NCBI RefSeq assembly: GCF_947496515.1
Contig: NZ_CANMDB010000004.1
Coordinates: 186,001 to 250,000 of the forward strand
Direction: 5' to 3'
DNA length: 64,000 nt
Source of the DNA: an uncultured Roseobacter sp.
GTDB taxonomy: Bacteria; Pseudomonadota; Alphaproteobacteria; Rhodobacterales; Rhodobacteraceae
The number at the start of each line of letters is the position of its first letter. Position 1 is the first letter of the stretch. Shown here in pieces: positions 1-64,000 of the stretch. The notes under the pieces are model-generated. The model was given only the letters and a program-made list of their open reading frames with translations, did no database searches and was not told where the DNA came from. The position numbers were made by a program, and so were the translations under genes.

Positions 1-2237
1 AAGACCACGTGCAGATCTTTGCCACCGACATCGACAAGGATGCACTGGAGGTGGCGCGCAAGGGTGTCTACGGGCTTGCGGCGCTGAACGACATTCCCAA
101 GGAGCTGTCGGACCAGTATTTCATCCAGCAGAACGACGGTATCCGGGTGATCGATTCGCTGCGCTCGGCCATTCTGTTTTCCGACCACAACGTCTGTCAG
201 GACCCACCGTTTCAGAAGGTTGATCTGCTGTGCTGCCGCAACCTGCTGATCTATTTCGGCAACGCGCTCCAGCACAAGGTGATGTCACGCTTCCACTATT
301 CCCTGACCGAGACGGCGCTGATGTTTCTGGGGACGGCAGAATCCGTCGCTGGCTCCGACGAATTGTTCATTCAGGACAGTCAGTCGGCGCATATCTATCG
401 CCGCCGGTCCATCCGCCGGTCTGATCCGGCGCCGTTTTCCGCGTCGCGCAGCGCCGTGCCACAGCGCACGCCCTCCGCCATCCCGACGAAATCGAAGTCA
501 CCTGGTCATTCGACCGACCGACAGATGTTCGAGGCGCTTGCCCTGTCGCTGGGCAAGAATTCCATGCTGGTCACCGATGAATACTCGATCGTTCGGATCT
601 ACGGCAACGTCAGCCCCTACGTCGAGATGAATGAGACCAGCAATCTCAAGATGCACATTGATCTGTTGCGGCGACCTTTCCGGGAGGAGGCGCGCAGCCT
701 GGTGACCTTGTCGCTCAAGAACGGCGAGCACCGCTCTGGCGTGCGTCACTTGTTGGCGGAGGGTGATGACGCGGAAATCAGGTTGGATGTCTACCCGATC
801 ATCGCCCGCGACATCAACGAACGCGCCGCGCTGGTGGTGTTTACCGAATATGAAGTGGACCGGGCCAAGGCGGCGGAGGCCAAGGCGCACACGGGCGACG
901 AACCCTTTGAAAGCGACCGGATCCGCTTGCTCGAAGACGAGGTGGCGACCACCCGCGAGGCGCTGCAGCAGACCATCGAGGAACTGGAAACCTCGAACGA
1001 GGAACTGCAGTCGCTCAACGAGGAGCTGCAGTCGACCAACGAGGAGCTTCAGGCCACCAACGAAGAGCTGGAAACATCCAACGAAGAGCTTCAGTCCACC
1101 AACGAAGAGTTGATAACCGTCAACGAGGAACTGCAGGTTACCGCCGCTGAGCTGAGCGGGCGGACGGGCGAGCTGATGTCGGTACTGGAGACAGCGCCAC
1201 TGGCGATCATGGTGCTGGATACCGCGTTGCAGATCAGCCAAGCGACAAATGCCGCCGCCGAGATGTTCGGGCTGACACGGCCCGTGTCCAATCCGCATAT
1301 CAGCCAATGCGTATTGCCGGACAATTGCCCGTCGCTTGCGCCCATTTGCAACGAGACGCTCAAGCTGGGCGAGCCGATCACGCGCGAGTTTACCTCGAAA
1401 GGGTCGCGCTACAAACTCACCTGCTCGCCGTTCTTTGACATGCGCGGGCAGATGAAGGGCTCCACCATGGTGATCTCGGAGTTCCCGGGACTGGCGCAGG
1501 AGCTTGATCTGATCCTGGACCACGCGGAAATTTTCATGCTCAACCGCACGCCGGACGGTAAAATCCTGCGGATTAGCCAGAAATCCGCCGCGGTGCTCGG
1601 TACCACGCGGCGTGACGCAGAAGGGGAGAATTTCTTCAAGCTGGCCAACAAAGCAACCGCAGACGCCGTTAAACAGCGTGACAATGAGTTGATGAGCAGT
1701 GCCAACGGTCGGGTCCGCTTCGTCAATAGCGTCGTGTCCAAGGAGACGGGCGAAACCTACTGGATGAACACAGAGAACTTCATCTTTGCCGACCCGCTGC
1801 TGAACGAATCCTCGATCTACACGGTCGGGACGGACATCTCAGAGGTGATCGAGGCCCGCGACAATGCCAAGGATGCGCTGGCCCAGCTGGAACTGCTGCA
1901 GGATCTGGCCAAGGTTGGATTCTGGTCGCTGGATCTCGAAACCAAGGAGATCCATTGGTCTTCGGAAGTCTACCGGATCCACGGTGTGGATCCCGATACC
2001 GCGCCACCTGACCTGAAGGCAGCGATCCAGTACTACGAGCCCGAGGACCGTGAGATGGTCGAAGATCATGTCAACGAGGTGATCGAGAACGGTGGGGATT
2101 TCCATTTCAAGCATCACCTGATCAACAAGCAGGGTGAGAAGGTGATGGTGGAATCCTTCGGGCTGGGCCGGCCGGATGCCACGGGCAACGTCAACCGGAT
2201 CGTCGGCGTTTTCCGGGAGCTGCCAGCGGAGAACTGA
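1..2237 (+). CDS. CheR-type methyltransferase / PAS sensory protein, 5' end cut by window edge
   Basis: The reading frame is open from base 3, so the N-terminus lies outside the window. The visible part starts inside a CheR methyltransferase fold (ATDIDKDAL, then VDLLCCRNLLIYF), which transfers methyl from S-adenosylmethionine to chemoreceptor glutamates. After a proline-rich linker near residue 150 there is a long coiled coil (about residues 300-380) built from NEELQ-type heptads, typical of CheB/CheR-PAS fusions, then three PAS-like segments, the last starting about residue 635 (LAKVGFWSLDLETKEIHWS). No histidine-kinase or GGDEF domain follows; the protein stops after the last PAS. Such proteins often carry a CheB methylesterase domain N-terminally, but that part is not visible. 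Family call is firm; the exact role (chemotaxis adaptation or another sensory pathway) is inference. Confidence 0.85.
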   Translation, partial: DHVQIFATDIDKDALEVARKGVYGLAALNDIPKELSDQYFIQQNDGIRVIDSLRSAILFSDHNVCQDPPFQKVDLLCCRNLLIYFGNALQHKVMSRFHYSLTETALMFLGTAESVAGSDELFIQDSQSAHIYRRRSIRRSDPAPFSASRSAVPQRTPSAIPTKSKSPGHSTDRQMFEALALSLGKNSMLVTDEYSIVRIYGNVSPYVEMNETSNLKMHIDLLRRPFREEARSLVTLSLKNGEHRSGVRHLLAEGDDAEIRLDVYPIIARDINERAALVVFTEYEVDRAKAAEAKAHTGDEPFESDRIRLLEDEVATTREALQQTIEELETSNEELQSLNEELQSTNEELQATNEELETSNEELQSTNEELITVNEELQVTAAELSGRTGELMSVLETAPLAIMVLDTALQISQATNAAAEMFGLTRPVSNPHISQCVLPDNCPSLAPICNETLKLGEPITREFTSKGSRYKLTCSPFFDMRGQMKGSTMVISEFPGLAQELDLILDHAEIFMLNRTPDGKILRISQKSAAVLGTTRRDAEGENFFKLANKATADAVKQRDNELMSSANGRVRFVNSVVSKETGETYWMNTENFIFADPLLNESSIYTVGTDISEVIEARDNAKDALAQLELLQDLAKVGFWSLDLETKEIHWSSEVYRIHGVDPDTAPPDLKAAIQYYEPEDREMVEDHVNEVIENGGDFHFKHHLINKQGEKVMVESFGLGRPDATGNVNRIVGVFRELPAEN

Positions 2238-2339
2238 AACCCGTCAGGGTTCCGTGTGTCGGGCAGGGTGCGGGCTTTCGCCTTGACGCTCCCCAAGGTG
2301 CCGCGCATCAATGTGCCAAAACCAATCGGGAGAACGGAT

Positions 2340-3266
2340 ATGAGTGTTAAGACAACGGCCAGCGCCCTGGCGCTGATGACCTGCGCGGGCATGGCAGCGG
2401 CGGAGTGTTCGGAAGTTACCTTTTCGGATGTGGGCTGGACGGACATCACCGCGACAACGGCAGCGACGACGGTGATCCTCGACGCGCTCGGCTATGAGAC
2501 GGACATCAAGGTGCTGTCGGTGCCCGTGACCTATACGTCCATGGCGCAGGGCGATGTGGACGTCTTCCTGGGCAACTGGATGCCCACGATGGAAGGCGAC
2601 ATCGCGCCTTACCGGGAGGAGGGCACGGTTGATACCGTCCGCGCCAATCTGGAAGGGGCAAAGTATACGCTTGCCGTGAACAAGGCCGCCCAAGACCTAG
2701 GGATCAAGGATTTTTCCGACATCGCCACCCATGCGGATGCGCTGGATGCGGAGATTTACGGGATCGAGCCCGGGAACGACGGCAATCGCCTGATCCAGTC
2801 GATGATCGACGGTAACGCCTTTGGTCTGGGTGAGTTTGAAGTGCGCGAAAGCTCCGAACAGGGGATGCTGGCGCAGGTGGACCGGGCAACCAAGCGCGAC
2901 CAGCCCATCGTGTTCCTCGGTTGGGAACCGCATCCGATGAACGCCAACTTCGACATGGGCTATCTGACCGGCGGCGATGACTTCTTCGGCCCTGATCTGG
3001 GCGGGGCCACTGTCTACACCAACACGCGGGCGGGGTATGTCGCCGAGTGTCCCAACGTCGGCGCGCTGCTGAACAATCTGGAGTTCACGCTGGCCATGGA
3101 GAACGAGATCATGGGGGCGATCCTGGACGATGGTGAGGCGCCCGAGGATGCGGCGACCGCGTGGCTGACGGCCAATCCCGAGGTATTCACCGGTTGGCTC
3201 GACGGTGTGACGACACTGGACGGGGGCGATGCGACAGCCGCGGTCAAGGCGGCACTCGGTCTGTGA
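2340..3266 (+). CDS. choX: Choline ABC transporter, periplasmic substrate-binding protein
   Basis: A 308-residue periplasmic binding protein of the ProX/OpuAC type. The ATG at 2340 is preceded by GGGAGA; the open frame extends further upstream but without a signal peptide there. The N-terminus is a Sec signal (hydrophobic stretch ending MAAAEC). Aromatic and acidic residues in the positions that form the choline box of Sinorhizobium ChoX are visible: VGWTDI near residue 30, FLGNWMP near 75, YTLAVN near 105 and FLGWEPHPMN near 200. It delivers choline, or another quaternary amine, to the permease encoded 40 bp downstream, and the three genes form one operon. TMAO- or betaine-binding relatives are possible, but the motif set fits ChoX best. 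Confidence 0.88.
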   Translation: MSVKTTASALALMTCAGMAAAECSEVTFSDVGWTDITATTAATTVILDALGYETDIKVLSVPVTYTSMAQGDVDVFLGNWMPTMEGDIAPYREEGTVDTVRANLEGAKYTLAVNKAAQDLGIKDFSDIATHADALDAEIYGIEPGNDGNRLIQSMIDGNAFGLGEFEVRESSEQGMLAQVDRATKRDQPIVFLGWEPHPMNANFDMGYLTGGDDFFGPDLGGATVYTNTRAGYVAECPNVGALLNNLEFTLAMENEIMGAILDDGEAPEDAATAWLTANPEVFTGWLDGVTTLDGGDATAAVKAALGL

Positions 3267-3306
3267 CCGGCAACATCTGGCGCAGGTGAAACGGAAAGGA
3301 TAGCCG

Positions 3307-4143
3307 ATGCTCGACTGGCTGACTGACACCAAGATTCCGGTCGGCAAGACGGCAGCGGCATTCTTCGACTGGTTGCAGATTAACGGTGCCTGGGCCTTTG
3401 ATGGTCTGGCCATCGGGATGGAGGCGATGATTGACGCCATCCTCTGGGTGCTGCAGACGCCGCATCCGTTCGTGATCATCGCCGCTTTTGTAGCACTCAC
3501 ATGGGCGTTGCAGCGCAGCTGGAAGGTCTGCCTTTTCGTGGCGCTCGGCTTTCTCTTTATCCTCAATCAGGACTACTGGGAGGAGATGACCGAGAGCATC
3601 ACGCTGGTGCTCTCGGCCTGCGTGGTGTGCATGGCCATCGGGGTGCCCATTGGAATTGCGGCGGCCCACCGCCCGCGGCTCTTTCAGGCGATGCGCCCGG
3701 TGCTGGATCTGATGCAGACACTGCCGACCTTCGTCTATCTCATTCCTGCCATTGTGTTTTTCGGCATCGGGATGGTGCCTGGGTTGATCGCCACGGTCAT
3801 TTTCGTGGTGCCTGCGCCCATCCGTCTGACACATCTGGGGATCAGCTCGACGCCGAAGCCGCTCTTGGAAGCAGCGGATGCCTTTGGCGCCACGCCGTCG
3901 CAAAAACTGTGGAAAGTGGAGCTTCCTTACGCGCTGCCGCAGATCATGGCCGGGCTCAACCAGACGATCATGCTGTCACTGTCCATGGTGGTGATCGCGG
4001 CCCTTGTGGGAGCCGATGGGCTGGGTGTGCCGGTCGTGCGCGCGCTCAATCAGGTGAACACCGCGCTCGGGTTCGAGAGCGGGTTCATCATCGTGGTGGT
4101 GGCGATCATGCTCGACCGGATGCTGCGGGTGGACCGCAAATGA
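3307..4143 (+). CDS. choW: Choline ABC transporter, permease
   Basis: A 278-residue inner-membrane permease of the ProW/OpuAB family. About six hydrophobic segments are visible, beginning near residue 55. The family core includes MQTLPTFVYLIPAIVFFGIG and then the cytoplasmic EAA-like loop EAADAFGATPSQKLWKVELP, which docks onto the ATPase. Start ATG with AAAGGA a few bases upstream. The stop TGA overlaps the start of the ATPase gene (ATGA at 4140-4143), so the two are probably translationally coupled. Together with the upstream binding protein and downstream ATPase it makes a complete importer for choline, a betaine precursor and an abundant substrate for marine roseobacters. The family is clear; the substrate is inferred from the binding protein. 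Confidence 0.9.
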   Translation: MLDWLTDTKIPVGKTAAAFFDWLQINGAWAFDGLAIGMEAMIDAILWVLQTPHPFVIIAAFVALTWALQRSWKVCLFVALGFLFILNQDYWEEMTESITLVLSACVVCMAIGVPIGIAAAHRPRLFQAMRPVLDLMQTLPTFVYLIPAIVFFGIGMVPGLIATVIFVVPAPIRLTHLGISSTPKPLLEAADAFGATPSQKLWKVELPYALPQIMAGLNQTIMLSLSMVVIAALVGADGLGVPVVRALNQVNTALGFESGFIIVVVAIMLDRMLRVDRK

Positions 4144-5171
4144 CAAAGGCGGTTGAGTTCGATGCAGTCTCCATCGTCTTCGGAGACAAACCCAAGGAGG
4201 CGCTGCCGCTGATGGATCAGGGGCAGTCGCGCGCGCAGGTGCAGGAGGCCACCGGTCAGGTGCTGGGTGTGCATGACTGCTCGCTGTCCGTGGAGGCTGG
4301 TGAGATCCTGGTGCTGATGGGCTTGTCCGGCTCCGGTAAATCGACGCTCTTGCGCGCGGTCAACGGGCTGAACCCGGTAGTGCGCGGTGCCGTGCGGGTA
4401 CACGATGGGGATTGGTCCTGCGATGTGACCCGAAGTACCGCGCAGGATCTGCGGCGTGTCCGGCGCGAGTGTGTGTCGATGGTGTTCCAGCAGTTCGGGC
4501 TGCTGCCCTGGCGCACGGTCCGCGACAACGTGGCCCTGGGGCTGGAGCTTGCGGATGTCCCCCGGAAAGACCGCGTCGCCCGGGCCGAACGGCAGCTGGA
4601 GCTGGTGGGTCTGGCCGATTGGGCGGACCGCAAGGTAGGCGAGCTGTCGGGTGGCATGCAGCAGCGCGTCGGGCTCGCCCGGGCCTTTGCGACGGAGGCA
4701 CCCATCCTGTTGATGGATGAGCCGTTCTCTGCGCTGGACCCGCTCATTCGCACGCGGTTGCAGGATGAGCTGCTGGATCTGCAGCGGGAACTGAAACGGA
4801 CCATCGTCTTTGTCAGCCACGATCTGGATGAAGCGTTCAAGCTGGGCGACAGCATCGCCATCATGGAAGGCGGGCGCATCGCGCAGTGGGGCACCCCGCA
4901 GGAGATCTTCTCCAACCCGGTCAATGACTATGTGGCCGATTTCGTGGCGCATATGAATCCATTGGGCGTGCTGTCGGCGGCTGACGTGATGGAGCCGGTC
5001 GGGTCTTCGCCCGACCGGACCGTGGGCGCGGGCACGGAGGTGGAGGCGGTGATGCGTCTGCTGCTGGAAAACGACGAGCCTCTGGGCGTCGAACGCGGTG
5101 GTGAAGTGGTCGGTCAGGTGACGCAACGGGGTGTGCTGGCCCGGATCCTTGATCCGCGAAAAAGCGGTTGA
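4140..5171 (+). CDS. choV: Choline ABC transporter, ATP-binding protein
   Basis: A 343-residue ATPase of the ProV/OpuAA family. Walker A GLSGSGKST lies near residue 62, the ABC signature LSGGMQQRV near 168 and Walker B ILLMDEPFSALDP near 190, followed by the switch histidine in FVSHDLDEA. A C-terminal extension of about 70 residues resembles a single CBS-like regulatory tail, common in ProV-type ATPases. The start ATG at 4140 overlaps the choW stop. The frame is open far upstream, antisense-like to choW, but only the ATG at 4140 begins a recognisable ProV sequence (TKAVEFDAVSIVFGDKPKEAL). It powers import by ChoXWV. No betaine synthesis genes (betA, betB, betI) lie in this window. Confidence 0.9.
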   Translation: MTKAVEFDAVSIVFGDKPKEALPLMDQGQSRAQVQEATGQVLGVHDCSLSVEAGEILVLMGLSGSGKSTLLRAVNGLNPVVRGAVRVHDGDWSCDVTRSTAQDLRRVRRECVSMVFQQFGLLPWRTVRDNVALGLELADVPRKDRVARAERQLELVGLADWADRKVGELSGGMQQRVGLARAFATEAPILLMDEPFSALDPLIRTRLQDELLDLQRELKRTIVFVSHDLDEAFKLGDSIAIMEGGRIAQWGTPQEIFSNPVNDYVADFVAHMNPLGVLSAADVMEPVGSSPDRTVGAGTEVEAVMRLLLENDEPLGVERGGEVVGQVTQRGVLARILDPRKSG

Positions 5172-5300
5172 TCTTGCCGCATCTCACGCAGGTTTGACCG
5201 GAACCGGGGCGCATCGGTCCGGGGGCGTTTGGGCATTCCGACCTGCGGCCTTATATCTCGGGTGAGACAGACGAAATGCCAAGCCAAGGGAGAGAGACCC

Positions 5301-5789
5301 ATGACCAAGACAGATCTTCATCGTCGTCATCTGCTGGCCGCCGTTGGCGCGGGCCTTGTTACCGCCGCTGCCGGGGTGACCACGCCTGCCCGTGCGCAGA
5401 CACTCGCGCCGACGCCCTCCATGCGCGGTGGATCCAACAACTACCGGCCCGGCGCGCCCATCGTGGAGCGCATTGGCGGTGGCGGCTTCTGGATGAGCGG
5501 GACTGTCCGCCGCGCAAGCGATGGTGCGCCATTGCCCGGTCAGCGCATCCAGATCTGGGCGCACACCACCGAAGGGCATGAGCGGGACGAACGCAGCCAC
5601 GGTGCCACGCTGACCGATGCAGACGGTGTCTTTCGGCTGGAGATGCCGCAGATCGTGCCTGCCTTCGGTCAGCCGCACGCCCATCTGGCCTATGATAGCG
5701 GCGCCTTTGAGACGGTCTTTCTGCGCCCGGTGATGGGCAGTGCCCGTGATACCTCGCTAGAGGCGCATTTCGTCCTGCAGCCGGTCTGA
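5301..5789 (+). CDS. TAT-exported intradiol dioxygenase-like beta-sandwich protein
   Basis: A 162-residue protein with a twin-arginine signal (HRRHLLAAVGAGL, cleavage probably after PARA near residue 32), so a folded periplasmic protein is expected. The mature part (ASDGAPLPGQRIQIWAH, then TDADGVFRLEMP) has the carboxypeptidase-regulatory / intradiol-dioxygenase beta-sandwich signature of short dioxygenase-like proteins. It is shorter than catechol dioxygenases. Its Tyr and His residues could in principle bind metal, but the full 2-Tyr/2-His set cannot be assigned with certainty. ATG at 5301 has AGGGAGAG upstream. It is followed 16 bp later by a ferric-reductase-like membrane protein, and the pair probably forms an operon. 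Enzymatic activity is unproven. Confidence 0.65.
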   Translation: MTKTDLHRRHLLAAVGAGLVTAAAGVTTPARAQTLAPTPSMRGGSNNYRPGAPIVERIGGGGFWMSGTVRRASDGAPLPGQRIQIWAHTTEGHERDERSHGATLTDADGVFRLEMPQIVPAFGQPHAHLAYDSGAFETVFLRPVMGSARDTSLEAHFVLQPV

Positions 5790-5805
5790 CCCGAGCTTCG
5801 ACGTC

Positions 5806-6387
5806 ATGTGGCGCAGCGTTCTGATCTGGGGTGTCGTGGCGTCGGGATTGGCTTTTCCCATCGCTGCCGCTGCGCTCAGCCCGCTGCTCGCCTGGCGTGA
5901 GCCTGTCTATATCATCGCAGGTTTTGCGGGCATTGTCGGTCTCGCGCTGCTGCTGATGCAGCCGCTTCTGGCCATGGGGTATCTGCCCGGCCTGGATCAG
6001 CGCCGCGGTCGGCGGGTGCACCGGTTTCTTGGTGCAGCACTGGTCTTGATGGTGATCGTCCACGTGGCGGGGCTGTGGCTGACCAGCCCGCCGGACGTGG
6101 TCGATGCCTTGTTGTTCGTTTCACCCACGCCATTTTCGGTCTGGGGCGTGATTGCGATGTGGATCGTTTTTGCGGTGGCGGCGCTGGCTGTCATGCGGCG
6201 CCCGTTGCGGTTGAGCCCGCGGATTTGGCGCCGCCTGCATCTTGGCGCGGCTGCCGTGATCGTGACGACCACAATTCTGCATGCCGTCTTGATCGAAGGC
6301 ACTATGGAGCAGGTGTCAAAATACGGGCTGAGCGTGTTGGTCGCAACTGCGACGCTCGCCGCCGTGCTTGGCGTCAGACGACGCTGA
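5806..6387 (+). CDS. Ferric-reductase-like transmembrane protein (cytochrome b type)
   Basis: A 193-residue polytopic membrane protein with five to six hydrophobic helices. Paired histidines occur in two helices (HRFLGAALVLMVIVHVAGLW near residues 72-91 and LHLGAAAVIVTTTILHAVL near 145-163), the arrangement that holds two stacked b haems in the ferric reductase-like domain. It lacks a C-terminal flavin/NAD(P)H reductase module, so it would need another electron donor or act as a membrane electron carrier, like MsrQ/YedZ-type proteins. The preceding gene encodes a TAT-exported protein, a context similar to periplasmic redox pairs. The partner relationship is inference. Confidence 0.75.
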   Translation: MWRSVLIWGVVASGLAFPIAAAALSPLLAWREPVYIIAGFAGIVGLALLLMQPLLAMGYLPGLDQRRGRRVHRFLGAALVLMVIVHVAGLWLTSPPDVVDALLFVSPTPFSVWGVIAMWIVFAVAALAVMRRPLRLSPRIWRRLHLGAAAVIVTTTILHAVLIEGTMEQVSKYGLSVLVATATLAAVLGVRRR

Positions 6388-6475
6388 GGGACTGCCGTTT
6401 GGTCTGCAAAGCACCGATTTCGATAAGATTTGACACAACAAGAAAGCGCTTGACCCCTGTGTGATCTCGGCGGTG

Positions 6476-6490
6476 TTAAGGTGTCCGTAA
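6476..6490 (+). promoter_or_regulatory. CtrA-like box upstream of the chemoreceptor gene
   Basis: TTAA-N7-GTAA, one mismatch from the CtrA consensus TTAA-N7-TTAA, 91 bp before the chosen GTG of the chemoreceptor. CtrA controls motility and chemotaxis genes in many Rhodobacterales, so the position makes sense, but a single imperfect match can arise by chance. Confidence 0.35.
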
Positions 6491-6580
6491 ACTCTTTTGC
6501 CTACCCCTACGCGGAAAGATGACTGCAAATCCGACCCGATTTCCGGGCGGTCGGTAAGGTGTGCGAAGAGGAACGTGACG

Positions 6581-9220
6581 GTGGCAAATTTGAACAAACC
6601 GCGAAAGTCAAAGACCAACTTTTTGAACAACCTTCTCGTCAAGACATCCGTGATTGTGATCGTTTGCGTTGTGACGGTGGTCTCTGTCATCGCGATCCTG
6701 AACCGGAACATCAACGCGGAGTTGATGGCCGAAAACATGAGCCAGCGGGCCAGCGAAACCACCAACCTTCTGGCCATGCAGATGGGTGGCTCCATCAAGT
6801 TTGGGAACACCGCCGGTGTGGCGCAGATAGTTGATGGGGTAATCGCGTCTGCAAAACCGGACGCGATCGGTGCGCTCGTTCTCAGCGCCACCGGGACGGT
6901 CATGTACAATGAGGGCGATGAAGCATTCGATTCAGAGGCGGCCACTGCGCTTGCGGAGCGGGCCCTTGAGAGTGGTCAGCGGCTGTTGTCCGATGATGGG
7001 TTATCGGCGGCTGAGCCTGCAACTTTCGGAGACGCGGCCGAGATCGCCGGCATCGTTGTAACCTCTTGGAGCGATGCAAGCCTGCTTGCCGCTTTGGAGG
7101 CGCGTCAGACGCAGGCGCTTATCATGGGAATGGTTGTGATGGCCGTTGCCGTGCTGCTGTCGGGGATTTTCCTTCGGACACAGATGTCCCGGCCATTGAT
7201 ACGGCTGACCTCGACGATGAGTGAGATCGAGAACGCGAATTACAGCATTGACGTGCCCTACACGGGGCGCGGCGATGAGGTCGGACAGATGGCACGGCGG
7301 CTTGATACCTTCCGCGAAGCGCTTGGTGTTGCCAAAGAGGCGGAACGCGAGAGTGCTTTTAAAAGTGCGGCCTTTGTGGGGTCGACAGCGCCGATGATGA
7401 TGGTGGACGAAAAGCTCCGGGTCATCTTTGTCAATCCGACCTGCGAAGCGTTGCTGCAGAAGATCAATGCCGACTTGCAAAAAAGCTGGCCAGACCTGGC
7501 CGACGGCACCGTTGAGGGCGCGGACCTGTCGAAATTTGCCGAGCTGACGGATGAAGCTGGTCGGGTTTTGGCGGAGGGCATGCGGGCGCTGCCGATCTCA
7601 CACCAGTGCAAGATCGGTGACGCGCTGATCTCGATCAACATGAATGCTGCCCTCAACGAGGCGGGCGAGATGATTGGCGCGGTTATCGAATGGTCCGACG
7701 AAACCGACGCGGCGCGCAACGCTGCATTGCTCAACACCATCGACAATACCCAAATGCGCGTCGAGTTCGATGCGGATGGTCGCGTCGTCGCGACAAATGG
7801 CAATATGTCCGGTATCCTTCGAACCGCTGAAGAGGTGATCGAAGGTCGCTCCTTTGGCGACATCTTCACCAGCGATGTCGATGGCGAGATGAGCGAAGCA
7901 GACTTGTACAAGCGGGTGTTCACCTCTGAGATAGGCGCAGAAGCAATCGCAGGCCGCTTCAATGTGCAACGGACCTCGGGCGGCAGCGGTTTGGTGTTGG
8001 AAGGGAACTTTGCATCCGTGCCCGGCCTGGATGGTACTCTTGAGCGCGTTATCTTTCTAGGGACCGATGTGACGGACAATGCTGCCGCGCTGAAAGATGC
8101 CGAAGAAGAACGTCGCCGTGTTGCCGAGCAACAAAAGAGCGTTGTGAGTGCTTTGGGTGTGGCACTGCAGGATCTCGCGGATGGAGACCTGACCTGCGAG
8201 ATTGATACTGCCTTTCCGACCGACTACGAAAAACTGCGCGCTGACTTCAATGCCGCGGTGCAATCGCTGCAGGAGGCGGTCGGCGCGGTCACGCAAAATG
8301 CGGATCAGATCCGCAATGAAACAGGCGAGATTACAAGTGCTGCTGATGACCTTTCGCGCCGCACCGAAAAACAGGCTGCAACGCTCGAGGAGACCGCGGC
8401 CGCTCTGGATGAGTTGACGAGCTCGGTCAAATCCGCCGCTGAGGGTGCGGACGAGGCCTCTGCCATGTCTGCCGAGGCGCAAGCCAACGCGGAGGAAGGC
8501 GGCGACATCGCACGCAAGGCCGTCGAGGCGATGGACGGTATCAAAACCTCCTCACAGGAGATTTCCAAGATCACCACCGTCATTGACGATATCGCCTTCC
8601 AAACCAATCTGCTGGCTCTCAACGCAGGTGTCGAAGCCGCGCGTGCTGGAGAAGCGGGACGCGGGTTTGCCGTGGTCGCAACCGAGGTGCGCGCGCTGGC
8701 TCAACGGTCGTCGGACGCTGCACGAGAGATCAATGCGCTGATTTCGAGCTCGGGCGAGCAGGTGGGAACAGGGGTGGAGCTGGTCGACAAGACAGGTCAG
8801 GCGCTTGCATCGATCGTCAATTCTGTGTCCGAGATCTCGAAGAGAGTATCGACCATAGCCGCTTCCTCTCGCGAGCAATCCACGGGGTTGAACGAGATCA
8901 ATACAGCGGTCAATGAGCTCGACCATGTGACACAGCAAAATGCCGCCATGTTCGAAGAGACGACAGCTGCGAGCCATGCGCTGACAGCGGAAGCCGATGC
9001 GCTTGCTGCAGCCGTCGCCCGTTTCAAGCTGGACACATCGGGGGCCAGCCAGACCACAGCAACCGCCAAACCCGCCTCTGAAGCGTCGGTCACTGAGGAC
9101 CCGAAAGTTGACCAGTCGCCTGCAGCGCCAGCACCGCGGGCAGCTACGCAGGGCAATGCGGCTCTGAAGGTCGAGGCCGACGACGCTCCAGATCTCGACG
9201 ACGGATGGGACGAGTTCTAG
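6581..9220 (+). CDS. Methyl-accepting chemotaxis protein with PAS domains
   Basis: A transmembrane chemoreceptor of about 879 residues. TM1 lies about residues 19-41 and TM2 about 178-200, bracketing a periplasmic sensor region of about 135 residues. A HAMP domain ([14 protein letters not shown]) follows TM2, then two PAS-like segments (about 265-365 and 385-500), a second HAMP-like stretch and the signalling coiled coil with the invariant tip [20 protein letters not shown] near residue 680. The last five residues, GWDEF, resemble the pentapeptide that tethers CheR/CheB. I chose GTG 6581 because GAAGAGGAA lies 8 bp upstream; ATG 6497 and GTG 6575 are alternatives in the same frame. No che genes are adjacent, so it probably feeds a remote chemotaxis cluster. 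The ligand is unknown. Confidence 0.92.
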
Positions 9221-9800
9221 GTGCCAGCACCCTCCTCCCAAGAGGCCTACTGTGAAGGTGGTGGATTAATCTAGAACAGCCGAGCGGGAATATTGCGAAC
9301 CGAAGGGCAGTCTGCCGTTCCGCTAAAACCGTTGCCCATCTGCCTGACTGAGCGTCTGGCGATTAGCAAAGCGGTTCCTTTGTGGTCATTCAAAAAGTTG
9401 GCTTGAATGGCAGACGGCCCGATCGGGCAATCAAAGGCAGCCCGTAAAAAGGGGTGCTGACAACTCAGAGACAGAAGCGGATCGCGGGTGTTGATGTGAC
9501 TAAGCCCGTCAAGCGTCGGCAGCGAACCTGCAAGATTGATTGCCTGTGAGCGGTTCGCAAGGGAAAGGCGAATGAAAAGGTGGGCAACGCACTTCAGCAA
9601 CGCAAGGCAGAAGCACGATCAGCGCACCCGTTGAGCAGTGACTGCGGCGGAGCATTGGCTCTGACAGTATGCTTTACGCGTTGATTTCCAGCGGGCGCTA
9701 TTCCAAAATCTTTTGATAAAAGACATAGCGCTCGCATGCCCGTCGTCTGTCAGCGACGCTAACGACTTTGCCATGCTTTGCGGATCCGGTCGGTCGCTGG
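9221..9800. other. Gene-free stretch (580 bp)
   Basis: No convincing gene. A 109-codon open frame on the minus strand (9271-9600) has no recognisable motif or ribosome site. GGTGC-CA-GCACC just after the chemoreceptor stop (9221-9232) is a small hairpin without a T-tract, followed by CCTCCTCCC. The rest shows no structure I can name. Confidence 0.6.
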
Positions 9801-11555
9801 TTACGACAGGGCCTCTGCTTCACCCTCCGCGCCCTTGCGGCTCTGGCCGCCGGAAAAACGCGCTTGCCATTCCTCGACCTGCGTATCCGTGATCTTTGCA
9901 AACAACACATCCGGCACCGTAAAAGGATGATCCGGGCCAAGCGTGTACAAGAATTCCTGAAGATCGGCAGGCCAAATCGGCTCCAATACGTTCAGGCTGG
10001 TCAGGATTTTCGCGCTTGCATCCGGTACGAACGGGGCCGAGATCACGGCGAAGAGATGTGCAAGATTGAGAGCAAAGCGGGTTTGCATCGCGGCCTGATC
10101 CGGATCGGATTTGATGCCTGTCCACGGCGCGACCGATTGCAGATATTCATTCCCGGTCACCCAGATTGCCCGCAATTCCTGTGCTGCCTTGCGCACCTCC
10201 ATTGCCTCCATAAAGCGGGCATACCGGTCGAGCCGTTCGGAAAGGTCCGCCACAACCGCAGCCTCTTCAGCGCCCGTCTGCCCGCCAGAGGGCACGGCCT
10301 CGCCAAATTTTGACCGGCAGAACTTGGTGATCCGGCTGACGAAGTTCCCCAGGACGTCTGCAAGGTCCTTGTTCACGGACGCTTGGAAATTGTCCCAGGT
10401 GAACTCGGCGTCGCTGTTCTCGGGTGCGTGGCTCAGCAGCCACCACCGCCAGTAGTCTGCCGGCAACAGCTCCAGGGCCTGATCCATGAAGATGCCGCGC
10501 CCTTGAGAGGTCGAGAATTGACCGCCGTCATAGGTGAGATAGTTGAATGATTTCAGGTGATCGACCAGCTTCCATGGCTCGCCCGATCCGATGATCGTCG
10601 CCGGAAAACTCAAGGTGTGGAAGGGCACGTTATCTTTGCCCATGAACTGGGTATAGCGCACATCCTCCGCGCCCTTGTCGGTGCGCCACCAGCTCTGCCA
10701 GTCGGCCTCGGTCAGGCCGTTGGCTTCTGCCCATTCGGCAGCGCAGGCGATGTATTCGATGGGTGCGTCGAACCAGACGTAGAAAACCTTGCCTTCCATG
10801 CCGGGCCAATCCTCGGTGCCCTTGCGCACGGGGATGCCCCAGTCGAGATCGCGCGTAATCCCGCGGTCGCGCAGCCCATCCCCGTCATGCAGCCATTTTT
10901 TGGCGATGGAGGTGGTGAGCACCGGCCAGTCTGTCTTGCTGTCGATCCAGTCGTTCAGCGCGTCTTTCAAGGCGGATTGCCGCAGATAAAGATGCCGCGT
11001 CTCGCGGACCTCCAGATCCGTGGCACCCGACACCGCCGAGCGCGGATCTATCAGGTCGGTCGGCTCCAGCTGTTTGGTGCAGTTTTCGCATTGATCGCCG
11101 CGCGCCTTGTCATAGCCGCAGTTGGGGCACGTCCCTTCGATGTATCGATCAGGCAGGAACCGGCCATCGGCGATGGAGTACACCTGCCTTTCGGAGACTT
11201 CGCTGATCAGGTCATTCTCTGCCAGGCGCCCCGCGAAATGCTGCGTCAGTGCGTGGTTTTGCGGGCTGGAAGAGCGGCCGAAGTGATCAAACGAAAGCCG
11301 GAAGCGCCGCGCGATATCGGCTTGAACCTTGTGCATTTCGGCACAGTAGTCCGCCACCGGCTTGCCTGCCTTGGCTGCGGCCAGTTCCGCGGGCGTTCCA
11401 TGTTCGTCGGTGGCGCAGAGAAACAGCACGTCATTGCCCCGGGCGCGCTGGTAGCGGGCAAAAAGATCGGCGGGCAGTTGGCTGCCGATGAGATTGCCCA
11501 AATGCTTGATCCCGTTGATATAGGGGATCGCAGAGGTGATGAGATGGCGCGCCAT
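9801..11555 (-). CDS. metG: Methionyl-tRNA synthetase
   Basis: A 584-residue class I aminoacyl-tRNA synthetase charging tRNA-Met with methionine. The start is the ATG at 11555 ([21 protein letters not shown]); the open frame continues 26 codons upstream without family similarity. The HIGH motif appears as HLGN at about residues 17-20. A zinc knuckle with two Cys pairs (CPNCG and CENC) lies near residues 140-160. The KMSKS loop reads FSTSQG near residue 345, a degenerate form of the shorter MetG type found in many alphaproteobacteria. The C-terminus lacks the EMAP-like tRNA-binding extension. It is a single-copy housekeeping gene, with yceI 165 bp upstream on the same strand. Confidence 0.95.
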
Positions 11556-11720
11556 GCGGAAAGCCTCGTCCGGTCGGATTGATCGGCCCCGTCTAGCGCA
11601 GCTTCGGCCCCGCAGCCAAGGCGAAAGTGCCATGACACCTTGCTTCGCACTTCGGCCCGGATGGATACTGCCGCGTGGCGCGGCCCGCGCACCCGCCCCA
11701 CCGGTGGCCCATATCGCTGC

Positions 11721-12308
11721 TCAGGCCGCGCGCTGGATCTCGGCGATGATGTCCAATCGAACCTCATCCTCGACCAGGTTGGGATACCCGGTCGCGCCGA
11801 AGGCACTGCGGCTCAGCGCGCCATTGAGCGCGATGGTCAACACCGACAGATCGTCGGGCGCCGTTCCGGGGGGACGGGTCAATTGCGCGGCCAGCGTCAT
11901 GGGCAGCGTCACGCCACGAAGGGTCAGATCCCCATTGATTTCGGCGCCGTCAGAGAGACGTCCACCGGCGCCCAAGCTGATCTGCCGGGATCGGTAACGG
12001 GCGATGGGATGTTCGGCGGCATTCAGGACCGATTTGCCAAGCAAGGCACGGGTCACGAACAACATGCCGGTGCGGGCCTGCCGGATGTCCGCCGTCACGT
12101 CTGCGCTGGAGCGCGACAGCCGACGGGTGTCGACACGGATATCGGCAGTTTCCAGCGGGACGGTGCCGGTCTGGACCGTACCGCTCAGCGAAAAGGCAAA
12201 TGAAATCTGCGCCCGGTCAGGCACCAACTGGTAGCGTTCTGCGGCGGCGTGGCTGCGGGTTGCGAGACTTGCAAGCCCTGCGGCGATCATCATGCGGCGG
12301 TTCAGCAT
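11721..12308 (-). CDS. YceI-family periplasmic protein
   Basis: A 195-residue protein with a Sec signal (RRMMIAAGLASLATRSHAAA) and a YceI lipocalin-like barrel (YQLVPDRAQISFAFSLSG, later GDLTLRGVTLPMTLAAQL). YceI proteins bind polyisoprenoids and are often tied to respiration or stress; the ligand here is unknown. The frame is open to 12332, but GGAG lies inside that extension, 8-11 bp before a GTG-ATG pair at 12311/12308, so I start at 12308. It could share a transcript with metG, 165 bp downstream, but the spacing leaves this open. Confidence 0.8.
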   Translation of the reverse strand: MLNRRMMIAAGLASLATRSHAAAERYQLVPDRAQISFAFSLSGTVQTGTVPLETADIRVDTRRLSRSSADVTADIRQARTGMLFVTRALLGKSVLNAAEHPIARYRSRQISLGAGGRLSDGAEINGDLTLRGVTLPMTLAAQLTRPPGTAPDDLSVLTIALNGALSRSAFGATGYPNLVEDEVRLDIIAEIQRAA

Positions 12309-12481
12309 CACGGATTTCACTCCTGCACGCAAAGGTTAATCCTCGATATAGCTCAACGACTTAGATTGCCAATGTTACAGCGCGCTTCGCGGTGGCGCAG
12401 GTTGTTCCCGGACAGGCAAATGACTTGCAGTCGGGCGCGCTGCGGCTAGGGTATCGGCGACTGACGCAAAGGACGGCAACG

Positions 12482-13525
12482 ATGAAGATGAAAACGCTGG
12501 GACATAGTTCGATAGAGGTGTCGGATCTGTGTCTTGGGTCGATGACATGGGGTACCCAGAACGATGCCGATGAGGCGCACGACCAGATCGACCGCGCGCT
12601 GGATGCCGGGATCAATTTTGTCGACACCGCCGAAATGTACCCCGTGAACCCCGTCAGCGCCGAGACGATCGGGCGGACGGAACGGATCATCGGGATGTGG
12701 TTTGAGCGTGATATGCGCCGGGACGACGTGATCCTCGCCACGAAACACTCCGGCGAGGGGCTCGCCGCGGTGCGCGAGGGCGCGCCCATCTCTGCCGAAA
12801 CGATCGCGGAGGCGGTAGAAGGCTCGCTGCGCAGGCTGAAGACCGATTACATTGATCTTTATCAGTTCCACTGGCCCAATCGTGGCAGCTACATGTTTCG
12901 GCAAAACTGGGATTTCGACCCCTCCGGGCAGTTGATGCTCGACACGATTGATCACATGGAAGAGGCCTTGGGCGCGCTGCAGAAGGAGGTCAAACGCGGT
13001 ACGATCCGTACCTTCGGTCTCAGCAACGAAAGCGCCTGGGGCACGACGAAGTGGCAGGAAGTGGCCAGGCGCACCGGCGGACCCCAGGTGGCCTCGGTTC
13101 AGAACGAATATTCTCTGCTCTGCCGGTTGTTTGATACGGACATGGCTGAAGTGAGTCTGCAGGAGGATGTGCCGCTGCTCGCGTTTTCGCCTCTGGCCGC
13201 GGGGCTGTTGACGGGCAAGTATCAGGATGGCGCGGTACCAAAGCGGTCGCGCATGTCGCTGAACCCGGAAATGGGCGGGCGCAAAACGCCCCGGGCGTTC
13301 GAGGCGGTGGCGGCCTACCTCGACATAGCGCAGCGTCATGATCTCGACCCTGCGCAGATGGCACTGGCATGGTGCCGGACCCGGCCTTTCATGGGGTCGG
13401 TAATCTTCGGGGCGACGACCATGGATCAGCTGGAAAACTGCCTTGGCGCGGCGGAACTCACGCTGAGCGATGCCGTGATGGAGGAGATTGCAGCGGCGCA
13501 TCGCGCGCATCCAATGCCTTACTAG
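12482..13525 (+). CDS. Aldo/keto reductase, Tas-like
   Basis: A 347-residue NADP(H)-dependent oxidoreductase with a TIM-barrel fold. The catalytic tetrad can be read: Asp and Tyr in VDTAEMY near residues 43-49, Lys in LATKHS near 83 and His in YQFHWPN near 118. The cofactor-binding end contains SVIFGATTMDQLENC near 315. Length and motifs fit the Tas/YajO-like group that acts on aldehydes and ketones. ATG 12482 has AAAGGA upstream; the 30 extra upstream codons in frame look unrelated. The gene stands alone between yceI (divergent) and the carnitine operon, so its substrate cannot be inferred from context. Confidence 0.88.
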   Translation: MKMKTLGHSSIEVSDLCLGSMTWGTQNDADEAHDQIDRALDAGINFVDTAEMYPVNPVSAETIGRTERIIGMWFERDMRRDDVILATKHSGEGLAAVREGAPISAETIAEAVEGSLRRLKTDYIDLYQFHWPNRGSYMFRQNWDFDPSGQLMLDTIDHMEEALGALQKEVKRGTIRTFGLSNESAWGTTKWQEVARRTGGPQVASVQNEYSLLCRLFDTDMAEVSLQEDVPLLAFSPLAAGLLTGKYQDGAVPKRSRMSLNPEMGGRKTPRAFEAVAAYLDIAQRHDLDPAQMALAWCRTRPFMGSVIFGATTMDQLENCLGAAELTLSDAVMEEIAAAHRAHPMPY

Positions 13526-13639
13526 GCGGGTACCCCACCGGTCTTTGCGTGGATTTTCCTTGCATCTTGAGACGCTTGGCCTGCATCCTTTGGCGGGCGG
13601 GCAAACAGATGTCCGCGCGCCAACCAAGGGAGCGTACCC

Positions 13640-14554
13640 ATGCCACTGGCCATGTCGGGCGAGGTATTCATCACCTGCGCCATCACGGGGTCAGGCGCGA
13701 CCGAGGACCGCAGCCCGCACGTGCCGCGCAGTCCTGAGCAGATCGCCCAAAGCGCCGTAGACGCGGCCAAGGCCGGGGCCGCCATCGTTCATTGCCACGT
13801 GCGCGATCCGGAAACGGGTGCGCCCGCCCGCGATCTGGATCTCTACCGGGAGGTGACGGACCGCATCCGCGCGGCGGATGTGGACGTGGTGCTGAACCTG
13901 ACAGCGGGCATGGGCGGCGACATCACCTTTGGCGATGTGGAGAGTCCGCTGCCCGTGGTGCCGCAGGGCACCGACATGATCGGGGCCAGCGCGCGGGTCG
14001 CCCATATCGCCGCCTGCCTGCCCGAGATCTGCACTCTGGATTGTGGCACGATGAATTTCGCGGAGGCGGACTACGTGATGACGAACACGCCCGGGATGCT
14101 GGCGGCGATGGGGCGGCAGATGACGGCTCTGGGCGTGAAGCCGGAGATAGAGGCCTTTGACACCGGGCACTTGTGGCACGCGAAAAGGCTGGTGGAAGAG
14201 GGCGTGCTGGAGGCGCCAGCGCTGGTGCAGCTTTGTATGGGCGTGCCCTGGGGCGCCCCCAATGACCTGAGTACCTTTATGGCCATGGTGAACAATATCC
14301 CGCCCGACTGGACGTTTTCCGCCTTTTCACTGGGACGTGCCCAGATGCCCTATGTGGCGGCCGCGGTGCTGGCGGGCGGTCATGTGCGGGTGGGGCTGGA
14401 GGATAACTTGTGGCTGGAGAAAGGCGTGCTGGCACAGAACTGGCAGCTGGTCGACCGGGCCCGCGGGATCATCGAGGGCATGGGCGCGCGGATCATGGGG
14501 CCCGACCGGGTACGTGCGCTGCTGGGCCTGACAAAACGGGCGCCCGCGGGATGA
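13640..14554 (+). CDS. cdhC: Beta-keto acid cleavage enzyme, probably 3-dehydrocarnitine-cleaving
   Basis: A 304-residue BKACE (DUF849) enzyme. Zinc-ligand histidines sit in IVHCHVRDPETG near residues 48-58, and the family signatures FITCAITGSG at the N-terminus and NLTAGMGGD near 86 are clear. BKACE enzymes condense a beta-keto acid with acetyl-CoA; the carnitine version turns 3-dehydrocarnitine into betainyl-CoA plus acetoacetate. That assignment rests on the neighbour at 15150-16625, a carnitine dehydrogenase fused to a thioesterase, which supplies the steps before and after. The stop overlaps the next start (ATGA). Other substrates, such as 3-keto-5-aminohexanoate, are excluded only by context. 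Confidence 0.82.
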   Translation: MPLAMSGEVFITCAITGSGATEDRSPHVPRSPEQIAQSAVDAAKAGAAIVHCHVRDPETGAPARDLDLYREVTDRIRAADVDVVLNLTAGMGGDITFGDVESPLPVVPQGTDMIGASARVAHIAACLPEICTLDCGTMNFAEADYVMTNTPGMLAAMGRQMTALGVKPEIEAFDTGHLWHAKRLVEEGVLEAPALVQLCMGVPWGAPNDLSTFMAMVNNIPPDWTFSAFSLGRAQMPYVAAAVLAGGHVRVGLEDNLWLEKGVLAQNWQLVDRARGIIEGMGARIMGPDRVRALLGLTKRAPAG

Positions 14555-15153
14555 GCGATCAGGGCCGTTCAAACGTCGGTTTTGCCGTCGGTATCGCGTC
14601 GGTCTTACGTCGGTATGACGTCGGTGCGCCGCGCGCGCTGCGTTGGGGTTTTCTTTACGCGGGTCTCGCGCTGCTGCTCGCCTGTGCACCGCCACCGCAG
14701 AGCTTTCGCGACGGCGCCGTGCCGATCACGGCGAGCACGCGGTTTACGCCCGAAGCCATTGCGGGCGACTGGCACGTGATCGCCGCCTACGCCAGCCCGC
14801 TCTGGCCCGGCTGTGCGGATCAGCTTTGGCAGATTGACAGCGCAGCGACGGAGGCGCGGCTGATGGTGCGCTGCGGCGGGCGGGTCCGGCTGGACGCACC
14901 GCTGGAGGTGGATGCGCGCGGCGTGATGCAGGTGCGGTCAGGCGCGCTCGACCGGCCCGCGCGGGCGCTGTGGGTGATGTGGCTGGCCGAAGACCGGCGG
15001 ACTGCGGTCATCGGCACCCCGGGCGGCGAGATGGGGTGGATCGTCAACCGCGCGCCCCGCCTTGCGCCCGACCGGGCGACCGCAGCCCGCGCGATCATGG
15101 CGTTCAACGGGTATGACATTGCCCGCCTGCCGGGCGCGGAACCCGGATCGTGA
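14551..15153 (+). CDS. Lipocalin-like outer-membrane lipoprotein in the carnitine operon
   Basis: A 200-residue protein with a lipobox (ALLLACAPP, lipidated Cys near residue 48) and a lipocalin opening motif IAGDWHVIAAY near residue 70, with a conserved Trp and a distant pair of Cys. ATG 14551 overlaps the upstream stop, and its own stop overlaps the next start (GTGA), so it is embedded in the carnitine operon. Lipocalins bind small hydrophobic or amphipathic ligands; a role in handling carnitine esters would be speculative. The first 30 codons, before the hydrophobic signal, are encoded largely by an 11-bp tandem repeat (14575-14630), making an unusually long n-region; the true start could lie later at a non-ATG codon. 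Confidence 0.65.
   Translation: MSDQGRSNVGFAVGIASVLRRYDVGAPRALRWGFLYAGLALLLACAPPPQSFRDGAVPITASTRFTPEAIAGDWHVIAAYASPLWPGCADQLWQIDSAATEARLMVRCGGRVRLDAPLEVDARGVMQVRSGALDRPARALWVMWLAEDRRTAVIGTPGGEMGWIVNRAPRLAPDRATAARAIMAFNGYDIARLPGAEPGS
14575..14630 (+). repeat. 11-bp phased tandem repeat, copy A
   Basis: Five units beginning GTCGGT, spaced 12, 11, 11 and 11 bp (starts at 14575, 14587, 14598, 14609, 14620). Two units, GTCGGTATCGC and GTCGGTATGAC, occur identically at 45002-45056, 30 kb away. Here the array lies inside the 5' end of the lipocalin-like gene. Confidence 0.85.
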
Positions 15154-16625
15154 GCGGCACGGTTGCCATCATCGGCGGCGGCGTCATCGGGGGCGGCTGG
15201 GCGGCGCGGTTCCTGCTGAACGGCTGGGACGTACGGGTCCATGATCCCGGACCGGAGGCCGCGAGCCGGATCGAGGCGGTGATCTCCAACGCCCGGCGCG
15301 CGCTGCCAGGCTTGCTCGACGTGGCGCTGCCCGAGGAAGGGACGCTGCATTTCTGCGACACGCTGGCAGCGGCGGTCGCCGGTGCCGGCTGGATACAGGA
15401 GAGCGTGCCGGAGGATCTGGCGCTGAAACAAGCCACGCTGGCGGAGATCCAGGCAAGCTGTGATCCCGGTGCGATCATCGGCTCGTCGACATCGGGGTTC
15501 CGGCCATCGCAGCTGCAACAGGAGGTGCCGCGACCGGGACAGATCCTCGTCTGTCATCCTTTCAACCCGGTCTACCTGCTGCCGCTGGTCGAGGTTGTCG
15601 GCACGGATGCCAACGCCGGCGACTTTCTGGCGCGGGCACAGCAATGCCTGACTGGTCTGGGGATGCACCCTCTGCATCTGCGCCAGGAGATCGACGCGCA
15701 TCTGGCCGACCGGCTGCTGGAGGCGGTCTGGCGTGAGGCGCTGTGGCTGGTCCGGGACGGTATCGCCACCACCGGTGAGATCGACGACGCGATCCGCTAT
15801 GGCTTTGGCCTGCGATGGGCGCAGATGGGCCTGTTCGAGACCTACCGCATCGCGGGCGGGGAGGCGGGCATGGCGCATTTCATCGCCCAGTTCGGCCCGG
15901 CGCTGCAGTGGCCGTGGTCGCGGTTGACCGACGTGCCGGAACTGACGCCGGATCTGGTGGCCAGGATCGCCGAGCAATCGGACGCGCAGTCCGGCGCGCA
16001 GGATGTGGCCGCGCTGGAGCGGATCCGGGACAGCAATCTCGTGGCCATGCTGCGCGCGCTCAAAGGGCAGGGCTGGGGGGCGGGGCAGTTGCTGGCGGCA
16101 CATGAAGACACCCTGCGCGCGGGCACGGACCTGGGTCAGAGCGCGGGGGAGGTGGCCGATCCGGCCCAGCCGGTGCTGACCCTGCGCCGGGTCGTGCCGC
16201 TCGACTGGGCGGATTACAACGGCCACATGACGGAGGCGAAATACCTGCAGGCCTTTGGCGATGCGACCGACCGCTTCATGGAGATGATCGGCTGCGATGC
16301 GGCCTATATCGCGGCGGGTGGCAGTTTCTTTACCGCCGAAACCCATATCCGGCATCTCGACGAGGTACATACCGGCACGCTGATCGAGGTGCGCACGCGG
16401 GTGCTGCAGGGCGGCGGCAAGAAAATGCATCTGTGGCACGAGATGCGCGCGGGCGCGCGGCTGCTGGCAACGGGGGAGCATTTCCTGCTGCACGTGAGCC
16501 TTGAGACCCGGCGCGCCTGTGAGGCCAGCCCCGAGATTGACGCAGCACTGCGCCGCTTTGCCCGGGCGCAGGCAGACCTGCCGCGGCCCGAGGGGGCCGG
16601 GCGCGGCATCGGCGCGCCGCGGTGA
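15150..16625 (+). CDS. cdhA: L-carnitine dehydrogenase fused to betainyl-CoA thioesterase
   Basis: A 491-residue bifunctional protein. Residues 1-310 form a 3-hydroxyacyl-CoA dehydrogenase-type oxidoreductase with an NAD-binding Rossmann motif (VAIIGGGVIGGGWAARFL) and the family pattern CHPFNPVYLLPLVEVVG near residue 132; it oxidises L-carnitine to 3-dehydrocarnitine. Residues about 335-475 form a hot-dog 4HBT thioesterase with the active-site stretch DWADYNGHM near 351, expected to hydrolyse betainyl-CoA to glycine betaine. Flanking reactions are thus joined in one chain, with the BKACE gene upstream supplying the middle step. Start GTG 15150 overlaps the previous stop. In Pseudomonas the two activities are separate genes (cdhA, cdhB); fusions are known in alphaproteobacteria. 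Confidence 0.88.
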   Translation: MSGTVAIIGGGVIGGGWAARFLLNGWDVRVHDPGPEAASRIEAVISNARRALPGLLDVALPEEGTLHFCDTLAAAVAGAGWIQESVPEDLALKQATLAEIQASCDPGAIIGSSTSGFRPSQLQQEVPRPGQILVCHPFNPVYLLPLVEVVGTDANAGDFLARAQQCLTGLGMHPLHLRQEIDAHLADRLLEAVWREALWLVRDGIATTGEIDDAIRYGFGLRWAQMGLFETYRIAGGEAGMAHFIAQFGPALQWPWSRLTDVPELTPDLVARIAEQSDAQSGAQDVAALERIRDSNLVAMLRALKGQGWGAGQLLAAHEDTLRAGTDLGQSAGEVADPAQPVLTLRRVVPLDWADYNGHMTEAKYLQAFGDATDRFMEMIGCDAAYIAAGGSFFTAETHIRHLDEVHTGTLIEVRTRVLQGGGKKMHLWHEMRAGARLLATGEHFLLHVSLETRRACEASPEIDAALRRFARAQADLPRPEGAGRGIGAPR

Positions 16626-17533
16626 GTGACACGCTTCCGGCCTTGTGGGTCATCATGGCTTTTGCGGCTGCCGGGTTCCAGACCGTGCGGTTCATGCTGC
16701 AAAAGCTGCTGGCCGGGCAGACGCTGTCACCGACGGGGGCGACATTCGCGCGGTTTTTCTATTCTGCACCGCTGATTGTCGTGCTGCTGGCGGGGTTTCT
16801 GGTGCATCTGGACGCGCCGTTTCCGACGGTCAGCCACGCGTTCTGGGCGCAGGCGTTGACCGGGGCGGTGGCGCAGGTGGTGGCGACGGTCTGCGTGGTC
16901 ACCGTCTTTACCCTGCGCAATTTCGTGGTGGGTGTGGCGCTGATGAAGACCGAAGTGGTGCTGTCGGTCGTGGTGGGGCTGATCCTGTTGGGGGAGGGGG
17001 TCAGCTGGCCTGCCTTTGGCGCCATTGGTCTGGGCGTGCTGGGGGTGCAGCTTTTGTCGGTGCCACCGGGCGTGGTCGGCTGGCATCTGCCGTGGAACCG
17101 CGCGACCGGTCTGGGGCTGGCGTCCGGCGTGTTGTTCGCGGTGTCGGCGGTTTGCTACCGGGGTGCGTCGCTGCAGATCGGCTCGGATGATCCGGTGCTG
17201 CGCGCAGGTGTCACGCTGGCGGTGGTGACCAGCGCCCAGATGACCGGCATGGCGCTGTGGTTGTGGCGGCGCGATCCAGGCCAGATTGCGGCGGTGTGGC
17301 GGGCGCGGCGCGTGGCGTTTTGGCTGGGGCTTTTGTCCATGGCGGGATCGTTCAGCTGGTTTCTGGCCTTCACGCTGCAGACGGCGGCCTATGTAAAGGC
17401 TGTGGGGCAGGTGGAGCTGGTGATGGGGCTCATGGCCTCGGTGCTGTTTTTTCGCGAGCGTCCCGATGCCCGCGAGATTGGCGGGATGGCGGTGCTGTGC
17501 CTGTCCATCGTGTTGCTGCTGCTGCTGATCTGA
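16622..17533 (+). CDS. EamA/DMT-family transporter in the carnitine operon
   Basis: A 303-residue inner-membrane protein with about ten hydrophobic helices arranged as two EamA halves (about residues 5-135 and 155-300). GTG 16622 overlaps the TGA of the carnitine dehydrogenase gene, so it is the last gene of a fully overlapped four-gene operon. DMT transporters move metabolites such as amino acids, nucleotide sugars or drugs, often outward. Its position suggests a role with carnitine, betaine or an acyl precursor, but nothing in the sequence fixes the substrate. No carnitine-specific ABC or BCCT importer is present in the window. Confidence 0.85.
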   Translation: MSDTLPALWVIMAFAAAGFQTVRFMLQKLLAGQTLSPTGATFARFFYSAPLIVVLLAGFLVHLDAPFPTVSHAFWAQALTGAVAQVVATVCVVTVFTLRNFVVGVALMKTEVVLSVVVGLILLGEGVSWPAFGAIGLGVLGVQLLSVPPGVVGWHLPWNRATGLGLASGVLFAVSAVCYRGASLQIGSDDPVLRAGVTLAVVTSAQMTGMALWLWRRDPGQIAAVWRARRVAFWLGLLSMAGSFSWFLAFTLQTAAYVKAVGQVELVMGLMASVLFFRERPDAREIGGMAVLCLSIVLLLLLI

Positions 17534-17538
17534 GCGGC

Positions 17539-18258
17539 TCAGTCCACCAATGGCTGGCCGCGCAGGCGCAGAAAGAGGCTTTCCTCGTCGTTGTTCTTGA
17601 AGAAGGGCACGCTGTCGGGCGGAGATCTGCGGGTGACACGCGCGTCGATCTCGCTGAGGACGACTTCGGTGATAAAGGGCATGTCGAACTGCCGGGCTTG
17701 GGCCAGCGGAACCCATTGCAGATGCGACAGCTCATCGCTGGCGGCGGAGAAGTCATCGGGGTCGCTGGCCAGCGCCTCCGCATCGACGAGAAAGAAGCGC
17801 GCGTCAAAGCGGCGGGGCCGGCCGGGCGGGGTGAGAGCCCGAAAGACGAACTGCATGCCGGCCGCCGCGGGGGCGTGACCGGTGGCGGCAAAATCGGCCC
17901 AATCAGCGGGAGGCGCGGCTGGCCAGGGTGCAGGCTGGCCCAGGATCTGGCCCGTCTCCTCCCACAGTTCGCGGATCGCGGCGACGGCCAGCGCATGAGA
18001 GATGTCACTCGCGGCATCCTCCGCCAGACGCCCGGCGCACAAAGACGGCAGGGGGCTTGCCAGTGTCACGTCAGCGTCGCCCGCGTCGACCGCGCCGCCG
18101 GGAAAGACGAACTTGTTGGGCATGAAAGCCGCTCGCGCGCCCCGCTGCCCCATGAGGATGTGCGGATCGCCGTCGCGGTCGCGCAGTACGATCACGGTGG
18201 CGGCGTCGCGAATGCGGGATTTGTCAGGAGGGTGCGAGGGGATCATCCCCCTAGCCAT
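17539..18258 (-). CDS. Nudix hydrolase
   Basis: A 239-residue Nudix protein. The box is split: FPGGAVDAGD near residues 52-61 supplies the glycine part and, after an insertion of about 30 residues, AIRELWEETG near 94-103 supplies the metal-binding REXXEE part. The arrangement resembles the NUDT19/RNase-like long-insert group, whose members can hydrolyse CoA or dinucleotide substrates; specificity here is unknown. It is convergent with the EamA gene (5 bp between stops) and follows the DUF983 gene by 36 bp on the same strand, so those two probably form an operon. Confidence 0.82.
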   Translation of the reverse strand: MARGMIPSHPPDKSRIRDAATVIVLRDRDGDPHILMGQRGARAAFMPNKFVFPGGAVDAGDADVTLASPLPSLCAGRLAEDAASDISHALAVAAIRELWEETGQILGQPAPWPAAPPADWADFAATGHAPAAAGMQFVFRALTPPGRPRRFDARFFLVDAEALASDPDDFSAASDELSHLQWVPLAQARQFDMPFITEVVLSEIDARVTRRSPPDSVPFFKNNDEESLFLRLRGQPLVD

Positions 18259-18294
18259 AACGCAGCCGGGCCACGCGGGAAAGAGCGCCGTGTC

Positions 18295-18717
18295 TCAATG
18301 ATCGGGGTCAAAGCCGCCCATGCCGCGCGCCCATTGATAGCCCACAATCGCCCCCTTCAGCCGTGGCAGCAGGTAGAGCGACAGGCCCACGCAGCCCACC
18401 GCGAAGATTGTGAAGAGTGTGAGCGGCTCGGGCCGCCAGGTGACAAAGGCAAAATGCAGCAGGGGCGCCATCAGATGCCCGACAAAAAGGATCGTCAGAT
18501 AGGCGGGTCCATCGTCGGCACGGTGGTGATGCAGATCCTCCCGGCAGACGGAGCAGCGATCGTTCACCTTCAGATAACTGCGCAGCAACGGCCCGCTGCC
18601 GCAATTGGGGCATTTGCGCCGCCAGCCGCGCAGCATCGCGCGCTTCAGATCGCGGTCTTGGCAGGAGGCGTCCGCCGGGCGGTCGCGCGCCTCCAGTTGA
18701 TCGGCCGAATGTGTCAT
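18295..18717 (-). CDS. DUF983 family membrane protein
   Basis: A 140-residue protein starting MTHSADQLEARD at 18717; the open frame continues upstream without similarity. Two Cys pairs (CPNCGSGP near residue 34 and CSVCRED near 53) form a probable zinc ribbon, followed by two transmembrane helices about residues 68-115 and a basic tail (LKGAIVGYQWARGMGG). DUF983 proteins are common in alphaproteobacteria, often near cytochrome oxidase or Nudix genes; their function is not established. It lies upstream of the Nudix gene on the same strand. Confidence 0.82.
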   Translation of the reverse strand: MTHSADQLEARDRPADASCQDRDLKRAMLRGWRRKCPNCGSGPLLRSYLKVNDRCSVCREDLHHHRADDGPAYLTILFVGHLMAPLLHFAFVTWRPEPLTLFTIFAVGCVGLSLYLLPRLKGAIVGYQWARGMGGFDPDH

Positions 18718-18908
18718 GGCGTCCTCATAGATCTGTCTCCCTACTGCGCCTTTCCGGGGCAAGATGAAAGCATCCTGCGTGTCGCTGCGTCGGGATGTCG
18801 CGAAGTCTTGCGCATTTTTTCGACGGAAATATGGCGCTCCGCCGTTCAAGCCTTGTCCGCACCGAAAACAGGGCGGGCAGAACGACCGATTAACAAGGAG
18901 ACGAGCAT

Positions 18909-19349
18909 ATGACATCCCTTACTTTTAAACGCGCCATCATCGCCGCGGCCCTCGCGCTGACTGCTGTGGCCGCATTGGCCGAGGCGCGCGGTGGCGCGGC
19001 CTCATTCGATACATTGGACACGGATGGCAACGGGGAGATTTCGGCGGCCGAGATGCAAAACCGCCACGCCGCGCAATTGGCTTCACTCGACACGGATGGC
19101 GACGGGTTTCTCACCGAAGCCGAGCTGGCCGCCGCCGCCCGGGAGCGCGCGCCGGAGCGGGCCGCCCGCATGATGGAGCGTCTGGACGCGGACGGAGACG
19201 GTCGCCTGACCGCGGCGGAACTGAGCGGACCCGACCGCGCCATGCGCAGGTTTGAACGGGTGGACAGCGACGGCGATGGTAGCCTCAGCCGCGATGAGTT
19301 CGAGGCGCTGGACACGCGCGGCAAGCGCCGGCAGCGTGACCGGGATTGA
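18909..19349 (+). CDS. Secreted EF-hand calcium-binding protein
   Basis: A 146-residue protein with a Sec signal (residues 1-25, AAVAALAEARG) and four EF-hand loops: DTDGNGEIS, DTDGDGFLT, DADGDGRLT and DSDGDGSLS, each with Asp at positions 1, 3 and 5. It should bind calcium in the periplasm. AAGGAGACGAG lies just before ATG 18909. It precedes an ECF sigma factor, a small membrane protein and a ZraP-like sensor on the same strand (64 bp to the sigma gene), suggesting an envelope stress or metal response module. No enzymatic domain accompanies the EF-hands. Confidence 0.88.
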   Translation: MTSLTFKRAIIAAALALTAVAALAEARGGAASFDTLDTDGNGEISAAEMQNRHAAQLASLDTDGDGFLTEAELAAAARERAPERAARMMERLDADGDGRLTAAELSGPDRAMRRFERVDSDGDGSLSRDEFEALDTRGKRRQRDRD

Positions 19350-19412
19350 GAACACCGGTACCGGCGCGGCCCGTCTTGATCGGCGGGCCGCGGTCTTTTA
19401 TCGCTTTACGGG

Positions 19413-20006
19413 ATGGCCATGGCGCGCGACGCAGATCACAGCCGCTCTGATGATGCGCTCTTGCGGCTCTACGCGGCGGGCGATCCCGCGGCGGCGCGCG
19501 CGCTTTCGGGCCGGTTGTTGCCGCGGGTTTATGCACAGGCCCTGCGCCTGCTGTCCGACCCGGCGGAGGCAGAGGATGTGGCCCAGGAGGCAATGATGCG
19601 GTTGTGGCGGATAGCACCCAAGTGGCGGCCGGGCGAGGCGGCGGTCAGCACGTGGCTCTACCGGGTGACGGCGAACCTCTGTGTGGACCGGCTGCGCAAA
19701 CGCCGCACCGTCGGGCTGGGCGAGGTTGCGGAGCCGGTGGATCCTGCGCCCTCGGCTGCCGCGCGGCTCCAGGGTGCTGCGCGGCAGGCGGCGTTGCAGG
19801 ATGCGCTGGACCGCTTGCCCGTCCGGCAGCGGCAGGCGGTGGTGCTGCGGCACATCGAAGGGCTCGGCACCGGTGAGATTGCCGAGATCATGCAGATCGG
19901 CGCGCGCGCAGCCGAGAGCCTGACGGCCCGGGGGAAACGGGCTCTGACGGATCTCCTTGCCGGGCGGCGCGCAGAATTGGGGTACGATGATGACCGATCC
20001 GACTGA
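19413..20006 (+). CDS. ECF-type RNA polymerase sigma factor
   Basis: A 197-residue sigma-70 family factor with region 2 (LLSDPAEAEDVAQEAMMRLWR, about residues 46-66, then TWLYRVTANLCVDRLRKRR) and region 4 (ALDRLPVRQRQAVVLRHIEGLGTGEIAEIM, about residues 130-160). Two in-frame ATGs (19413, 19419) both lack a strong ribosome site. The stop region overlaps the next gene, which encodes a short single-pass protein likely to be its anti-sigma factor. The grouping with a ZraP/CnrX-like sensor recalls cnrYXH of Cupriavidus, where metal binding releases the sigma factor. Target promoters are unknown. Confidence 0.88.
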   Translation: MAMARDADHSRSDDALLRLYAAGDPAAARALSGRLLPRVYAQALRLLSDPAEAEDVAQEAMMRLWRIAPKWRPGEAAVSTWLYRVTANLCVDRLRKRRTVGLGEVAEPVDPAPSAAARLQGAARQAALQDALDRLPVRQRQAVVLRHIEGLGTGEIAEIMQIGARAAESLTARGKRALTDLLAGRRAELGYDDDRSD

Positions 20007-20319
20007 GGACGAAGACGAGGCCCTGTTTCAGGCCGCCATGACCGCCGCGCGGGACGCGCCCCCGGTCGTGCCAGCCGCTTTGATGGCGCGGGTGCTTGGC
20101 GATGCCGCGGCCCAGCAGCCGAGACGGTGGCGGCTGTCGGCCCTCATCGGCGGGTGGCAGGGGCTCGGTGGTCTGGTGGCGGCCACATGCGCGGGGCTCT
20201 GGATCGGGTGGAGCGCGCCCGAAGGGCTGCCCGACCCTGTGGTGCTGATGGGGGGGGACGCGATGGCGGGCTCCGTTGCTGCGTTCAGCAGCTTTGGCTG
20301 GGATATGGAGGAGGGCTGA
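19987..20319 (+). CDS. Small single-pass protein, probable anti-sigma factor
   Basis: A 110-residue protein with an acidic N-terminus (MMTDPTEDEDEALFQAAM), a basic segment and one transmembrane helix about residues 52-72 (WQGLGGLVAATCAGLWIGW). It overlaps the end of the sigma gene by 20 bp and is followed 3 bp later by the ZraP-like gene. Size, topology and position fit an anti-sigma factor of the CnrY type: a cytoplasmic sigma-binding segment, one membrane anchor and a short periplasmic tail. There is no zinc HXXXCXXC motif. The function is inferred from context alone. Confidence 0.6.
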   Translation: MMTDPTEDEDEALFQAAMTAARDAPPVVPAALMARVLGDAAAQQPRRWRLSALIGGWQGLGGLVAATCAGLWIGWSAPEGLPDPVVLMGGDAMAGSVAAFSSFGWDMEEG

Positions 20320-20322
20320 GCG

Positions 20323-20826
20323 ATGGCGAGATCGTCTGACGGCCGGGGTGGCATGCCGCGGTGGGTGAAACTGCTGTTGGGGGTATCGCTGGCACTGAAC
20401 CTCGCGGTGGCGGGGATTGTCGCGGGCGCCATGCTGCGCGACGGCGGGGACCGGCGCGGCGGGCCGCGGCTCGGCGCTTTCGGTGGCTATGCAGCACCCT
20501 ATATCATGGCGCTGCCGCCCGAGACGCGCCGTGCCGTGCTGCAGACCATGCGGGGTCGCGGGGCTGCTGGCGACGGTGCGATGCCGGATCGCACGGCCCG
20601 GCGGGCGTTCTATGCCGATGTGATCACAGCACTGGAGGCGCAGCCCTTTGACAGGGCGGCTCTGACCGCCGCATTGGCGCGACAGGCGCGGGGCGCGGTG
20701 GCAGTTCAGCAGGTCGGGCAGGCGGCCTGGCTGGAGGTTGTGACGGATATGAACGATGCGGACCGCGCGGAGTACGCACTGGCGGTGGAAGAAGTATTGG
20801 CGCGGGGGGCGAAGCGGCACAGGTAA
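20323..20826 (+). CDS. Periplasmic heavy-metal sensor-like protein (ZraP/CnrX type)
   Basis: A 167-residue protein with an N-terminal signal anchor (VKLLLGVSLALNLAVAGIVAGAML, about residues 14-37) and a helical periplasmic domain (LPPETRRAVLQTMRG, then AFYADVITALEAQPFDRAALTAALARQ) of the CnrX/ZraP/CpxP fold. These proteins bind metals or misfolded proteins and control an adjacent anti-sigma factor or kinase. The His and Met residues of CnrX are not clearly present, so nickel or cobalt sensing is not assured. It is the last gene of the EF-hand / sigma / anti-sigma cluster. No efflux pump is adjacent. Confidence 0.7.
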   Translation: MARSSDGRGGMPRWVKLLLGVSLALNLAVAGIVAGAMLRDGGDRRGGPRLGAFGGYAAPYIMALPPETRRAVLQTMRGRGAAGDGAMPDRTARRAFYADVITALEAQPFDRAALTAALARQARGAVAVQQVGQAAWLEVVTDMNDADRAEYALAVEEVLARGAKRHR

Positions 20827-22009
20827 GGCCGTTTTGACGTGAGCCTCGACCGGTTTCAGCTGCCATCTGGTTCGAAGCCGTCGTCTCCTCCTTCGGAGGC
20901 GGTCTGGGCAGCTTATTAGGGTCGGAGCCGTCCGGATCTGGTGCCATCAGGGGCGGCATTGTTCTGCGGTTTGAGCATATCGCAGGGGAAAGGTCAGCTA
21001 CGGGCAGGCGTGCCCTGTCGGTTGCGCTGCTACGGTCTGAGTGCGTGGCACAGGTATCCTATAGGGCGCGGCCAGTCTCGGAGCATGGCTCGTTTTTCTG
21101 TCGTAGAGCCTGCTTCGGACTTTGGCGGCTCGGGTATTTTGCAAAGCTGCCCCGGCCACCGCAAGCGCTTGCCTGTCGACCGGGGTATCGTCGGCTCGGC
21201 AGACATCGTGCCCACCACATTCCGTGTGACATGTCCTGACCGGTATGGCTGCGCAAACGGTGCCGTGGCGCGCACTAGACGGCGGTGAGCGCCTCCGCGC
21301 GGGGGCGCACCTCGCTCAGTGGCGGATCAGCTTTGGGCTGTGACCGATGGTGCGGGAATGGGGCTGGTCTCGGCCAAAACGGGAGAAGAAGGGAAGGGGA
21401 CAGCGCCACCTGGAGACTTTGGTGCGCGATTGGCTCTGTGACCGGTGTCGGTTCCCGTCCGCATAAAATGGAGCAGGCTTTTTCGATGGATCGGAGCCTG
21501 GCGTCAGATCTGCAAGCAGACCTTCCATCCTCTTCAAGACAACCGGCCTCGCAAAAACGCAGGCCGCTGCCAAAACAACTTTTGGAAAAGAGTGCCTTGG
21601 GAGCCGGCTGGGACGCGGGCGGATGTCGCAGATCAGGTTGTCGCCGCTGAGACCACTGCCTTTAGGCCTATGCTCCAGCCGAGCAGGGGCCGTTGATCAT
21701 CACTGAGGAGCCCGCGATCCGTCGCGGTGCTGGCCTTGCCCTTCTCGTCGGGGCTGTGTTGGTAGACCGTTGTGGAGCACCCGTCAGGTGGTAACTTGAT
21801 CGCCAGTGCGGCCCCATGACGGTGTCAGGCAGCGCCGGTTTACAAGCTGACCGCAAAGGCGCGCCTCTTTCCCATCCCATGGACAAGACCTCCGTCCGGT
21901 AGGTTCTGCCTTTAGGACAGCTGGGCGATACTGCGCCCGAAAGCCATGTGCCGGTGCTGCGCAGTACCGCGTTGCTTCCGAAGCCGCGCGGAGCCTGTGG
22001 ACCGCGCCG
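20827..22009. other. Gene-free stretch (about 1.2 kb)
   Basis: No gene could be recognised on either strand; short frames have no motif, ribosome site or family resemblance. A CCTCC-TTC-GGAGG hairpin near 20885-20900, 60 bp after the ZraP-like gene, may end that transcript, although no T-run follows. The segment could be an eroded gene region. Confidence 0.6.
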
Positions 22010-23413
22010 TCAGGCGGCGGGTCGGCTCAGGTTGATCTGGTTGCGGCCCTGCATTTTGGCGGCGTAGAGCGCCTTGTCCGCGGCGTCGAGCAACAGGTTG
22101 GCATCCGGTGCCACGGCGGGCTGGTGGCTGGCGCGGATGCCGCCGATGGTCACCCCGATGGAGACGGTCACGTCAATCGGCGCGTCCGCTCCCGGCACGG
22201 CAAAGCCGCGGCCGCCAATCTTGCGGCACAGCCGGCTTGCGGCCACACGCGCCTCGGACAGCGGGGTTGCGGGCATCACGATCAGGAATTCCTCCCCCCC
22301 GATCCGCGCGAGCAGATCCACGCCGCGCAGGTTGTCGCGCAACCGGCGCGCGGTTTCCACGAGCACCGCGTCACCGGAGGCGTGGCCGTAGACGTCGTTG
22401 ATCCGCTTGAAATGATCGAGATCGGCAACCATGACCGCAAAGCTGCGGCCCGTGGCGGCGGAATGCTCTGCCACACGGGCCAGATGGGGCATCGCATAGC
22501 GCCGGTTGTGCAGGCCGGTGAGCGGGTCAGAGACCGCCGCCTTGAGCCCGGTGCGCACGGTGGCGCGCAGCTGATCCGCGATGTGCTTGCGCCGCAGCAT
22601 CGCCTTGATCCTCAGCGTCAGCTCGGCCACTTCGAACCCGTCGGTCATCAGATCATCGGCCCCAAGATCGAGCGCATAGGCCCCGAGACCCGGATCAGGG
22701 CGCGACTGCAGCACCAGAATGCCCGCGTGCCGAGTGATGGCCGTGGCGCGGATGGCGGCCAGCAGGCGCAGCACGTCAGAGGTATTCGTGTCGTTCTCCG
22801 CCAAGGTGAGGATAAAGACATCCGGCACCTTGCCGGGCGACAGATCCCTCAGGGCCGTCTCCGGCGCGGTAAAGCTCAGGCTGGTGCGCAGATGGCCGCG
22901 CAGCTGCGAGATCCAGTTATGCGCCACGTTGGGATCGGCACCGACCAGCACCGCGCGGCCGGGAGGGCCGAAATCAATCCGATCTTCCGCAAATCCCAAA
23001 GCTCTCGAGGTATCATCGCGCATTTGCCATTCCGCCGCCTGATTGTGGGCGCGGATGAGACTGCGAACGCGCGCCAGAAGAAGAGTATCGTCGAGAGGTT
23101 TGAGCATCACATCCTGCACGCCCGCCTCCAGTGCCTTGAGCCGGGTGTCGGAATGTGGCCTGCAGCCGACCACCATCATCGGGATTGCCCGGGTTTGCGG
23201 GCTGCGGTTCAGCCGCCTGCACAGCTCTGCCGCGTCACAATCGGGCAGCGCCATCGCGGAGATGATGAGATCAGGATCATGTCGCAGTGCCGCGACGCAG
23301 GCCTCATCTGCCGTTGCCGCCTGCACAACCTCGTAAAAGGCGGAGGCGAGTTTGACTTTCAAAACGATGCGATTGGTCGAGATCGCATCAACGATGAGTA
23401 TTTTTCCCTGCAC
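22010..23413 (-). CDS. pleD: PleD-like diguanylate cyclase with degenerate receiver domains
   Basis: A 467-residue protein with the PleD layout REC-REC-GGDEF. The GGDEF domain is intact: DPLTGLHNRRY near residue 296, active site RIGGEEF near 369, and the allosteric c-di-GMP inhibition site RGVD five residues before it. It should make c-di-GMP from two GTP. The first receiver starts KILIVDAISTNR, but the position of the phosphoacceptor (Asp53 in Caulobacter PleD) is Ala53 in DLIISAMALPD. The second receiver also lacks an acceptor Asp (FILTLAENDTN). Control by phosphorylation through these domains is therefore unlikely. It is divergent from the DUF3572 gene; no divK is adjacent. Confidence 0.88.
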   Translation of the reverse strand: MQGKILIVDAISTNRIVLKVKLASAFYEVVQAATADEACVAALRHDPDLIISAMALPDCDAAELCRRLNRSPQTRAIPMMVVGCRPHSDTRLKALEAGVQDVMLKPLDDTLLLARVRSLIRAHNQAAEWQMRDDTSRALGFAEDRIDFGPPGRAVLVGADPNVAHNWISQLRGHLRTSLSFTAPETALRDLSPGKVPDVFILTLAENDTNTSDVLRLLAAIRATAITRHAGILVLQSRPDPGLGAYALDLGADDLMTDGFEVAELTLRIKAMLRRKHIADQLRATVRTGLKAAVSDPLTGLHNRRYAMPHLARVAEHSAATGRSFAVMVADLDHFKRINDVYGHASGDAVLVETARRLRDNLRGVDLLARIGGEEFLIVMPATPLSEARVAASRLCRKIGGRGFAVPGADAPIDVTVSIGVTIGGIRASHQPAVAPDANLLLDAADKALYAAKMQGRNQINLSRPAA

Positions 23414-23515
23414 GCGGACCGGGTCCTTCCAAGGGTTGATTTGAGTAGATCGACATTGACCCCAATTTGGTTAACAAAGGGTTTCGTGCAGCGTGCAAAA
23501 TGCCGGAGGGGGCTC

Positions 23516-23797
23516 GTGTATACGCAAGAATCCGCTGAGCTGGTGGCGCTGAGACTGCTGGGATGGCTGGCCGCTAACGACACGCTTTTGCCCGTGTTTC
23601 TCGGGGCGACGGGCGCATCGGAGGCGGACCTGCGCGCCGGTGCGGCAGACCCGGTGTTTTTGGGATCCGTGCTGGATTTCATGATGATGAATGACGACTG
23701 GATCGTGGAGAGCTGCGATTCGCTCGGGCTCGACTACGCGGCGCCCATGCAGGCGCGTCAGGCACTGCCTGGCGGGGCAGAGGTCAACTGGACATGA
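23516..23797 (+). CDS. DUF3572 family protein
   Basis: A 93-residue acidic protein (YTQESAELVALRLLGWLAANDTLLPVFLGATGASEADL) matching the DUF3572 pattern, including DPVFLGSVLDFMMMNDDWIVE. GTG 23516 is preceded by GGAGGGGG with 5 bp spacing, which settles the start inside a much longer spurious frame. It is divergent from the PleD-like gene and overlaps the next gene by 4 bp (ATGA), so it is probably cotranscribed with the HAD phosphatase. The family function is not established; the pleD neighbourhood is common in Rhodobacterales. Confidence 0.8.
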   Translation: MYTQESAELVALRLLGWLAANDTLLPVFLGATGASEADLRAGAADPVFLGSVLDFMMMNDDWIVESCDSLGLDYAAPMQARQALPGGAEVNWT

Positions 23798-24492
23798 CCG
23801 CCATCCGCGCGGTGCTCTTTGACAAGGACGGCACGCTGTTCGACTTTGGCGCGACGTGGGAAAGCTGGGCGCAGGGATTTCTGATGCGGCTGGCGCGCGA
23901 TCCGCAAGAGGCAGCGGAACTTGGCGCGCGCATCGGCTTTGATCTGGCCGCCCGGCGGTTCGCCCCCGACAGCATTGCCATCGCGGGCACACCGGGAGAG
24001 GTCGCCGACGCGCTCTTGCCGCATCTGGACGGATGGTCGCGGCCCGGGCTCATCGGGCTGATCAATACCGAAGCCGAAACCGCGCCGCAGGTCGAGGTGG
24101 TGCCGTTGGTGCCTTATCTTGAAGCGTTGCGCGCCAGAGGGCTGCGTCTGGGCGTGGCGACCAACGATGCCGAAGCGCCCGCCCGGGTGCATCTGGCCTC
24201 CGCCGGTGCGGACGGGCTGTTCGATTTCATTGCCGGATTTGACAGCGGTCACGGGGCAAAGCCCGGGCCGGGGCAGCTTCTGGCGTTTGCGCGCGCGATG
24301 GGCGTGCCGCCCGAGGCGGTCTTGATGGTTGGGGACAGCACGCACGATCTGATGGCGGCACAGGCAGCTGGCATGCCAAGTGTCGGTGTGCTGACAGGAC
24401 TGGCGGCGCAGTCGGATCTGGCGCCGCTGGCGGATGTGGTGCTGAGGGACATCGGCGCGTTGCCGGGCTGGCTTGCCGCGCGCGCAGCTTAG
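23794..24492 (+). CDS. HAD-superfamily phosphatase (phosphoglycolate phosphatase-like)
   Basis: A 232-residue HAD hydrolase. Motif I is LFDKDGTLFDFG (nucleophile Asp10, acid/base Asp12), motif II GVATND near residue 126, the motif III lysine GAKPGP near 152 and motif IV VGDSTHDLMAAQAAG near 177. The cap lies between motifs I and II, as in the Gph/phosphoglycolate phosphatase subgroup. It probably dephosphorylates a small phosphometabolite; 2-phosphoglycolate is the best guess but other substrates are possible. It overlaps the DUF3572 stop by 4 bp. Confidence 0.85.
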   Translation: MTAIRAVLFDKDGTLFDFGATWESWAQGFLMRLARDPQEAAELGARIGFDLAARRFAPDSIAIAGTPGEVADALLPHLDGWSRPGLIGLINTEAETAPQVEVVPLVPYLEALRARGLRLGVATNDAEAPARVHLASAGADGLFDFIAGFDSGHGAKPGPGQLLAFARAMGVPPEAVLMVGDSTHDLMAAQAAGMPSVGVLTGLAAQSDLAPLADVVLRDIGALPGWLAARAA

Positions 24493-24649
24493 GCGCGGAG
24501 TGGCATCTGGCCCGCATCGGCCCGGATCTGACGGCGCCGAGCGGCGTTCTCGGTCCTTACCGGAGACAAACGCTTTGATGAGCGGGTGGCCGTTGGTTCT
24601 TTCTTAACCGATCTTTGCAAAACTAGAGACCGGTTTAGGCGAGGCAGCC

Positions 24650-25234
24650 ATGCATGGTCTTGTAAACAAGGCAATTCAGTCGTTTGTGATCGATAACTAC
24701 GGGGCCACCCAGTGGTCCGCCGTGGTGCGCGTGGCGCATCCCGGTTGTACGGAGTTCGAGGCGATGTGGACCTACGAGGACGCCATCACGCCGCGGCTGC
24801 TGGAGGCATCCAGCGACGTGCTGGACCGACCCTATCCCGAGTTGATGGAGGATATTGGCGCTTATCTCGTGTCGCACCCCAACCTTGAGCCGCTCAGGCG
24901 GTTGATGCGCTTTGGCGGGATGGATTTCGAAGATTTCCTCTACTCACTTGATGATCTGCCGGATCGGGCGCGGCTCGCGGTTGCCGATCTGGAACTGCCG
25001 CGGCTCGATCTGCGCGAGCTGGGGGAGGGGCGCTATGTGCTGAGCTGTGAGGGCAAGATCGATGGCAGCGGTCATCTGTTTCTCGGTCTGCTGCGGGCCA
25101 TGGCCGATGATTACGGCGCGCTGGTGACGCTCGACCATCAGGGGGTGCAGAACGGGGTCGAGCAGGTATCCATCACCCTGTTGGAGGCTGCCTTTGCAGA
25201 AGGCCGTGAGTTCGAGCTTGGGGTACGGGCCTGA
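24650..25234 (+). CDS. H-NOX (HNOB)-fold protein lacking the haem-ligating histidine
   Basis: A 194-residue protein with the overall H-NOX pattern: MHGLVNKAIQSFVIDNYG at the start, MWTYEDAITPRLLEAS near residue 39 and FLYSLDDLPDRARLAVADLELPR near 96-118. In canonical H-NOX domains the proximal haem ligand is a His at the equivalent of LPD (residues 103-105), and a YxSxR motif follows about 25 residues later. Here there is no His between residues 77 and 141, and the later motif reads LSCEGK. Haem binding of the usual kind is therefore doubtful. The next gene, a GGDEF protein with an H-NOX-associated N-terminus, overlaps by 1 bp (TGATG), so the two are coupled and likely interact. Confidence 0.75.
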   Translation: MHGLVNKAIQSFVIDNYGATQWSAVVRVAHPGCTEFEAMWTYEDAITPRLLEASSDVLDRPYPELMEDIGAYLVSHPNLEPLRRLMRFGGMDFEDFLYSLDDLPDRARLAVADLELPRLDLRELGEGRYVLSCEGKIDGSGHLFLGLLRAMADDYGALVTLDHQGVQNGVEQVSITLLEAAFAEGREFELGVRA

Positions 25235-26301
25235 TGGATGCTCAGACCCCCTTGCGGGACATGCTGGATGTGCTCTGCCCGATGAACGTCATCGTGGACG
25301 CGGACGGTGCCATCTGCAATGTGGGGCCGACGGCACTGCGGATCTTCGGCGGGTACTCTCCTGTTAAGAAAAGCTTTTTTGATGTCTTTGAGGTCGCGCG
25401 TCCGCGGGACATCACCTGCACCCAAAGCCTGCGTGCGGCGGCGGGGCGCAAGCTTCACCTGCATCTGCACGCGTCGCAAAAACGCGCGCTGAAAGCTGTC
25501 GCCGTGCCCGGGCCGGGACCGGATGAGATCACGGTGAACCTCTCTTTTGGGATTTCGGTCATTGATGCCGTGCGTGCCCATGCGTTGACCGCCGCTGATT
25601 TTGCGCCCACGGATCTTGCCATTGAAATGCTCTATCTGATGGAGGCGAAATCCGCGGCGATGGAGGCCTCCCGCGGGTTGAGCCGCCGCTTGCAGAGCGC
25701 GCGGGCGCAGGCCGAGCAGCAGGCCCTGACCGACACTCTGACCGGGCTGAGCAATCGCCGCGGCCTCGATGCCATGTTGGCCGAAATGCTGGCGGAAGGC
25801 GAGGAGTTCGCGCTGATGCACGTCGACCTCGACTACTTCAAGGCGGTGAACGACACGCTGGGCCACGCGGCCGGAGACTTCGTTCTTCAACGGGTGGCTG
25901 AGATCCTGCGCAGCGAAGTGCGCAGTCATGACACCGTTGCGCGGACCGGTGGCGATGAATTCGTGTTATTGCTCCGCCAGGTGGCGGAGCCGCCGATCCT
26001 CGATCAGATTGCACTGCGCATGATCGAGCGGCTGACACAGCCGATCCCTTTTGAGGGCGAGGATTGCCAGATATCGGCCAGCGCAGGCACGACCTTGACG
26101 AGCTACTACGAGGTGGCCGACGCCGAACGGATGATTACCGACGCTGATCTGGCGCTTTATGCCTCCAAGAACGCGGGCCGGGCGCGACATACCTTCTACA
26201 CCGAAGACCTGCGCGCCCGGATGGTGGAGCGTCGGGGTGCCGGGGCGGGCAACGACGGTGCCGCTTCCTCCGCGCCTGAGGTTCAGGGCGATGTGGCCTG
26301 A
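25234..26301 (+). CDS. Diguanylate cyclase with H-NOX-associated N-terminal domain
   Basis: A 355-residue cytoplasmic protein. Residues 1-135 resemble the PAS-like HNOBA region found with H-NOX partners (LCPMNVIVDADGAICNVGPTALRIFG). A short coiled coil (about 140-165) links to a GGDEF domain: DTLTGLSNRRGLDAML near 168, VDLDYFKAVNDTLGHAAGD near 198 and the active site RTGGDEF near 236, with the product-inhibition motif RSHD just before it. There is no EAL domain. It should synthesise c-di-GMP under control of the overlapping upstream H-NOX-fold protein. A C-terminal tail of about 35 residues is low-complexity. Confidence 0.88.
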   Translation: MDAQTPLRDMLDVLCPMNVIVDADGAICNVGPTALRIFGGYSPVKKSFFDVFEVARPRDITCTQSLRAAAGRKLHLHLHASQKRALKAVAVPGPGPDEITVNLSFGISVIDAVRAHALTAADFAPTDLAIEMLYLMEAKSAAMEASRGLSRRLQSARAQAEQQALTDTLTGLSNRRGLDAMLAEMLAEGEEFALMHVDLDYFKAVNDTLGHAAGDFVLQRVAEILRSEVRSHDTVARTGGDEFVLLLRQVAEPPILDQIALRMIERLTQPIPFEGEDCQISASAGTTLTSYYEVADAERMITDADLALYASKNAGRARHTFYTEDLRARMVERRGAGAGNDGAASSAPEVQGDVA

Positions 26302-27148
26302 GACGCAGGATCTGCTGTTTTCCTAAACTGACGGCGGTCTTAGAAGGTCCCTTTTGCGTGCGTCGCAGCAGCCAGCCGGATTCCGGGAGCGGGCGGCACC
26401 CACCGCTGAGCCGAGGTGAGAACACGCCGCGGGTTGAACGATCCGTGCTGTAAGAACCGTTGCAGAACCTTGAAATATTGGCGCTAGGCCGACGGTGCTG
26501 CCTTCTCTAACGGCAAAACCTGTAGCACCCTAGATATGGAAATCAGCGGGTCCCGACCCGAGAAGGAGGCGTCGAAGATCCTGCGCGATGCGGCCCATGC
26601 GGGCAGAGGCATCTGCTCATTCCCGCCAGATCTGGGATGATGCGATCTGATACCGCAAACGCGGTATGGCGCGGATGCTGTCCGGTGTGTCAGTGACGAA
26701 AGCTGCCGTCCGGTCTGAGAGCTCCGCCTCAGGCTGTTCGATGAACCGCCTCCACCATCATGTAACTCCCGCGGTCAACAGACCCGGGTTGCCAGTGCGA
26801 CGTGGCTCAAGCTCACTCCCCTCTGTCTCAGGACATCCTGCAGGAAAGCGGCGCAAATCAGACGGATTCGATGACAGAATCTGCACGGGTGCTCTCTGCC
26901 ATGCTCTAACCTTTTGAAATACATTGCGTCTTCGACCATAGGGTCGCCTCTAGGCTGAAAGACGGTGAGAGACGCTGGGTCTTCTCCAGGCACCTCTGCG
27001 GTGTTCGCAATCACGCGATGCGAAGGTCCGGCGGATATGTGTCAGGTCGAGAGGAAAGCCCCCTCAGATGACGCCGCCCGTTTGCCGGCGCAGGCGGTTT
27101 CTTTGACAAGGCACTGCTCAAAAGCCCACGGAAACGCGCCCCCGGGCG
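26302..27148. other. Gene-free stretch (about 850 bp)
   Basis: No gene was recognised. A small inverted repeat, CGGGT-CCCG-ACCCG, lies near 26549-26562. Open frames of up to about 110 codons on both strands show no family pattern or ribosome site. Confidence 0.55.
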
Positions 27149-28207
27149 CTATTCGAACCTGCCGATCAGGGACCAGTAAAAGGCCGCCAGTTTGCGGGAC
27201 GGTCTGACCGGCGTCAGATAGGTTTCATAAGCGTCCAGCAGGATGCTGTCTGGCTGCAGAACCTGTGCCGAAATTTCTTCCCGAAAACGGGTCAGCGCGG
27301 CGCGGGCGGGGGCATCCAGCCCATCCTGACGGGTGAAAATCGTGTAGCGTTCGTCGCGATAGGTGGTGTCTGACAGGTCGTACCGGCAGTCGGGCCGCGC
27401 TTCGAGATTTTTGCGCACGATTTCCAGATCACCGATGTAGTAGATGATCTCCCCCTCGCACAGCGCGCGCGCAAGATCCACGTGGCTGTCTTTGGTCAGG
27501 ACCACGTCAGCGGTCGTTTCCTCACAGTCGACGGTGGCGCGTTGATCGCTGGTGCCGGGCTCGATGGCGCTGAGCAGCAAGTCCCGCCAACGCGGCACCT
27601 CACCTGATTCTGCCACGGCCCGGATCCCGTCATGGCTGGCGGTGGTGTTGTCGGCAATGCCTGCCACCGACTGACACAACACTCCTTTCGGCACCTCGGC
27701 GGCAGTCGCAAATCCGATGCCGGAAAGGTACACCGGCACGGTGGGCATTTGATGCCGAAGCCGCCCGGCGGTGATGGAGGCAGGATCGCAAAGCACATGC
27801 CAATCGGCCTGCTGATCGCCGAAGCGGTTGGCGGTGTTGACCTCGATCAGCTCGATCTGCACATCTGTATCCCGCAGGACTTCGTTGAAAGCCGCATCGC
27901 AGATCTGGACCACATAACCGCGATAGCCAGCCTTGTAGAGCGGGCCGCGCACGGCGCGATCGGCATTGGTGCGGTCATTGGCGGGCGCGCGGTAGGAGAA
28001 GGGGGCCGCGTCCGCGCGCACGCCGACCGTCAGCACAGTACGCTCCTGCGCGGCGCTGGTCAGGGGGAGCATCATCGCAGCGGCGCAGGTGAACAGGGCC
28101 TTATTGATCCACGTTCGCACCGGTTTGCGGTACCGCTTTGAGTGGCTGGCGCCTGTAGGCGGGGCCTTTTCAGCGGTGCTCGGGCTGTCGGTTGGCTCAG
28201 GTGGCAT
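27149..28207 (-). CDS. Extracellular solute-binding protein, family 3-like
   Basis: A 352-residue protein with a cytoplasmic N-terminal stretch of about 30 residues, a hydrophobic segment (INKALFTCAAAMMLPLTSAAQE) that may be a signal or an anchor, and a family 3 periplasmic binding fold (LTVGVRADAAPFSYRAP, GYRGYVVQICDAAFNEVL, later VVLTKDSHVDLARALCEGEIIYYIGD). Several Cys residues are unusual for this family. The domain resembles amino-acid-binding or ion-channel ligand domains. It overlaps the upstream membrane-protein gene by 11 bp and no ABC permease or ATPase is nearby, so it may be a ligand sensor for that membrane protein rather than a transport component. Ligand unknown. Confidence 0.65.
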   Translation of the reverse strand: MPPEPTDSPSTAEKAPPTGASHSKRYRKPVRTWINKALFTCAAAMMLPLTSAAQERTVLTVGVRADAAPFSYRAPANDRTNADRAVRGPLYKAGYRGYVVQICDAAFNEVLRDTDVQIELIEVNTANRFGDQQADWHVLCDPASITAGRLRHQMPTVPVYLSGIGFATAAEVPKGVLCQSVAGIADNTTASHDGIRAVAESGEVPRWRDLLLSAIEPGTSDQRATVDCEETTADVVLTKDSHVDLARALCEGEIIYYIGDLEIVRKNLEARPDCRYDLSDTTYRDERYTIFTRQDGLDAPARAALTRFREEISAQVLQPDSILLDAYETYLTPVRPSRKLAAFYWSLIGRFE

Positions 28208-29831
28208 CGGTCATTTGTCCTTCCGCAGTTTCCACGATCGCCGCAAAACACAGCAGGAACGTCAGGCTGATGACGCCAAAGATCGCCCCGTCGCGCAGCG
28301 CTTCGCGAAAGCTGTGACCGGGATCGGCGATCAGGCACATCAGCAGCACGATGCTTGCCACGCAGGTACCCACCACAGCGATCAGACAGGTCTGTGCCGC
28401 GGGCAGGTTGTCATGCTGATCGGCCACCAGCAGGACCGTGGCTGCGACAAAGATCATCGCGCCGCCGTACATGAAAGCCTCTGCCAGCGCGTTGCTCAGG
28501 CTGCTGATCGCTGTGCTCCACAACTGTATGTAGCCGTTCTGGACCAGTGCCACCACAAAATCCGGTACCGACAGCACGAAGGAGGCGGCGAGCACGCCCA
28601 TTAGCGCCCCGGCCAGCGACAGCTGGACAAGCCGGCTATAGGGCAGGTTCTGGAATGTGTAACTGCGGTAGCGACCCTCGCACAGCCGCGCGCCGCGGAT
28701 GGCGTGGATCGTCATGGAGACCGCGATAAAGATGATCACCGATTGCGCGGCGAGGATGATCGCCTTGCGCGCACGGTAGGCATATTCGTCCTGTGGCAGC
28801 CCAAAGAGCGACGTGTTGTCGAGCGCGCTCTTGAACCAGATCTCGATGGCAAAACCCGCGAGCAGCGCCGAGAAAAAGAGCGCCACCGCCCCTGCGATCA
28901 GGCCGTTGAACACAAAGTCGCGCGGTTTCTTGTTGAGCGCATCAATGAGGAAAGCCGTCGGCGGGTGGCTGATCGGCGGCCGTACGTGTGGATCCTTGAA
29001 GTAGAGCACCGCAAAGAGCACCTGCAGGTTGCGCTTTTCCTCCTCGATCCGGTTGAGCAAGGCGGATTTCTCCATGGTGCCGCTTGCGATCTCGGCGTCG
29101 AGCGCGCGGATGTTCTCGGCCTGCTTGTCGAGAAGCGGCGAGAGCGCGTTGATGTCCTCCTGCGCGAACACGCTGTTGCGCAGCGGTGTGACGACAGGCT
29201 CTGCGATGGCGTCGATGTCGCGCAGACCCTTCACGATGTAGCGGTCCTCCTGTGCGGCATCCTCGGCGCCAGCCTGCGGATGATGGGCCAGAAAGGCGCG
29301 CGTGCGTGCCAGATGCGGGCGGAAGGACGGATCGGACAGGTCAAGACGGTTCAGGCGCGTGACTGTCCTGAAGATGCCACTGGGGATCCCCGCCAGCCTG
29401 TGGGCGATAGCGCGCAGCACCCGCTCGATCTTGGAGGCCCACCCGGTGGAGAGCAGCGTGATCAGCGCGAGCGTAATGTAGATCGGGCGCGCGACACCTT
29501 CGCGGTCCAGAAAGATGGTGTCGACGGCTTCGAAAGGCAGATCCCCCTGGGCGCCGTTCTTTTCGCCACCGAGTACGACCATATCGCCCAGCTGGACGCA
29601 GGTCAGCAGCAAGGCGTAAACGAGCAGGTAGAGCACCATGTAGAACAGGTAGCCGCGCAGCAGCACCCGCCGGGCGGCGAGGTCTTCAAGCTCGATATTG
29701 TCGAGGATCCGAAAGGCGCTTTTGTTGTTGAGCCTGATCGGGGAGGAGAACTGACGGTGTGCTTCAATCAACAGGATGAAAGCACCAATCGTGCACATCA
29801 CGAAATAGGCGACGGTATCGCTCATAATCAT
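28197..29831 (-). CDS. Polytopic membrane protein of unknown function
   Basis: A 544-residue protein I do not recognise. Hydrophobic helices lie about residues 7-25, 60-80, 113-133, 316-338, 361-385, 405-427, 455-478, 483-503 and 515-537. Between helices three and four is a soluble region of about 180 residues with a coiled-coil stretch (DKQAENIRALDAEIASG then LNRIEEEKRNLQVLF). The layout suggests three N-terminal helices, a cytoplasmic or periplasmic domain and a six-helix C-terminal block. It overlaps the solute-binding gene downstream by 11 bp and a 45-codon gene lies 60 bp upstream. A ligand-gated channel or sensor built with the binding protein is possible but speculative. Confidence 0.7.
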   Translation of the reverse strand: MIMSDTVAYFVMCTIGAFILLIEAHRQFSSPIRLNNKSAFRILDNIELEDLAARRVLLRGYLFYMVLYLLVYALLLTCVQLGDMVVLGGEKNGAQGDLPFEAVDTIFLDREGVARPIYITLALITLLSTGWASKIERVLRAIAHRLAGIPSGIFRTVTRLNRLDLSDPSFRPHLARTRAFLAHHPQAGAEDAAQEDRYIVKGLRDIDAIAEPVVTPLRNSVFAQEDINALSPLLDKQAENIRALDAEIASGTMEKSALLNRIEEEKRNLQVLFAVLYFKDPHVRPPISHPPTAFLIDALNKKPRDFVFNGLIAGAVALFFSALLAGFAIEIWFKSALDNTSLFGLPQDEYAYRARKAIILAAQSVIIFIAVSMTIHAIRGARLCEGRYRSYTFQNLPYSRLVQLSLAGALMGVLAASFVLSVPDFVVALVQNGYIQLWSTAISSLSNALAEAFMYGGAMIFVAATVLLVADQHDNLPAAQTCLIAVVGTCVASIVLLMCLIADPGHSFREALRDGAIFGVISLTFLLCFAAIVETAEGQMTDAT

Positions 29832-29890
29832 AAACCAAATCCAATAAGGACCGGGATGCGGATAGCACCTGGCCCAGATACGTTAAAAAA

Positions 29891-30028
29891 TCAGTCGCAG
29901 CGTCTGACCTGAGGATCGCAAGCAACCAGTTGTAAACCGGTCTGATCCGAGCCGTGCAGGGCAAAAGAGGTAAAAATAGCTGTGCCGGTAATGACGGCAG
30001 CGAGAGTCATAGTTGTCAAAAAATGCAT
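29891..30028 (-). CDS. Small secreted or membrane peptide (45 aa)
   Basis: A 45-residue frame, MHFLTTMTLAAVITGTAIF then SFALHGSDQTGL, with a signal-like hydrophobic N-terminus and two Cys residues near the end (ACDPQVRRCD) that could form a disulfide. GGAATGGGGG lies about 5 bp before the ATG. It sits 60 bp upstream of the large membrane-protein gene on the same strand and may start that operon. A longer frame to 30091 exists but loses the ribosome site. No family was recognised. Confidence 0.45.
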   Translation of the reverse strand: MHFLTTMTLAAVITGTAIFTSFALHGSDQTGLQLVACDPQVRRCD

Positions 30029-30179
30029 GAAACCCCCATTCCACGAAATTAAATAATGTTTGACGATAACCGAATTTTTGAAAAATTTCAACTCCCGGCT
30101 GTGTCGCGGTCGTGATGTCGATGCTAGTTGGCCGTAGTGATTTGTTTTTACATCTATTTTTCCTGCGGCCGACGAGGGC

Positions 30180-30252
30180 TTTGCAAAGTTATATCAACCT
30201 ATTTGCAAAGTCCTGTGGGCAATTTGCAAACTTTCCTCCACCTATTTGCAAA
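30180..30252. promoter_or_regulatory. Array of four TTTGCAAA palindromes at 21-22 bp spacing
   Basis: TTTGCAAA occurs at 30180-30187, 30202-30209, 30223-30230 and 30245-30252, a period of two DNA turns. Two of the sites share the longer context CCTATTTGCAAAGT. TTTGCAAA pairs are the reported target of PccR/RamB-type short-chain acyl-CoA regulators in Rhodobacter, although with closer spacing. The array lies 150-225 bp upstream of the small-peptide operon (minus strand); no gene follows closely on the plus strand. Confidence 0.6.
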
Positions 30253-31470
30253 GTTCTGCGAGAGGGTGGACCAGATCGGTGTCGTCGACCACTTCCATGT
30301 CAGGAAGTTGGATGGCTTGCCTGAAGCGCATCGCCAAGATCCGGCGCTGAAAAGGGTGACCGGGTGATGTCTTTTGTGATCCGCGCGTCCCATCCAGAAA
30401 AGAGACCACGGCAGCGCGACACGACACGCCGGATAAGGCTTCGGTGATTTCACCAGTAATGCGCCGGGATGTGTGAGGCTCTAAAATACGGTTCAAACGT
30501 AAATGCAGTGTCAGCATCCCGGGACAGCATTTCGTCGGAAGGAGGCATTCCCATAAAAGAAACCCCGGGCAGCAAAGCGCCAACGCCATGACATCGGTTT
30601 GTAGAAATTGCGTTATATCACTAATTTTTCGGGGCTTTACGGTCACACCCAGTGCGCCAGTTGCTCGAGCGCATTTGGCGAGGCGGGCGTCGCGCCTTTT
30701 GACGATCACGGTTCCGACACAAGAGGGTTTTCAAAGTCGTATCTTGGATCAATGGCCATCGCAGGCGCGTTTCTCGACTTGCCGGTGGTCGCGGCGGCGG
30801 CCCCGGTGGTGGTGACATCTTTTGGCGCTGACGTTGCCCAGTTCCAGTCGACGCTGTACCACCTCCGCAAAGGTCCGGGCGATCTCAGTGCCAAAGTACC
30901 GGAGAATTTCGACGGTGGCAGATGCCAGGCTAATTGGGATCTTGCCCCCGGGACGTGCTCTCGGATGCCAATTCGGTTCCGGGCCATCTCTTCAACGCCA
31001 CTGTCCGACCAAGCGCTTGCGGGATCGAATTTCAAACGCCCGCAAAGCCGATCGACGATAGTCTTTCCAAAGCGGCAATAGGGTTCGTGCCGACCGACAC
31101 CACGGGTGGCGGGGGGTGTCTCTAAGGTTGCCATGAATGATTTGATCTTTGCCCAACCGGTGGCGATGCCATCAATGTTAGTGCCGGCATGTGCGTGCTA
31201 CTGGGCTTTGCAGTTGCGAAGGGCGGGCGGGTTGACGCAGCGGCGTGGCGCATGAGGACCTGACGACAGTGGCACTGACCCGCACAGGGGCACAGCCGGA
31301 TCCCGGATCATCCGCAAAGCACCTTGACGCCGCCGCGTCGCCGCGTGACACCCGGAGCCGGGCAGTCAAAAGGGATCAGTGATGGCAGACCAGCAAAGAT
31401 GCACTTTCGGGCCCGCTACCCCGCAGGGCCTATACACGGATGACAGCGAGCAGGTGCGGGGACCCAGGCA
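30253..31470. other. Gene-free stretch (about 1.2 kb)
   Basis: No gene was identified. Frames of 140-157 codons on both strands (for example 30608-31081 plus and 30706-31134 minus) show no recognisable family. An imperfect inverted repeat around CCGGGATG (30470) and CATCCCGGG (30517) flanks about 40 bp. The region may be a decayed gene or regulatory DNA. Confidence 0.55.
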
Positions 31471-32628
31471 ATGACCCCAGGTGCGCGGGTCGCTGCCGCG
31501 ATTGAGGTGCTTGATGCGGTGCAGGCGGGGGCAGCGGTGGAACAGGCGCTGACCCGCTGGGCGCGGCGGAGCCGATTTGCCGGTTCCAAGGATCGTGCGG
31601 CGGTCCGGGACCATGTCTTTGACGTCATCCGATGCAAGCGCAGCGCTGCCGCTCACGGCGGGGGCGAGACGGGCCGGGCGCTGATGATCGGTCTATTGCG
31701 GATGCAGGGCACGGCGCCCGAGACGCTCTTTGACGGGCAGGGCCATGCTCCCGCACCCTTGCAACCGGCGGAGGCAGCCCATGCGGTGCCCGCGCTCGAC
31801 AAGGGGGAGGACTGGGACCTGCCAGACTGGATCCTCCCTGCGTTTGAAGAGAGCCTGGGAGACGGCGCTGCTGCCACCGCAGAGACGCTGAAGGCGCGTG
31901 CACCGGTGACCTTGCGGGTCAACATTGCCAAGACCACCCTGGAGACTGCCGCTGCCGCGCTGGCCGCAGACGGCGTGATCACCGCCCCCAATCCCGTCAG
32001 CCCCACCGCGCTGAGCGTGCAGGAGGGTGCGCGCCGGGTACGGCAGACCGAGGTGTTCCGGGCGGGAGAGATCGAATTGCAGGATGCGGCCTCTCAGGCG
32101 GTGGTCGATCTGGCGCCCGACAGCGGGCGGGTGCTGGATTATTGTGCAGGCGGTGGTGGCAAGGCGTTGGCGTTCGCGGCGCGGGGGGCTGCTGTCTTTG
32201 CCCATGACGCCGATCCGTCCCGGATGCAGGACTTGCCCCTGCGCGCCGCGCGCGCGGGCACCCCTCTGACCCTTCTTGACGCCCGGCAGTTGGCCGAAAA
32301 CGCGCCCTTTGATCTGGTGCTTTGCGACGCGCCATGCTCAGGCAGTGGCGCCTGGCGGCGTGCGCCCGGCGGCAAGTGGGCCTTGACGCCAGAGAGGCTG
32401 GCCGACCTCACCGACCTGCAGGACAGCATTCTGGATGCGGCGGCGGCGCTGGTCGCGCCGGACGGGGTGCTGGCGTATGCGACCTGCTCGGTGCTTTCGG
32501 CGGAAAATGAAGCGCGCGTCACCGCGTTTCTGGATCGGACCCCGGGCTGGTCATGCACCGTGCAACACCGTTTTGATGTCGGGCAACACAATGACGGTTT
32601 TTTCACTGCACACTTGACGCGCGTTTAA
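31471..32628 (+). CDS. RsmB/NOP2-type RNA 5-methylcytosine methyltransferase
   Basis: A 385-residue SAM-dependent methyltransferase of the NOL1/NOP2/Sun family. The N-terminal NusB-like helical part starts RVAAAIEVLDAVQAGAAVEQAL. The catalytic part has the SAM-binding motif VLDYCAGGGGKALAFAA near residue 223, motif IV LCDAPCSGSGAWRR near 287 with the resolving Cys, and motif VI LAYATCSVLSAEN near 334 with the nucleophilic Cys. It should methylate a cytosine in 16S rRNA, like RsmB (C967), but substrate identity was not tested. CGGGGACC lies just before ATG 31471. The cckA gene follows 107 bp downstream. Confidence 0.88.
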   Translation: MTPGARVAAAIEVLDAVQAGAAVEQALTRWARRSRFAGSKDRAAVRDHVFDVIRCKRSAAAHGGGETGRALMIGLLRMQGTAPETLFDGQGHAPAPLQPAEAAHAVPALDKGEDWDLPDWILPAFEESLGDGAAATAETLKARAPVTLRVNIAKTTLETAAAALAADGVITAPNPVSPTALSVQEGARRVRQTEVFRAGEIELQDAASQAVVDLAPDSGRVLDYCAGGGGKALAFAARGAAVFAHDADPSRMQDLPLRAARAGTPLTLLDARQLAENAPFDLVLCDAPCSGSGAWRRAPGGKWALTPERLADLTDLQDSILDAAAALVAPDGVLAYATCSVLSAENEARVTAFLDRTPGWSCTVQHRFDVGQHNDGFFTAHLTRV

Positions 32629-32669
32629 TCCTTGGCGTACTCAACTTCTGCGAGCAATGCATGCGTTGG

Positions 32670-32684
32670 TTAATCGCTGCTTAA
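32670..32684 (+). promoter_or_regulatory. Perfect CtrA box upstream of cckA
   Basis: TTAA-TCGCTGC-TTAA matches the full CtrA consensus TTAA-N7-TTAA without mismatch, in the 107-bp gap between the methyltransferase gene and cckA, 52 bp before the chosen cckA start. This fits feedback of CtrA onto its own kinase gene. Confidence 0.75.
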
Positions 32685-32735
32685 CTCATCGGACGCGTAA
32701 ATGCTTTGGCGATTCGAAATCCTGGGAGCTTGAAC

Positions 32736-35033
32736 TTGCCGAGCAGTGCTGTAACGCCTTCCAAACTTACCCGGTTTGCGCTGACTGCCGAGACCCGATG
32801 GAAAAGCCTTTTGGTGGTGGCGTTGGTGCTTGGCGGCCTTGCGCTGGTGGCGCCTGATCTGACGGCGCAACGGGCGCTCTTGGCCGCGGCTGTGGCCCTC
32901 GTGGCGATCAGTCTCACGCTGGTCGTCCTGGCGCGGCGGTTCGAGCGTGGCAAGGCCGCCCGGGTCGCCAACATCTTTGCGGTGATCGAAAAGGACAGCG
33001 CCACCGGTGTGCTGACCGATCTGGAGGGCACGGTGCTGGCGGCCAATACCGCGGCGCGAACCCGCTTTGGCGACGGTATGAGCGAGACGCTGGCCGCGAC
33101 CTTGAGCACGACGCTGGCGAACCCCAGCGGTCTTCTCTTCCGGCTGCGGGGCCGGGCCGATGAAGACGGTGCCGCGCGCGAGGATATCGCCACCCGACGT
33201 GGCCACCTCCGGTTGAGCGTGCATCTTGCGGGTCCCGAGACATATTTGTGGCGGCTTGAGGATATTGCGGCTGCAGCTCAAGCCACCGATGTGCCGGTGC
33301 TGCCCATGATCCTCGTGGGGCGCGACGGTGCTGTCCAGCATATGAATGAAGCGGCAAACCGGGTCGTGGGCGGGCGGGTCCGGCGGCTTGAGGAGCTTTT
33401 TGTGCAATTGCCGGTGATGCCGGGGGCAATTTGCGACATCGATGCCGCGGAAGGCCCCATTCGGATGCTGGTGGCCGAAGCCGACGCCGGGCTCGGCAGG
33501 CGGGCGCTTTATCTGCTGCCGCCGGGGGTGGAGACGATGGTCGCCGACGGCTGGAACGTCTTTCAGGACCTGCCGGTGCCGCTGCTCAAGATCAGCCAGG
33601 AAGGTGAAGTGCAGGCCTACAACCGGCTGGCGGCGGGCCTGATCGGCGTCGGGCTCAAGGACAACGTGCATCTTTTCGAACTGATGGAAGGGTTGGGCCG
33701 GTCCATCAACGACTGGCTGGCCGAAACGCTGGCGGGACGGGTGGCGCAGCAATCGGAGTTTCTGCGGCTCAAACGCACCGACAAGGAAGTGTTTGTTCAG
33801 GTCACCCTCAACCGGGTGACCGAAGAGGGCGTGCCCGCGCTGATCGCTGTTCTGAACGATGCCACCGAGCTCAAATCGCTCGAAGCGCAGTTTGTCCAGA
33901 GCCAGAAGATGCAGGCCATCGGGCAGCTGGCGGGCGGGGTGGCGCATGACTTCAACAACCTGCTGACGGCGATTTCGGGCCATTGCGATCTGCTGCTGCT
34001 GCGCCATGATCAGGGCGATCCGGATTTCAGCGATCTGGTGCAGATCAACCAGAACGCCAACCGCGCCGCCGCACTGGTGGGGCAGTTGCTTGCCTTCTCG
34101 CGCAAGCAGACCCTGCGGCCCGAGACGCTGGACATGCGCGACACGCTGGCGGATCTGACGCATCTGCTGAACCGGCTGGTGGGCGAAAAGATCACCCTGA
34201 CGCTCAGCCACGATCCGGTGCTGGAGCCCATCCGCGCCGATAAACGGCAGCTGGAACAGGTGCTGATGAACCTCGTAGTGAACGCGCGCGATGCGATGCC
34301 CCAGGGTGGTCAGATCCGCATCGTCACCGAATGCTCCGATCTGGCCGAGACGCTGGAACGCGACCGCGTGAAGGTGCCGCCCGGCCGCTATGTCACGGTG
34401 CAGGTTTCGGACGACGGGGTCGGGATCCCCTCCGACAAGCTGCAAAAGGTGTTTGAGCCCTTCTTTACCACCAAGCGCACGGGCGAGGGCACGGGCCTCG
34501 GCCTGTCTACCGCCTACGGCATCGTCAAGCAGACGGGTGGATATATTTTCGTGGATAGCACGGTCGGCACCGGCACCTGCTTCTCGCTCTATTTCCCGGT
34601 GTTGGAGAACCCCGAAGCGGTTCAGCCCGCCAAGCAGCTGGAAAAGCCCAAGGTGACCGCCAAACACGGCGACGGGGTCATCCTGCTGGTGGAGGACGAA
34701 GCCCCGGTGCGGGCCTTTGCCAGCCGCGCGCTGCGGCTGCGTGGTTATACCGTGCTGGAGGCGGATTCCGCCGAGACTGCGCTCAAAACGCTGGAGGATA
34801 CCTCGCTGACCGTGGATGTCTTTGTGACGGATGTGGTCATGCCCGGCATGGACGGGCCAAGCTGGGTGCGCAAGGCGCTGGAGGACCGGCCCGGCGTGCG
34901 CGTGGTCTTTGTGTCGGGCTACGCTGAGGACAGTTTCGGCGAAGAACAGATCAAGATCCCCAATTCGGTCTTTCTGCCAAAACCATTCTCCCTCAATGAC
35001 TTGACGGACACTGTTCACAGCCAGCTTCATTAA
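32736..35033 (+). CDS. cckA: Hybrid histidine kinase CckA
   Basis: A 765-residue membrane-bound hybrid kinase at the head of the CckA-ChpT-CtrA phosphorelay. Two close transmembrane helices lie about residues 24-66, followed by PAS-like regions (to about 380), a HisKA domain with the H-box [14 protein letters not shown] near 416, an ATPase domain (N box [30 protein letters not shown]) and a C-terminal receiver with acceptor Asp in [13 protein letters not shown] near 708. The start is uncertain: TTG 32736 has GGGAG 7 bp upstream, while TTG 32706 is an in-frame alternative. The dual kinase/phosphatase controls CtrA, which in roseobacters governs motility, gene transfer agents and division-related traits. 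Confidence 0.93.
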
Positions 35034-35476
35034 GCGTCGGGCCGCGACAGGGGGGTCACGCAAGGCCGGGGCCTGCTCGATCTGATGGCGACCGACGGAT
35101 GGTTGGGATGCGGATCGTTCCGGTTGCCACGTCCGATGGAGGCACGTGGTCTGTTATGCCGACGATGGCTCTCACCGGGGCTGATTTTCCGTGCCGTGAG
35201 GCCGTCCCCCGGGGCGGTTCGCTGCTGGCGATTTGCCGCTGGCCGAGCCGCCGTTTCGGCGTGATCCCGCAGCGGCAAAGCCCGGCTCGGGCAAAAACCT
35301 CGGCCCGCTAAACCTCTCCTTAACCAGATTCGGCAAAAGATCATTTATCGACATTTTGATTGAAATGTTCTCTTTTTGGTCCCATAAGGAACGTAATGAG
35401 AACAAATCGGTCGGGAGCATGTGCAGTGATTGCCGTGCTCGGCGAACTGTGACACTAAGAGCAATCGAGGATGGTA
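35034..35476. other. cckA-recA intergenic region
   Basis: No gene was seen in these 443 bp. The right third is markedly AT-richer (35335-35410) and holds the SOS-type sites described separately; it is evidently the recA promoter region. Confidence 0.7.
35367..35403 (+). promoter_or_regulatory. LexA (SOS) operator region of recA
   Basis: GAAC-GTAATGA-GAAC (35389-35403) is a perfect match to the alphaproteobacterial LexA box GTTC-N7-GTTC read on the other strand. GTTC-TCTTTTT-GGTC (35367-35381) is a second copy with one mismatch. They lie 74-110 bp before the recA start. Confidence 0.8.
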
Positions 35477-36550
35477 ATGGCAGATTTATTGAGCATGAGC
35501 AGTAAAAAATCGGCAGACAAGCAAAAGGCGCTCGATTCCGCGCTGGCCCAGATTGAGCGGCAGTTCGGCAAGGGCTCGATCATGAAGCTGGGCCAGGAGG
35601 GCGCCGTTCAGGACATCAAGGCAAGCTCGACAGGCTCTCTGGGTCTCGACATCGCGCTTGGCATCGGCGGTCTGCCCATGGGCCGGATCGTGGAGATCTA
35701 CGGGCCCGAAAGCTCGGGTAAAACCACGCTGACGCTGCACTGCGTGGCAGAGCAGCAAAAGGCGGGCGGCGTCTGCGCTTTCGTGGATGCGGAACACGCG
35801 CTGGACCCGACCTATGCCAAAAAGCTCGGCGTTGATCTGGATGAGCTGCTGATCAGCCAGCCTGACACCGGCGAGCAGGCCTTGGAGATCACCGATACGC
35901 TGGTGCGCTCCGGTGCGGTCAACATGGTCATCGTGGATTCGGTCGCCGCTCTAACGCCCAAATCCGAGCTTGAAGGCGACATGGGCGACAGCTCCGTCGG
36001 CGTGCAGGCGCGGCTGATGAGCCAGGCGATGCGCAAACTGACGGGCTCGATCAGCCGCTCCAACTGCATGGTGATCTTCATCAACCAGATCCGCATGAAG
36101 ATCGGCGTCATGTTCGGCTCGCCTGAAACGACAACCGGCGGCAACGCGCTGAAGTTCTACTCCTCCGTCCGGCTCGACATCCGCCGTATCGGCGCGCTCA
36201 AGGACCGCGATGAGGTCGTGGGCAACCACACCCGCGTCAAGGTCGTGAAAAACAAGGTCGCCGCCCCCTTCAAGCAGGTGGAATTCGACATCATGTACGG
36301 CGAGGGCATCTCCAAGATGGGCGAGCTGCTGGATCTGGGCGTGGCCGCCGGTGTGGTGGACAAGTCCGGCTCCTGGTTCAGCTACGGCGACGAACGCATC
36401 GGGCAGGGCCGCGAGAACGCCAAGGGCTTCCTGCGCGAGAATGTCGCCATGGCGCTGGAAATCGAGGACAAGATCCGCGCCGCGCACGGTCTGGATTTCG
36501 ACATGCCCCCGGGCGAGCGCACCGAAGACGACGGCGTTCTGGAGGCCTGA
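35477..36550 (+). CDS. recA: Recombinase A
   Basis: A 357-residue RecA, the DNA strand-exchange ATPase that also triggers LexA self-cleavage. Walker [11 protein letters not shown] lies near residue 75, the Walker B region VIVDSVAAL near 150, loop L1 [21 protein letters not shown] near 164 (read in part), and [21 protein letters not shown] near 210. I start at ATG 35477 because GAGG lies 6 bp upstream; ATG 35471 overlaps that site. The length is normal. A rho-independent terminator follows 38 bp after the stop, so the gene is monocistronic, and SOS boxes precede it. Confidence 0.98.
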
Positions 36551-36587
36551 GCACCCGACGCGCGCCAACAGGATGAATTCTGACGGA

Positions 36588-36616
36588 CGGGGCGGCCTCA
36601 GAGGCGGCCCCGTTTT
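36588..36616 (+). terminator. Rho-independent terminator of recA
   Basis: CGGGGCGGCCTC and GAGGCGGCCCCG (36588-36612) form a GC-rich stem with one mismatch and a short loop, followed by TTTT. It lies 38 bp after the recA stop and before alaS. Confidence 0.85.
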
Positions 36617-36694
36617 CCGTTGCAATCCCCGTGGACAGGGGCAAACCACCGGGTTATCTCTCGCAGGCTGAATGACTGCGCAAAGGCCCCCGCG

Positions 36695-39352
36695 ATGCAA
36701 ACGCTGAACGATATCCGATCGACCTTCCTGTCCTATTTCGAACGGCAGGGACATGCGGTCGTGCCCTCCAGTCCGCTGGTGCCGCGCAATGATCCCACCT
36801 TGATGTTCGCCAACTCGGGCATGGTGCAGTTCAAGAACCTCTTCACCGGGGTCGAGACGCGCGACTACAAACGTGCCACGACGGCGCAGAAATGCGTGCG
36901 CGCGGGCGGCAAGCACAATGATCTGGACAATGTGGGCTATACCGCGCGCCATCATACCTTCTTTGAAATGCTGGGAAATTTCAGTTTTGGCGACTATTTC
37001 AAGGAAGACGCCATCCGCTTTGCGTGGGAGCTGATCACCCGCGATCTCGGCATCGAAAAATCGCGCCTCTACGTCACCGTCTATCACACTGACGATGAGG
37101 CGGCGGAGATCTGGAAAAAGATCGGCGTGCCCGATGGCCGCATCATCCGCATCGCCACCAATGACAACTTCTGGATGATGGGCCCCACCGGTCCCTGCGG
37201 GCCGTGCACGGAGATCTTCTACGATCACGGCGATCACATCTGGGGTGGCCCCCCCGGCAGCCCCGAAGAAGACGGCGACCGCTTCGTGGAGATCTGGAAC
37301 CTGGTCTTCATGCAGTACGAGCAGTTCGAGGATGGCACCCGGCGGGATCTCGCCGCGCAATCCATCGACACCGGCATGGGTGTGGAGCGGGTCGCGGCCC
37401 TGCTGCAGGGGACCAACGACAACTACGCCACGGACCTGATGCGCAGCCTGATCGAGGCTTCCGCCGATGCCACCAGCTCCGATCCGGACGGGCCCGGCAA
37501 GACCAACCACCGGGTGATCGCGGATCATCTGCGCTCCACCTCCTTCCTGATGGCCGACGGAGTGCTGCCCAGCAACGACGGGCGTGGCTACGTGCTGCGG
37601 CGGATCATGCGGCGCGCCATGCGTCATGCGCATCTGCTGGGCGCTGCGGATCCGCTGATGCACCGGCTGGTGCCCGCGCTGGTCCGTCAGATGGGCGCGG
37701 CCTACCCCGAACTGGTGCAGGCTCAAAGCATGATTGAGGAGAGCTTTCTGCAGGAAGAGACACGCTTCCGCCAGACCCTCGACCGCGGTCTGAAACTGCT
37801 CGACGAAGAGATCGCAACGCTTTCGCCCGACGCCGATCTGCCCGGGGCGGCGGCCTTCAAGCTCTATGACACCTACGGGTTCCCGCTGGATCTGACCCAG
37901 GATGCGCTGCGCGAACAGGGCCGCGGCGTGGATACCGATGGGTTCGATGCCGCCATGGCCGAGCAGAAGGCCAAGGCGCGGGCCGCTTGGGCAGGCTCCG
38001 GCGAGGCAGCCGATGCGACCGTCTGGTTCGACGTGGCCGATCAACATGGCACCACGGATTTCCTCGGCTACGATACCGAACAGGCCGAAGGTCAGATCGT
38101 CGCGCTCGTGCAGGACGGCAAACCGGTTGAGACCGCCACTAAAGGCCAGAACCTGCAGATCGCGCTGAACCAGACGCCATTTTACGCCGAAAGCGGCGGT
38201 CAGGTGGGCGACACGGGCGTCCTGAAAACATCAACAGGCGCGGCCCGGATCACTGACACACGCAAGACCGCGGGTGTTTTCGTTCATATGGCCGAGGTCA
38301 CCGAAGGCCAGATCGCCCCCGGCGAGGCAGCCGTGCTGGAGGTTGACCACGCCCGCCGCAGCCAGATCCGCGCTAACCACTCCGCCACCCATCTGCTGCA
38401 CGAAGCGCTGCGGGAGGCTCTGGGCGATCACGTGGCACAGCGCGGCTCGCTGAACGCCGCCGATCGGCTGCGCTTCGATTTCAGCCATAACCACGCGCTC
38501 ACCGCCGACGATCTCGCGCGCGTGAATGCAGAGGTGAACAGCTACATCCGCCAGAACGCCCCCGTGACCACCCGGGTTATGACACCCGATGACGCCCGCG
38601 CCATGGGCGCGCAGGCGCTTTTCGGCGAGAAATACGGCGATGAGGTGCGCGTTGTCTCCATGGGGCACCAGCCCGGGTCGGGCAAAGGCAGCGACGGCGC
38701 TACCTACTCGCTGGAACTCTGCGGCGGCACCCATGTCGCGCGCACCGGCGATATCGGTGCCTTCGTCACGCTGGGGGACAGCGCCAGCAGTGCAGGCGTG
38801 CGCCGGATCGAGGCGCTCACGGGGGCTGCAGCGCTCGAGCACCTGCGCGATCAGGACACACGGCTCGCCGAGGTTGCGGGCGATCTCAAGGCCCAGCCAG
38901 CCGATGTGCCCGCCCGCGTGCGCACCCTGATGGACGAGCGCCGCAGTCTCAGCAACGAGATCGCCCAACTGCGCCGCGAACTCGCCATGGCGGGCGGTGG
39001 CACCGCCGCCGCGCCCGAGGCGCGCGACATCGCCGGCACCCCGTTTCTGGCTCAGGTCCTCTCGGGCGTCACCGGCAAGGATCTGCCCGCCCTCGTGGAT
39101 CAGTTCAAGGATCGTCTGGGCAGCGGCGCCGTCCTGCTCATCGCCGAGGCAGATGGCAAGGCCGCCGTCGCGGCGGGCGTCACGGAGGATCTCACCGACA
39201 AACACTCCGCCGTCGATCTGGTCAGATCCGCCGTTGCAGCCTTGGGCGGCAAGGGGGGCGGTGGCAGGCCCGACATGGCACAGGGTGGCGCCCGCGATAC
39301 CGCCAACGCCGACGCCGCCATCGCCGCCGCAGAAACCGTCTTGAAAGGATAA
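36695..39352 (+). CDS. alaS: Alanyl-tRNA synthetase
   Basis: An 885-residue class II synthetase charging tRNA-Ala. It starts [20 protein letters not shown] at 36695; the 25 upstream codons in frame are unrelated. The catalytic core has motif-like segments [16 protein letters not shown] and RVSS-region equivalents. The editing domain carries the zinc-binding [12 protein letters not shown] near residue 566 and [13 protein letters not shown] near 670. The C-terminal oligomerisation domain (ending [16 protein letters not shown]) is the usual DHHA1-type glycine-rich end. Length and motifs are complete. A DUF1330 gene follows 4 bp downstream and is probably cotranscribed. Confidence 0.97.
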
Positions 39353-39356
39353 AGCG

Positions 39357-39644
39357 ATGCCCGCCCTCTGGATCGCCCATGTGACCGTTACCGATGAGGA
39401 GGCCTACGCCAAATACGCCGCCCTTGCCACGGAAGCGATCGCAGCGCACGGCGGCCATTTCATCGCCCGCGGTGGCCATTTCGTCCAGCTCGAAGGCCGT
39501 GCCCGGCCCCGCAACGTGGTCGCCCGCTTCCCAGACGTGGCCACGGCGGAAAAATGCTATCATTCCGACCTGTATCAACGCGCCCTCAACCACGCCCGCG
39601 ACGTCTCCGAACGCGAGTTGATGATCATTGAGACCAGCGAATAA
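39357..39644 (+). CDS. DUF1330 family protein
   Basis: A 95-residue protein of the ferredoxin-like dimeric alpha-beta barrel DUF1330 family: ALWIAHVTVTDEEAYAKYAA at the start, GGHFIARGGHFVQLEG in the middle and VVARFPDVATAEKCYHSDLYQ towards the end. Its biochemical function is unknown. The start is 4 bp after the alaS stop, with AAAGGATAAAG covering the junction, so it is likely translated from the alaS transcript. This pairing appears common in roseobacters. Confidence 0.85.
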   Translation: MPALWIAHVTVTDEEAYAKYAALATEAIAAHGGHFIARGGHFVQLEGRARPRNVVARFPDVATAEKCYHSDLYQRALNHARDVSERELMIIETSE

Positions 39645-39670
39645 AGCGCGCTTAAAAACAGGCGCAGCAC

Positions 39671-39747
39671 TGCTCTTTCATCTTGCCAGATAAACTCCGG
39701 GGTCTGGGGCAGAGCCCCAGGTAACGCTGGGTCTGGAGCAGAGCCCC
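39671..39747. repeat. Intergenic repeat: CTTTCATCTTGCCA element plus paired CTGGGGC hairpins
   Basis: 39671-39700 matches 47003-47029 in inverted orientation over about 27 bp (GCTCTTTCATCTTGCCA then AAACTCC); a shorter match lies at 18758-18770. Directly after it, CTGGGGC-AGA-GCCCCAG (39704-39720) is a perfect hairpin, and a near copy follows at 39733-39747. The cluster lies between the convergent DUF1330 and typA genes and may act as a bidirectional transcript end. Confidence 0.7.
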
Positions 39748-39780
39748 AGGAAAAAGTCCCTCCGATGAAGAACCCCGGCG

Positions 39781-41598
39781 CTACCCCGCCTTCGCCATCC
39801 GCTTGCGCTCGTGCGGATCCAGATACCGCTTGCGCAGCCGGATCGCGTTCGGCGTTACCTCGACCAGTTCGTCGTCGTCGATATAGGCAATCGCCTCTTC
39901 CAGCGAGAGGGTGATCGGTGTGGTCAGCCGCACCGCCTCATCGGTCCCAGAGGCGCGTACGTTGGTCAGCTTCTTGCCCTTGAGCGGGTTCACTTCCAGA
40001 TCGTTTTCGCGGCTGTGCTCACCGATGATCATGCCGGTGTAGACGTCGGCCTGCGCGCCGATCATCATCCGGCCACGTTCCTCCAGATTCCACAGCGCAT
40101 AGGCCACGGAACTGCCGTTCTCCATGGAGATCAACACCCCCGCACGCCGCCCCGGAATGGCCCCCTTATGCGGTGCCCAGCTATGAAAGACCCGGTTCAG
40201 CACGCCCGTCCCGCGCGTGTCGGTCAGAAACTCGCCGTGATAGCCGATCAACCCGCGCGACGGCACATGCGCCACGATCCGGGTCTTGCCCGCACCGGCG
40301 GGTTTCATCTCTACCAACTCACCGCGGCGCACACCGGTGATCTTCTCGATCACGGCACCTGAATACTCGTCATCCACGTCGATGGTGGCCTCTTCGATGG
40401 GCTCGTGCCGCACGCCGTCAATCTCGCGAAAGAGCACCTGCGGGCGCGAAATGCTCAACTCGAACCCCTCGCGGCGCATGTTCTCGATCAGCACGCCCAT
40501 CTGCAACTCGCCCCGGCCCGCGACCTCAAAGGCCTCGCCGCCGGGTGTGTCCGAGATCTTGATGGCCACGTTGCTCTCGGCCTCTTTCATCAACCGCTCG
40601 CGGATCACACGGGACTGCACCTTTTTGCCGTCGCGACCCGCCAGCGGGCTGTCGTTGATCCCAAAGGTCACGGTGATCGTGGGCGGGTCGATGGGCTGGG
40701 CGGGCAGGGCCTCGGTGACCTGCGGTGCGACGATGCTGTCGGCCACGGTCGCCTTGGACATGCCCGCCAGGCTCACGATGTCACCTGCTTCGGCCAGATC
40801 GATGGGCTGTTGGTTCAGCCCGCGAAAGGCGAGGATCTTGGTCACGCGGAAGTTCTCGATCAGCTCCCCGTCGCGGCTCAGCGCCTTGACCGTTTCACCG
40901 GCTTTCAAGGTGCCCGCTTCGACGCGCCCTGTCAGGATCCGGCCGATGAACGCATCCGCCCCCAGCGTGGTTGCCAGCATCCGGAAAGGTGCGTCGCGCT
41001 CGGCCACCTGAGCAGGGGCGGGCACGTGTTCCACGATCAGATCGAAGAGGGCAGAGAGGTCTTGGCGCGGCCCATCCAGCTCCATATCCGCCCAGCCATT
41101 GCGGCCGGAGGCATACATGGCCGGGAAATCCAGCTGATCGTCATCGGCGCCGAGATTGGCGAAAAGATCGAAACACTCGTCCAGCGCGCGGTCCGGCTCT
41201 GCATCGGGCTTGTCCACTTTGTTGAGCACCACGATGGGTCGCAACCCGAGCGCCAGCGCCTTGGAGGTGACGAATTTCGTCTGCGGCATGGGCCCTTCGG
41301 CGGCATCCACCAGCAGCACCACCCCATCCACCATGCTCAGGATCCGCTCTACCTCGCCGCCGAAATCGGCGTGGCCCGGGGTGTCCACGATATTGATACG
41401 GGTGTCTTTCCACTCGACACTGGTGGCCTTGGCCAGAATGGTGATGCCACGCTCACGTTCCAGATCGTTGCTGTCCATGGCCCGCTCGGCGGTGGCCTGG
41501 TTTTCGCGGAAGGTCCCGGATTGTTTGAGCAATTCATCCACCAGCGTGGTTTTGCCGTGGTCAACGTGAGCGATGATTGCGATGTTGCGCAGGTCCAT
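39781..41598 (-). CDS. typA: Ribosome-associated GTPase TypA/BipA
   Basis: A 605-residue translational GTPase. G1 is [10 protein letters not shown] (about residues 9-18), G3 [10 protein letters not shown] near 71 and G4 NKVDKPDA near 125, followed by EF-G-like domains II, III and V ([21 protein letters not shown] near 350) and the TypA-specific C-terminal domain ([18 protein letters not shown] near 535). It acts in 50S assembly and stress or cold growth. ATG 41598 is chosen because [15 protein letters not shown] is the family start; the frame is open 19 codons further. It is convergent with alaS-DUF1330. Confidence 0.96.
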
Positions 41599-41708
41599 GA
41601 GGTGAGCCTTTGATACGGGAAGGGGGCGCGCTGCCGCGCGTGTTGCAGCGCGCATACCGCGCGGGGGGCCGGATTGCTAGGGAAAATTGCTGCCCTGCAG
41701 CAACAGCC

Positions 41709-42044
41709 TTAATGGGTGGTCGTATCCGACAGAAGGTGGATCACCAGGATCCCGCAGAGGATCAGCGCCAGCCCGATCACCGCAGGCAGATCGAGCCGTT
41801 GACCAAAGACCACGAACCCGATGACCGCGATGCTGACGATCCCCAGCCCCGACCAGATGGCATAGACAACGCCCACCGGCATGACTTTCAGCGTCAGCCC
41901 CAGCAGGTAAAAGGCGATCCCGTAGGCCAGCACCACCAGCACCGACGGTCCGAGCCGGGTGAACTGCGCCGAGGCCTGCAGTGCGGTGGTGCCGATGGTC
42001 TCGAATATCACGGCGGCGATCAGCGTCAGATAGTGTAGCGGCAT
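41709..42044 (-). CDS. Small multidrug resistance (SMR/EmrE-type) transporter
   Basis: A 111-residue protein with four transmembrane helices and the membrane-embedded glutamate of EmrE in VIFETIGTTAL (Glu15). The helix-three signature YAIWSGLGIVSIAVIG near residue 61 is the SMR core. Dimers exchange protons for cationic drugs, guanidinium or polyamines. It lies 10 bp downstream of an Lrp/AsnC-type regulator on the same strand, so the regulator may control it. A paired SMR subunit gene is absent, so it probably works as a homodimer. Confidence 0.9.
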   Translation of the reverse strand: MPLHYLTLIAAVIFETIGTTALQASAQFTRLGPSVLVVLAYGIAFYLLGLTLKVMPVGVVYAIWSGLGIVSIAVIGFVVFGQRLDLPAVIGLALILCGILVIHLLSDTTTH

Positions 42045-42054
42045 GACAACCCTT

Positions 42055-42513
42055 TCAAAGCGGCAGTTCTGCGGTGTCCTTGATTTCCTCCATCACGAAG
42101 CTGGCGGAGACATCGGACAGCGGAACCCTGTGGATCAGCGCCTGGTAGAGCCGGTCGTACCCCGCCATATCCGCCACGCGCGCCCGGATGAGATAATCCA
42201 GATCCCCGGTCATGCGGTAAACGCCGAGGATTTCGGGCATGGCGCGGGTTGCCTGCCGGAACTGTGTCAGCCAGTCCGGGGCATGGGCGTTGGTGCGGAT
42301 CATGATAAAGACCATTAACCCCAGGCCCAGCTTATCCGCATCGAGCACCGCCACGCGGCCCTTGATCACCCCCGCCGCCTCCAGTGCCTTGATCCGCCGC
42401 CAGCAGGCGTTGCGGCTGAGGTTGACGGCCTCTCCCAGAGCGTCGAGCGGGGTGGCGGCGTCCCGTTGCAATTGGACGAGGAGTCGGCGGTCTATGGCAT
42501 CTAATGTCTCCAT
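42055..42513 (-). CDS. Lrp/AsnC-family transcriptional regulator
   Basis: A 152-residue regulator with an N-terminal helix-turn-helix (LDAIDRRLLVQLQRDAATPL, then LSRNACWRRIKALEAAGVIKG) and a C-terminal ligand-binding RAM domain (DYLIRARVADMAGYDRLYQAL). I start at ATG 42513 (METLDAIDRR); upstream in-frame ATGs at 42522 and 42543 are possible. It is cotranscribed with the SMR transporter and divergent from the DUF6356 gene; the 110-bp gap is AT-rich and probably holds both promoters and its operator. The effector is likely an amino acid but cannot be read from sequence. Confidence 0.88.
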   Translation of the reverse strand: METLDAIDRRLLVQLQRDAATPLDALGEAVNLSRNACWRRIKALEAAGVIKGRVAVLDADKLGLGLMVFIMIRTNAHAPDWLTQFRQATRAMPEILGVYRMTGDLDYLIRARVADMAGYDRLYQALIHRVPLSDVSASFVMEEIKDTAELPL

Positions 42514-42625
42514 ATATCGCATGTTTGTGGGAAAATATCTCATCGTCAACGATAATAGTGTGATTTTTGGGATAGGGTCTCACCCTATCAGCGGTAGAAA
42601 CATCGCAAAAGAGGAGACCCGCCCC

Positions 42626-42829
42626 ATGCTGCAACGTATATTCCTTGATCATCCCGCCACGGTGAATGAGAGCTTTTTCCAGCACATGCGCTTTGCGCTC
42701 AGCTTTGCGGGGTTGCTGCTCGCGGCGGGGGGTGCCGCGCTGGTGCATGCGCTGATCCCCTGTCTTTTCGAGAAGACGGCCGGTAACATTATCCGTCAGC
42801 TCTACCACCGGATCGAGAACCGGCACTAG
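42626..42829 (+). CDS. DUF6356 family small membrane protein
   Basis: A 67-residue protein: MLQRIFLDHPATVNESFFQHMRFALSF (read in two parts, 1-15 and 16-27), then one hydrophobic helix (GLLLAAGGAALVHALIPCLF) and a basic tail. It fits the DUF6356 family of small capsule-type membrane proteins found in alphaproteobacteria. GAGGAGA lies 8 bp before ATG 42626, which rescues this short gene from a longer false frame. It is divergent from the Lrp regulator and convergent with the YitT gene, whose stop is 1 bp away. Function unknown. Confidence 0.75.
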   Translation: MLQRIFLDHPATVNESFFQHMRFALSFAGLLLAAGGAALVHALIPCLFEKTAGNIIRQLYHRIENRH

Positions 42830-42830
42830 C

Positions 42831-43445
42831 TCACGTGGCGATGTAGCGGTCGCGCCGGTGGTTGAAGGTGATCACCAGGTTCAGCACCACGGCCCCCAGC
42901 AGTGAAAAGAGCACAACTGGCAGCGGGAACAGGAAGCAGGCCACGCCGAAAATCATCGCATCGGCGATGAGCTGCACCCAGCCTGCCTTGAACCCGGTGG
43001 TGTCCTGCACCAGCAGGGCCACGACGCCCAAACCGCCCATGGAGCCATTGTGCCGGAACATGGCCAGCAGGCCGATGCCCACCAGCGCGCCGAAACTGAC
43101 CGCACCGAGGGCGGGATCCAGCGTGTCGAACTGCATGCCCAGGGGCAGTGCTTCGGTGATCAGGGACATCAGCGTGACGGAGATCAGCGATTTGACGGTG
43201 AACTCCAGCCCCAGCCGCCGGTAGGCCAGCGCGTAGAACGGCAGGTTGATCACAAAGAACGCCACGCCAAAGGAATAGCCCGTGAGGTAGGAGGCGATGA
43301 CGGCGAGCCCTGCGGTCTGCCCGGTGATCAGCCCCACGGAGGTGAGCAGATGCACACCGAGGCTGCACAGAAAGACGCCGAGGCCCAGACCCTGCACATC
43401 TTCCCAAAGTGTATGTTTTTGCGGGTTTTTCGAGGACAGCTGCAT
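42831..43445 (-). CDS. YitT/DUF161 family membrane protein
   Basis: A 204-residue membrane protein with five to six helices of the YitT type: GVFLCSLGVHLLTSVGLITGQTAGLA near residues 22-47 (seen in pieces), VAFFVINLPFYALAYRRLG, and MFRHNGSMGGLGVVALLVQD near 128 with the conserved GGxG. It lacks the C-terminal DUF2179 cytoplasmic domain of full YitT proteins. The start at 43445 (MQLSSKNPQKHTLW) has a weak ribosome site; 31 codons of open frame lie upstream. Transport role is presumed, substrate unknown. It follows icd on the same strand, with a strong hairpin between. Confidence 0.82.
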   Translation of the reverse strand: MQLSSKNPQKHTLWEDVQGLGLGVFLCSLGVHLLTSVGLITGQTAGLAVIASYLTGYSFGVAFFVINLPFYALAYRRLGLEFTVKSLISVTLMSLITEALPLGMQFDTLDPALGAVSFGALVGIGLLAMFRHNGSMGGLGVVALLVQDTTGFKAGWVQLIADAMIFGVACFLFPLPVVLFSLLGAVVLNLVITFNHRRDRYIAT

Positions 43446-43576
43446 GGGGATGCGCTTATCCCGCGTGGCTGTTCGCTGTCCAGTCCGGTCGCGCAGGCGG
43501 CAGGCTTTGGAGGAGGTGGCACCGGGCGGGTGCCACATCTTTCAGCACGGGAGGGCTTTGAAGGGGGAGGCGGCAG

Positions 43577-43600
43577 GCAGTCGGCTCGGAGGCCGACTGC
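43577..43600 (-). terminator. Perfect 9-bp hairpin after icd
   Basis: GCAGTCGGC and GCCGACTGC with a 6-nt loop lie 14 bp after the icd stop (minus strand). There is no T-run downstream, so it may be an atypical terminator or a 3' stabilising hairpin. Confidence 0.5.
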
Positions 43601-43613
43601 GCGGGGCGTTGCC

Positions 43614-44828
43614 TCAGCCGGCGAGCGCCTTGTTGAGGTTCTCGTCCACTTTTTCCAGAAAGCCCATGGTGGTCAGCCACTTCTGATCGGGGCCGACCAG
43701 CAGCGCCAGATCCTTGGTCATGGAGCCGCTTTCCACGGTGTCCACGATGACCTTTTCCAGCGTCTCGGCGAAATTCATCAGCGGGGCGTTCTCGTCCAGC
43801 TTGGCGCGGTGCTTGAGCCCGCCCGTCCAGGCAAAGATCGAGGCGATGGAGTTGGTCGAGGTCTCCTCCCCCTTCTGGTGCTGGCGGTAGTGGCGGGTGA
43901 CCGTACCGTGGGCCGCCTCGGCCTCCACGATCTTGCCATCGGGCGTCATCAGCTGCGAGGTCATCAGACCAAGGCTGCCAAAGCCCTGTGCGACGGTGTC
44001 GGACTGCACGTCGCCGTCGTAGTTCTTGCACGCCCAGACGTAGCCGCCGGACCACTTCATGGCCGAAGCCACCATGTCGTCGATCAGACGGTGCTCGTAG
44101 GTGATGCCCGCCTCTTTGAAGGCATCCGCGAACTCGGCGTCAAAGACCCGCTGGAAGATCAGCATGAACTGGCCATCATACTGTTTCATAATGGTATTCT
44201 TGGTGGAGAGATAGACCGGGTAGCCGCGCTTGAGGCCGTAGTTGAAGGACGCGCGGGCGAAATCCTCGATGGATTTGTCGAGGTTGTACATCGACATGAA
44301 CACGCCCGAAGAGGGGGCGTCGAACACCTCATGCTCTTCGACGGTGCCGTCCTCGCCCACGAACTTCATGGACAGCTTGCCGGGTCCGGGGAATTTCATG
44401 TCGGTGGCGCGGTACTGATCGCCGAAGGCGTGGCGCCCGATCACGATGGGCTGGGTCCAGCCGGGCACCAGGCGCGGTACGTTGGAGCAGATGATCGGCT
44501 CGCGGAAGACCACGCCGCCCAGGATGTTGCGGATCGTGCCATTGGGGCTGCGCCACATCTTCTTGAGGTTGAATTCCTCCACCCGCGCCTCATCGGGGGT
44601 GATGGTGGCGCATTTGACGCCCACCCCGATTTCCTTGATGGCGTTGGCCGCGTCGATGGTGATCTGGTCGTCGGTCTCGTCCCGCGCCTCGATCCCCAGA
44701 TCGTAGTATTTCAGGTCCACGTCCAGATAAGGCAGAATGAGTTTCTTCTTGATGAAATCCCAGATGATCCGGGTCATTTCATCGCCGTCGAGTTCGACAA
44801 CGGGGTTTTCTACCTTGATCTTGGTCAC
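43614..44828 (-). CDS. icd: NADP-dependent isocitrate dehydrogenase
   Basis: A 404-residue TCA-cycle enzyme oxidising isocitrate to 2-oxoglutarate with NADP. It is the eukaryote-like (IDP) type: [18 protein letters not shown] at the start, [28 protein letters not shown] near residue 74 (in parts, with the phosphate-type serine), [27 protein letters not shown] near 245 with metal-binding Asp residues, and [17 protein letters not shown] near 302. GTG 44828 has CAGGAGAC immediately upstream, which decides the start within a longer frame. A perfect palindrome (44901-44920) and an 11-bp repeat array lie upstream. Monocistronic or followed by YitT beyond a hairpin. Confidence 0.95.
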
Positions 44829-44900
44829 GGGCGTCTCCTGTGGCTGATGCGAGTCGTGGTCTGCGCCCCCCTGTAGCGCAGATGTGGTCGGTAGGAAAGG

Positions 44901-44920
44901 CGGTATACAGATGTATACCG
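44901..44920. promoter_or_regulatory. Perfect 8-4-8 palindrome upstream of icd
   Basis: CGGTATAC-AGAT-GTATACCG is a perfect inverted repeat 73-92 bp before the icd start. Size and symmetry suit a GntR- or TetR-type dimer operator. The regulator is not identifiable here. Confidence 0.6.
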
Positions 44921-45001
44921 CGCTGTGGACTAGCATCACGGGCGTTGGGAGGATTTCCCACTGATCCCGCGATCCGTGGGATTTCATTTTTTCGGCATCC
45001 T

Positions 45002-45056
45002 GTCGGTATCGCGTCGGTATGACGTCGGTATCGCGTCGGTATCGTGTCGGTGCTGG
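45002..45056. repeat. 11-bp phased tandem repeat, copy B
   Basis: Five units of exactly 11 bp starting GTCGGT (45002, 45013, 45024, 45035, 45046): ATCGC, ATGAC, ATCGC, ATCGT and GCTGG follow in turn. It lies between the HD-hydrolase stop (45080) and icd (start 44828, minus strand). Two unit types are identical to those at 14575-14630. Confidence 0.9.
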
Positions 45057-45079
45057 GCGACCGGTCGGGTAAGGGGGCG

Positions 45080-45670
45080 TTAGGGCGGTGTGTGTCCGAA
45101 AAAACCCGCAAGCCGGGGCCTGAGCCACGCCCAGAGCAGCGGCGCCCCGCGCGCCATCGGGGTGCCGACGCGGGTGTCCAGCTGCGCCAGCGTCACATCG
45201 TAGTCGTGCCAGGAGCCGCCGCCGTTGTCGAGATTGGCCATGGGCGTGGTCAGCCGGTCGATGGCCTTGGCGAATTGTGCGTCCGGTGTCCGGGCCGCTT
45301 CGAACTCATCCCAGAGCGCGCGGAACCGGGTGCTTTGGTCGTCGGGCAGCAGGCCAAAGAGACGGTCGGCGGCGGTCTGCTCCGCAGCCTGTTGTGCCGC
45401 GGCATCGACGGCGCCGTGGATCGGGTTGTCGCCCGCATCGATCTCGACCAGATCGTGGATCAGCAACATGCGCAGCACCCGGTCGATGGTCACGCCGGTG
45501 GGGGCGTGCTCGGCCAGTGTCAGCGCGTAGAGGGTGACATGCCAGGAATGCTCCGCCGCGTTCTCGAACCGGCTGGCATCGTGCAGGCGCGCCGCACGCA
45601 GCACGGATTTCAGCCGGTCGGCCTCTGCCAGAAACGCCATCTGGGCATCGAGGCGCGGCGTGCCGGGCAC
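45080..45670 (-). CDS. HD-domain hydrolase (YfbR/HDDC2-like)
   Basis: A 196-residue HD-superfamily phosphohydrolase: [21 protein letters not shown] near residue 35 supplies the first His pair, [13 protein letters not shown] near 69 the HD metal-binding dyad, and a later Asp lies in [13 protein letters not shown] near 135. This layout matches YfbR 5'-deoxynucleotidase and human HDDC2-type proteins. Start is GTG 45670, 2 bp after the stop of the alpha/beta hydrolase gene, so the two are cotranscribed. The substrate is probably a nucleoside monophosphate; not verifiable here. Confidence 0.85.
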
Positions 45671-45672
45671 GG

Positions 45673-46326
45673 TTAGCGCGAGGTCTCCGTCAGGCGGCGT
45701 TTGACGTAGGAAGTGGAGGTGTCGATGAGCGAGTCGAGGTGCGGCTCCTCGAAGAAATGCCCCGCGCCATCGACCTGTTCATGGGTGATGGTGATGCCCT
45801 TTTGCTCATGCAGCTTGGAGACCAGCGCATCCGTATCGGCGGGCGGCGCCACACGGTCGGCGGTGCCGTTGATGATCAGGCCCGAGGCGGGGCAGGGGGC
45901 GAGGAAGGAAAAGTCGTACATGTTGGCGGGCGGGGCGACGGAGATGAAGCCGGTGATCTCCGGCCGGCGCATCAGCAGCTGCATGCCGATCCAGGCGCCG
46001 AAGGAGAACCCCGCGACCCAGCAGTGTTTGGAATTGTTGTTCATCGACTGCAGGTAGTCGAGCGCGGAGGCGGCGTCGGAAAGCTCGCCGATGCCCTGGT
46101 CGTATTCGCCCTGGCTTCGGCCCACCCCGCGGAAATTGAAGCGCAGCACCGTGAAGCCCATGTTGTAGAAGGCGTAGTGCAGGCGGTGCACGATGACATG
46201 GTTCATGGTGCCGCCGAACTGCGGGTGCGGGTGCAACACAATGGCGATGGGGGCGTCGCGTTCTTTTTGGGGGTGGTAGCGGCCTTCGAGGCGGCCTTCG
46301 GGTCCGGGAAAGATGACCTCGGGCAT
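45673..46326 (-). CDS. Alpha/beta hydrolase (COG2945-like)
   Basis: A 217-residue hydrolase. HPHPQFGGTMNHVIVHRLHYAF near residue 28 and RFNFRGVGRSQGEYD near 60 are family signatures; the nucleophile elbow is GFSFGAWIG near 104, the acid Asp lies in GTADRVAPPADTDAL near 160 and the catalytic His in GAGHFF near 193. COG2945 proteins are uncharacterised esterase-like enzymes. ATG 46326 has AGGGAC upstream; in-frame codons back to 46365 lack similarity. It is the first gene of a two-gene operon with the HD hydrolase and divergent from iscR. Confidence 0.85.
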   Translation of the reverse strand: MPEVIFPGPEGRLEGRYHPQKERDAPIAIVLHPHPQFGGTMNHVIVHRLHYAFYNMGFTVLRFNFRGVGRSQGEYDQGIGELSDAASALDYLQSMNNNSKHCWVAGFSFGAWIGMQLLMRRPEITGFISVAPPANMYDFSFLAPCPASGLIINGTADRVAPPADTDALVSKLHEQKGITITHEQVDGAGHFFEEPHLDSLIDTSTSYVKRRLTETSR

Positions 46327-46388
46327 GGGCGTCCCTGTAACAGTGTCCTGAGGTGGCCGGGTCATCTTGACGGATGGCCCCGGTCACT

Positions 46389-46403
46389 TTAGAACGGTTC
46401 TAA
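46389..46403. promoter_or_regulatory. Irr-type iron-control palindrome upstream of iscR-suf
   Basis: TTAGAA-CGG-TTCTAA is a perfect 6-3-6 inverted repeat that fits the iron control element bound by Irr in alphaproteobacteria. It lies 119 bp before iscR, in the divergent gap to the alpha/beta hydrolase gene, and could act on either side. Confidence 0.6.
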
Positions 46404-46521
46404 TTCGGGTGCGAGCCGGGTGCCGTCCCGCGTTGGGCGCGGGCCAAGTCCAGCCTGCGAAATTCCGACTTATGCAATTCATGCGCCCGCGTCAATCGCA
46501 TGGGCGCGGGGAGGGGATGGG

Positions 46522-46983
46522 ATGAAGCTTTCGACCAAGGGGCGGTATGCGATGGTGGCGCTGGCCGATCTGGCGATGCAGCCGGAGGGGGATCTGGTGA
46601 CCCTGAGCGAGATCGCGCGGCGGCAGTCAATTTCGCTGCCCTATCTGGAGCAGCTTTTCGTGAAGCTGCGGCGGGCGGAACTGGTGGCATCGGTGCGCGG
46701 CCCGGGGGGCGGGTACCGCTTGGCGCGGGCGCCGTCCGCGATCCGGGTGGTCGATATTCTGTCCGCGGTCGATGAGACGGTGGATGCGATGCACAAGGGG
46801 GCGGGTGCCTCGGGTGGTGCGTCGGGCAGTCGGGCGCAGTCGCTCACCAACCGGTTGTGGGAGGGGTTGAGCGCGCATGTCTACGTGTTTTTGCACCAGA
46901 CCCGGCTGTCGGATGTGATTGCCAATGATCTGGTGCCCTGTCCGGCGGTGCCGAACCTGTTTGACGTTGTGGATGAGGTCTGA
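46522..46983 (+). CDS. iscR: Rrf2-family regulator IscR of the suf operon
   Basis: A 153-residue Rrf2 protein: MKLSTKGRYAMVALADLAMQ (helix 1), LSEIARRQSISLPYLEQLFVKLRRAELVASVRGPGGGYRLAR (helix-turn-helix and wing, residues about 29-70, seen in parts). In E. coli three Cys (92, 98, 104) hold a [2Fe-2S] cluster; here that stretch, MHKGAGASGGASGSRAQSL, has none, and the only Cys is in LVPCPAVP near residue 140. Rhodobacter sphaeroides IscR is likewise reported to have a single Cys. It probably represses suf genes when iron is sufficient. GAGGGGATGG precedes ATG 46522. It heads the suf operon. Confidence 0.9.
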   Translation: MKLSTKGRYAMVALADLAMQPEGDLVTLSEIARRQSISLPYLEQLFVKLRRAELVASVRGPGGGYRLARAPSAIRVVDILSAVDETVDAMHKGAGASGGASGSRAQSLTNRLWEGLSAHVYVFLHQTRLSDVIANDLVPCPAVPNLFDVVDEV

Positions 46984-47002
46984 GGGCGGGAGCCTCCGGC
47001 GG

Positions 47003-47029
47003 GAGTTTTTTTGGCAAGATGAAAGAGCG
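47003..47029 (-). repeat. Inverted copy of the CTTTCATCTTGCCA element spanning a start codon
   Basis: This 27-bp segment matches 39671-39700 on the opposite strand with about three differences. The ATG of the cysteine desulfurase gene (47019) lies within it. Confidence 0.75.
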
Positions 47030-48110
47030 CGTCTATCTCGATCACAATGCGACCACGCCTTTGCGGGCGGAGGCACGCACCGCGATGCTGGCGGCGATGG
47101 ATCTGGTGGGCAACCCGTCGTCGGTGCATGGCGAGGGGCGCGCCGCGAAAGCGGTGGTGGAGCGGGCGCGGGCGCAGGTGGCAGGGCTGGTGGGGTGTGA
47201 GCCGTCCCAGGTGATTTTTACCAGCGGGGCCACCGAAGCGGCGGCACTGGCGGTTGCGCAACGGTCGGATTTTGCGGCGTTGCCAACGGAGCACGACTGT
47301 CTGGCGGTTTGGGGCACGCGGGAGGTGCCGGGCGTTTTTGATAGCACAGGCGCCGCGCGTCCCGAAGCTTTGGCGGGTCTGCCCGCGGCGGGTCTGCTTG
47401 CGGTTGCCCTGGCCAACAGTGAGACGGGTATTTGCGCGCCCAAGTCGCTCTTTGACACGCTGGAGGTGCCTGTTGTTTGTGACATCACCCAGGCTGCGGG
47501 GCGTGTCGCCGTGCCAGAGCGGGCTGCGCTGCGGGCCGATTACATGATCCTGTCGGCCCATAAGCTGGGCGGGCCCAAGGGCGTGGGCGCGTTGATCAAC
47601 TTTACCGGGTCGGATCCGGAGGCGATCCTGCGCGGGGGCGGGCAGGAGATGGGGCGGCGCTCGGGCACGGAGAACATCATCGGGATCGCTGGCTTCGGGG
47701 CTGCGGCGGAGGGGGCTGCGGGTGATATTCGGGCCGGTCGGTGGGACGCGGTCGGAGAACTTAGAAAGATTCTAGAAAACACCCTTGCGGCGGAGGCAAA
47801 GACAACTATTTTTGTCGGACAAGGGGTGGCGCGGCTGCCCAATACGTCTCTTTTTGCCACGCCTGGCTGGAAGGGAGAGGCCCAGGTGATCCAGATGGAC
47901 CTTGCGGGGTTCGCGATCAGCGCCGGGTCTGCATGTTCCAGCGGCAAGGTGCGGGCGAGTGCTGTCCTGCGGTCGATGGGGTTCGAAGAGGACATCGCCG
48001 GGAGCGCGGTTCGCGTGTCCCTGGGGTTGGAGACGACGCGTCAGGATGTGGAGCGGTTCGCCGCTGCGTGGCTGGCGGCGGAAGCGAGGTTTCGCGCCAG
48101 AGCGGCGTGA
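47019..48110 (+). CDS. Cysteine desulfurase, NifS/IscS-like
   Basis: A 363-residue PLP enzyme of class V. VYLDHNATTPL near residue 5 is the family start; the PLP lysine is in ILSAHKLGGPKG near 182, substrate-binding SGTENI near 212 and the mobile active-site Cys in SAGSACSSGKVRAS near 307. It mobilises sulfur from cysteine for Fe-S assembly. It lies between iscR (36 bp) and sufB, in the same operon as a second desulfurase, sufS; two desulfurases of different groups in one suf operon are typical of Rhodobacterales. The start ATG is embedded in a dispersed repeat, and GGGAG is 13 bp upstream, somewhat far. Confidence 0.92.
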   Translation: MKERVYLDHNATTPLRAEARTAMLAAMDLVGNPSSVHGEGRAAKAVVERARAQVAGLVGCEPSQVIFTSGATEAAALAVAQRSDFAALPTEHDCLAVWGTREVPGVFDSTGAARPEALAGLPAAGLLAVALANSETGICAPKSLFDTLEVPVVCDITQAAGRVAVPERAALRADYMILSAHKLGGPKGVGALINFTGSDPEAILRGGGQEMGRRSGTENIIGIAGFGAAAEGAAGDIRAGRWDAVGELRKILENTLAAEAKTTIFVGQGVARLPNTSLFATPGWKGEAQVIQMDLAGFAISAGSACSSGKVRASAVLRSMGFEEDIAGSAVRVSLGLETTRQDVERFAAAWLAAEARFRARAA

Positions 48111-48234
48111 GGATACAAGAGGCGCCCGAGCGGCGTGAGGATGAAAGAAGCGCCCGGGTGGCGTGAGAGAGATCGGAGCGCCCTTGAGGCGCTGAGAAGA
48201 GTAACCGCGCCCCAAGGGCGTGAGGTCTGGAGGG
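48094..48234 (+). repeat. Degenerate 28-bp tandem repeat (five units) before sufB
   Basis: Units begin GCGCC at 48094, 48122, 48150, 48178 and 48207 (lengths 28, 28, 28, 29, 28). The first two are nearly identical (GAGCGGCGTGAGGAT shared); later ones drift. Most units can fold as a small hairpin between GCGCC and GGCG(C). The array begins in the last codons of the cysteine desulfurase gene and ends 4 bp before sufB, including its ribosome site. Confidence 0.85.
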
Positions 48235-48238
48235 AAAG

Positions 48239-49777
48239 ATGGCGGCACTGGATAACACGATAGCGCAGGACGTACAGGTCAAGGATGGTGTTGATCAGGA
48301 GACGGTCGATGCGGTCCGCGAGGTTGGCGGTACCTACAAGCATGGCTGGTCCACCGACATCGAGATGGAATATGCGCCGAAGGGTCTGAGCCCTGACATC
48401 GTGAAGCTCATCTCCGAGAAGAACGAGGAGCCTGCCTGGATGACCGAGTGGCGGCTGGCGGCCTACGAGCGCTGGTTGCAGAAGGAAGAGCCCGACTGGG
48501 CGATGGTGGACTACCCCGAGATCGACTTTCAGGACCAGTACTACTACGCGCGGCCCAAGTCGATGGAGGTGAAGCCGAAATCGCTGGACGAGGTGGACCC
48601 AAAAATCCTCGCCACCTACAACAAGCTCGGCATTCCGCTGAAGGAGCAGATGATCCTCGCCGGTGTCGAGGGGGCAGAGGATATCCCCGCTGAGGGGCGC
48701 AAGGTGGCGGTGGATGCGGTGTTTGACAGCGTCTCCGTAGGCACGACCTTTCAGGAGGAGCTTAAGAAGGCCGGCGTGATCTTCTGCTCCATCTCCGAGG
48801 CGATCAAGGATCATCCGGAGCTGGTGAAGAAGTACCTGGGCTCCGTCGTACCGGTCAGCGACAACTATTACGCGACGCTGAATTCGGCAGTGTTCTCGGA
48901 CGGGTCCTTTGTCTATGTGCCGCCGGGCGTGCGCTGCCCCATGGAGCTGAGCACGTATTTTCGGATCAATGCGGAGAATACCGGACAGTTCGAGCGGACG
49001 TTGATCATTGCCGACAAGGGGTCGTATGTGAGCTACCTCGAAGGCTGTACCGCACCGCAGCGCGATATCGCGCAGCTTCATGCCGCGGTGGTGGAGATCG
49101 TCGTCGAGGAAGACGCGGAAGTGAAATACTCTACCGTGCAGAACTGGTACCCGGGCGATGAGAATGGCAAGGGTGGGATCTATAACTTCGTCACCAAGCG
49201 CGCCGATTGCCGCGGTGATCGCGCCAAGGTGATGTGGACTCAGGTGGAGACCGGATCTTCTGTGACCTGGAAGTACCCGTCGTGCATTTTGCGGGGCGAC
49301 GACAGTCAGGGCGAGTTCTACTCGATTGCCATCACCAACAACATGCAGCAGGCCGATACGGGCACCAAGATGGTGCATCTGGGCAAGCGTACCAAGAGCC
49401 GGATCGTCTCCAAGGGCATTTCGGCGGGGCGCGCGCAGAACACCTATCGCGGGCTGGTGTCGATGCACCCAAAGGCCAAGGAGTCGCGCAACTATACGCA
49501 ATGCGACAGCCTGCTGATCGGCGGCGATTGCGGGGCGCACACGGTGCCGTATATCGAGGTGAAGAACAACTCCAGCCGTGTCGAGCATGAGGCGACTACC
49601 TCCAAGGTGGACGACGACCAACTCTTCTACTGCCGCTCGCGCGGGATGGATGAGGAAGAGGCCGTGGCGCTGGTCGTGAATGGCTTCTGCAAGGACGTGC
49701 TGCAGGCGCTGCCGATGGAGTTCGCCATGGAGGCGCAGCAGTTGGTGGCGATCTCGCTCGAAGGGTCGGTTGGGTGA
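48239..49777 (+). CDS. sufB: Fe-S cluster assembly scaffold SufB
   Basis: A 512-residue SufB, core of the SufBC2D scaffold that builds Fe-S clusters. The N-terminal region ([20 protein letters not shown]) and the beta-helix core ([42 protein letters not shown], residues about 200-242, in parts) are typical, as are [18 protein letters not shown] near 274 and the C-terminal [20 protein letters not shown] near 420 carrying the functional Cys, then [13 protein letters not shown]. Normal length. GGAGGGAAAG precedes ATG 48239, at the end of the 28-bp repeat array. Confidence 0.97.
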
Positions 49778-49781
49778 GTTG

Positions 49782-50123
49782 ATGACGAAGAATGTATATG
49801 GCGCGAGTCTGGCGCTAGCAGTTGGATCAGTCTTTGCAGGAGCTGCGGTCTGCCTGGTCGCCTCCATTCCTTGGTTTTTTTCGGACGGTCCGGTCTGGTC
49901 TACTTCGTCGATACTGCACAATACCGTTGTCTTCGCAGCTGGGTTTTATCTATGCGGCGTCTGGGTAAGGTCTTTCTCTAATTTCGACTATCGAAAGGTA
50001 GTCGACTACCAGGAGGGCCGTAAGAGATTGGTAATCTCTTGCGCGGCTGCTGGAGCGCTGGTCACAGGTATGGCAATCCAATTCTTCATACTCCTCCAAA
50101 AAAGTGGCGCACACAATCAATGA
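49782..50123 (+). CDS. Small membrane protein of unknown function inside the suf operon
   Basis: A 113-residue protein with three hydrophobic helices ([59 protein letters not shown]). I do not recognise a family. Start ATG 49782 lies 4 bp after the sufB stop, with GGGTGAG upstream, and its stop overlaps the ybjQ start by 4 bp (ATGA). The base composition is visibly less GC-rich than its neighbours (runs such as TGGTTTTTTTCGG), and codon use is looser, hinting at later acquisition. Its place between sufB and ybjQ-sufC suggests co-expression, but no Fe-S role can be claimed. Confidence 0.7.
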
Positions 50124-50434
50124 TCCTCACCACCACCAACACCGTCGAGGGCCGCCCCATCCGCAGCTACCACGGCATCGTCGTGGGCGAGGCGATCATG
50201 GGGGCCAACGTGGTGCGCGACTTCTTTGCGCGGGTCACCGACATCGTCGGCGGACGCTCTGGCGCCTATGAAAGCAAGCTGCGCGATGCGCGGGAGGAGG
50301 CGATGGCGGAGTTGGAGGAGCGCGCCGCTGCACTGGGCGCCAACGCGGTCGTGGGGATCGATCTGGACTATGAGGTGATTGGCGATTCCATGCTGATGGT
50401 CTCGGTCTCCGGCACTGCGGTGAGATTAAGCTGA
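50120..50434 (+). CDS. YbjQ/UPF0145 family protein
   Basis: A 104-residue protein of the YbjQ (heavy-metal-binding-like) family: [21 protein letters not shown] near the start, [29 protein letters not shown] near residues 23-51 (in parts), [18 protein letters not shown] near 70 and a beta-rich end [13 protein letters not shown]. YbjQ proteins form a pentameric or decameric ring; their biochemical role is unknown. The ATG overlaps the stop of the small membrane protein, and sufC follows 69 bp downstream. YbjQ next to suf genes is recurrent in Rhodobacterales, hinting at metal handling. Confidence 0.85.
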
Positions 50435-50503
50435 TACATGAATAATGCGCCGCAAGGCGTTGATAGAATGCCGTAAATGCGGCGCGGTCAGAAGGATAAA
50501 GAT

Positions 50504-51259
50504 ATGCTGAGCATCAAGAACCTGCACGTGAAACTGGAAGAAGAGGACAAGCAAATCCTCAAGGGCGTGGATCTGGAGATCGAGGCCGGGAAGGTGCATG
50601 CGATTATGGGACCAAACGGATCCGGCAAATCGACGCTATCTTACGTGCTCTCGGGCAAGGACGGCTATGAGGTGACGGGCGGCTCGGCGGAGCTTGAAGG
50701 CGCGGACGTGCTGGAGATGGAACCCGAGGAGCGCGCGGCGGCAGGCCTCTTTCTGGCGTTCCAGTACCCGGTGGAAATCCCCGGCGTTGGCAATATGACC
50801 TTCTTGCGCACCGCGGTGAACGCGCAGCGCAAGGCGCGCGGCGAAGAAGAAGTGTCGGCAGCCGATTTCCTCAAACTCATCCGGGCGCGTGCCAAGGAGC
50901 TGAAGATCGACGCCGAGATGCTTAAGCGGCCTGTCAACGTTGGCTTCTCGGGTGGCGAGAAAAAGCGCAACGAGATCCTGCAGATGGCCATGCTGGAGCC
51001 GAAGATGTGCATTCTGGATGAGACCGACAGCGGCCTCGACGTGGATGCGATGAAGCTGGTGGCCGAAGGCGTCAACGCGTTGCGCTCCGAGGGGCGCGGC
51101 TTTCTGGTAATCACCCACTACCAGCGGCTGCTCGATCACATCAAACCCGACGTGGTGCACATCATGGCGGACGGCAAGATTGTGAAATCCGGCGGGCCGG
51201 AACTGGCGCTGGAGGTCGAGAACAACGGCTATACCGACATTCTGGCCGAGGTGGCGTAA
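50504..51259 (+). CDS. sufC: Fe-S cluster assembly ATPase SufC
   Basis: A 251-residue ABC-type ATPase that drives SufBD. Walker A is MGPNGSGKSTL near residue 35, the signature FSGGEKKRNEI near 150 (the SufC variant), Walker B MCILDETDSGLDVDA near 170 and the switch His in LVITHYQRLLDHI near 205. GAAGGATAA precedes ATG 50504; the frame is open 9 codons further upstream. The stop TAA overlaps the sufD start (TAATG), indicating coupled translation. Length is normal. Confidence 0.97.
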   Translation: MLSIKNLHVKLEEEDKQILKGVDLEIEAGKVHAIMGPNGSGKSTLSYVLSGKDGYEVTGGSAELEGADVLEMEPEERAAAGLFLAFQYPVEIPGVGNMTFLRTAVNAQRKARGEEEVSAADFLKLIRARAKELKIDAEMLKRPVNVGFSGGEKKRNEILQMAMLEPKMCILDETDSGLDVDAMKLVAEGVNALRSEGRGFLVITHYQRLLDHIKPDVVHIMADGKIVKSGGPELALEVENNGYTDILAEVA

Positions 51260-52539
51260 TGGGCGAGGCGGCGACACAACTTTCCCCGACCGAGGCGCGT
51301 CTCGCGGCGCTGGACATGCCACGCGGCGGCTGGTCGGAGGCGGCGCGCTCGGAGGCGCTTGCCCGGGTGAGGCAGATGGGTCTGCCCGAGCGGCGCGATG
51401 AGTACTGGAAATACACCCGCCCCGATACGCTGACACAACCCGGGGCGGTGCCGGCGGCGCTGTTTGATGCGGGCGAGGTGCCTATTTTCGACGGCATGGA
51501 GCGGCTGACAATCGTCTTTGTGGACGGTGTGTTCGATCCGGACGCCTCGGATGATCTGAGCCTCGAAGGGGTCAAGATCGACCGGCTGGCGGAGACGGAT
51601 GCGGATATTCACTGGGCGCGCGATCTCTACGGCACGCTGGAGGCGGCAGGGCAGGACCCGGTGTCGCGCCCGCTGGCTGCCCTCAACACCGCTTTTGCCA
51701 CCGATGGCGTGCTGATCCATGTGACCGGCAAACCTTCCCGGCCCATCAGCCTGATCTACCATCACGCGGATGAGACCTCGGACGCGATCCTGCACCATGT
51801 GATCCGGCTCGATCCCGGGGCGGAGCTGACGGTGCTGGAGAATGGTCCGGCAGCGGCACGGTTCAACAAATGCATGGAAGTGGAGATCGCGGATGGTGCC
51901 TGTTTCCATCACGTGCGCGCGCAAGGCCGCGACCACGAGCGCCGGGCGGCCACCCATATCTTTACCCGGCTGGGGGAGGAGAGCGTCTTCAAGTCCTTTA
52001 CGCTGACGGCCAATGGCGTTCTGACGCGCAACGAATGTGTGATCGAGTTGACGGGTGACAACGCCATTGCGCATGTGGCGGGCGCCTGCGTCGGAGACGG
52101 TGATTTCCACCATGACGATACCGTGTTCATCACCCATGATGCGGTCGGCTGCGAGAGCCGTCAGGTCTTCAAAAAGGTGCTCCGCAACGGCGCCACGGGC
52201 GTCTTTCAGGGCAAGATCCTCGTCAAGAAGGACGCGCAGAAGACCGACGGCTACCAGATCAGCCAGTCGCTGCTCTTGGACGGCGACAGCCAGTTTCTGG
52301 CCAAGCCGGAGCTGGAGATCTACGCCGATGACGTGGCCTGTTCGCATGGCTCCACCTCGGGGGCGATTGACGAGGAGGCGCTGTTCTATCTGCGCTCGCG
52401 CGGGGTGCCGCATGCGGAGGCGACGGATCTGCTGACCCTGGCATTCCTGGCCGAGGCGGTCGAGGAGATCGCCGATGAGGCCCTGCGCGAAGAGATCACG
52501 GGGCGCATGGCCGCCTGGCTGGAACGGCACCGAACCTGA
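51259..52539 (+). CDS. sufD: Fe-S cluster assembly protein SufD
   Basis: A 426-residue SufD, partner of SufB. The N-terminal helical region ends in RRDEYWKYTRPDTL near residue 45; the beta-helix core contains AVGCESRQVFKKVLRNGATGVFQGKILV near 295 (in parts), and the C-terminus has the conserved His in ACSHGSTSGAIDEEALFYLRSRG near 358. It binds SufB and SufC and is required for iron entry to the scaffold. Start overlaps the sufC stop; its own TGA overlaps the start of the next gene (TGATGG). Confidence 0.95.
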   Translation: MGEAATQLSPTEARLAALDMPRGGWSEAARSEALARVRQMGLPERRDEYWKYTRPDTLTQPGAVPAALFDAGEVPIFDGMERLTIVFVDGVFDPDASDDLSLEGVKIDRLAETDADIHWARDLYGTLEAAGQDPVSRPLAALNTAFATDGVLIHVTGKPSRPISLIYHHADETSDAILHHVIRLDPGAELTVLENGPAAARFNKCMEVEIADGACFHHVRAQGRDHERRAATHIFTRLGEESVFKSFTLTANGVLTRNECVIELTGDNAIAHVAGACVGDGDFHHDDTVFITHDAVGCESRQVFKKVLRNGATGVFQGKILVKKDAQKTDGYQISQSLLLDGDSQFLAKPELEIYADDVACSHGSTSGAIDEEALFYLRSRGVPHAEATDLLTLAFLAEAVEEIADEALREEITGRMAAWLERHRT

Positions 52540-53024
52540 TGGCGGTGACGCGCAACATCACGGCCACTTACCGCAACCCGGGCAGAACACTGCGCGGGTT
52601 GTTGGCGCTCGGGCCGCGGGAGGATCGCGCGTTGGGCTATCTGATGGCGGGCTGTCTGGTGGTGTTCATCGCGCAGCTGCCGCGGCTGGCCCGGCAGGCC
52701 CATCTGGAGGGCACCGAGCTTGACATGCTGCTGGGGGCGGCGCTGATGGCGTGGATCTTTATCGCGCCCCTGCTGCTCTACGGTGTGGCGGCGATCAGCC
52801 ATCTGGTGGCCAAGCTGCTGGGCGGCAAGGGCAGCTTTTACGGGGCGCGCATCGCGCTGTTCTGGGCCTTGCTGGCCTCTTCGCCGCTGATGCTGCTCAA
52901 CGGGCTGGTGGCAGGGTTCATCGGGCCGGGCACCGGACTGCAGCTCGTGGGTCTGCTGTGGTTTGCGATTTTCATGTGGTTCTGGCTCGCGGGTCTGCGG
53001 GCCGCGGAAAGGGGCGCGCCATGA
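52539..53024 (+). CDS. YIP1-family membrane protein (first of two)
   Basis: A 161-residue membrane protein with four hydrophobic helices (LGYLMAGCLVVFIAQLPRL, MLLGAALMAWIFIAPLLLYGV, ARIALFWALLASSPLMLLNG, LQLVGLLWFAIFMWFWLAGL). The pattern fits bacterial YIP1/DUF1282-like proteins. It overlaps sufD by 1 bp and the next gene by 4 bp, so it belongs to the suf operon. No Fe-S ligands are present. These two membrane proteins between sufD and sufS are seen in other roseobacters; their role is unknown. Confidence 0.75.
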   Translation: MAVTRNITATYRNPGRTLRGLLALGPREDRALGYLMAGCLVVFIAQLPRLARQAHLEGTELDMLLGAALMAWIFIAPLLLYGVAAISHLVAKLLGGKGSFYGARIALFWALLASSPLMLLNGLVAGFIGPGTGLQLVGLLWFAIFMWFWLAGLRAAERGAP

Positions 53025-53606
53025 GCACGGCTGTGCGGTGGACCGATCTTGCCATCCTGACCCTGCGGGCGCCCAAGGATGCCGCCGCCGTGATCATCGG
53101 CTGGCAGCTGCCCCAAAGCGTGCTGTGGATGGCTGCTGTGCTGATCACGATCCTCAGCACCTTCATGTCGATCCTGTCGAATGCGCTGATGCCGGTGCCG
53201 GAGGTCATGGCCGTCGTGCTGGCCCAGCCCCTGATCCTGTGCGCGCTGACGATGGTGGTCTTTGTGCTGGGGCTTTACGTGCTGGTCTGGGCGGGCCGCG
53301 CACTAGGCGGTGGCGGCGAGGTCGACGAGATGCTCGCCTTGCTCGTCTGGCTGCAGCTGTTGCGCGCGCTGGCGGGGCTGGTGGCGTTGCTGTCGGTCGT
53401 GCTCCTGCCGCCGCTGGCGGGGCTCTTGATCTTTGCGGTGGGGATCGCCACCATCTGGATCCTTCTCAATTTCGTCAGCGTCGGCTTGCAGCTGAACTCG
53501 CTGATGAGCGCGCTGCTGGTCTTGCTGATCACCGGCTTTGCCATTTCTTTCGGGCTCGCCATGCTGTTGCAGATGCTGGGTGTGAGCGCTTTTGGAGTAC
53601 CCCCCA

Positions 53607-53614
<8 letters not shown>
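53021..53614 (+). CDS. YIP1-family membrane protein (second of two)
   Basis: A 197-residue protein with about five to six hydrophobic helices (VLWMAAVLITILSTFMSIL, MAVVLAQPLILCALTMVVFV, LRALAGLVALLSVVLLPPLA, GLLIFAVGIATIWILLNF, ALLVLLITGFAISFGLAM). The GGGGEVDEMLALLVWLQLLRAL stretch near residue 95 is the YIP1-like core. ATG 53021 overlaps the previous stop, and the end overlaps sufS by 8 bp. A scaffold-anchoring or membrane quality role is conceivable but untested. Confidence 0.75.
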
Positions 53615-54827
<1,213 letters not shown>

Positions 54828-55129
54828 GAGAGGTCGTCTGTTGGGAGAGTTGTGTCTGGGCCCGCTGCCCGGCGCGCACCGACGCTATGCGCTGACACGG
54901 ATGTGCTGAAAGCGCCGTGATCCTGAGAGGATGACGCTTGGCCGCCGTGCCGGTTCATCCCTCAGGGACAATCTCTGCCAACGGCGTGGGCCGCCTATGG
55001 TTTTTGCCGTTGCGAGGCGGCGGACCTCCGGCTATACCGCGGTCTGAGGGGCGACCCTCTGCCGACTGGCCGCACGGCGGATTGTGGTTAGACGGCAAGA
55101 GACATATCCGCGCTTTGGCCCATGGTCAG
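54828..55129. other. sufS to tRNA-Arg intergenic region
   Basis: About 300 bp without a recognisable gene. No clear terminator with a T-run was seen after sufS; the right end presumably holds the tRNA-Arg promoter. Confidence 0.6.
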
Positions 55130-55206
<77 letters not shown>

Positions 55207-55319
55207 CCTTTCTACAATGAGATCAACGGCGTATGTCTCGCTCTTGCGTGCGGTCCGTGGAGTTTTCTCAGCGGTTCACGCGCCCGGTCTGACTGCCCCC
55301 GGCGTTGGAGAAGCCCATG

Positions 55320-55640
55320 GTCCCGATAAGCGACAAGATTGATGCTGTGCCGAACGACGTCGGCGGACGTTGCGATAGGCTTGCGGTTAAACGAGATCCG
55401 ATGAGCGATGATTGTCGCCGTATCCCCAAAAGCACGACATGGCGTTCCGGCGGAACAAGATGTTCGCGTCCGTGCAGGTTTACAATCAAGGGCGCCGTTG
55501 GTGTGTATCTGAGACCTGACCCTGCTACAGCCGAACTTGACGTGCCAATGACGCGCAACGTTCGACACATTGGCTATGTGGGTGAGAGGATCCTGAGATC
55601 AAACTCAAGACTGGAAATGACATGGCAAACATAGATGCAC
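55320..55640 (+). pseudogene. Remnant of a DUF5655-domain protein
   Basis: Two reading frames together resemble the end of DUF5655 (predicted transport/nuclease-associated) domains: one frame gives HDMAFRRNKMFASVQVYN (about 55433-55485), then another gives AVGVYLRPDPATAELDVPMT and RNVRHIGYVGE (about 55495-55590). In intact proteins these are continuous, so a frameshift seems to lie near 55485-55500, and the upstream part is broken by stops. No start or ribosome site is evident. This looks like an eroded gene next to tRNA-Arg. A similarity search with both frames joined would settle it. Confidence 0.45.
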
Positions 55641-55710
55641 CAATTGCCGCCAGCTGCGCAGCCATCCATGGATGGACCTGCCTCACATCGTATTTATCCA
55701 ATGAAATCAA

Positions 55711-56058
55711 TGTGCAGTAGCGGGTCAGAATAGAGCGTGTTCGGACCGGGGTTCTGATCGTTTTCCTCCAGAAAACGACCGCCTATATCTATCGAAGGTG
55801 CTGCGGCATCATTCCTTGAATGAGCCTGTGGCGGGGTGAACGGCAAAGCGTTCGAACCTTCGATGCTCTCATTGCATCTACGATGCAACTGCCGCTCAGG
55901 TTTTCGATCTGAAGGCAACCGGCGTTTCTGCTCCAGAAAAGCCTGTGGCGGACCTGACGGGAGAGAGTTCGAACCTAGGAAGCTCTCATCGTTTCTGCGA
56001 AACGACTGCCGCCCTGCTCTTTGTGTCAGATGGTTTTGGCGTTTCTGTTCCAGAAAAG
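55711..56058 (-). repeat. Three 117-bp tandem units downstream of tRNA-Ser, with conserved hairpins
   Basis: Reading away from the tRNA 3' end, units lie at 55942-56058, 55825-55941 and about 55711-55824 (most diverged). Each has a CCTGTGGCGG end (tRNA-like CGCCA in the minus sense; only the first two units keep it fully), a T-loop-like TTCGAACC (TTCGGACC in the third) and a hairpin 18-21 nt further. Stems TCGTTTC/GAAACGA (55989-56005), TTGCATC/GATGCAA (55872-55888) and TCGTTTTC/GAAAACGA (55759-55779) are all perfect. A second hairpin GGC-N-6bp-3nt-6bp-GCC recurs at 56038-56060, 55921-55943 and 55805-55826. Confidence 0.8.
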
Positions 56059-56062
56059 CCTG

Positions 56063-56152
56063 TGGCGGAGACGAAGGGATTCGAACCCTCGAGACCCTTC
56101 CGGGCCTACTCCCTTAGCAGGGGAGCGCCTTCGACCACTCGGCCACGTCTCC
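56063..56152 (-). tRNA. tRNA-Ser (GCU)
   Basis: A 90-nt class II tRNA with encoded CCA: acceptor GGAGACG pairs with CGTCTCC, anticodon arm CTCCC-CTGCTAA-GGGAG gives anticodon GCU, a long variable arm follows and the T-arm reads AGGG-TTCGAAT-CCCT. The 3' end points to lower coordinates, directly into the 117-bp repeat array. Confidence 0.97.
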
Positions 56153-56557
56153 GCTGCCGGGTATAGCCGTCGCGTGCGGACAGATACAAGCTGAAATCGC
56201 GACAAACTTCTTTACGGGTCACAGCTGGTCCCAATGCTGTCCACGTCGGATAGGGGGTGGCGGTGTGGCACCGGGGAGCGTATCGGCCCGGGCTTGCCGC
56301 TGCGCGGTGGGTCGAACGCCAGCAGGATGAGTTTTCATCAGGAACGGTGCGCTGCAAGAGGCTCTGAACGTGCACACGAGGGGGTTGATCGCCCTGCAAT
56401 GCCCTCTACCGCAGGGGTAAAGGTTAACGGTGACGTGGCGTATTTACCAACTGGGAAGTCAGATCGCAATTTTGCGCAAATTTATGCTAGTTTTTTCTCT
56501 CGAAGCGCTCTAACGCGATCGAATTGTAAAGTAATGAGTAACCTAAGTGAGGTCGGG
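56153..56557. other. Intergenic region with AT-rich promoter-like segment
   Basis: No gene was seen in 405 bp. The last 120 bp are AT-rich and contain the perfect palindrome TTTGCGCAAA (56471-56480) followed by TATGCT, a plausible promoter with operator for the VPLPA-type gene. Confidence 0.5.
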
Positions 56558-57388
56558 ATGTATCCCTTTTCTGTGACAAACACGTATTTCTTGCGTCTCT
56601 GCTGTGCCGCGAGTGTCGGCCTGGCGGCTGTTACGGCACAGGGACGAACGATCAACGAACTGCCGGCGCTGGACAGCGAGCCCTTGGACGAGTTCACGCT
56701 GGGGGAATTGATCAGCACAGACGCGCTGGGCGGTGAGTGCATCGAGGAAGGCGACATTGATCTGGCCTTCTATGCGTCGGGCAAAGGGTTGAGACTGCCC
56801 CGAACCTGCCTGCCCGAACCCTGCGAACAGGCGCTGACGCCGTTTCGACTGTCCCAGCTGATGGGACGACCGGCTGATCCTGCCGAGTGGGACACGTACT
56901 TCGCCCGCTATGCTGACGTTTGCCGCAAGGAGATCGTGAGTTTTGAGGACGTCGAGCCCATTCAGGACGACGGCACAATTGCGTCCTTCTGGACCCCGAT
57001 CCTGGGTGCTGAAGAGGTCGCAGCCCGGACGCCCGCGCCCGTGGCGCTGCCCCAGTCGGATATCTTGCGTGCGGCTCGGTCATCTGCAGGTCAACCGCGG
57101 ATCGCCGGATTTGGCGGCAGTGCCCGCACCAGCCTTGCCTCGGATGACACGGGCGACACCGGATCTGACGACGACGAAGGGGATACGGGCGAGAACGATG
57201 GTCTGCGTCTTTTTCCCGATGGAACCGGTGATAGCGGTGGCGTCACGCCCGGCGGCGACAACACCGCGGCCAATGAAGATGACACGGAAGCACCAGCACC
57301 TGTGCCACTGCCGTTTGCCGCAAGCCTGATGGTCGCTGCTCTGGGATGTCTTGCGCTCTTAAGACGCCGGAACCCGCGCCTGGCCTGA
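56558..57388 (+). CDS. Secreted acidic protein with VPLPA-CTERM-like sorting signal
   Basis: A 276-residue protein: Sec signal (YFLRLCCAASVGLAAVTAQG), a globular part with four or more Cys (GGECIEEGD, RTCLPEPCEQAL, DVCRKEI), an Asp/Gly-rich low-complexity segment (about residues 195-245) and a C-terminus APVPLPFAASLMVAALGCLALLRRRN. The VPLPF motif, hydrophobic helix and Arg cluster match the VPLPA-CTERM type of exosortase-like sorting signal in roseobacters, so surface attachment or processing is likely. Start at 56558 has GAGGTCGGG upstream; ATG 56534 is an alternative. The function of the globular part is unknown. Confidence 0.7.
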   Translation: MYPFSVTNTYFLRLCCAASVGLAAVTAQGRTINELPALDSEPLDEFTLGELISTDALGGECIEEGDIDLAFYASGKGLRLPRTCLPEPCEQALTPFRLSQLMGRPADPAEWDTYFARYADVCRKEIVSFEDVEPIQDDGTIASFWTPILGAEEVAARTPAPVALPQSDILRAARSSAGQPRIAGFGGSARTSLASDDTGDTGSDDDEGDTGENDGLRLFPDGTGDSGGVTPGGDNTAANEDDTEAPAPVPLPFAASLMVAALGCLALLRRRNPRLA

Positions 57389-57398
57389 CACGCAGGGC

Positions 57399-58724
57399 TC
57401 AGCGCGCGATGACGATATCCGCGCAAAGCCCGCCAAGCCGGGTCGAGCTGCTCAGCCGCAAGATCCCGCCGTGCGCGCGTGCGATGTCCGTGGCGATGGC
57501 AAGACCGAGGCCCACGCCGCCCCCTTTGTCCTGATTGCGGGCCGCGTCGAGGCGGGTGAAGGGCCGCGTCGCCTCGGCGCGGCGGGCCTCCGGGATACCG
57601 GGGCCGTCATCCTCCACCCGGATCCGCAAGGTGCGTTCGGTCAGAGTGACCGACACCTCGGCCATGGCGCCGTAGCGCACGGCGTTGGAAATCAGATTAT
57701 CGAGCGCGCGCCGCATGGCCAGCGGGTTGAGCTGGACAGTGCCGAGACCATCGCCTTCGGCAGGCACCAGCCGCACATCACGCCCCGCGCGGCAGGCGTC
57801 TTCCACCACGCTGGCCACCAGTGCATGGGGATCAACCGGTTCCGGCTCGCCTTCGCCCGCGCCTTTGACGAAGTTGAGGAAGGCATCCAGCATCTGCTGC
57901 ATGTCGTCCACGTCTTGTTCCAGCACTGTTCGATCATCGTCATCCAGCATCGACAGGCTCAGCCGCATGCGTGTGAGCGGTGTGCGCAGGTCATGGCTGA
58001 CACCGGACAGCATCAGCGTGCGCTGTTCGATCTGCCGCTCGATCCTGTTGCGCATGTCCAGAAAAGCGTTGCCCGCGGCGCGAACCTCCAACGCGCCCGA
58101 TGGCGAGAACCTTTCGTGCCGCCCCCGGCCAAAGGCTTCCGCCGCCTTTGCGAGACGCTGAATGGGGCGGAGCTGGCCGCGCAGGTAAAGGATCGCGATC
58201 ACCGTCACCAGCCCGCCGAAAAAAATCATGTTTACAAAGAGTTGGTGCGGGTTAGCAGCCGAGACGCGCCGCCTGTCAAAGCCGATGCGCACCGGGCCTG
58301 CGGATGTCTCTGCGTAGACCATGACGGTGCGGTCATCCAGCAGATCAATCTGGCGGATCCGGGGGACCCGCTCCGGCAGGCTCGACACGATGACACGGCC
58401 CGAGAAGTCGTACCAGGCTCGCTGCGGTTCCGTCGGTATCGTCTCGGGCGGCACGTGTTCAGCGGTCATCGCGAGCTGCGGCACCTGCGTTTCAACCGTT
58501 TGGGCGATGGCATCGCGGGTCGGGGCCGTGTCGATCACATCCAGAACCAGGTTCAGCTCGCGTGCGACCGCTGTGGTCATCTGCTGGGTGACGTCCTCGA
58601 AATGGCGGGTCAGAAACAGCACGGTGACCACCAGTTGCAGGAAAACGACAGGCAACAGCAGGATCAGGACGGCGCGCGCATAAAGGCCGCGCGGCATATA
58701 GTGTTTGAGCCAGACAAAGGACAT
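57399..58724 (-). CDS. EnvZ-type sensor histidine kinase
   Basis: A 441-residue inner-membrane kinase: TM1 about residues 18-40, a periplasmic sensor of about 120 residues, TM2 about 162-182, HAMP (RGQLRPIQRLAKAAEAFGRG), H-box SGVSHDLRTPLTRMRLSL with the phosphorylated His near 240, N box RRALDNLISNAVRYG near 340, EDDGPGIP and the G2 box GGGVGLGLAIATDI near 405. The cytoplasmic half is of the EnvZ/OmpR-partner type. No response regulator gene is adjacent in the window, although the cognate gene often lies directly upstream. It is convergent with the VPLPA-type gene and divergent from the hydrolase at 58778. Confidence 0.92.
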   Translation of the reverse strand: MSFVWLKHYMPRGLYARAVLILLLPVVFLQLVVTVLFLTRHFEDVTQQMTTAVARELNLVLDVIDTAPTRDAIAQTVETQVPQLAMTAEHVPPETIPTEPQRAWYDFSGRVIVSSLPERVPRIRQIDLLDDRTVMVYAETSAGPVRIGFDRRRVSAANPHQLFVNMIFFGGLVTVIAILYLRGQLRPIQRLAKAAEAFGRGRHERFSPSGALEVRAAGNAFLDMRNRIERQIEQRTLMLSGVSHDLRTPLTRMRLSLSMLDDDDRTVLEQDVDDMQQMLDAFLNFVKGAGEGEPEPVDPHALVASVVEDACRAGRDVRLVPAEGDGLGTVQLNPLAMRRALDNLISNAVRYGAMAEVSVTLTERTLRIRVEDDGPGIPEARRAEATRPFTRLDAARNQDKGGGVGLGLAIATDIARAHGGILRLSSSTRLGGLCADIVIAR

Positions 58725-58777
58725 GGCTAAAGCCTATCGGTGCCCCCGCCCCGAAGAAAGAGGCAAAGACCATCCCA

Positions 58778-59686
58778 GTGCCGGAACCCTTTGATCCACC
58801 GCCAGGGCAAGCTCAGACGCTCGGCCCGGGCTTGCGCCGGATCCTCGCGCCGAACCCGTCGCCCATGACCTGGCGCGGCACCAATACCTATCTGCTGGGC
58901 GAGAGCGATCTGGCGGTCATCGACCCGGGGCCGCGGAGCAAGGCGCATCTGGAGGCCATCCTTGCTGCGCTTCGGCCGGGGCAGCGGATCAGCCACATCA
59001 TCGTGAGCCACGCGCATCTCGATCACGCGCCACTGGCCCGGGACCTGAAGGCGGTCTGCGGCGCGCCCGTCTATGGGTTTGGTCCGGCTCAGGCGGGGCG
59101 TTCCGAGGTCATGCAGTCGCTGGCCCGCGCGGGGCTGACGGGCGGTGAGGGCGTGGATACGGGTTTCAGCCCCGATCAGCCGGTCGCCGATGGTAAGGTC
59201 CTCCACGGGTCGGGCTGGGCGCTGGAGGTGATCCATACGCCGGGCCATATGGGCAATCACATCTGTCTTGGGTGGGAGGGATCCTGCTTCACGGCCGATC
59301 ATGTGATGGGCTGGGCCAGCTCGCTGGTCTCGCCGCCCGACGGCGATCTCACGGATTTCATGGTGTCCTGTCAGCGGCTGCGGCGCCGGTCGTGGCACCG
59401 GTTCTACCCGGGCCACGGCGCGGTGATCGAAGACCCCGCGGAGCGGCTCGACTGGCTCATTTCGCACCGGCTGGACAGAGAGGCCGCGGTGCTGGCCGCA
59501 CTTGTTGCCGGACCGGCGCGCGCGGCGGAGATCGCGCGGCTGGTGTACCACGACACGCCTGCCGCGCTGATCCCCGCGGCAACCCGCAATGTACTGGCGC
59601 ATCTGATTGATCTGGAACAAAGAAATGAGGTTTGGGTGCAAGGCGCGCTGCACGCAGACAGCCGGTTTGAACGAGCCTCACAGTAG
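58778..59686 (+). CDS. Metallo-beta-lactamase-fold hydrolase (LACTB2-like)
   Basis: A 302-residue MBL-fold protein. The metal motif HAHLDHAPLARDL lies near residue 78 (HxHxDH), VIHTPGHMGNH near 150, FTADHVMGW near 172 and FYPGHG near 210. A winged-helix-like C-terminal region of about 80 residues (DWLISHRLDREAAVLAAL, then AEIARLVYHDTPAALIPAATRN) is typical of the LACTB2/RNase Z-related group. It may be a ribonuclease or thioesterase-like hydrolase. Start is GTG 58778, with AAGAAAGAGG about 15 bp upstream. Divergent from the histidine kinase. Confidence 0.85.
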   Translation: MPEPFDPPPGQAQTLGPGLRRILAPNPSPMTWRGTNTYLLGESDLAVIDPGPRSKAHLEAILAALRPGQRISHIIVSHAHLDHAPLARDLKAVCGAPVYGFGPAQAGRSEVMQSLARAGLTGGEGVDTGFSPDQPVADGKVLHGSGWALEVIHTPGHMGNHICLGWEGSCFTADHVMGWASSLVSPPDGDLTDFMVSCQRLRRRSWHRFYPGHGAVIEDPAERLDWLISHRLDREAAVLAALVAGPARAAEIARLVYHDTPAALIPAATRNVLAHLIDLEQRNEVWVQGALHADSRFERASQ

Positions 59687-59763
59687 CGCTCAGGTTTTTT
59701 GCGCTCTTGCGCTGAAAATCCACTGGACGATAAAAATCCTCGCTGCTATATCGCCAGAACCGT

Positions 59764-59838
59764 TCCGGCGTAGCTCAGCGGTAGAGCAGTTGACTGTTAA
59801 TCAATTGGTCGTAGGTTCGATCCCTACCGCCGGAGCCA
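59764..59838 (+). tRNA. tRNA-Asn (GUU)
   Basis: A 75-nt tRNA with encoded CCA: acceptor TCCGGCG pairs with CGCCGGA, D-arm GCTCAGCGGTAGAGC, anticodon loop CTGTTAA giving GTT, T-arm GTAGG-TTCGATC-CCTAC. The following 1.2 kb have lower GC and disrupted genes, as expected next to an integration-prone tRNA gene. Confidence 0.97.
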
Positions 59839-60042
59839 ATAAAATTCAAAGACTTAGAAAACAAGCTCAAGCATCTGCCTGATTTCTAGGCTCGTTCTAG
59901 GCTCATTTTCGACGACAATGGTTTCGATAGCTGCCGATCCCAAGGTCTGTCCTCGGCACCGTGGCATGCTCAGGCTTGTTAGCACTTGAAGTCTCGGGAT
60001 ATAGATCGTCCGAGCTGCCGTCTGGCAACTTACCAAGCAGCG

Positions 60043-60426
60043 TTATGAGAGTTCGCTACCTATCTCGCTCTTGGGTACCGAACCTTCAACGAAATTTTTT
60101 ACCGCAGCTGAGAATTTCAAACGACCTTCGTTGATGCTCTCTTGGTCCCATACCAACTGATCTGTCTCTTCATCCACGCATACTCCGTCAGCTCTAAAAG
60201 CCTCAATGAATGGATTGTTTCCACAAATGATTTGTCCCGCGTATGCGTGACCATCAAGCACGTTAAACCTTGCTGGATACGCCGGTTTCGAGGGCTTGTT
60301 ATAGCGGGCTTGACCTATTTGTTCTCGGAGAGACAATTTTTGAATTGAGTAATACTTTTCTACGAACTTGCGCACGTCTTTGGGAGACAAGCGAGCGCTC
60401 AGGGCCGCGATAATCGGATCAGCCAC
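60043..60426 (-). CDS. Hypothetical protein next to tRNA-Asn
   Basis: A 127-residue protein I do not recognise (MADPIIAALSARLSPKDVRKF, later NVLDGHAYAGQIICGNNPFIEAF). It is soluble and mixed alpha/beta in character; no signal peptide or metal motif. The coding region is clearly less GC-rich than the flanking core genes, and it sits 200 bp after tRNA-Asn, consistent with acquired DNA. The ribosome site before 60426 is weak (AGGAGTGGATCG about 20 bp upstream). It may be a fragment of a larger protein. Confidence 0.5.
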   Translation of the reverse strand: MADPIIAALSARLSPKDVRKFVEKYYSIQKLSLREQIGQARYNKPSKPAYPARFNVLDGHAYAGQIICGNNPFIEAFRADGVCVDEETDQLVWDQESINEGRLKFSAAVKNFVEGSVPKSEIGSELS

Positions 60427-60542
60427 TGCAGTGTGATCTCCGATCCACTCCTATTTAACGACCCAAGCTTTCATATCGCAACTATACAGCAAATTTTTCG
60501 GGAAAAGTCATCGGAAATCGACCAACAGGCGCTATGCTTCAG

Positions 60543-60950
60543 CTAGTGACGATCTTCAACCATCATTCGCAGCTCTTCATCAAACTTCAGCACCTCGAGT
60601 AACACGGCAATGGACTCGGACACGAGATTTGCGTTCCGGTGGTGGTCAATGTCGCCAGCTTTGCCACCATGAAGGAGATTATCTCGAACCCGACGGATCG
60701 CCACAAAAAGATGTTGGATATTGTTTGGAACAACACCCGGTTTCCAGTCTAGCCTTTCATTCACCACAACCTGCTTGCTAGGCGGCTCAGCAAGAATCGT
60801 CACGGCAACATGAGCTTCTCTAATCCTCTCGAAAAAGGCGGAGCCTAGATGTTGGTTCGCGAACTTGTCCCAACAGACTTCTGCACTTTCGCGTGATCCA
60901 GCACGGCAATAGGTGAAGTTCGTCGTGCGGTCATCACTGCCGCTGTCCGT
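60543..60950 (-). pseudogene. HEPN-like protein lacking its N-terminus
   Basis: The frame is open from a TGA at 60951 down to 60543, but the only start codon inside is GTG 60803. The translated part before that GTG still looks coding (FTYCRAGSRESAEVCWDKF, then HLGSAFFERIREAHVAVT), and the part after it has the HEPN-type R-x4-H motif in RRVRDNLLHGGK. Intact relatives I recall begin further upstream, so the N-terminal 20-40 residues appear lost through the TGA or a deletion. HEPN proteins are often RNases in toxin or defence systems. GC is lower than in the core genes. Whether the short GTG form is made is unknown. Confidence 0.5.
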
Positions 60951-61098
60951 TCAGGTTCCGTCGCTCGCAGCAGTCACCTTGCCGTGTTCGGTTATCCCCA
61001 GCCAGATTATTGGCTAACAGATCATCCGTCCCGGCGTTTGTAGTGGTTTTCGACAGGATAGGCACCGACCATGCAGCGATAGGACACCTCCTCCGGCC

Positions 61099-61443
61099 TC
61101 AATTCAGGGGAAATCTCCGCAGGCATCTCTCGGCGAGGCGCTGGAAATCGCTGAGGGTTTCCAGCACGCTTCGTCTGTCCCGGATCTGAGCGAGCGCGCG
61201 TTTTTTCTGGCCGCGTGTGCCGCTCACGTATTCGGTCAGGATATTTGCGCTGATGCCCAGCATCACGTTGCGCTCAAACCGCCCGATCCGGTCGGTGGAG
61301 GCCAGCACGATCGCTGTGAAGGCAACCGTATTTGCACAGCGCAGGGCGGCCGCTTCGTCGCCACTATAGGTCTTTTGACCCGCTGCGGCGGCACCGCACC
61401 ACAGCAGGGTGAGTCCGGCAAAAAGGACGCGGCGCGCGCTCAA
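61099..61443 (-). CDS. Small secreted hypothetical protein
   Basis: A 114-residue protein with a Sec signal ([20 protein letters not shown]), then a helical mature region with two Cys residues (LRCANTVAF and AERCLRRF) that could pair. No family was recognised. The apparent start is TTG 61443, overlapping the TGA of the Lrp-type gene (TTGA), so translation is probably coupled to it; the match of this frame with core-like GC and codon use supports a real gene. Function unknown. Confidence 0.6.
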
Positions 61444-61679
61444 AAGACTTTGAACGTCATGGTCGTGAGCGACCGTTCAAGCCCGCCAATGTCCAGCAGA
61501 TGATCGTTGATGTATTTGCCCACATCCGCCTCTGCCGGAATGTAGAGCTTCATCAGCAGATCATAGTCGCCGCTAGTGGAATAGAGTTCGGAGTGGATTT
61601 CGCGCAGGGCGATTTCTTCGGCGACCCGGTAGGTCGTGCCCGGGGTGCACCGGATCTGAATGAATACGCAGGTGGCCAT
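61440..61679 (-). CDS. Stand-alone Lrp/AsnC ligand-binding (RAM) domain protein
   Basis: A 79-residue protein consisting only of the RAM domain ([54 protein letters not shown]). It has no helix-turn-helix, so it cannot bind DNA like full Lrp. Such single-domain proteins bind amino acids and may modulate partners. ATG 61679 has GGAGCGCC upstream. It is divergent from hisB, 141 bp away, and overlaps the downstream secreted-protein gene, a layout seen in Rhodobacterales near his genes. Confidence 0.82.
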
Positions 61680-61820
61680 CGGCGCTCCTTTGTCCGGGCA
61701 ATGTTGCCTCTGTCGCAGGCTGGCATAACCGGCACAGGCGCTGCAATCCCGAATGTGCCACTTGGCGCGCCGTTCGGCGCTGTTATAAGGGCGGCGATGA
61801 CAGCTGGCCCGGAGGCTCCG

Positions 61821-62408
61821 ATGCGTACCCACAGTTTGACCCGCGCGACGGCAGAGACCGATATCACCGTCGAGGTGAACCTGGATGGCACCGGCGCTTA
61901 CGACAATCAGACGGGTGTGGGCTTTTTTGATCACATGCTGGATCAGCTGGCGCGCCATTCGCTCATCGACATGACCGTGCGCGCGCACGGGGATCTGCAC
62001 ATCGATGATCACCACACGGTCGAGGATACGGGCATCGCGATCGGTCAGGCACTGGCGGCAGCGCTCGGCGACAAGCGGGGCATCCGGCGGTACGGTGCGT
62101 GCCTTTTGCCGATGGACGATGCGCTGGTGCGCGTGGCGCTGGATCTGTCCGCACGGCCCTATCTGATCTGGAACGTGGATCTGCCCACCCCCAAGATCGG
62201 CATTTTCGACAGCGAGTTGGTGCGGGAGTTCTTCCAGGCACTCAGCACGCATGGGGGCATCACCCTGCACGTGGACATGCTGCACGGGATCAACAGCCAC
62301 CACATCGCGGAGGCTGTCTTCAAATCCGTGGCCCGGGCCTTGCGCGAAGCGGTCGAACAGGACGCCCGCAAGGCGGATGCGATCCCCTCGACCAAAGGTG
62401 CGCTCTGA
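61821..62408 (+). CDS. hisB: Imidazoleglycerol-phosphate dehydratase
   Basis: A 195-residue monofunctional HisB, catalysing the sixth step of histidine synthesis. The duplicated metal-binding motifs are clear: [17 protein letters not shown] near residue 36, [17 protein letters not shown] near 64, [20 protein letters not shown] near 155. GGAGG lies 6 bp before ATG 61821, fixing the start inside a longer frame. hisH follows after 1 bp, so they form an operon. The E. coli phosphatase domain is absent, as usual in alphaproteobacteria. Confidence 0.97.
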
Positions 62409-62409
62409 C

Positions 62410-63048
62410 GTGCTGACAGCGATTATCGACTACGAGAGCGGCAACCTGCACTCCGCGCAAAAGGCCTTTGAGCGCATGGCGCGCGAGACGGGCGGCGGTG
62501 AGGTGGTGGTGACCGGTGAGGCGGAGGTCGTCGCCGGGGCAGACCGGATCGTGCTGCCCGGGGATGGCGCGTTCGCAGCCTGCATGAGCGCGCTCAAGGG
62601 CCACTCCGGTCTTTATGACGCGATGGTCCACGCAGTGGAGGAAAAGGGTCGTCCCTTCATGGGGATCTGCGTTGGCATGCAGCTGATGGCCAGCTGGGGT
62701 CGGGAATACGGCGATACGGCGGGGCTGGACTGGGTGTCGGGCGAGGTCGTCCGGATCACGCCGGCGGCAGAGGCGCTCAAGGTGCCGCACATGGGGTGGA
62801 ACGATCTGGTGCTGGACGCAGCGCACCCGGTCTTTGATGGCATTGCCACGGGAGACCACGCCTATTTCGTGCACAGCTACCACATGGTCGTGTCTGATCT
62901 GGCCGACCGTCTGGCCCATGTGGACTACGGTGGCGATGTGACCGCGGTGGTGGGGGCGGGCACGATGATCGGCCTGCAGTTTCACCCGGAGAAAAGCCAG
63001 GCCGCCGGGCTTAGGATGATCGCCAACTTTCTCAACTGGCGACCCTAG
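62410..63048 (+). CDS. hisH: Imidazole glycerol phosphate synthase, glutaminase subunit
   Basis: A 212-residue class I glutamine amidotransferase supplying ammonia to HisF. The N-terminus LTAIIDYESGNLHSAQKAFER is typical; the nucleophilic Cys is in MGICVGMQLM near residue 86, and His/Glu of the triad lie in LQFHPEKSQAAG near 194. Start is GTG 62410, 1 bp after the hisB stop. In many relatives hisA and hisF follow; here a convergent transketolase gene comes next, so the rest of the pathway lies elsewhere. Confidence 0.95.
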   Translation: MLTAIIDYESGNLHSAQKAFERMARETGGGEVVVTGEAEVVAGADRIVLPGDGAFAACMSALKGHSGLYDAMVHAVEEKGRPFMGICVGMQLMASWGREYGDTAGLDWVSGEVVRITPAAEALKVPHMGWNDLVLDAAHPVFDGIATGDHAYFVHSYHMVVSDLADRLAHVDYGGDVTAVVGAGTMIGLQFHPEKSQAAGLRMIANFLNWRP

Positions 63049-63055
63049 CGCCAGC

Positions 63056-63086
63056 GGTGGGTCAGAAGAGGGCGCGACTGACCACC
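63056..63086. terminator. Hairpin between convergent hisH and transketolase genes
   Basis: GGTGGGTCA and TGACCACC pair with one bulged G across a 14-nt loop. No T-run follows; its place between two convergent genes suggests a bidirectional transcript end. Confidence 0.35.
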
Positions 63087-63121
63087 ATTTGCCGGATCAG
63101 ACAGTCAGCCGGATGACGTCG

Positions 63122-64000
63122 TTATAGCGCTTCGGCCTTGACGAGAGAGTGCACGTCATCCACCCGCGCGACAGCCAGGTCGTCTTCGCTGATGTCGAAC
63201 TCTTGACCCATCAGCTTTTCAATTCCCCGTACGAGCGCCAGGGCATCCAGGCCATAATACCGCATCAGGTAAGGCCGCGATCCACCATGGGCATAGGTAT
63301 CTTTCAACCCCAGCCGTACCAGTTTCTTGCCGACGCCTGCGTCGGCCATGGTCTCTGCGACCAACGACCCGATGCCTCCTTCGGTCACGTGGTTTTCAAG
63401 GGTTACCACACCGTGTCTGACGCTGCCGATATGATCCAGCAGCTGCTGCGCGTCGAAAGGCTTGATGGTGTGCAAGTGCAGGTGACGGATGGCCAGACCC
63501 GCTTTAGTGAAGGCCGCGCGTGCGCGCATCGCTTCTTCGGTGCAGATGCCGGAGGTCACCACGAGAATATCGTCGCCCGTGGACAGCTCACGCATGTCGC
63601 CCACCTTGATCGGTGTATCGAACAATCGCGGCACGGACCCGCGCAGCACGCGGCACCAGACGGGGCCATCTATGCTGTCGGCGGCCTCGCAGATGCTTTC
63701 CACCTCCGTGGCATCGCCCGTCTCCAGAATGGTCATGTTCGGAATGGACCGCATGACCGAGATATCCTCGATCGATTGGTGGGTCATGCCGCCGGGTGTT
63801 GTCACCCCGGGCAGAAACCCCATCAGCCTGACCTTGCGCCGGGGGTACGCGATGGAGGCCATCAGCTGATCGTAGGGTCGGCGGTACATGAAGACGCCAA
63901 AAGTGTGAATGAACGGGCGGAAGCCCGCCAGACCGAGACCGCCCGCAAAGCTCATCATGTTCTGTTCCGCCATGCCGAGGGACAGAAACTGATCCGGGTG
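63122..64000 (-). CDS. Transketolase C-terminal subunit, N-terminus cut by window edge
   Basis: At least 292 residues (frame open through base 64000) of the pyrimidine-binding and C-terminal domains of a split transketolase, with no thiamine-pyrophosphate N-terminal domain in view. GMAEQNMMSFAGGLGLAGFRPF holds the conserved Glu that activates the cofactor; then FMYRRPYDQLMASIAYPRRKVRL, GGMTHQSIEDISVMRSIPNM and the C-terminal domain (DDILVVTSGICTEEAMRAR, VVTLENHVTEGGIGSLVAE). In split systems an N-terminal subunit gene lies upstream, here outside the window. It may act in sugar-phosphate metabolism or on a specialised ketose; which one is not readable here. Confidence 0.88.
   Translation of the reverse strand, partial: HPDQFLSLGMAEQNMMSFAGGLGLAGFRPFIHTFGVFMYRRPYDQLMASIAYPRRKVRLMGFLPGVTTPGGMTHQSIEDISVMRSIPNMTILETGDATEVESICEAADSIDGPVWCRVLRGSVPRLFDTPIKVGDMRELSTGDDILVVTSGICTEEAMRARAAFTKAGLAIRHLHLHTIKPFDAQQLLDHIGSVRHGVVTLENHVTEGGIGSLVAETMADAGVGKKLVRLGLKDTYAHGGSRPYLMRYYGLDALALVRGIEKLMGQEFDISEDDLAVARVDDVHSLVKAEAL

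Follow-up and report, generated by a model that had tools for sequence, protein, structure and literature searches.

Tandem repeats behind a tRNA-Ser gene of a Roseobacter as the possible tRNA-docked form of a dispersed hairpin element

The window analyzed here is a stretch of 64,000 nucleotides from an uncultured Roseobacter sp., and on its minus strand a tRNA-Ser(GCU) gene is followed directly by a tandem array of three repeat units (Table 1). Each unit opens with CA and runs through a first small hairpin (HP1), a spacer, a core hairpin, a few nucleotides and a TTCGAAC-like motif to a tail with the end CCGCCA (CGCTA in unit 3). The initial annotation had described three 117-bp units marked by a CCTGTGGCGG tract at 55825, 55942 and 56059, and the sequence bears out the tract and its 117-bp spacing. 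Units 1 and 2 are indeed 117 nt long, while the third measures 111 nt and is decayed, with TCCGAAC for TTCGAAC, CGCTA for CGCCA and GGCG/CAGA for GGCA/GAGA. The compensated stem changes it had pointed out, from TCGTTTC/GAAACGA to TTGCATC/GATGCAA and from TTTCTG/CAGAAA to TCATTC/GAATGA, are present as claimed.

Table 1. Features of the tRNA-Ser(GCU) array in the 64-kb window. R1, R2 and R3 are models described in the text.
Feature	Position	Strand	Evidence
tRNA-Ser(GCU), anchor gene	56063..56152	minus	ARAGORN and Rfam RF00005, 59.8 bits
Unit 1, 117 nt: CA, HP1, spacer, core hairpin, tRNA-like tail, end CCGCCA	55946..56062	minus	R1 E 2.8e-28 (unit 1 is in the R1 training set)
Unit 2, 117 nt, layout as unit 1	55829..55945	minus	sequence and R1 (unit 2 is in the R1 training set)
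Unit 3, 111 nt, decayed, end CGCTA	55718..55828	minus	R1 57.4 bits (own training set), R2 23.7 bits
HP1 of unit 1, GGCTTTTCTG-GAA-CAGAAACGCC, 2 bases past the tRNA CCA	56038..56060	minus	sequence, fold
HP1 of unit 2	55921..55943	minus	sequence, fold
HP1 of unit 3, arms TCATTC/GAATGA	55805..55826	minus	sequence, fold
Core hairpin of unit 1: outer stem, GGCA/GAGA internal loop, 8-bp inner stem with TCGTTTC/GAAACGA	55977..56017	minus	R3 58.1 bits, E 1.2e-14 in the window (one of the 40 R3 training rows)
Core hairpin of unit 2, inner stem TTGCATC/GATGCAA	55860..55900	minus	R3 48.8 bits, E 6.9e-12 (also an R3 training row)
Degenerate core hairpin of unit 3, GGCG/CAGA	55750..55783	minus	sequence
tRNA-like tail of unit 1, TTC to CCA 28 nt (23 nt in the tRNA itself)	55946..55973	minus	comparison with tRNA end
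tRNA-like tail of unit 2, TTC to CCA 28 nt	55829..55856	minus	sequence

Single units folded only slightly better than their dinucleotide shuffles (z -1.48, -2.32 and -1.25), values so near the shuffles that one unit alone is little proof of structure. Neither promoter-like nor terminator-like sites turned up at 55200-56400 in a simple scan. At Rfam 15 gathering scores the window and ten related loci gave tRNA and RNase P only, with no family in the unit sequence; the sub-threshold matches within 55690-56170 were Plastid-psbl-rps4 (E 0.023, plus strand, over the tRNA), UPD-PKc (E 1.1) and sX4 (E 1.3). The core of unit 3 gave no match at E<=1 to the core model R3 in a search of the window, and units 1 and 2, used as a DNA query, had zero matches in plasmid and phage collections. 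Elsewhere in the window, GC-rich 21-bp tandem repeats at 956-1136 perhaps code for a repetitive stretch, and dispersed 11-bp repeats of the type GTCGGTATC/T lie at 14573-14625 and 44992-45051, with similar runs at locus L062 of the same genome.

Copies of the unit occur elsewhere in this genome (G000), where a DNA search found 11 places. The model R1, built from 13 own-genome units, starts after the upstream CCA and contains the tail; it found 19 places at E<=1, of which the 13 strong ones (E<=1.7e-13), three in the window and 10 others, are its training units, and one of the weaker places lay on contig C17 (L062, E 3.4e-6). A survey of the DNA downstream of all 36 tRNA genes found with RF00005 placed full units after the Ser tRNAs GCU (three), GGA (two) and CGA (one) and the Leu tRNAs UAA (two) and CAG (one), that is, behind 5/9 Ser/Leu tRNA genes versus 0/27 other tRNA genes; tRNA-Ser UGA is followed by an HP1-only remnant. 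Ser-type units are 117 nt long (unit 3: 111) and end in CCGCCA, CCGCTA (unit 3) or, in one case, CTCGCCA, and Leu-type units are 111 nt long and end in CCGCACCA, CCGCGCCA or, once, CCGCGCAA. Four further Leu-type copies are orphans at three places, C1:736k (two copies), C5:12.7k and C15:2.3k. Those at C1:736k lie near reading frames named from their sequence as relaxase- and VirD4-like, and the C15 orphan, about 2 kb away from tRNA-Leu(CAG) and the unit behind it, is preceded by 16 nt that copy the end of this tRNA with one mismatch.

The tRNA-Ser(GCU) gene was located in 18/19 genomes of the genus, and units follow it only in G000 and in one other (G103). In the remaining 16/18, different DNA begins directly after the CCA, in several of them with integrase-like frames recognized by eye. 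Across the genus, the 3' side of tRNA-Ser(GCU) resembles an island site (L292-L308).

It could be that the units are attachment-site debris, leftovers of islands that integrated into tRNA 3' ends and each left behind a copy of the tRNA end. The different DNA and integrase-like frames behind tRNA-Ser(GCU) in those 16 genomes are in keeping with this, as is the near-copy of the tRNA-Leu(CAG) end in front of the C15 orphan, but a conserved, covarying core, and the cores in tuf and groEL 3'UTRs and in IS genes that are described below, would be left unexplained. Islands account for the orphans and not for the unit, which weakens this explanation, and we consider it very improbable.

Outside the own genome, R1 matched in 6/100 genomes of the family and 4/19 of the genus, G000 being counted in both. 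Four of its seven matches in other genera begin directly after a tRNA, namely tRNA-Val (L045), tRNA-Thr (L046, L049) and tRNA-Arg (L051); the other three (L043, L044, L047) have no called tRNA, and L043 is preceded by a truncated tRNA 3' half. In the other genus genomes all six matches (L063-L068) start right after a tRNA, for Leu, Ser (four) and Thr. A broader model of 17 diverse units, R2, which includes the upstream CCA (R1, R3 and the core pattern used below do without it), matched in 25/394 family genomes, behind Leu, Ser, Tyr, Thr, Val, Ala, Arg and Ile tRNAs. Among the retrieved loci, which were chosen for matching so that the figure is not a rate, a unit lies directly downstream of 77/138 distinct CCA-ending tRNA genes; these tRNAs are Leu 24, Ser 17, Thr 9, Ala 7, Arg 5, Val 4 and Tyr 3, with eight others once each. 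The link with tRNA-Ser(GCU) as such, suggested by the initial annotation, is not supported: units stand behind many different tRNAs in the own and in other genomes.

A tRNA-blind scan of genome contigs with a core pattern gave at least 83 matches at at least 80 loci, with 59 distinct sequences among the matches listed. Among the 83 listed, 53 lie no more than 200 nt downstream of a same-sense tRNA, 46 of them at 27-60 nt, one is near a tRNA in another arrangement (L165) and 29 are near none; matches in coding-looking DNA (L162, L174, L184) may be due to chance. The Rhizobiaceae MAG PL25a_bin.161 (G411) holds 16 copies, 10 of them located by script, with six retrieved copies not located. Eight of the 10 lie behind tRNAs for seven amino acids (Gly, Thr, Ser, Arg, Ala, Asn, Leu and Leu) and two behind none, and flanking sequence that by eye is shared among the copies points to spread between tRNA loci.

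The complete tRNA-docked unit is about 110-117 nt long, begins right after the CCA, usually carries HP1 and often ends in a tail with CCA. Since the tRNA-like tail itself ends in CCA, a following unit meets an identical junction. At a number of Rhodobacteraceae and Rhizobiaceae loci (L047, L089, L100, L044, L155, L246-L251) a second palindromic stretch, variable and reading roughly CGCCTCCGACGGGGCGGCCTGACCGGCCGGCGCGC, was seen by eye after the core; Rfam gave only tRNA on five of these loci (L047, L089, L044, L155, L248).

What stays invariant is the core hairpin, in which a 4x4 internal loop GGCA/GAGA separates an outer stem from an inner stem of about 8 bp that is capped by a 3-nt loop; changes in the stems are compensated. 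The three stem pairs that the core pattern leaves free are paired in 53, 58 and 55 of the 59 distinct listed sequences, against shuffle maxima of 37, 50 and 49. In an alignment of 40 selected cores, 63 double-change cells were counted versus 25.2 (sd 4.3) after shuffling and 6-28 in slid controls. Note that these are the 40 of 85 cores with at least 7/8 pairs, so that their 98.1% pairing is partly due to selection; the test at the free positions serves as the unselected check. Within the 13 own-genome units, the inner stem holds 8 double-change cells versus 2.6 shuffled, with 0/500 shuffles as high, and three pairs with double changes, a number matched by 101/500 shuffles. RNAalifold on the own units recovered the core and missed HP1, which was misaligned between the Ser and Leu types. 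On the tRNA-sense strand, the inner stem minus its closing pair showed 31 G-U versus 3 A-C combinations, the score used to locate the stems having itself favoured pairs; the set was 80 R2 matches less four weak or partial ones, giving 76 cores, of which a score of at least 34 kept 67 (57 distinct). In a gammaproteobacterial MAG some inner stems are quite different in sequence and GGCA and GAGA are retained. The initial annotation had read the hairpins as a sign of structural selection and not of simple decay, and this is upheld for the core, whose stems covary across genomes: on strong evidence, coming from other genomes and not from the own units, the core hairpin is judged to be under structural selection.

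The core-only covariance model R3 (40 training rows) matched in 68/394 genomes of the family and in 8/385 of the class, three of these eight being from the own family; these two tallies and those of 6/100 and 25/394 given above come from stricter filters and include G000 itself. Ten genomes picked for having matches carried 2 to 16 copies each. Named hosts include Roseobacter sp. MH60115, Octadecabacter algicola and Pseudooctadecabacter jejudonensis, and matches in gammaproteobacterial, Solirubrobacteraceae and Verrucomicrobia MAGs may reflect contamination. Related hairpins with GTCA/GAGA were observed in Azospirillum sp. TSO22-1 (L261-L264), as head-to-head inverted pairs in 3/4 loci, and a search near these four loci found no tRNA.

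An HP1-like hairpin starting no more than 7 nt from the CCA is present in 50/77 units versus 7/60 control tRNA trailers, and its pairing shows little bias (8 G-U versus 4 A-C). For 41/77 units, those whose tail reaches a CCA at 29-34 nt, the 12 nt preceding this CCA share 6.17 identities with the unit's own tRNA versus 4.59 when shuffled, and 0/5000 shuffles were as high; for single units, identity ranges from 12/12 in L149 through 8/12 in unit 1 of the window to two or fewer in five units. The commonest tail measures 28 nt from TTC to CCA, 5 more than the tRNA, and TT or TC stands exactly 28 nt before the CCA end in 27/77 units. Judged by these comparisons, the tail is tRNA-like, tends to a length of its own and is pulled towards the local tRNA. 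Since it is closer to the upstream tRNA than to other tRNAs, exchange with tRNA ends is likely.

A tRNA or tRNA-like structure, with an acceptor stem closing the unit and pairing in a T-arm, was considered and rejected. No consistent acceptor-like helix between spacer and tail was found in 22 units, the best 4-bp helix being 61% paired against a mean of 34%, and the earlier suggestion of tRNA-like decoys, if these are to have an acceptor stem, is not supported. Relics of a tandem tRNA duplication had also been proposed. Here the tRNA-like tail, nearest to the upstream tRNA, stands in favour, and a unit of 117 nt is close to a tRNA plus spacer, but the core and HP1 have no apparent tRNA counterpart, there is no acceptor stem, the core is conserved across genera and beyond the family, and its covariation speaks against decay. 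Cores moreover occur away from tRNAs and as clean insertions, which does not support mere relics. That the units are decayed duplicates is accordingly extremely improbable to us.

Insertions of the core were seen in transposase genes. In one genome (G013), each of six IS3 copies (L376-L381) contains four hairpin inserts of 38-40 bp, two per strand, and the coding segments between them remain open. Pseudorhodobacter turbinis and Phaeobacter inhibens lack inserts at the corresponding sites, and the alignment reveals no visible target duplication. All six copies share the inserts, indicating that the IS multiplied after gaining them. An IS5-type gene in another genome (G305) carries one 38-bp insert at a site that is empty in Paracoccus saliphilus and Sphingomonas hankookensis. 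Silent removal of the inserts from mRNA, a thought prompted by the open segments and by the inserts being common to all six copies, was rejected, as 0-2 synonymous versus 0-5 non-synonymous changes between copies give no sign of selection and half of the inserts are antisense. The first IS inserts found scored about 30 to 37 bits with R3 and have only the core in common with the tRNA unit, so that common descent of the short and long forms is likely and not proven.

A different kind of site was found in Pseudooctadecabacter jejudonensis (G163), where a copy of HP1 plus core lies antisense within the first inner helix of RNase P RNA (L108:253-642, minus strand; RF00010), which we take to be P3. 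The same helix spans about 20-35 nt in eight congeners. An alignment with five congeners gave a gap of 77-78 nt; the helix itself differs, so the borders of the copy are not fixed. Presence and absence at one site among relatives, with clean borders, was found for the 38-40-bp form at IS3 and IS5, and what these alignments demonstrate is the mobility of the short forms and not that of the tRNA unit as a whole.

One interpretation of these inserts is that they are REP-type elements moved in trans by a Y1/HUH (RAYT) transposase. The 38-bp size and build, an imperfect hairpin with a fixed block of mismatches, the lack of target duplication and the head-to-head pairs in Azospirillum sp. TSO22-1 would all suit such an enzyme. 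However, the Y1 transposase domain (PF01797) was absent in 11/13 element-bearing genomes searched, including the own genome and G411 with its 16 copies (G013 and G305 lie outside the 13), and the enzyme may have been lost or may belong to another family. We regard this as an improbable origin.

The core was also found in the 3'UTRs of protein genes. It lies in sense directly after the stop codon of EF-Tu (tuf) in seven genomes (L093, L284, L229, L333, L345, L354/L355, L358/L359; EF-Tu was identified by Pfam in six and by its last residues in L333), of GroEL in six records (L113, L118, L156, L175, L177, L227; Pfam in four), of L16 (rplP) in three genomes (L335, L339, L346; checked by Pfam) and, once, of an ABC-F gene (L347). 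A hairpin that by eye resembles a terminator comes next in 6/7 EF-Tu, 6/6 GroEL and 3/3 L16 cases, the exceptions being L333 and L347. The layout stop-HP1-core is kept in the tuf, groEL and rplP 3'UTRs, while the HP1 sequences are apparently unrelated. One groEL 3'UTR (L113:866-1180, minus strand) holds four units 93 bp apart, each then followed by a terminator-like hairpin (by eye), the fourth of which is different. A set of 32 examined loci comprised six EF-Tu, three L16, one ABC-F, four with an upstream tRNA (L342, L362, L364, L366), seven IS genes (L344, L348-L353) and eleven unplaced.

It could be that function came first, with HP1 and the GGCA/GAGA hairpin forming a conserved 3'-end RNA module of translation and folding transcripts (tRNAs, EF-Tu, L16, GroEL, ABC-F), and with a limiting RNA-binding protein or nuclease setting 3'-end processing or stability at a site that tandem units multiply. 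The in-sense cores right behind the stop codons of these four kinds of gene, the retained stop-HP1-core layout, the invariant internal loop and the 31 to 3 excess of G-U over A-C in the inner stem argue for this. Set against it are the antisense core in rnpB, the cores inside transposase genes and the patchy range, with 68/394 family genomes matched by the core model. The G-U bias would fit a hairpin of single-stranded DNA too, the locating score favoured pairs and the bias in HP1 is small (8 versus 4); moreover, the gene search covered just the strand that carries the element, which keeps the number of sense cases at protein genes from being a fair test of orientation. Such a module is possible, if somewhat unlikely.

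We prefer, with about even confidence, to read the array as a dispersed, mobile and structured hairpin element in its tRNA-docked form. Once folded, either as RNA or as single-stranded DNA, the hairpin would be recognized by a factor that places it preferentially in sense where strongly transcribed genes end. Where tails match the local tRNA, recombination would let arrays grow, shrink and homogenize, and in the window the tRNA-Ser transcript would extend through the units as a trailer, to be removed by cutting at the CCA. Two sources of the sense orientation at tRNAs are conceivable: the element may enter the non-template strand of active genes, or an RNA role may have been selected. It is plausible that the element has an RNA role at 3' ends. 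Against the mobile-element reading, copies at tRNAs lie in sense and the HP1-core layout recurs in tuf, groEL and rplP 3'UTRs, both of which resemble RNA function more than mere mobility. The absence of a Y1/RAYT gene, the obvious mobilizing enzyme, from 11/13 genomes and the lack of plasmid or phage matches to the two units also count against it. A more speculative proposal, which we consider unlikely, combines the two: a mobile hairpin would have been domesticated repeatedly in alphaproteobacteria as a 3'-end RNA module, with tRNAs, EF-Tu, L16, GroEL and ABC-F forming one regulon under one RNA-binding factor and the number of units acting as dose.

These loci belong to a large and apparently undescribed family of small hairpin elements, found in many bacteria at the ends of tRNA genes and of some further genes in heavy use. 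To our knowledge, tRNA-end repeats behind a tRNA were known from one E. coli locus only (rtT); here, an rtT-like anatomy appears in dozens of genera, together with a diagnostic structural core and visible insertions. This opens to testing the origin of such arrays, tRNA trailers as functional RNAs and what recognizes the 4x4 GGCA/GAGA loop, and with a covariance model for the core the element could be annotated in genomes in which it escapes Rfam. A literature search, with subscription journals largely outside its reach, found no description of this element.

Several known systems are similar in part. RNAs of the 3'ETS-leuZ type derive from the 3' external transcribed spacer of a tRNA and may be processed off and act; set beside the element by description, they share the position of an RNA behind a tRNA, and we know of none with repeat units or of a family across tRNAs. 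Rickettsia palindromic elements are mobile palindromes of about 100 bp in alphaproteobacteria, found inside genes and stable RNAs. Compared by description and not by sequence, they resemble the element in being palindromic, mobile and alphaproteobacterial; they differ in belonging to another lineage, and no docking at tRNA ends is known to us. With the REP/BIME repeats and their RAYT enzymes the element shares a short imperfect hairpin with a conserved mismatch, dispersed copies and a 38-bp form without target duplication. REPs carry a GTAG-type head. The element differs in lying mostly in sense at tRNA 3' ends and in genomes of which 11/13 lack RAYT.

The closest likeness in anatomy is to E. 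coli tyrT/tyrV (RtT, rttR, RF00391), to which the initial annotation had aptly compared the array. The RF00391 model found no gathering match in the window and none at E<=5 in 55690-56170, and the same model gives 137.5 bits on E. coli. Conversely, R3 on 2.5 kb of E. coli reached at best 7.4 bits (E 0.38), the three repeats taking ranks 1, 2 and 4 in a chance-level list of 24, and similarity between the rtT sequence and the units was not above that of shuffles. Homology with rtT was rejected on these covariance models and the shuffle test. The E. coli locus also differs in its 178-bp unit, its restriction to one locus and its other structure, and its repeats copy the last 19 bases of the tRNA, compared with 8/12 before the CCA in unit 1 of the window. 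In both systems, nevertheless, a class II tRNA gene is followed at once by tandem repeats that each end in a copy of the tRNA 3' end, and, by eye, a small hairpin stands two bases past the CCA. Covariation analysis of RtT is reported in two papers to show a helix framing tandem GA, which recalls the GGCA/GAGA loop of the element (PMC7657543, PMC8250186).
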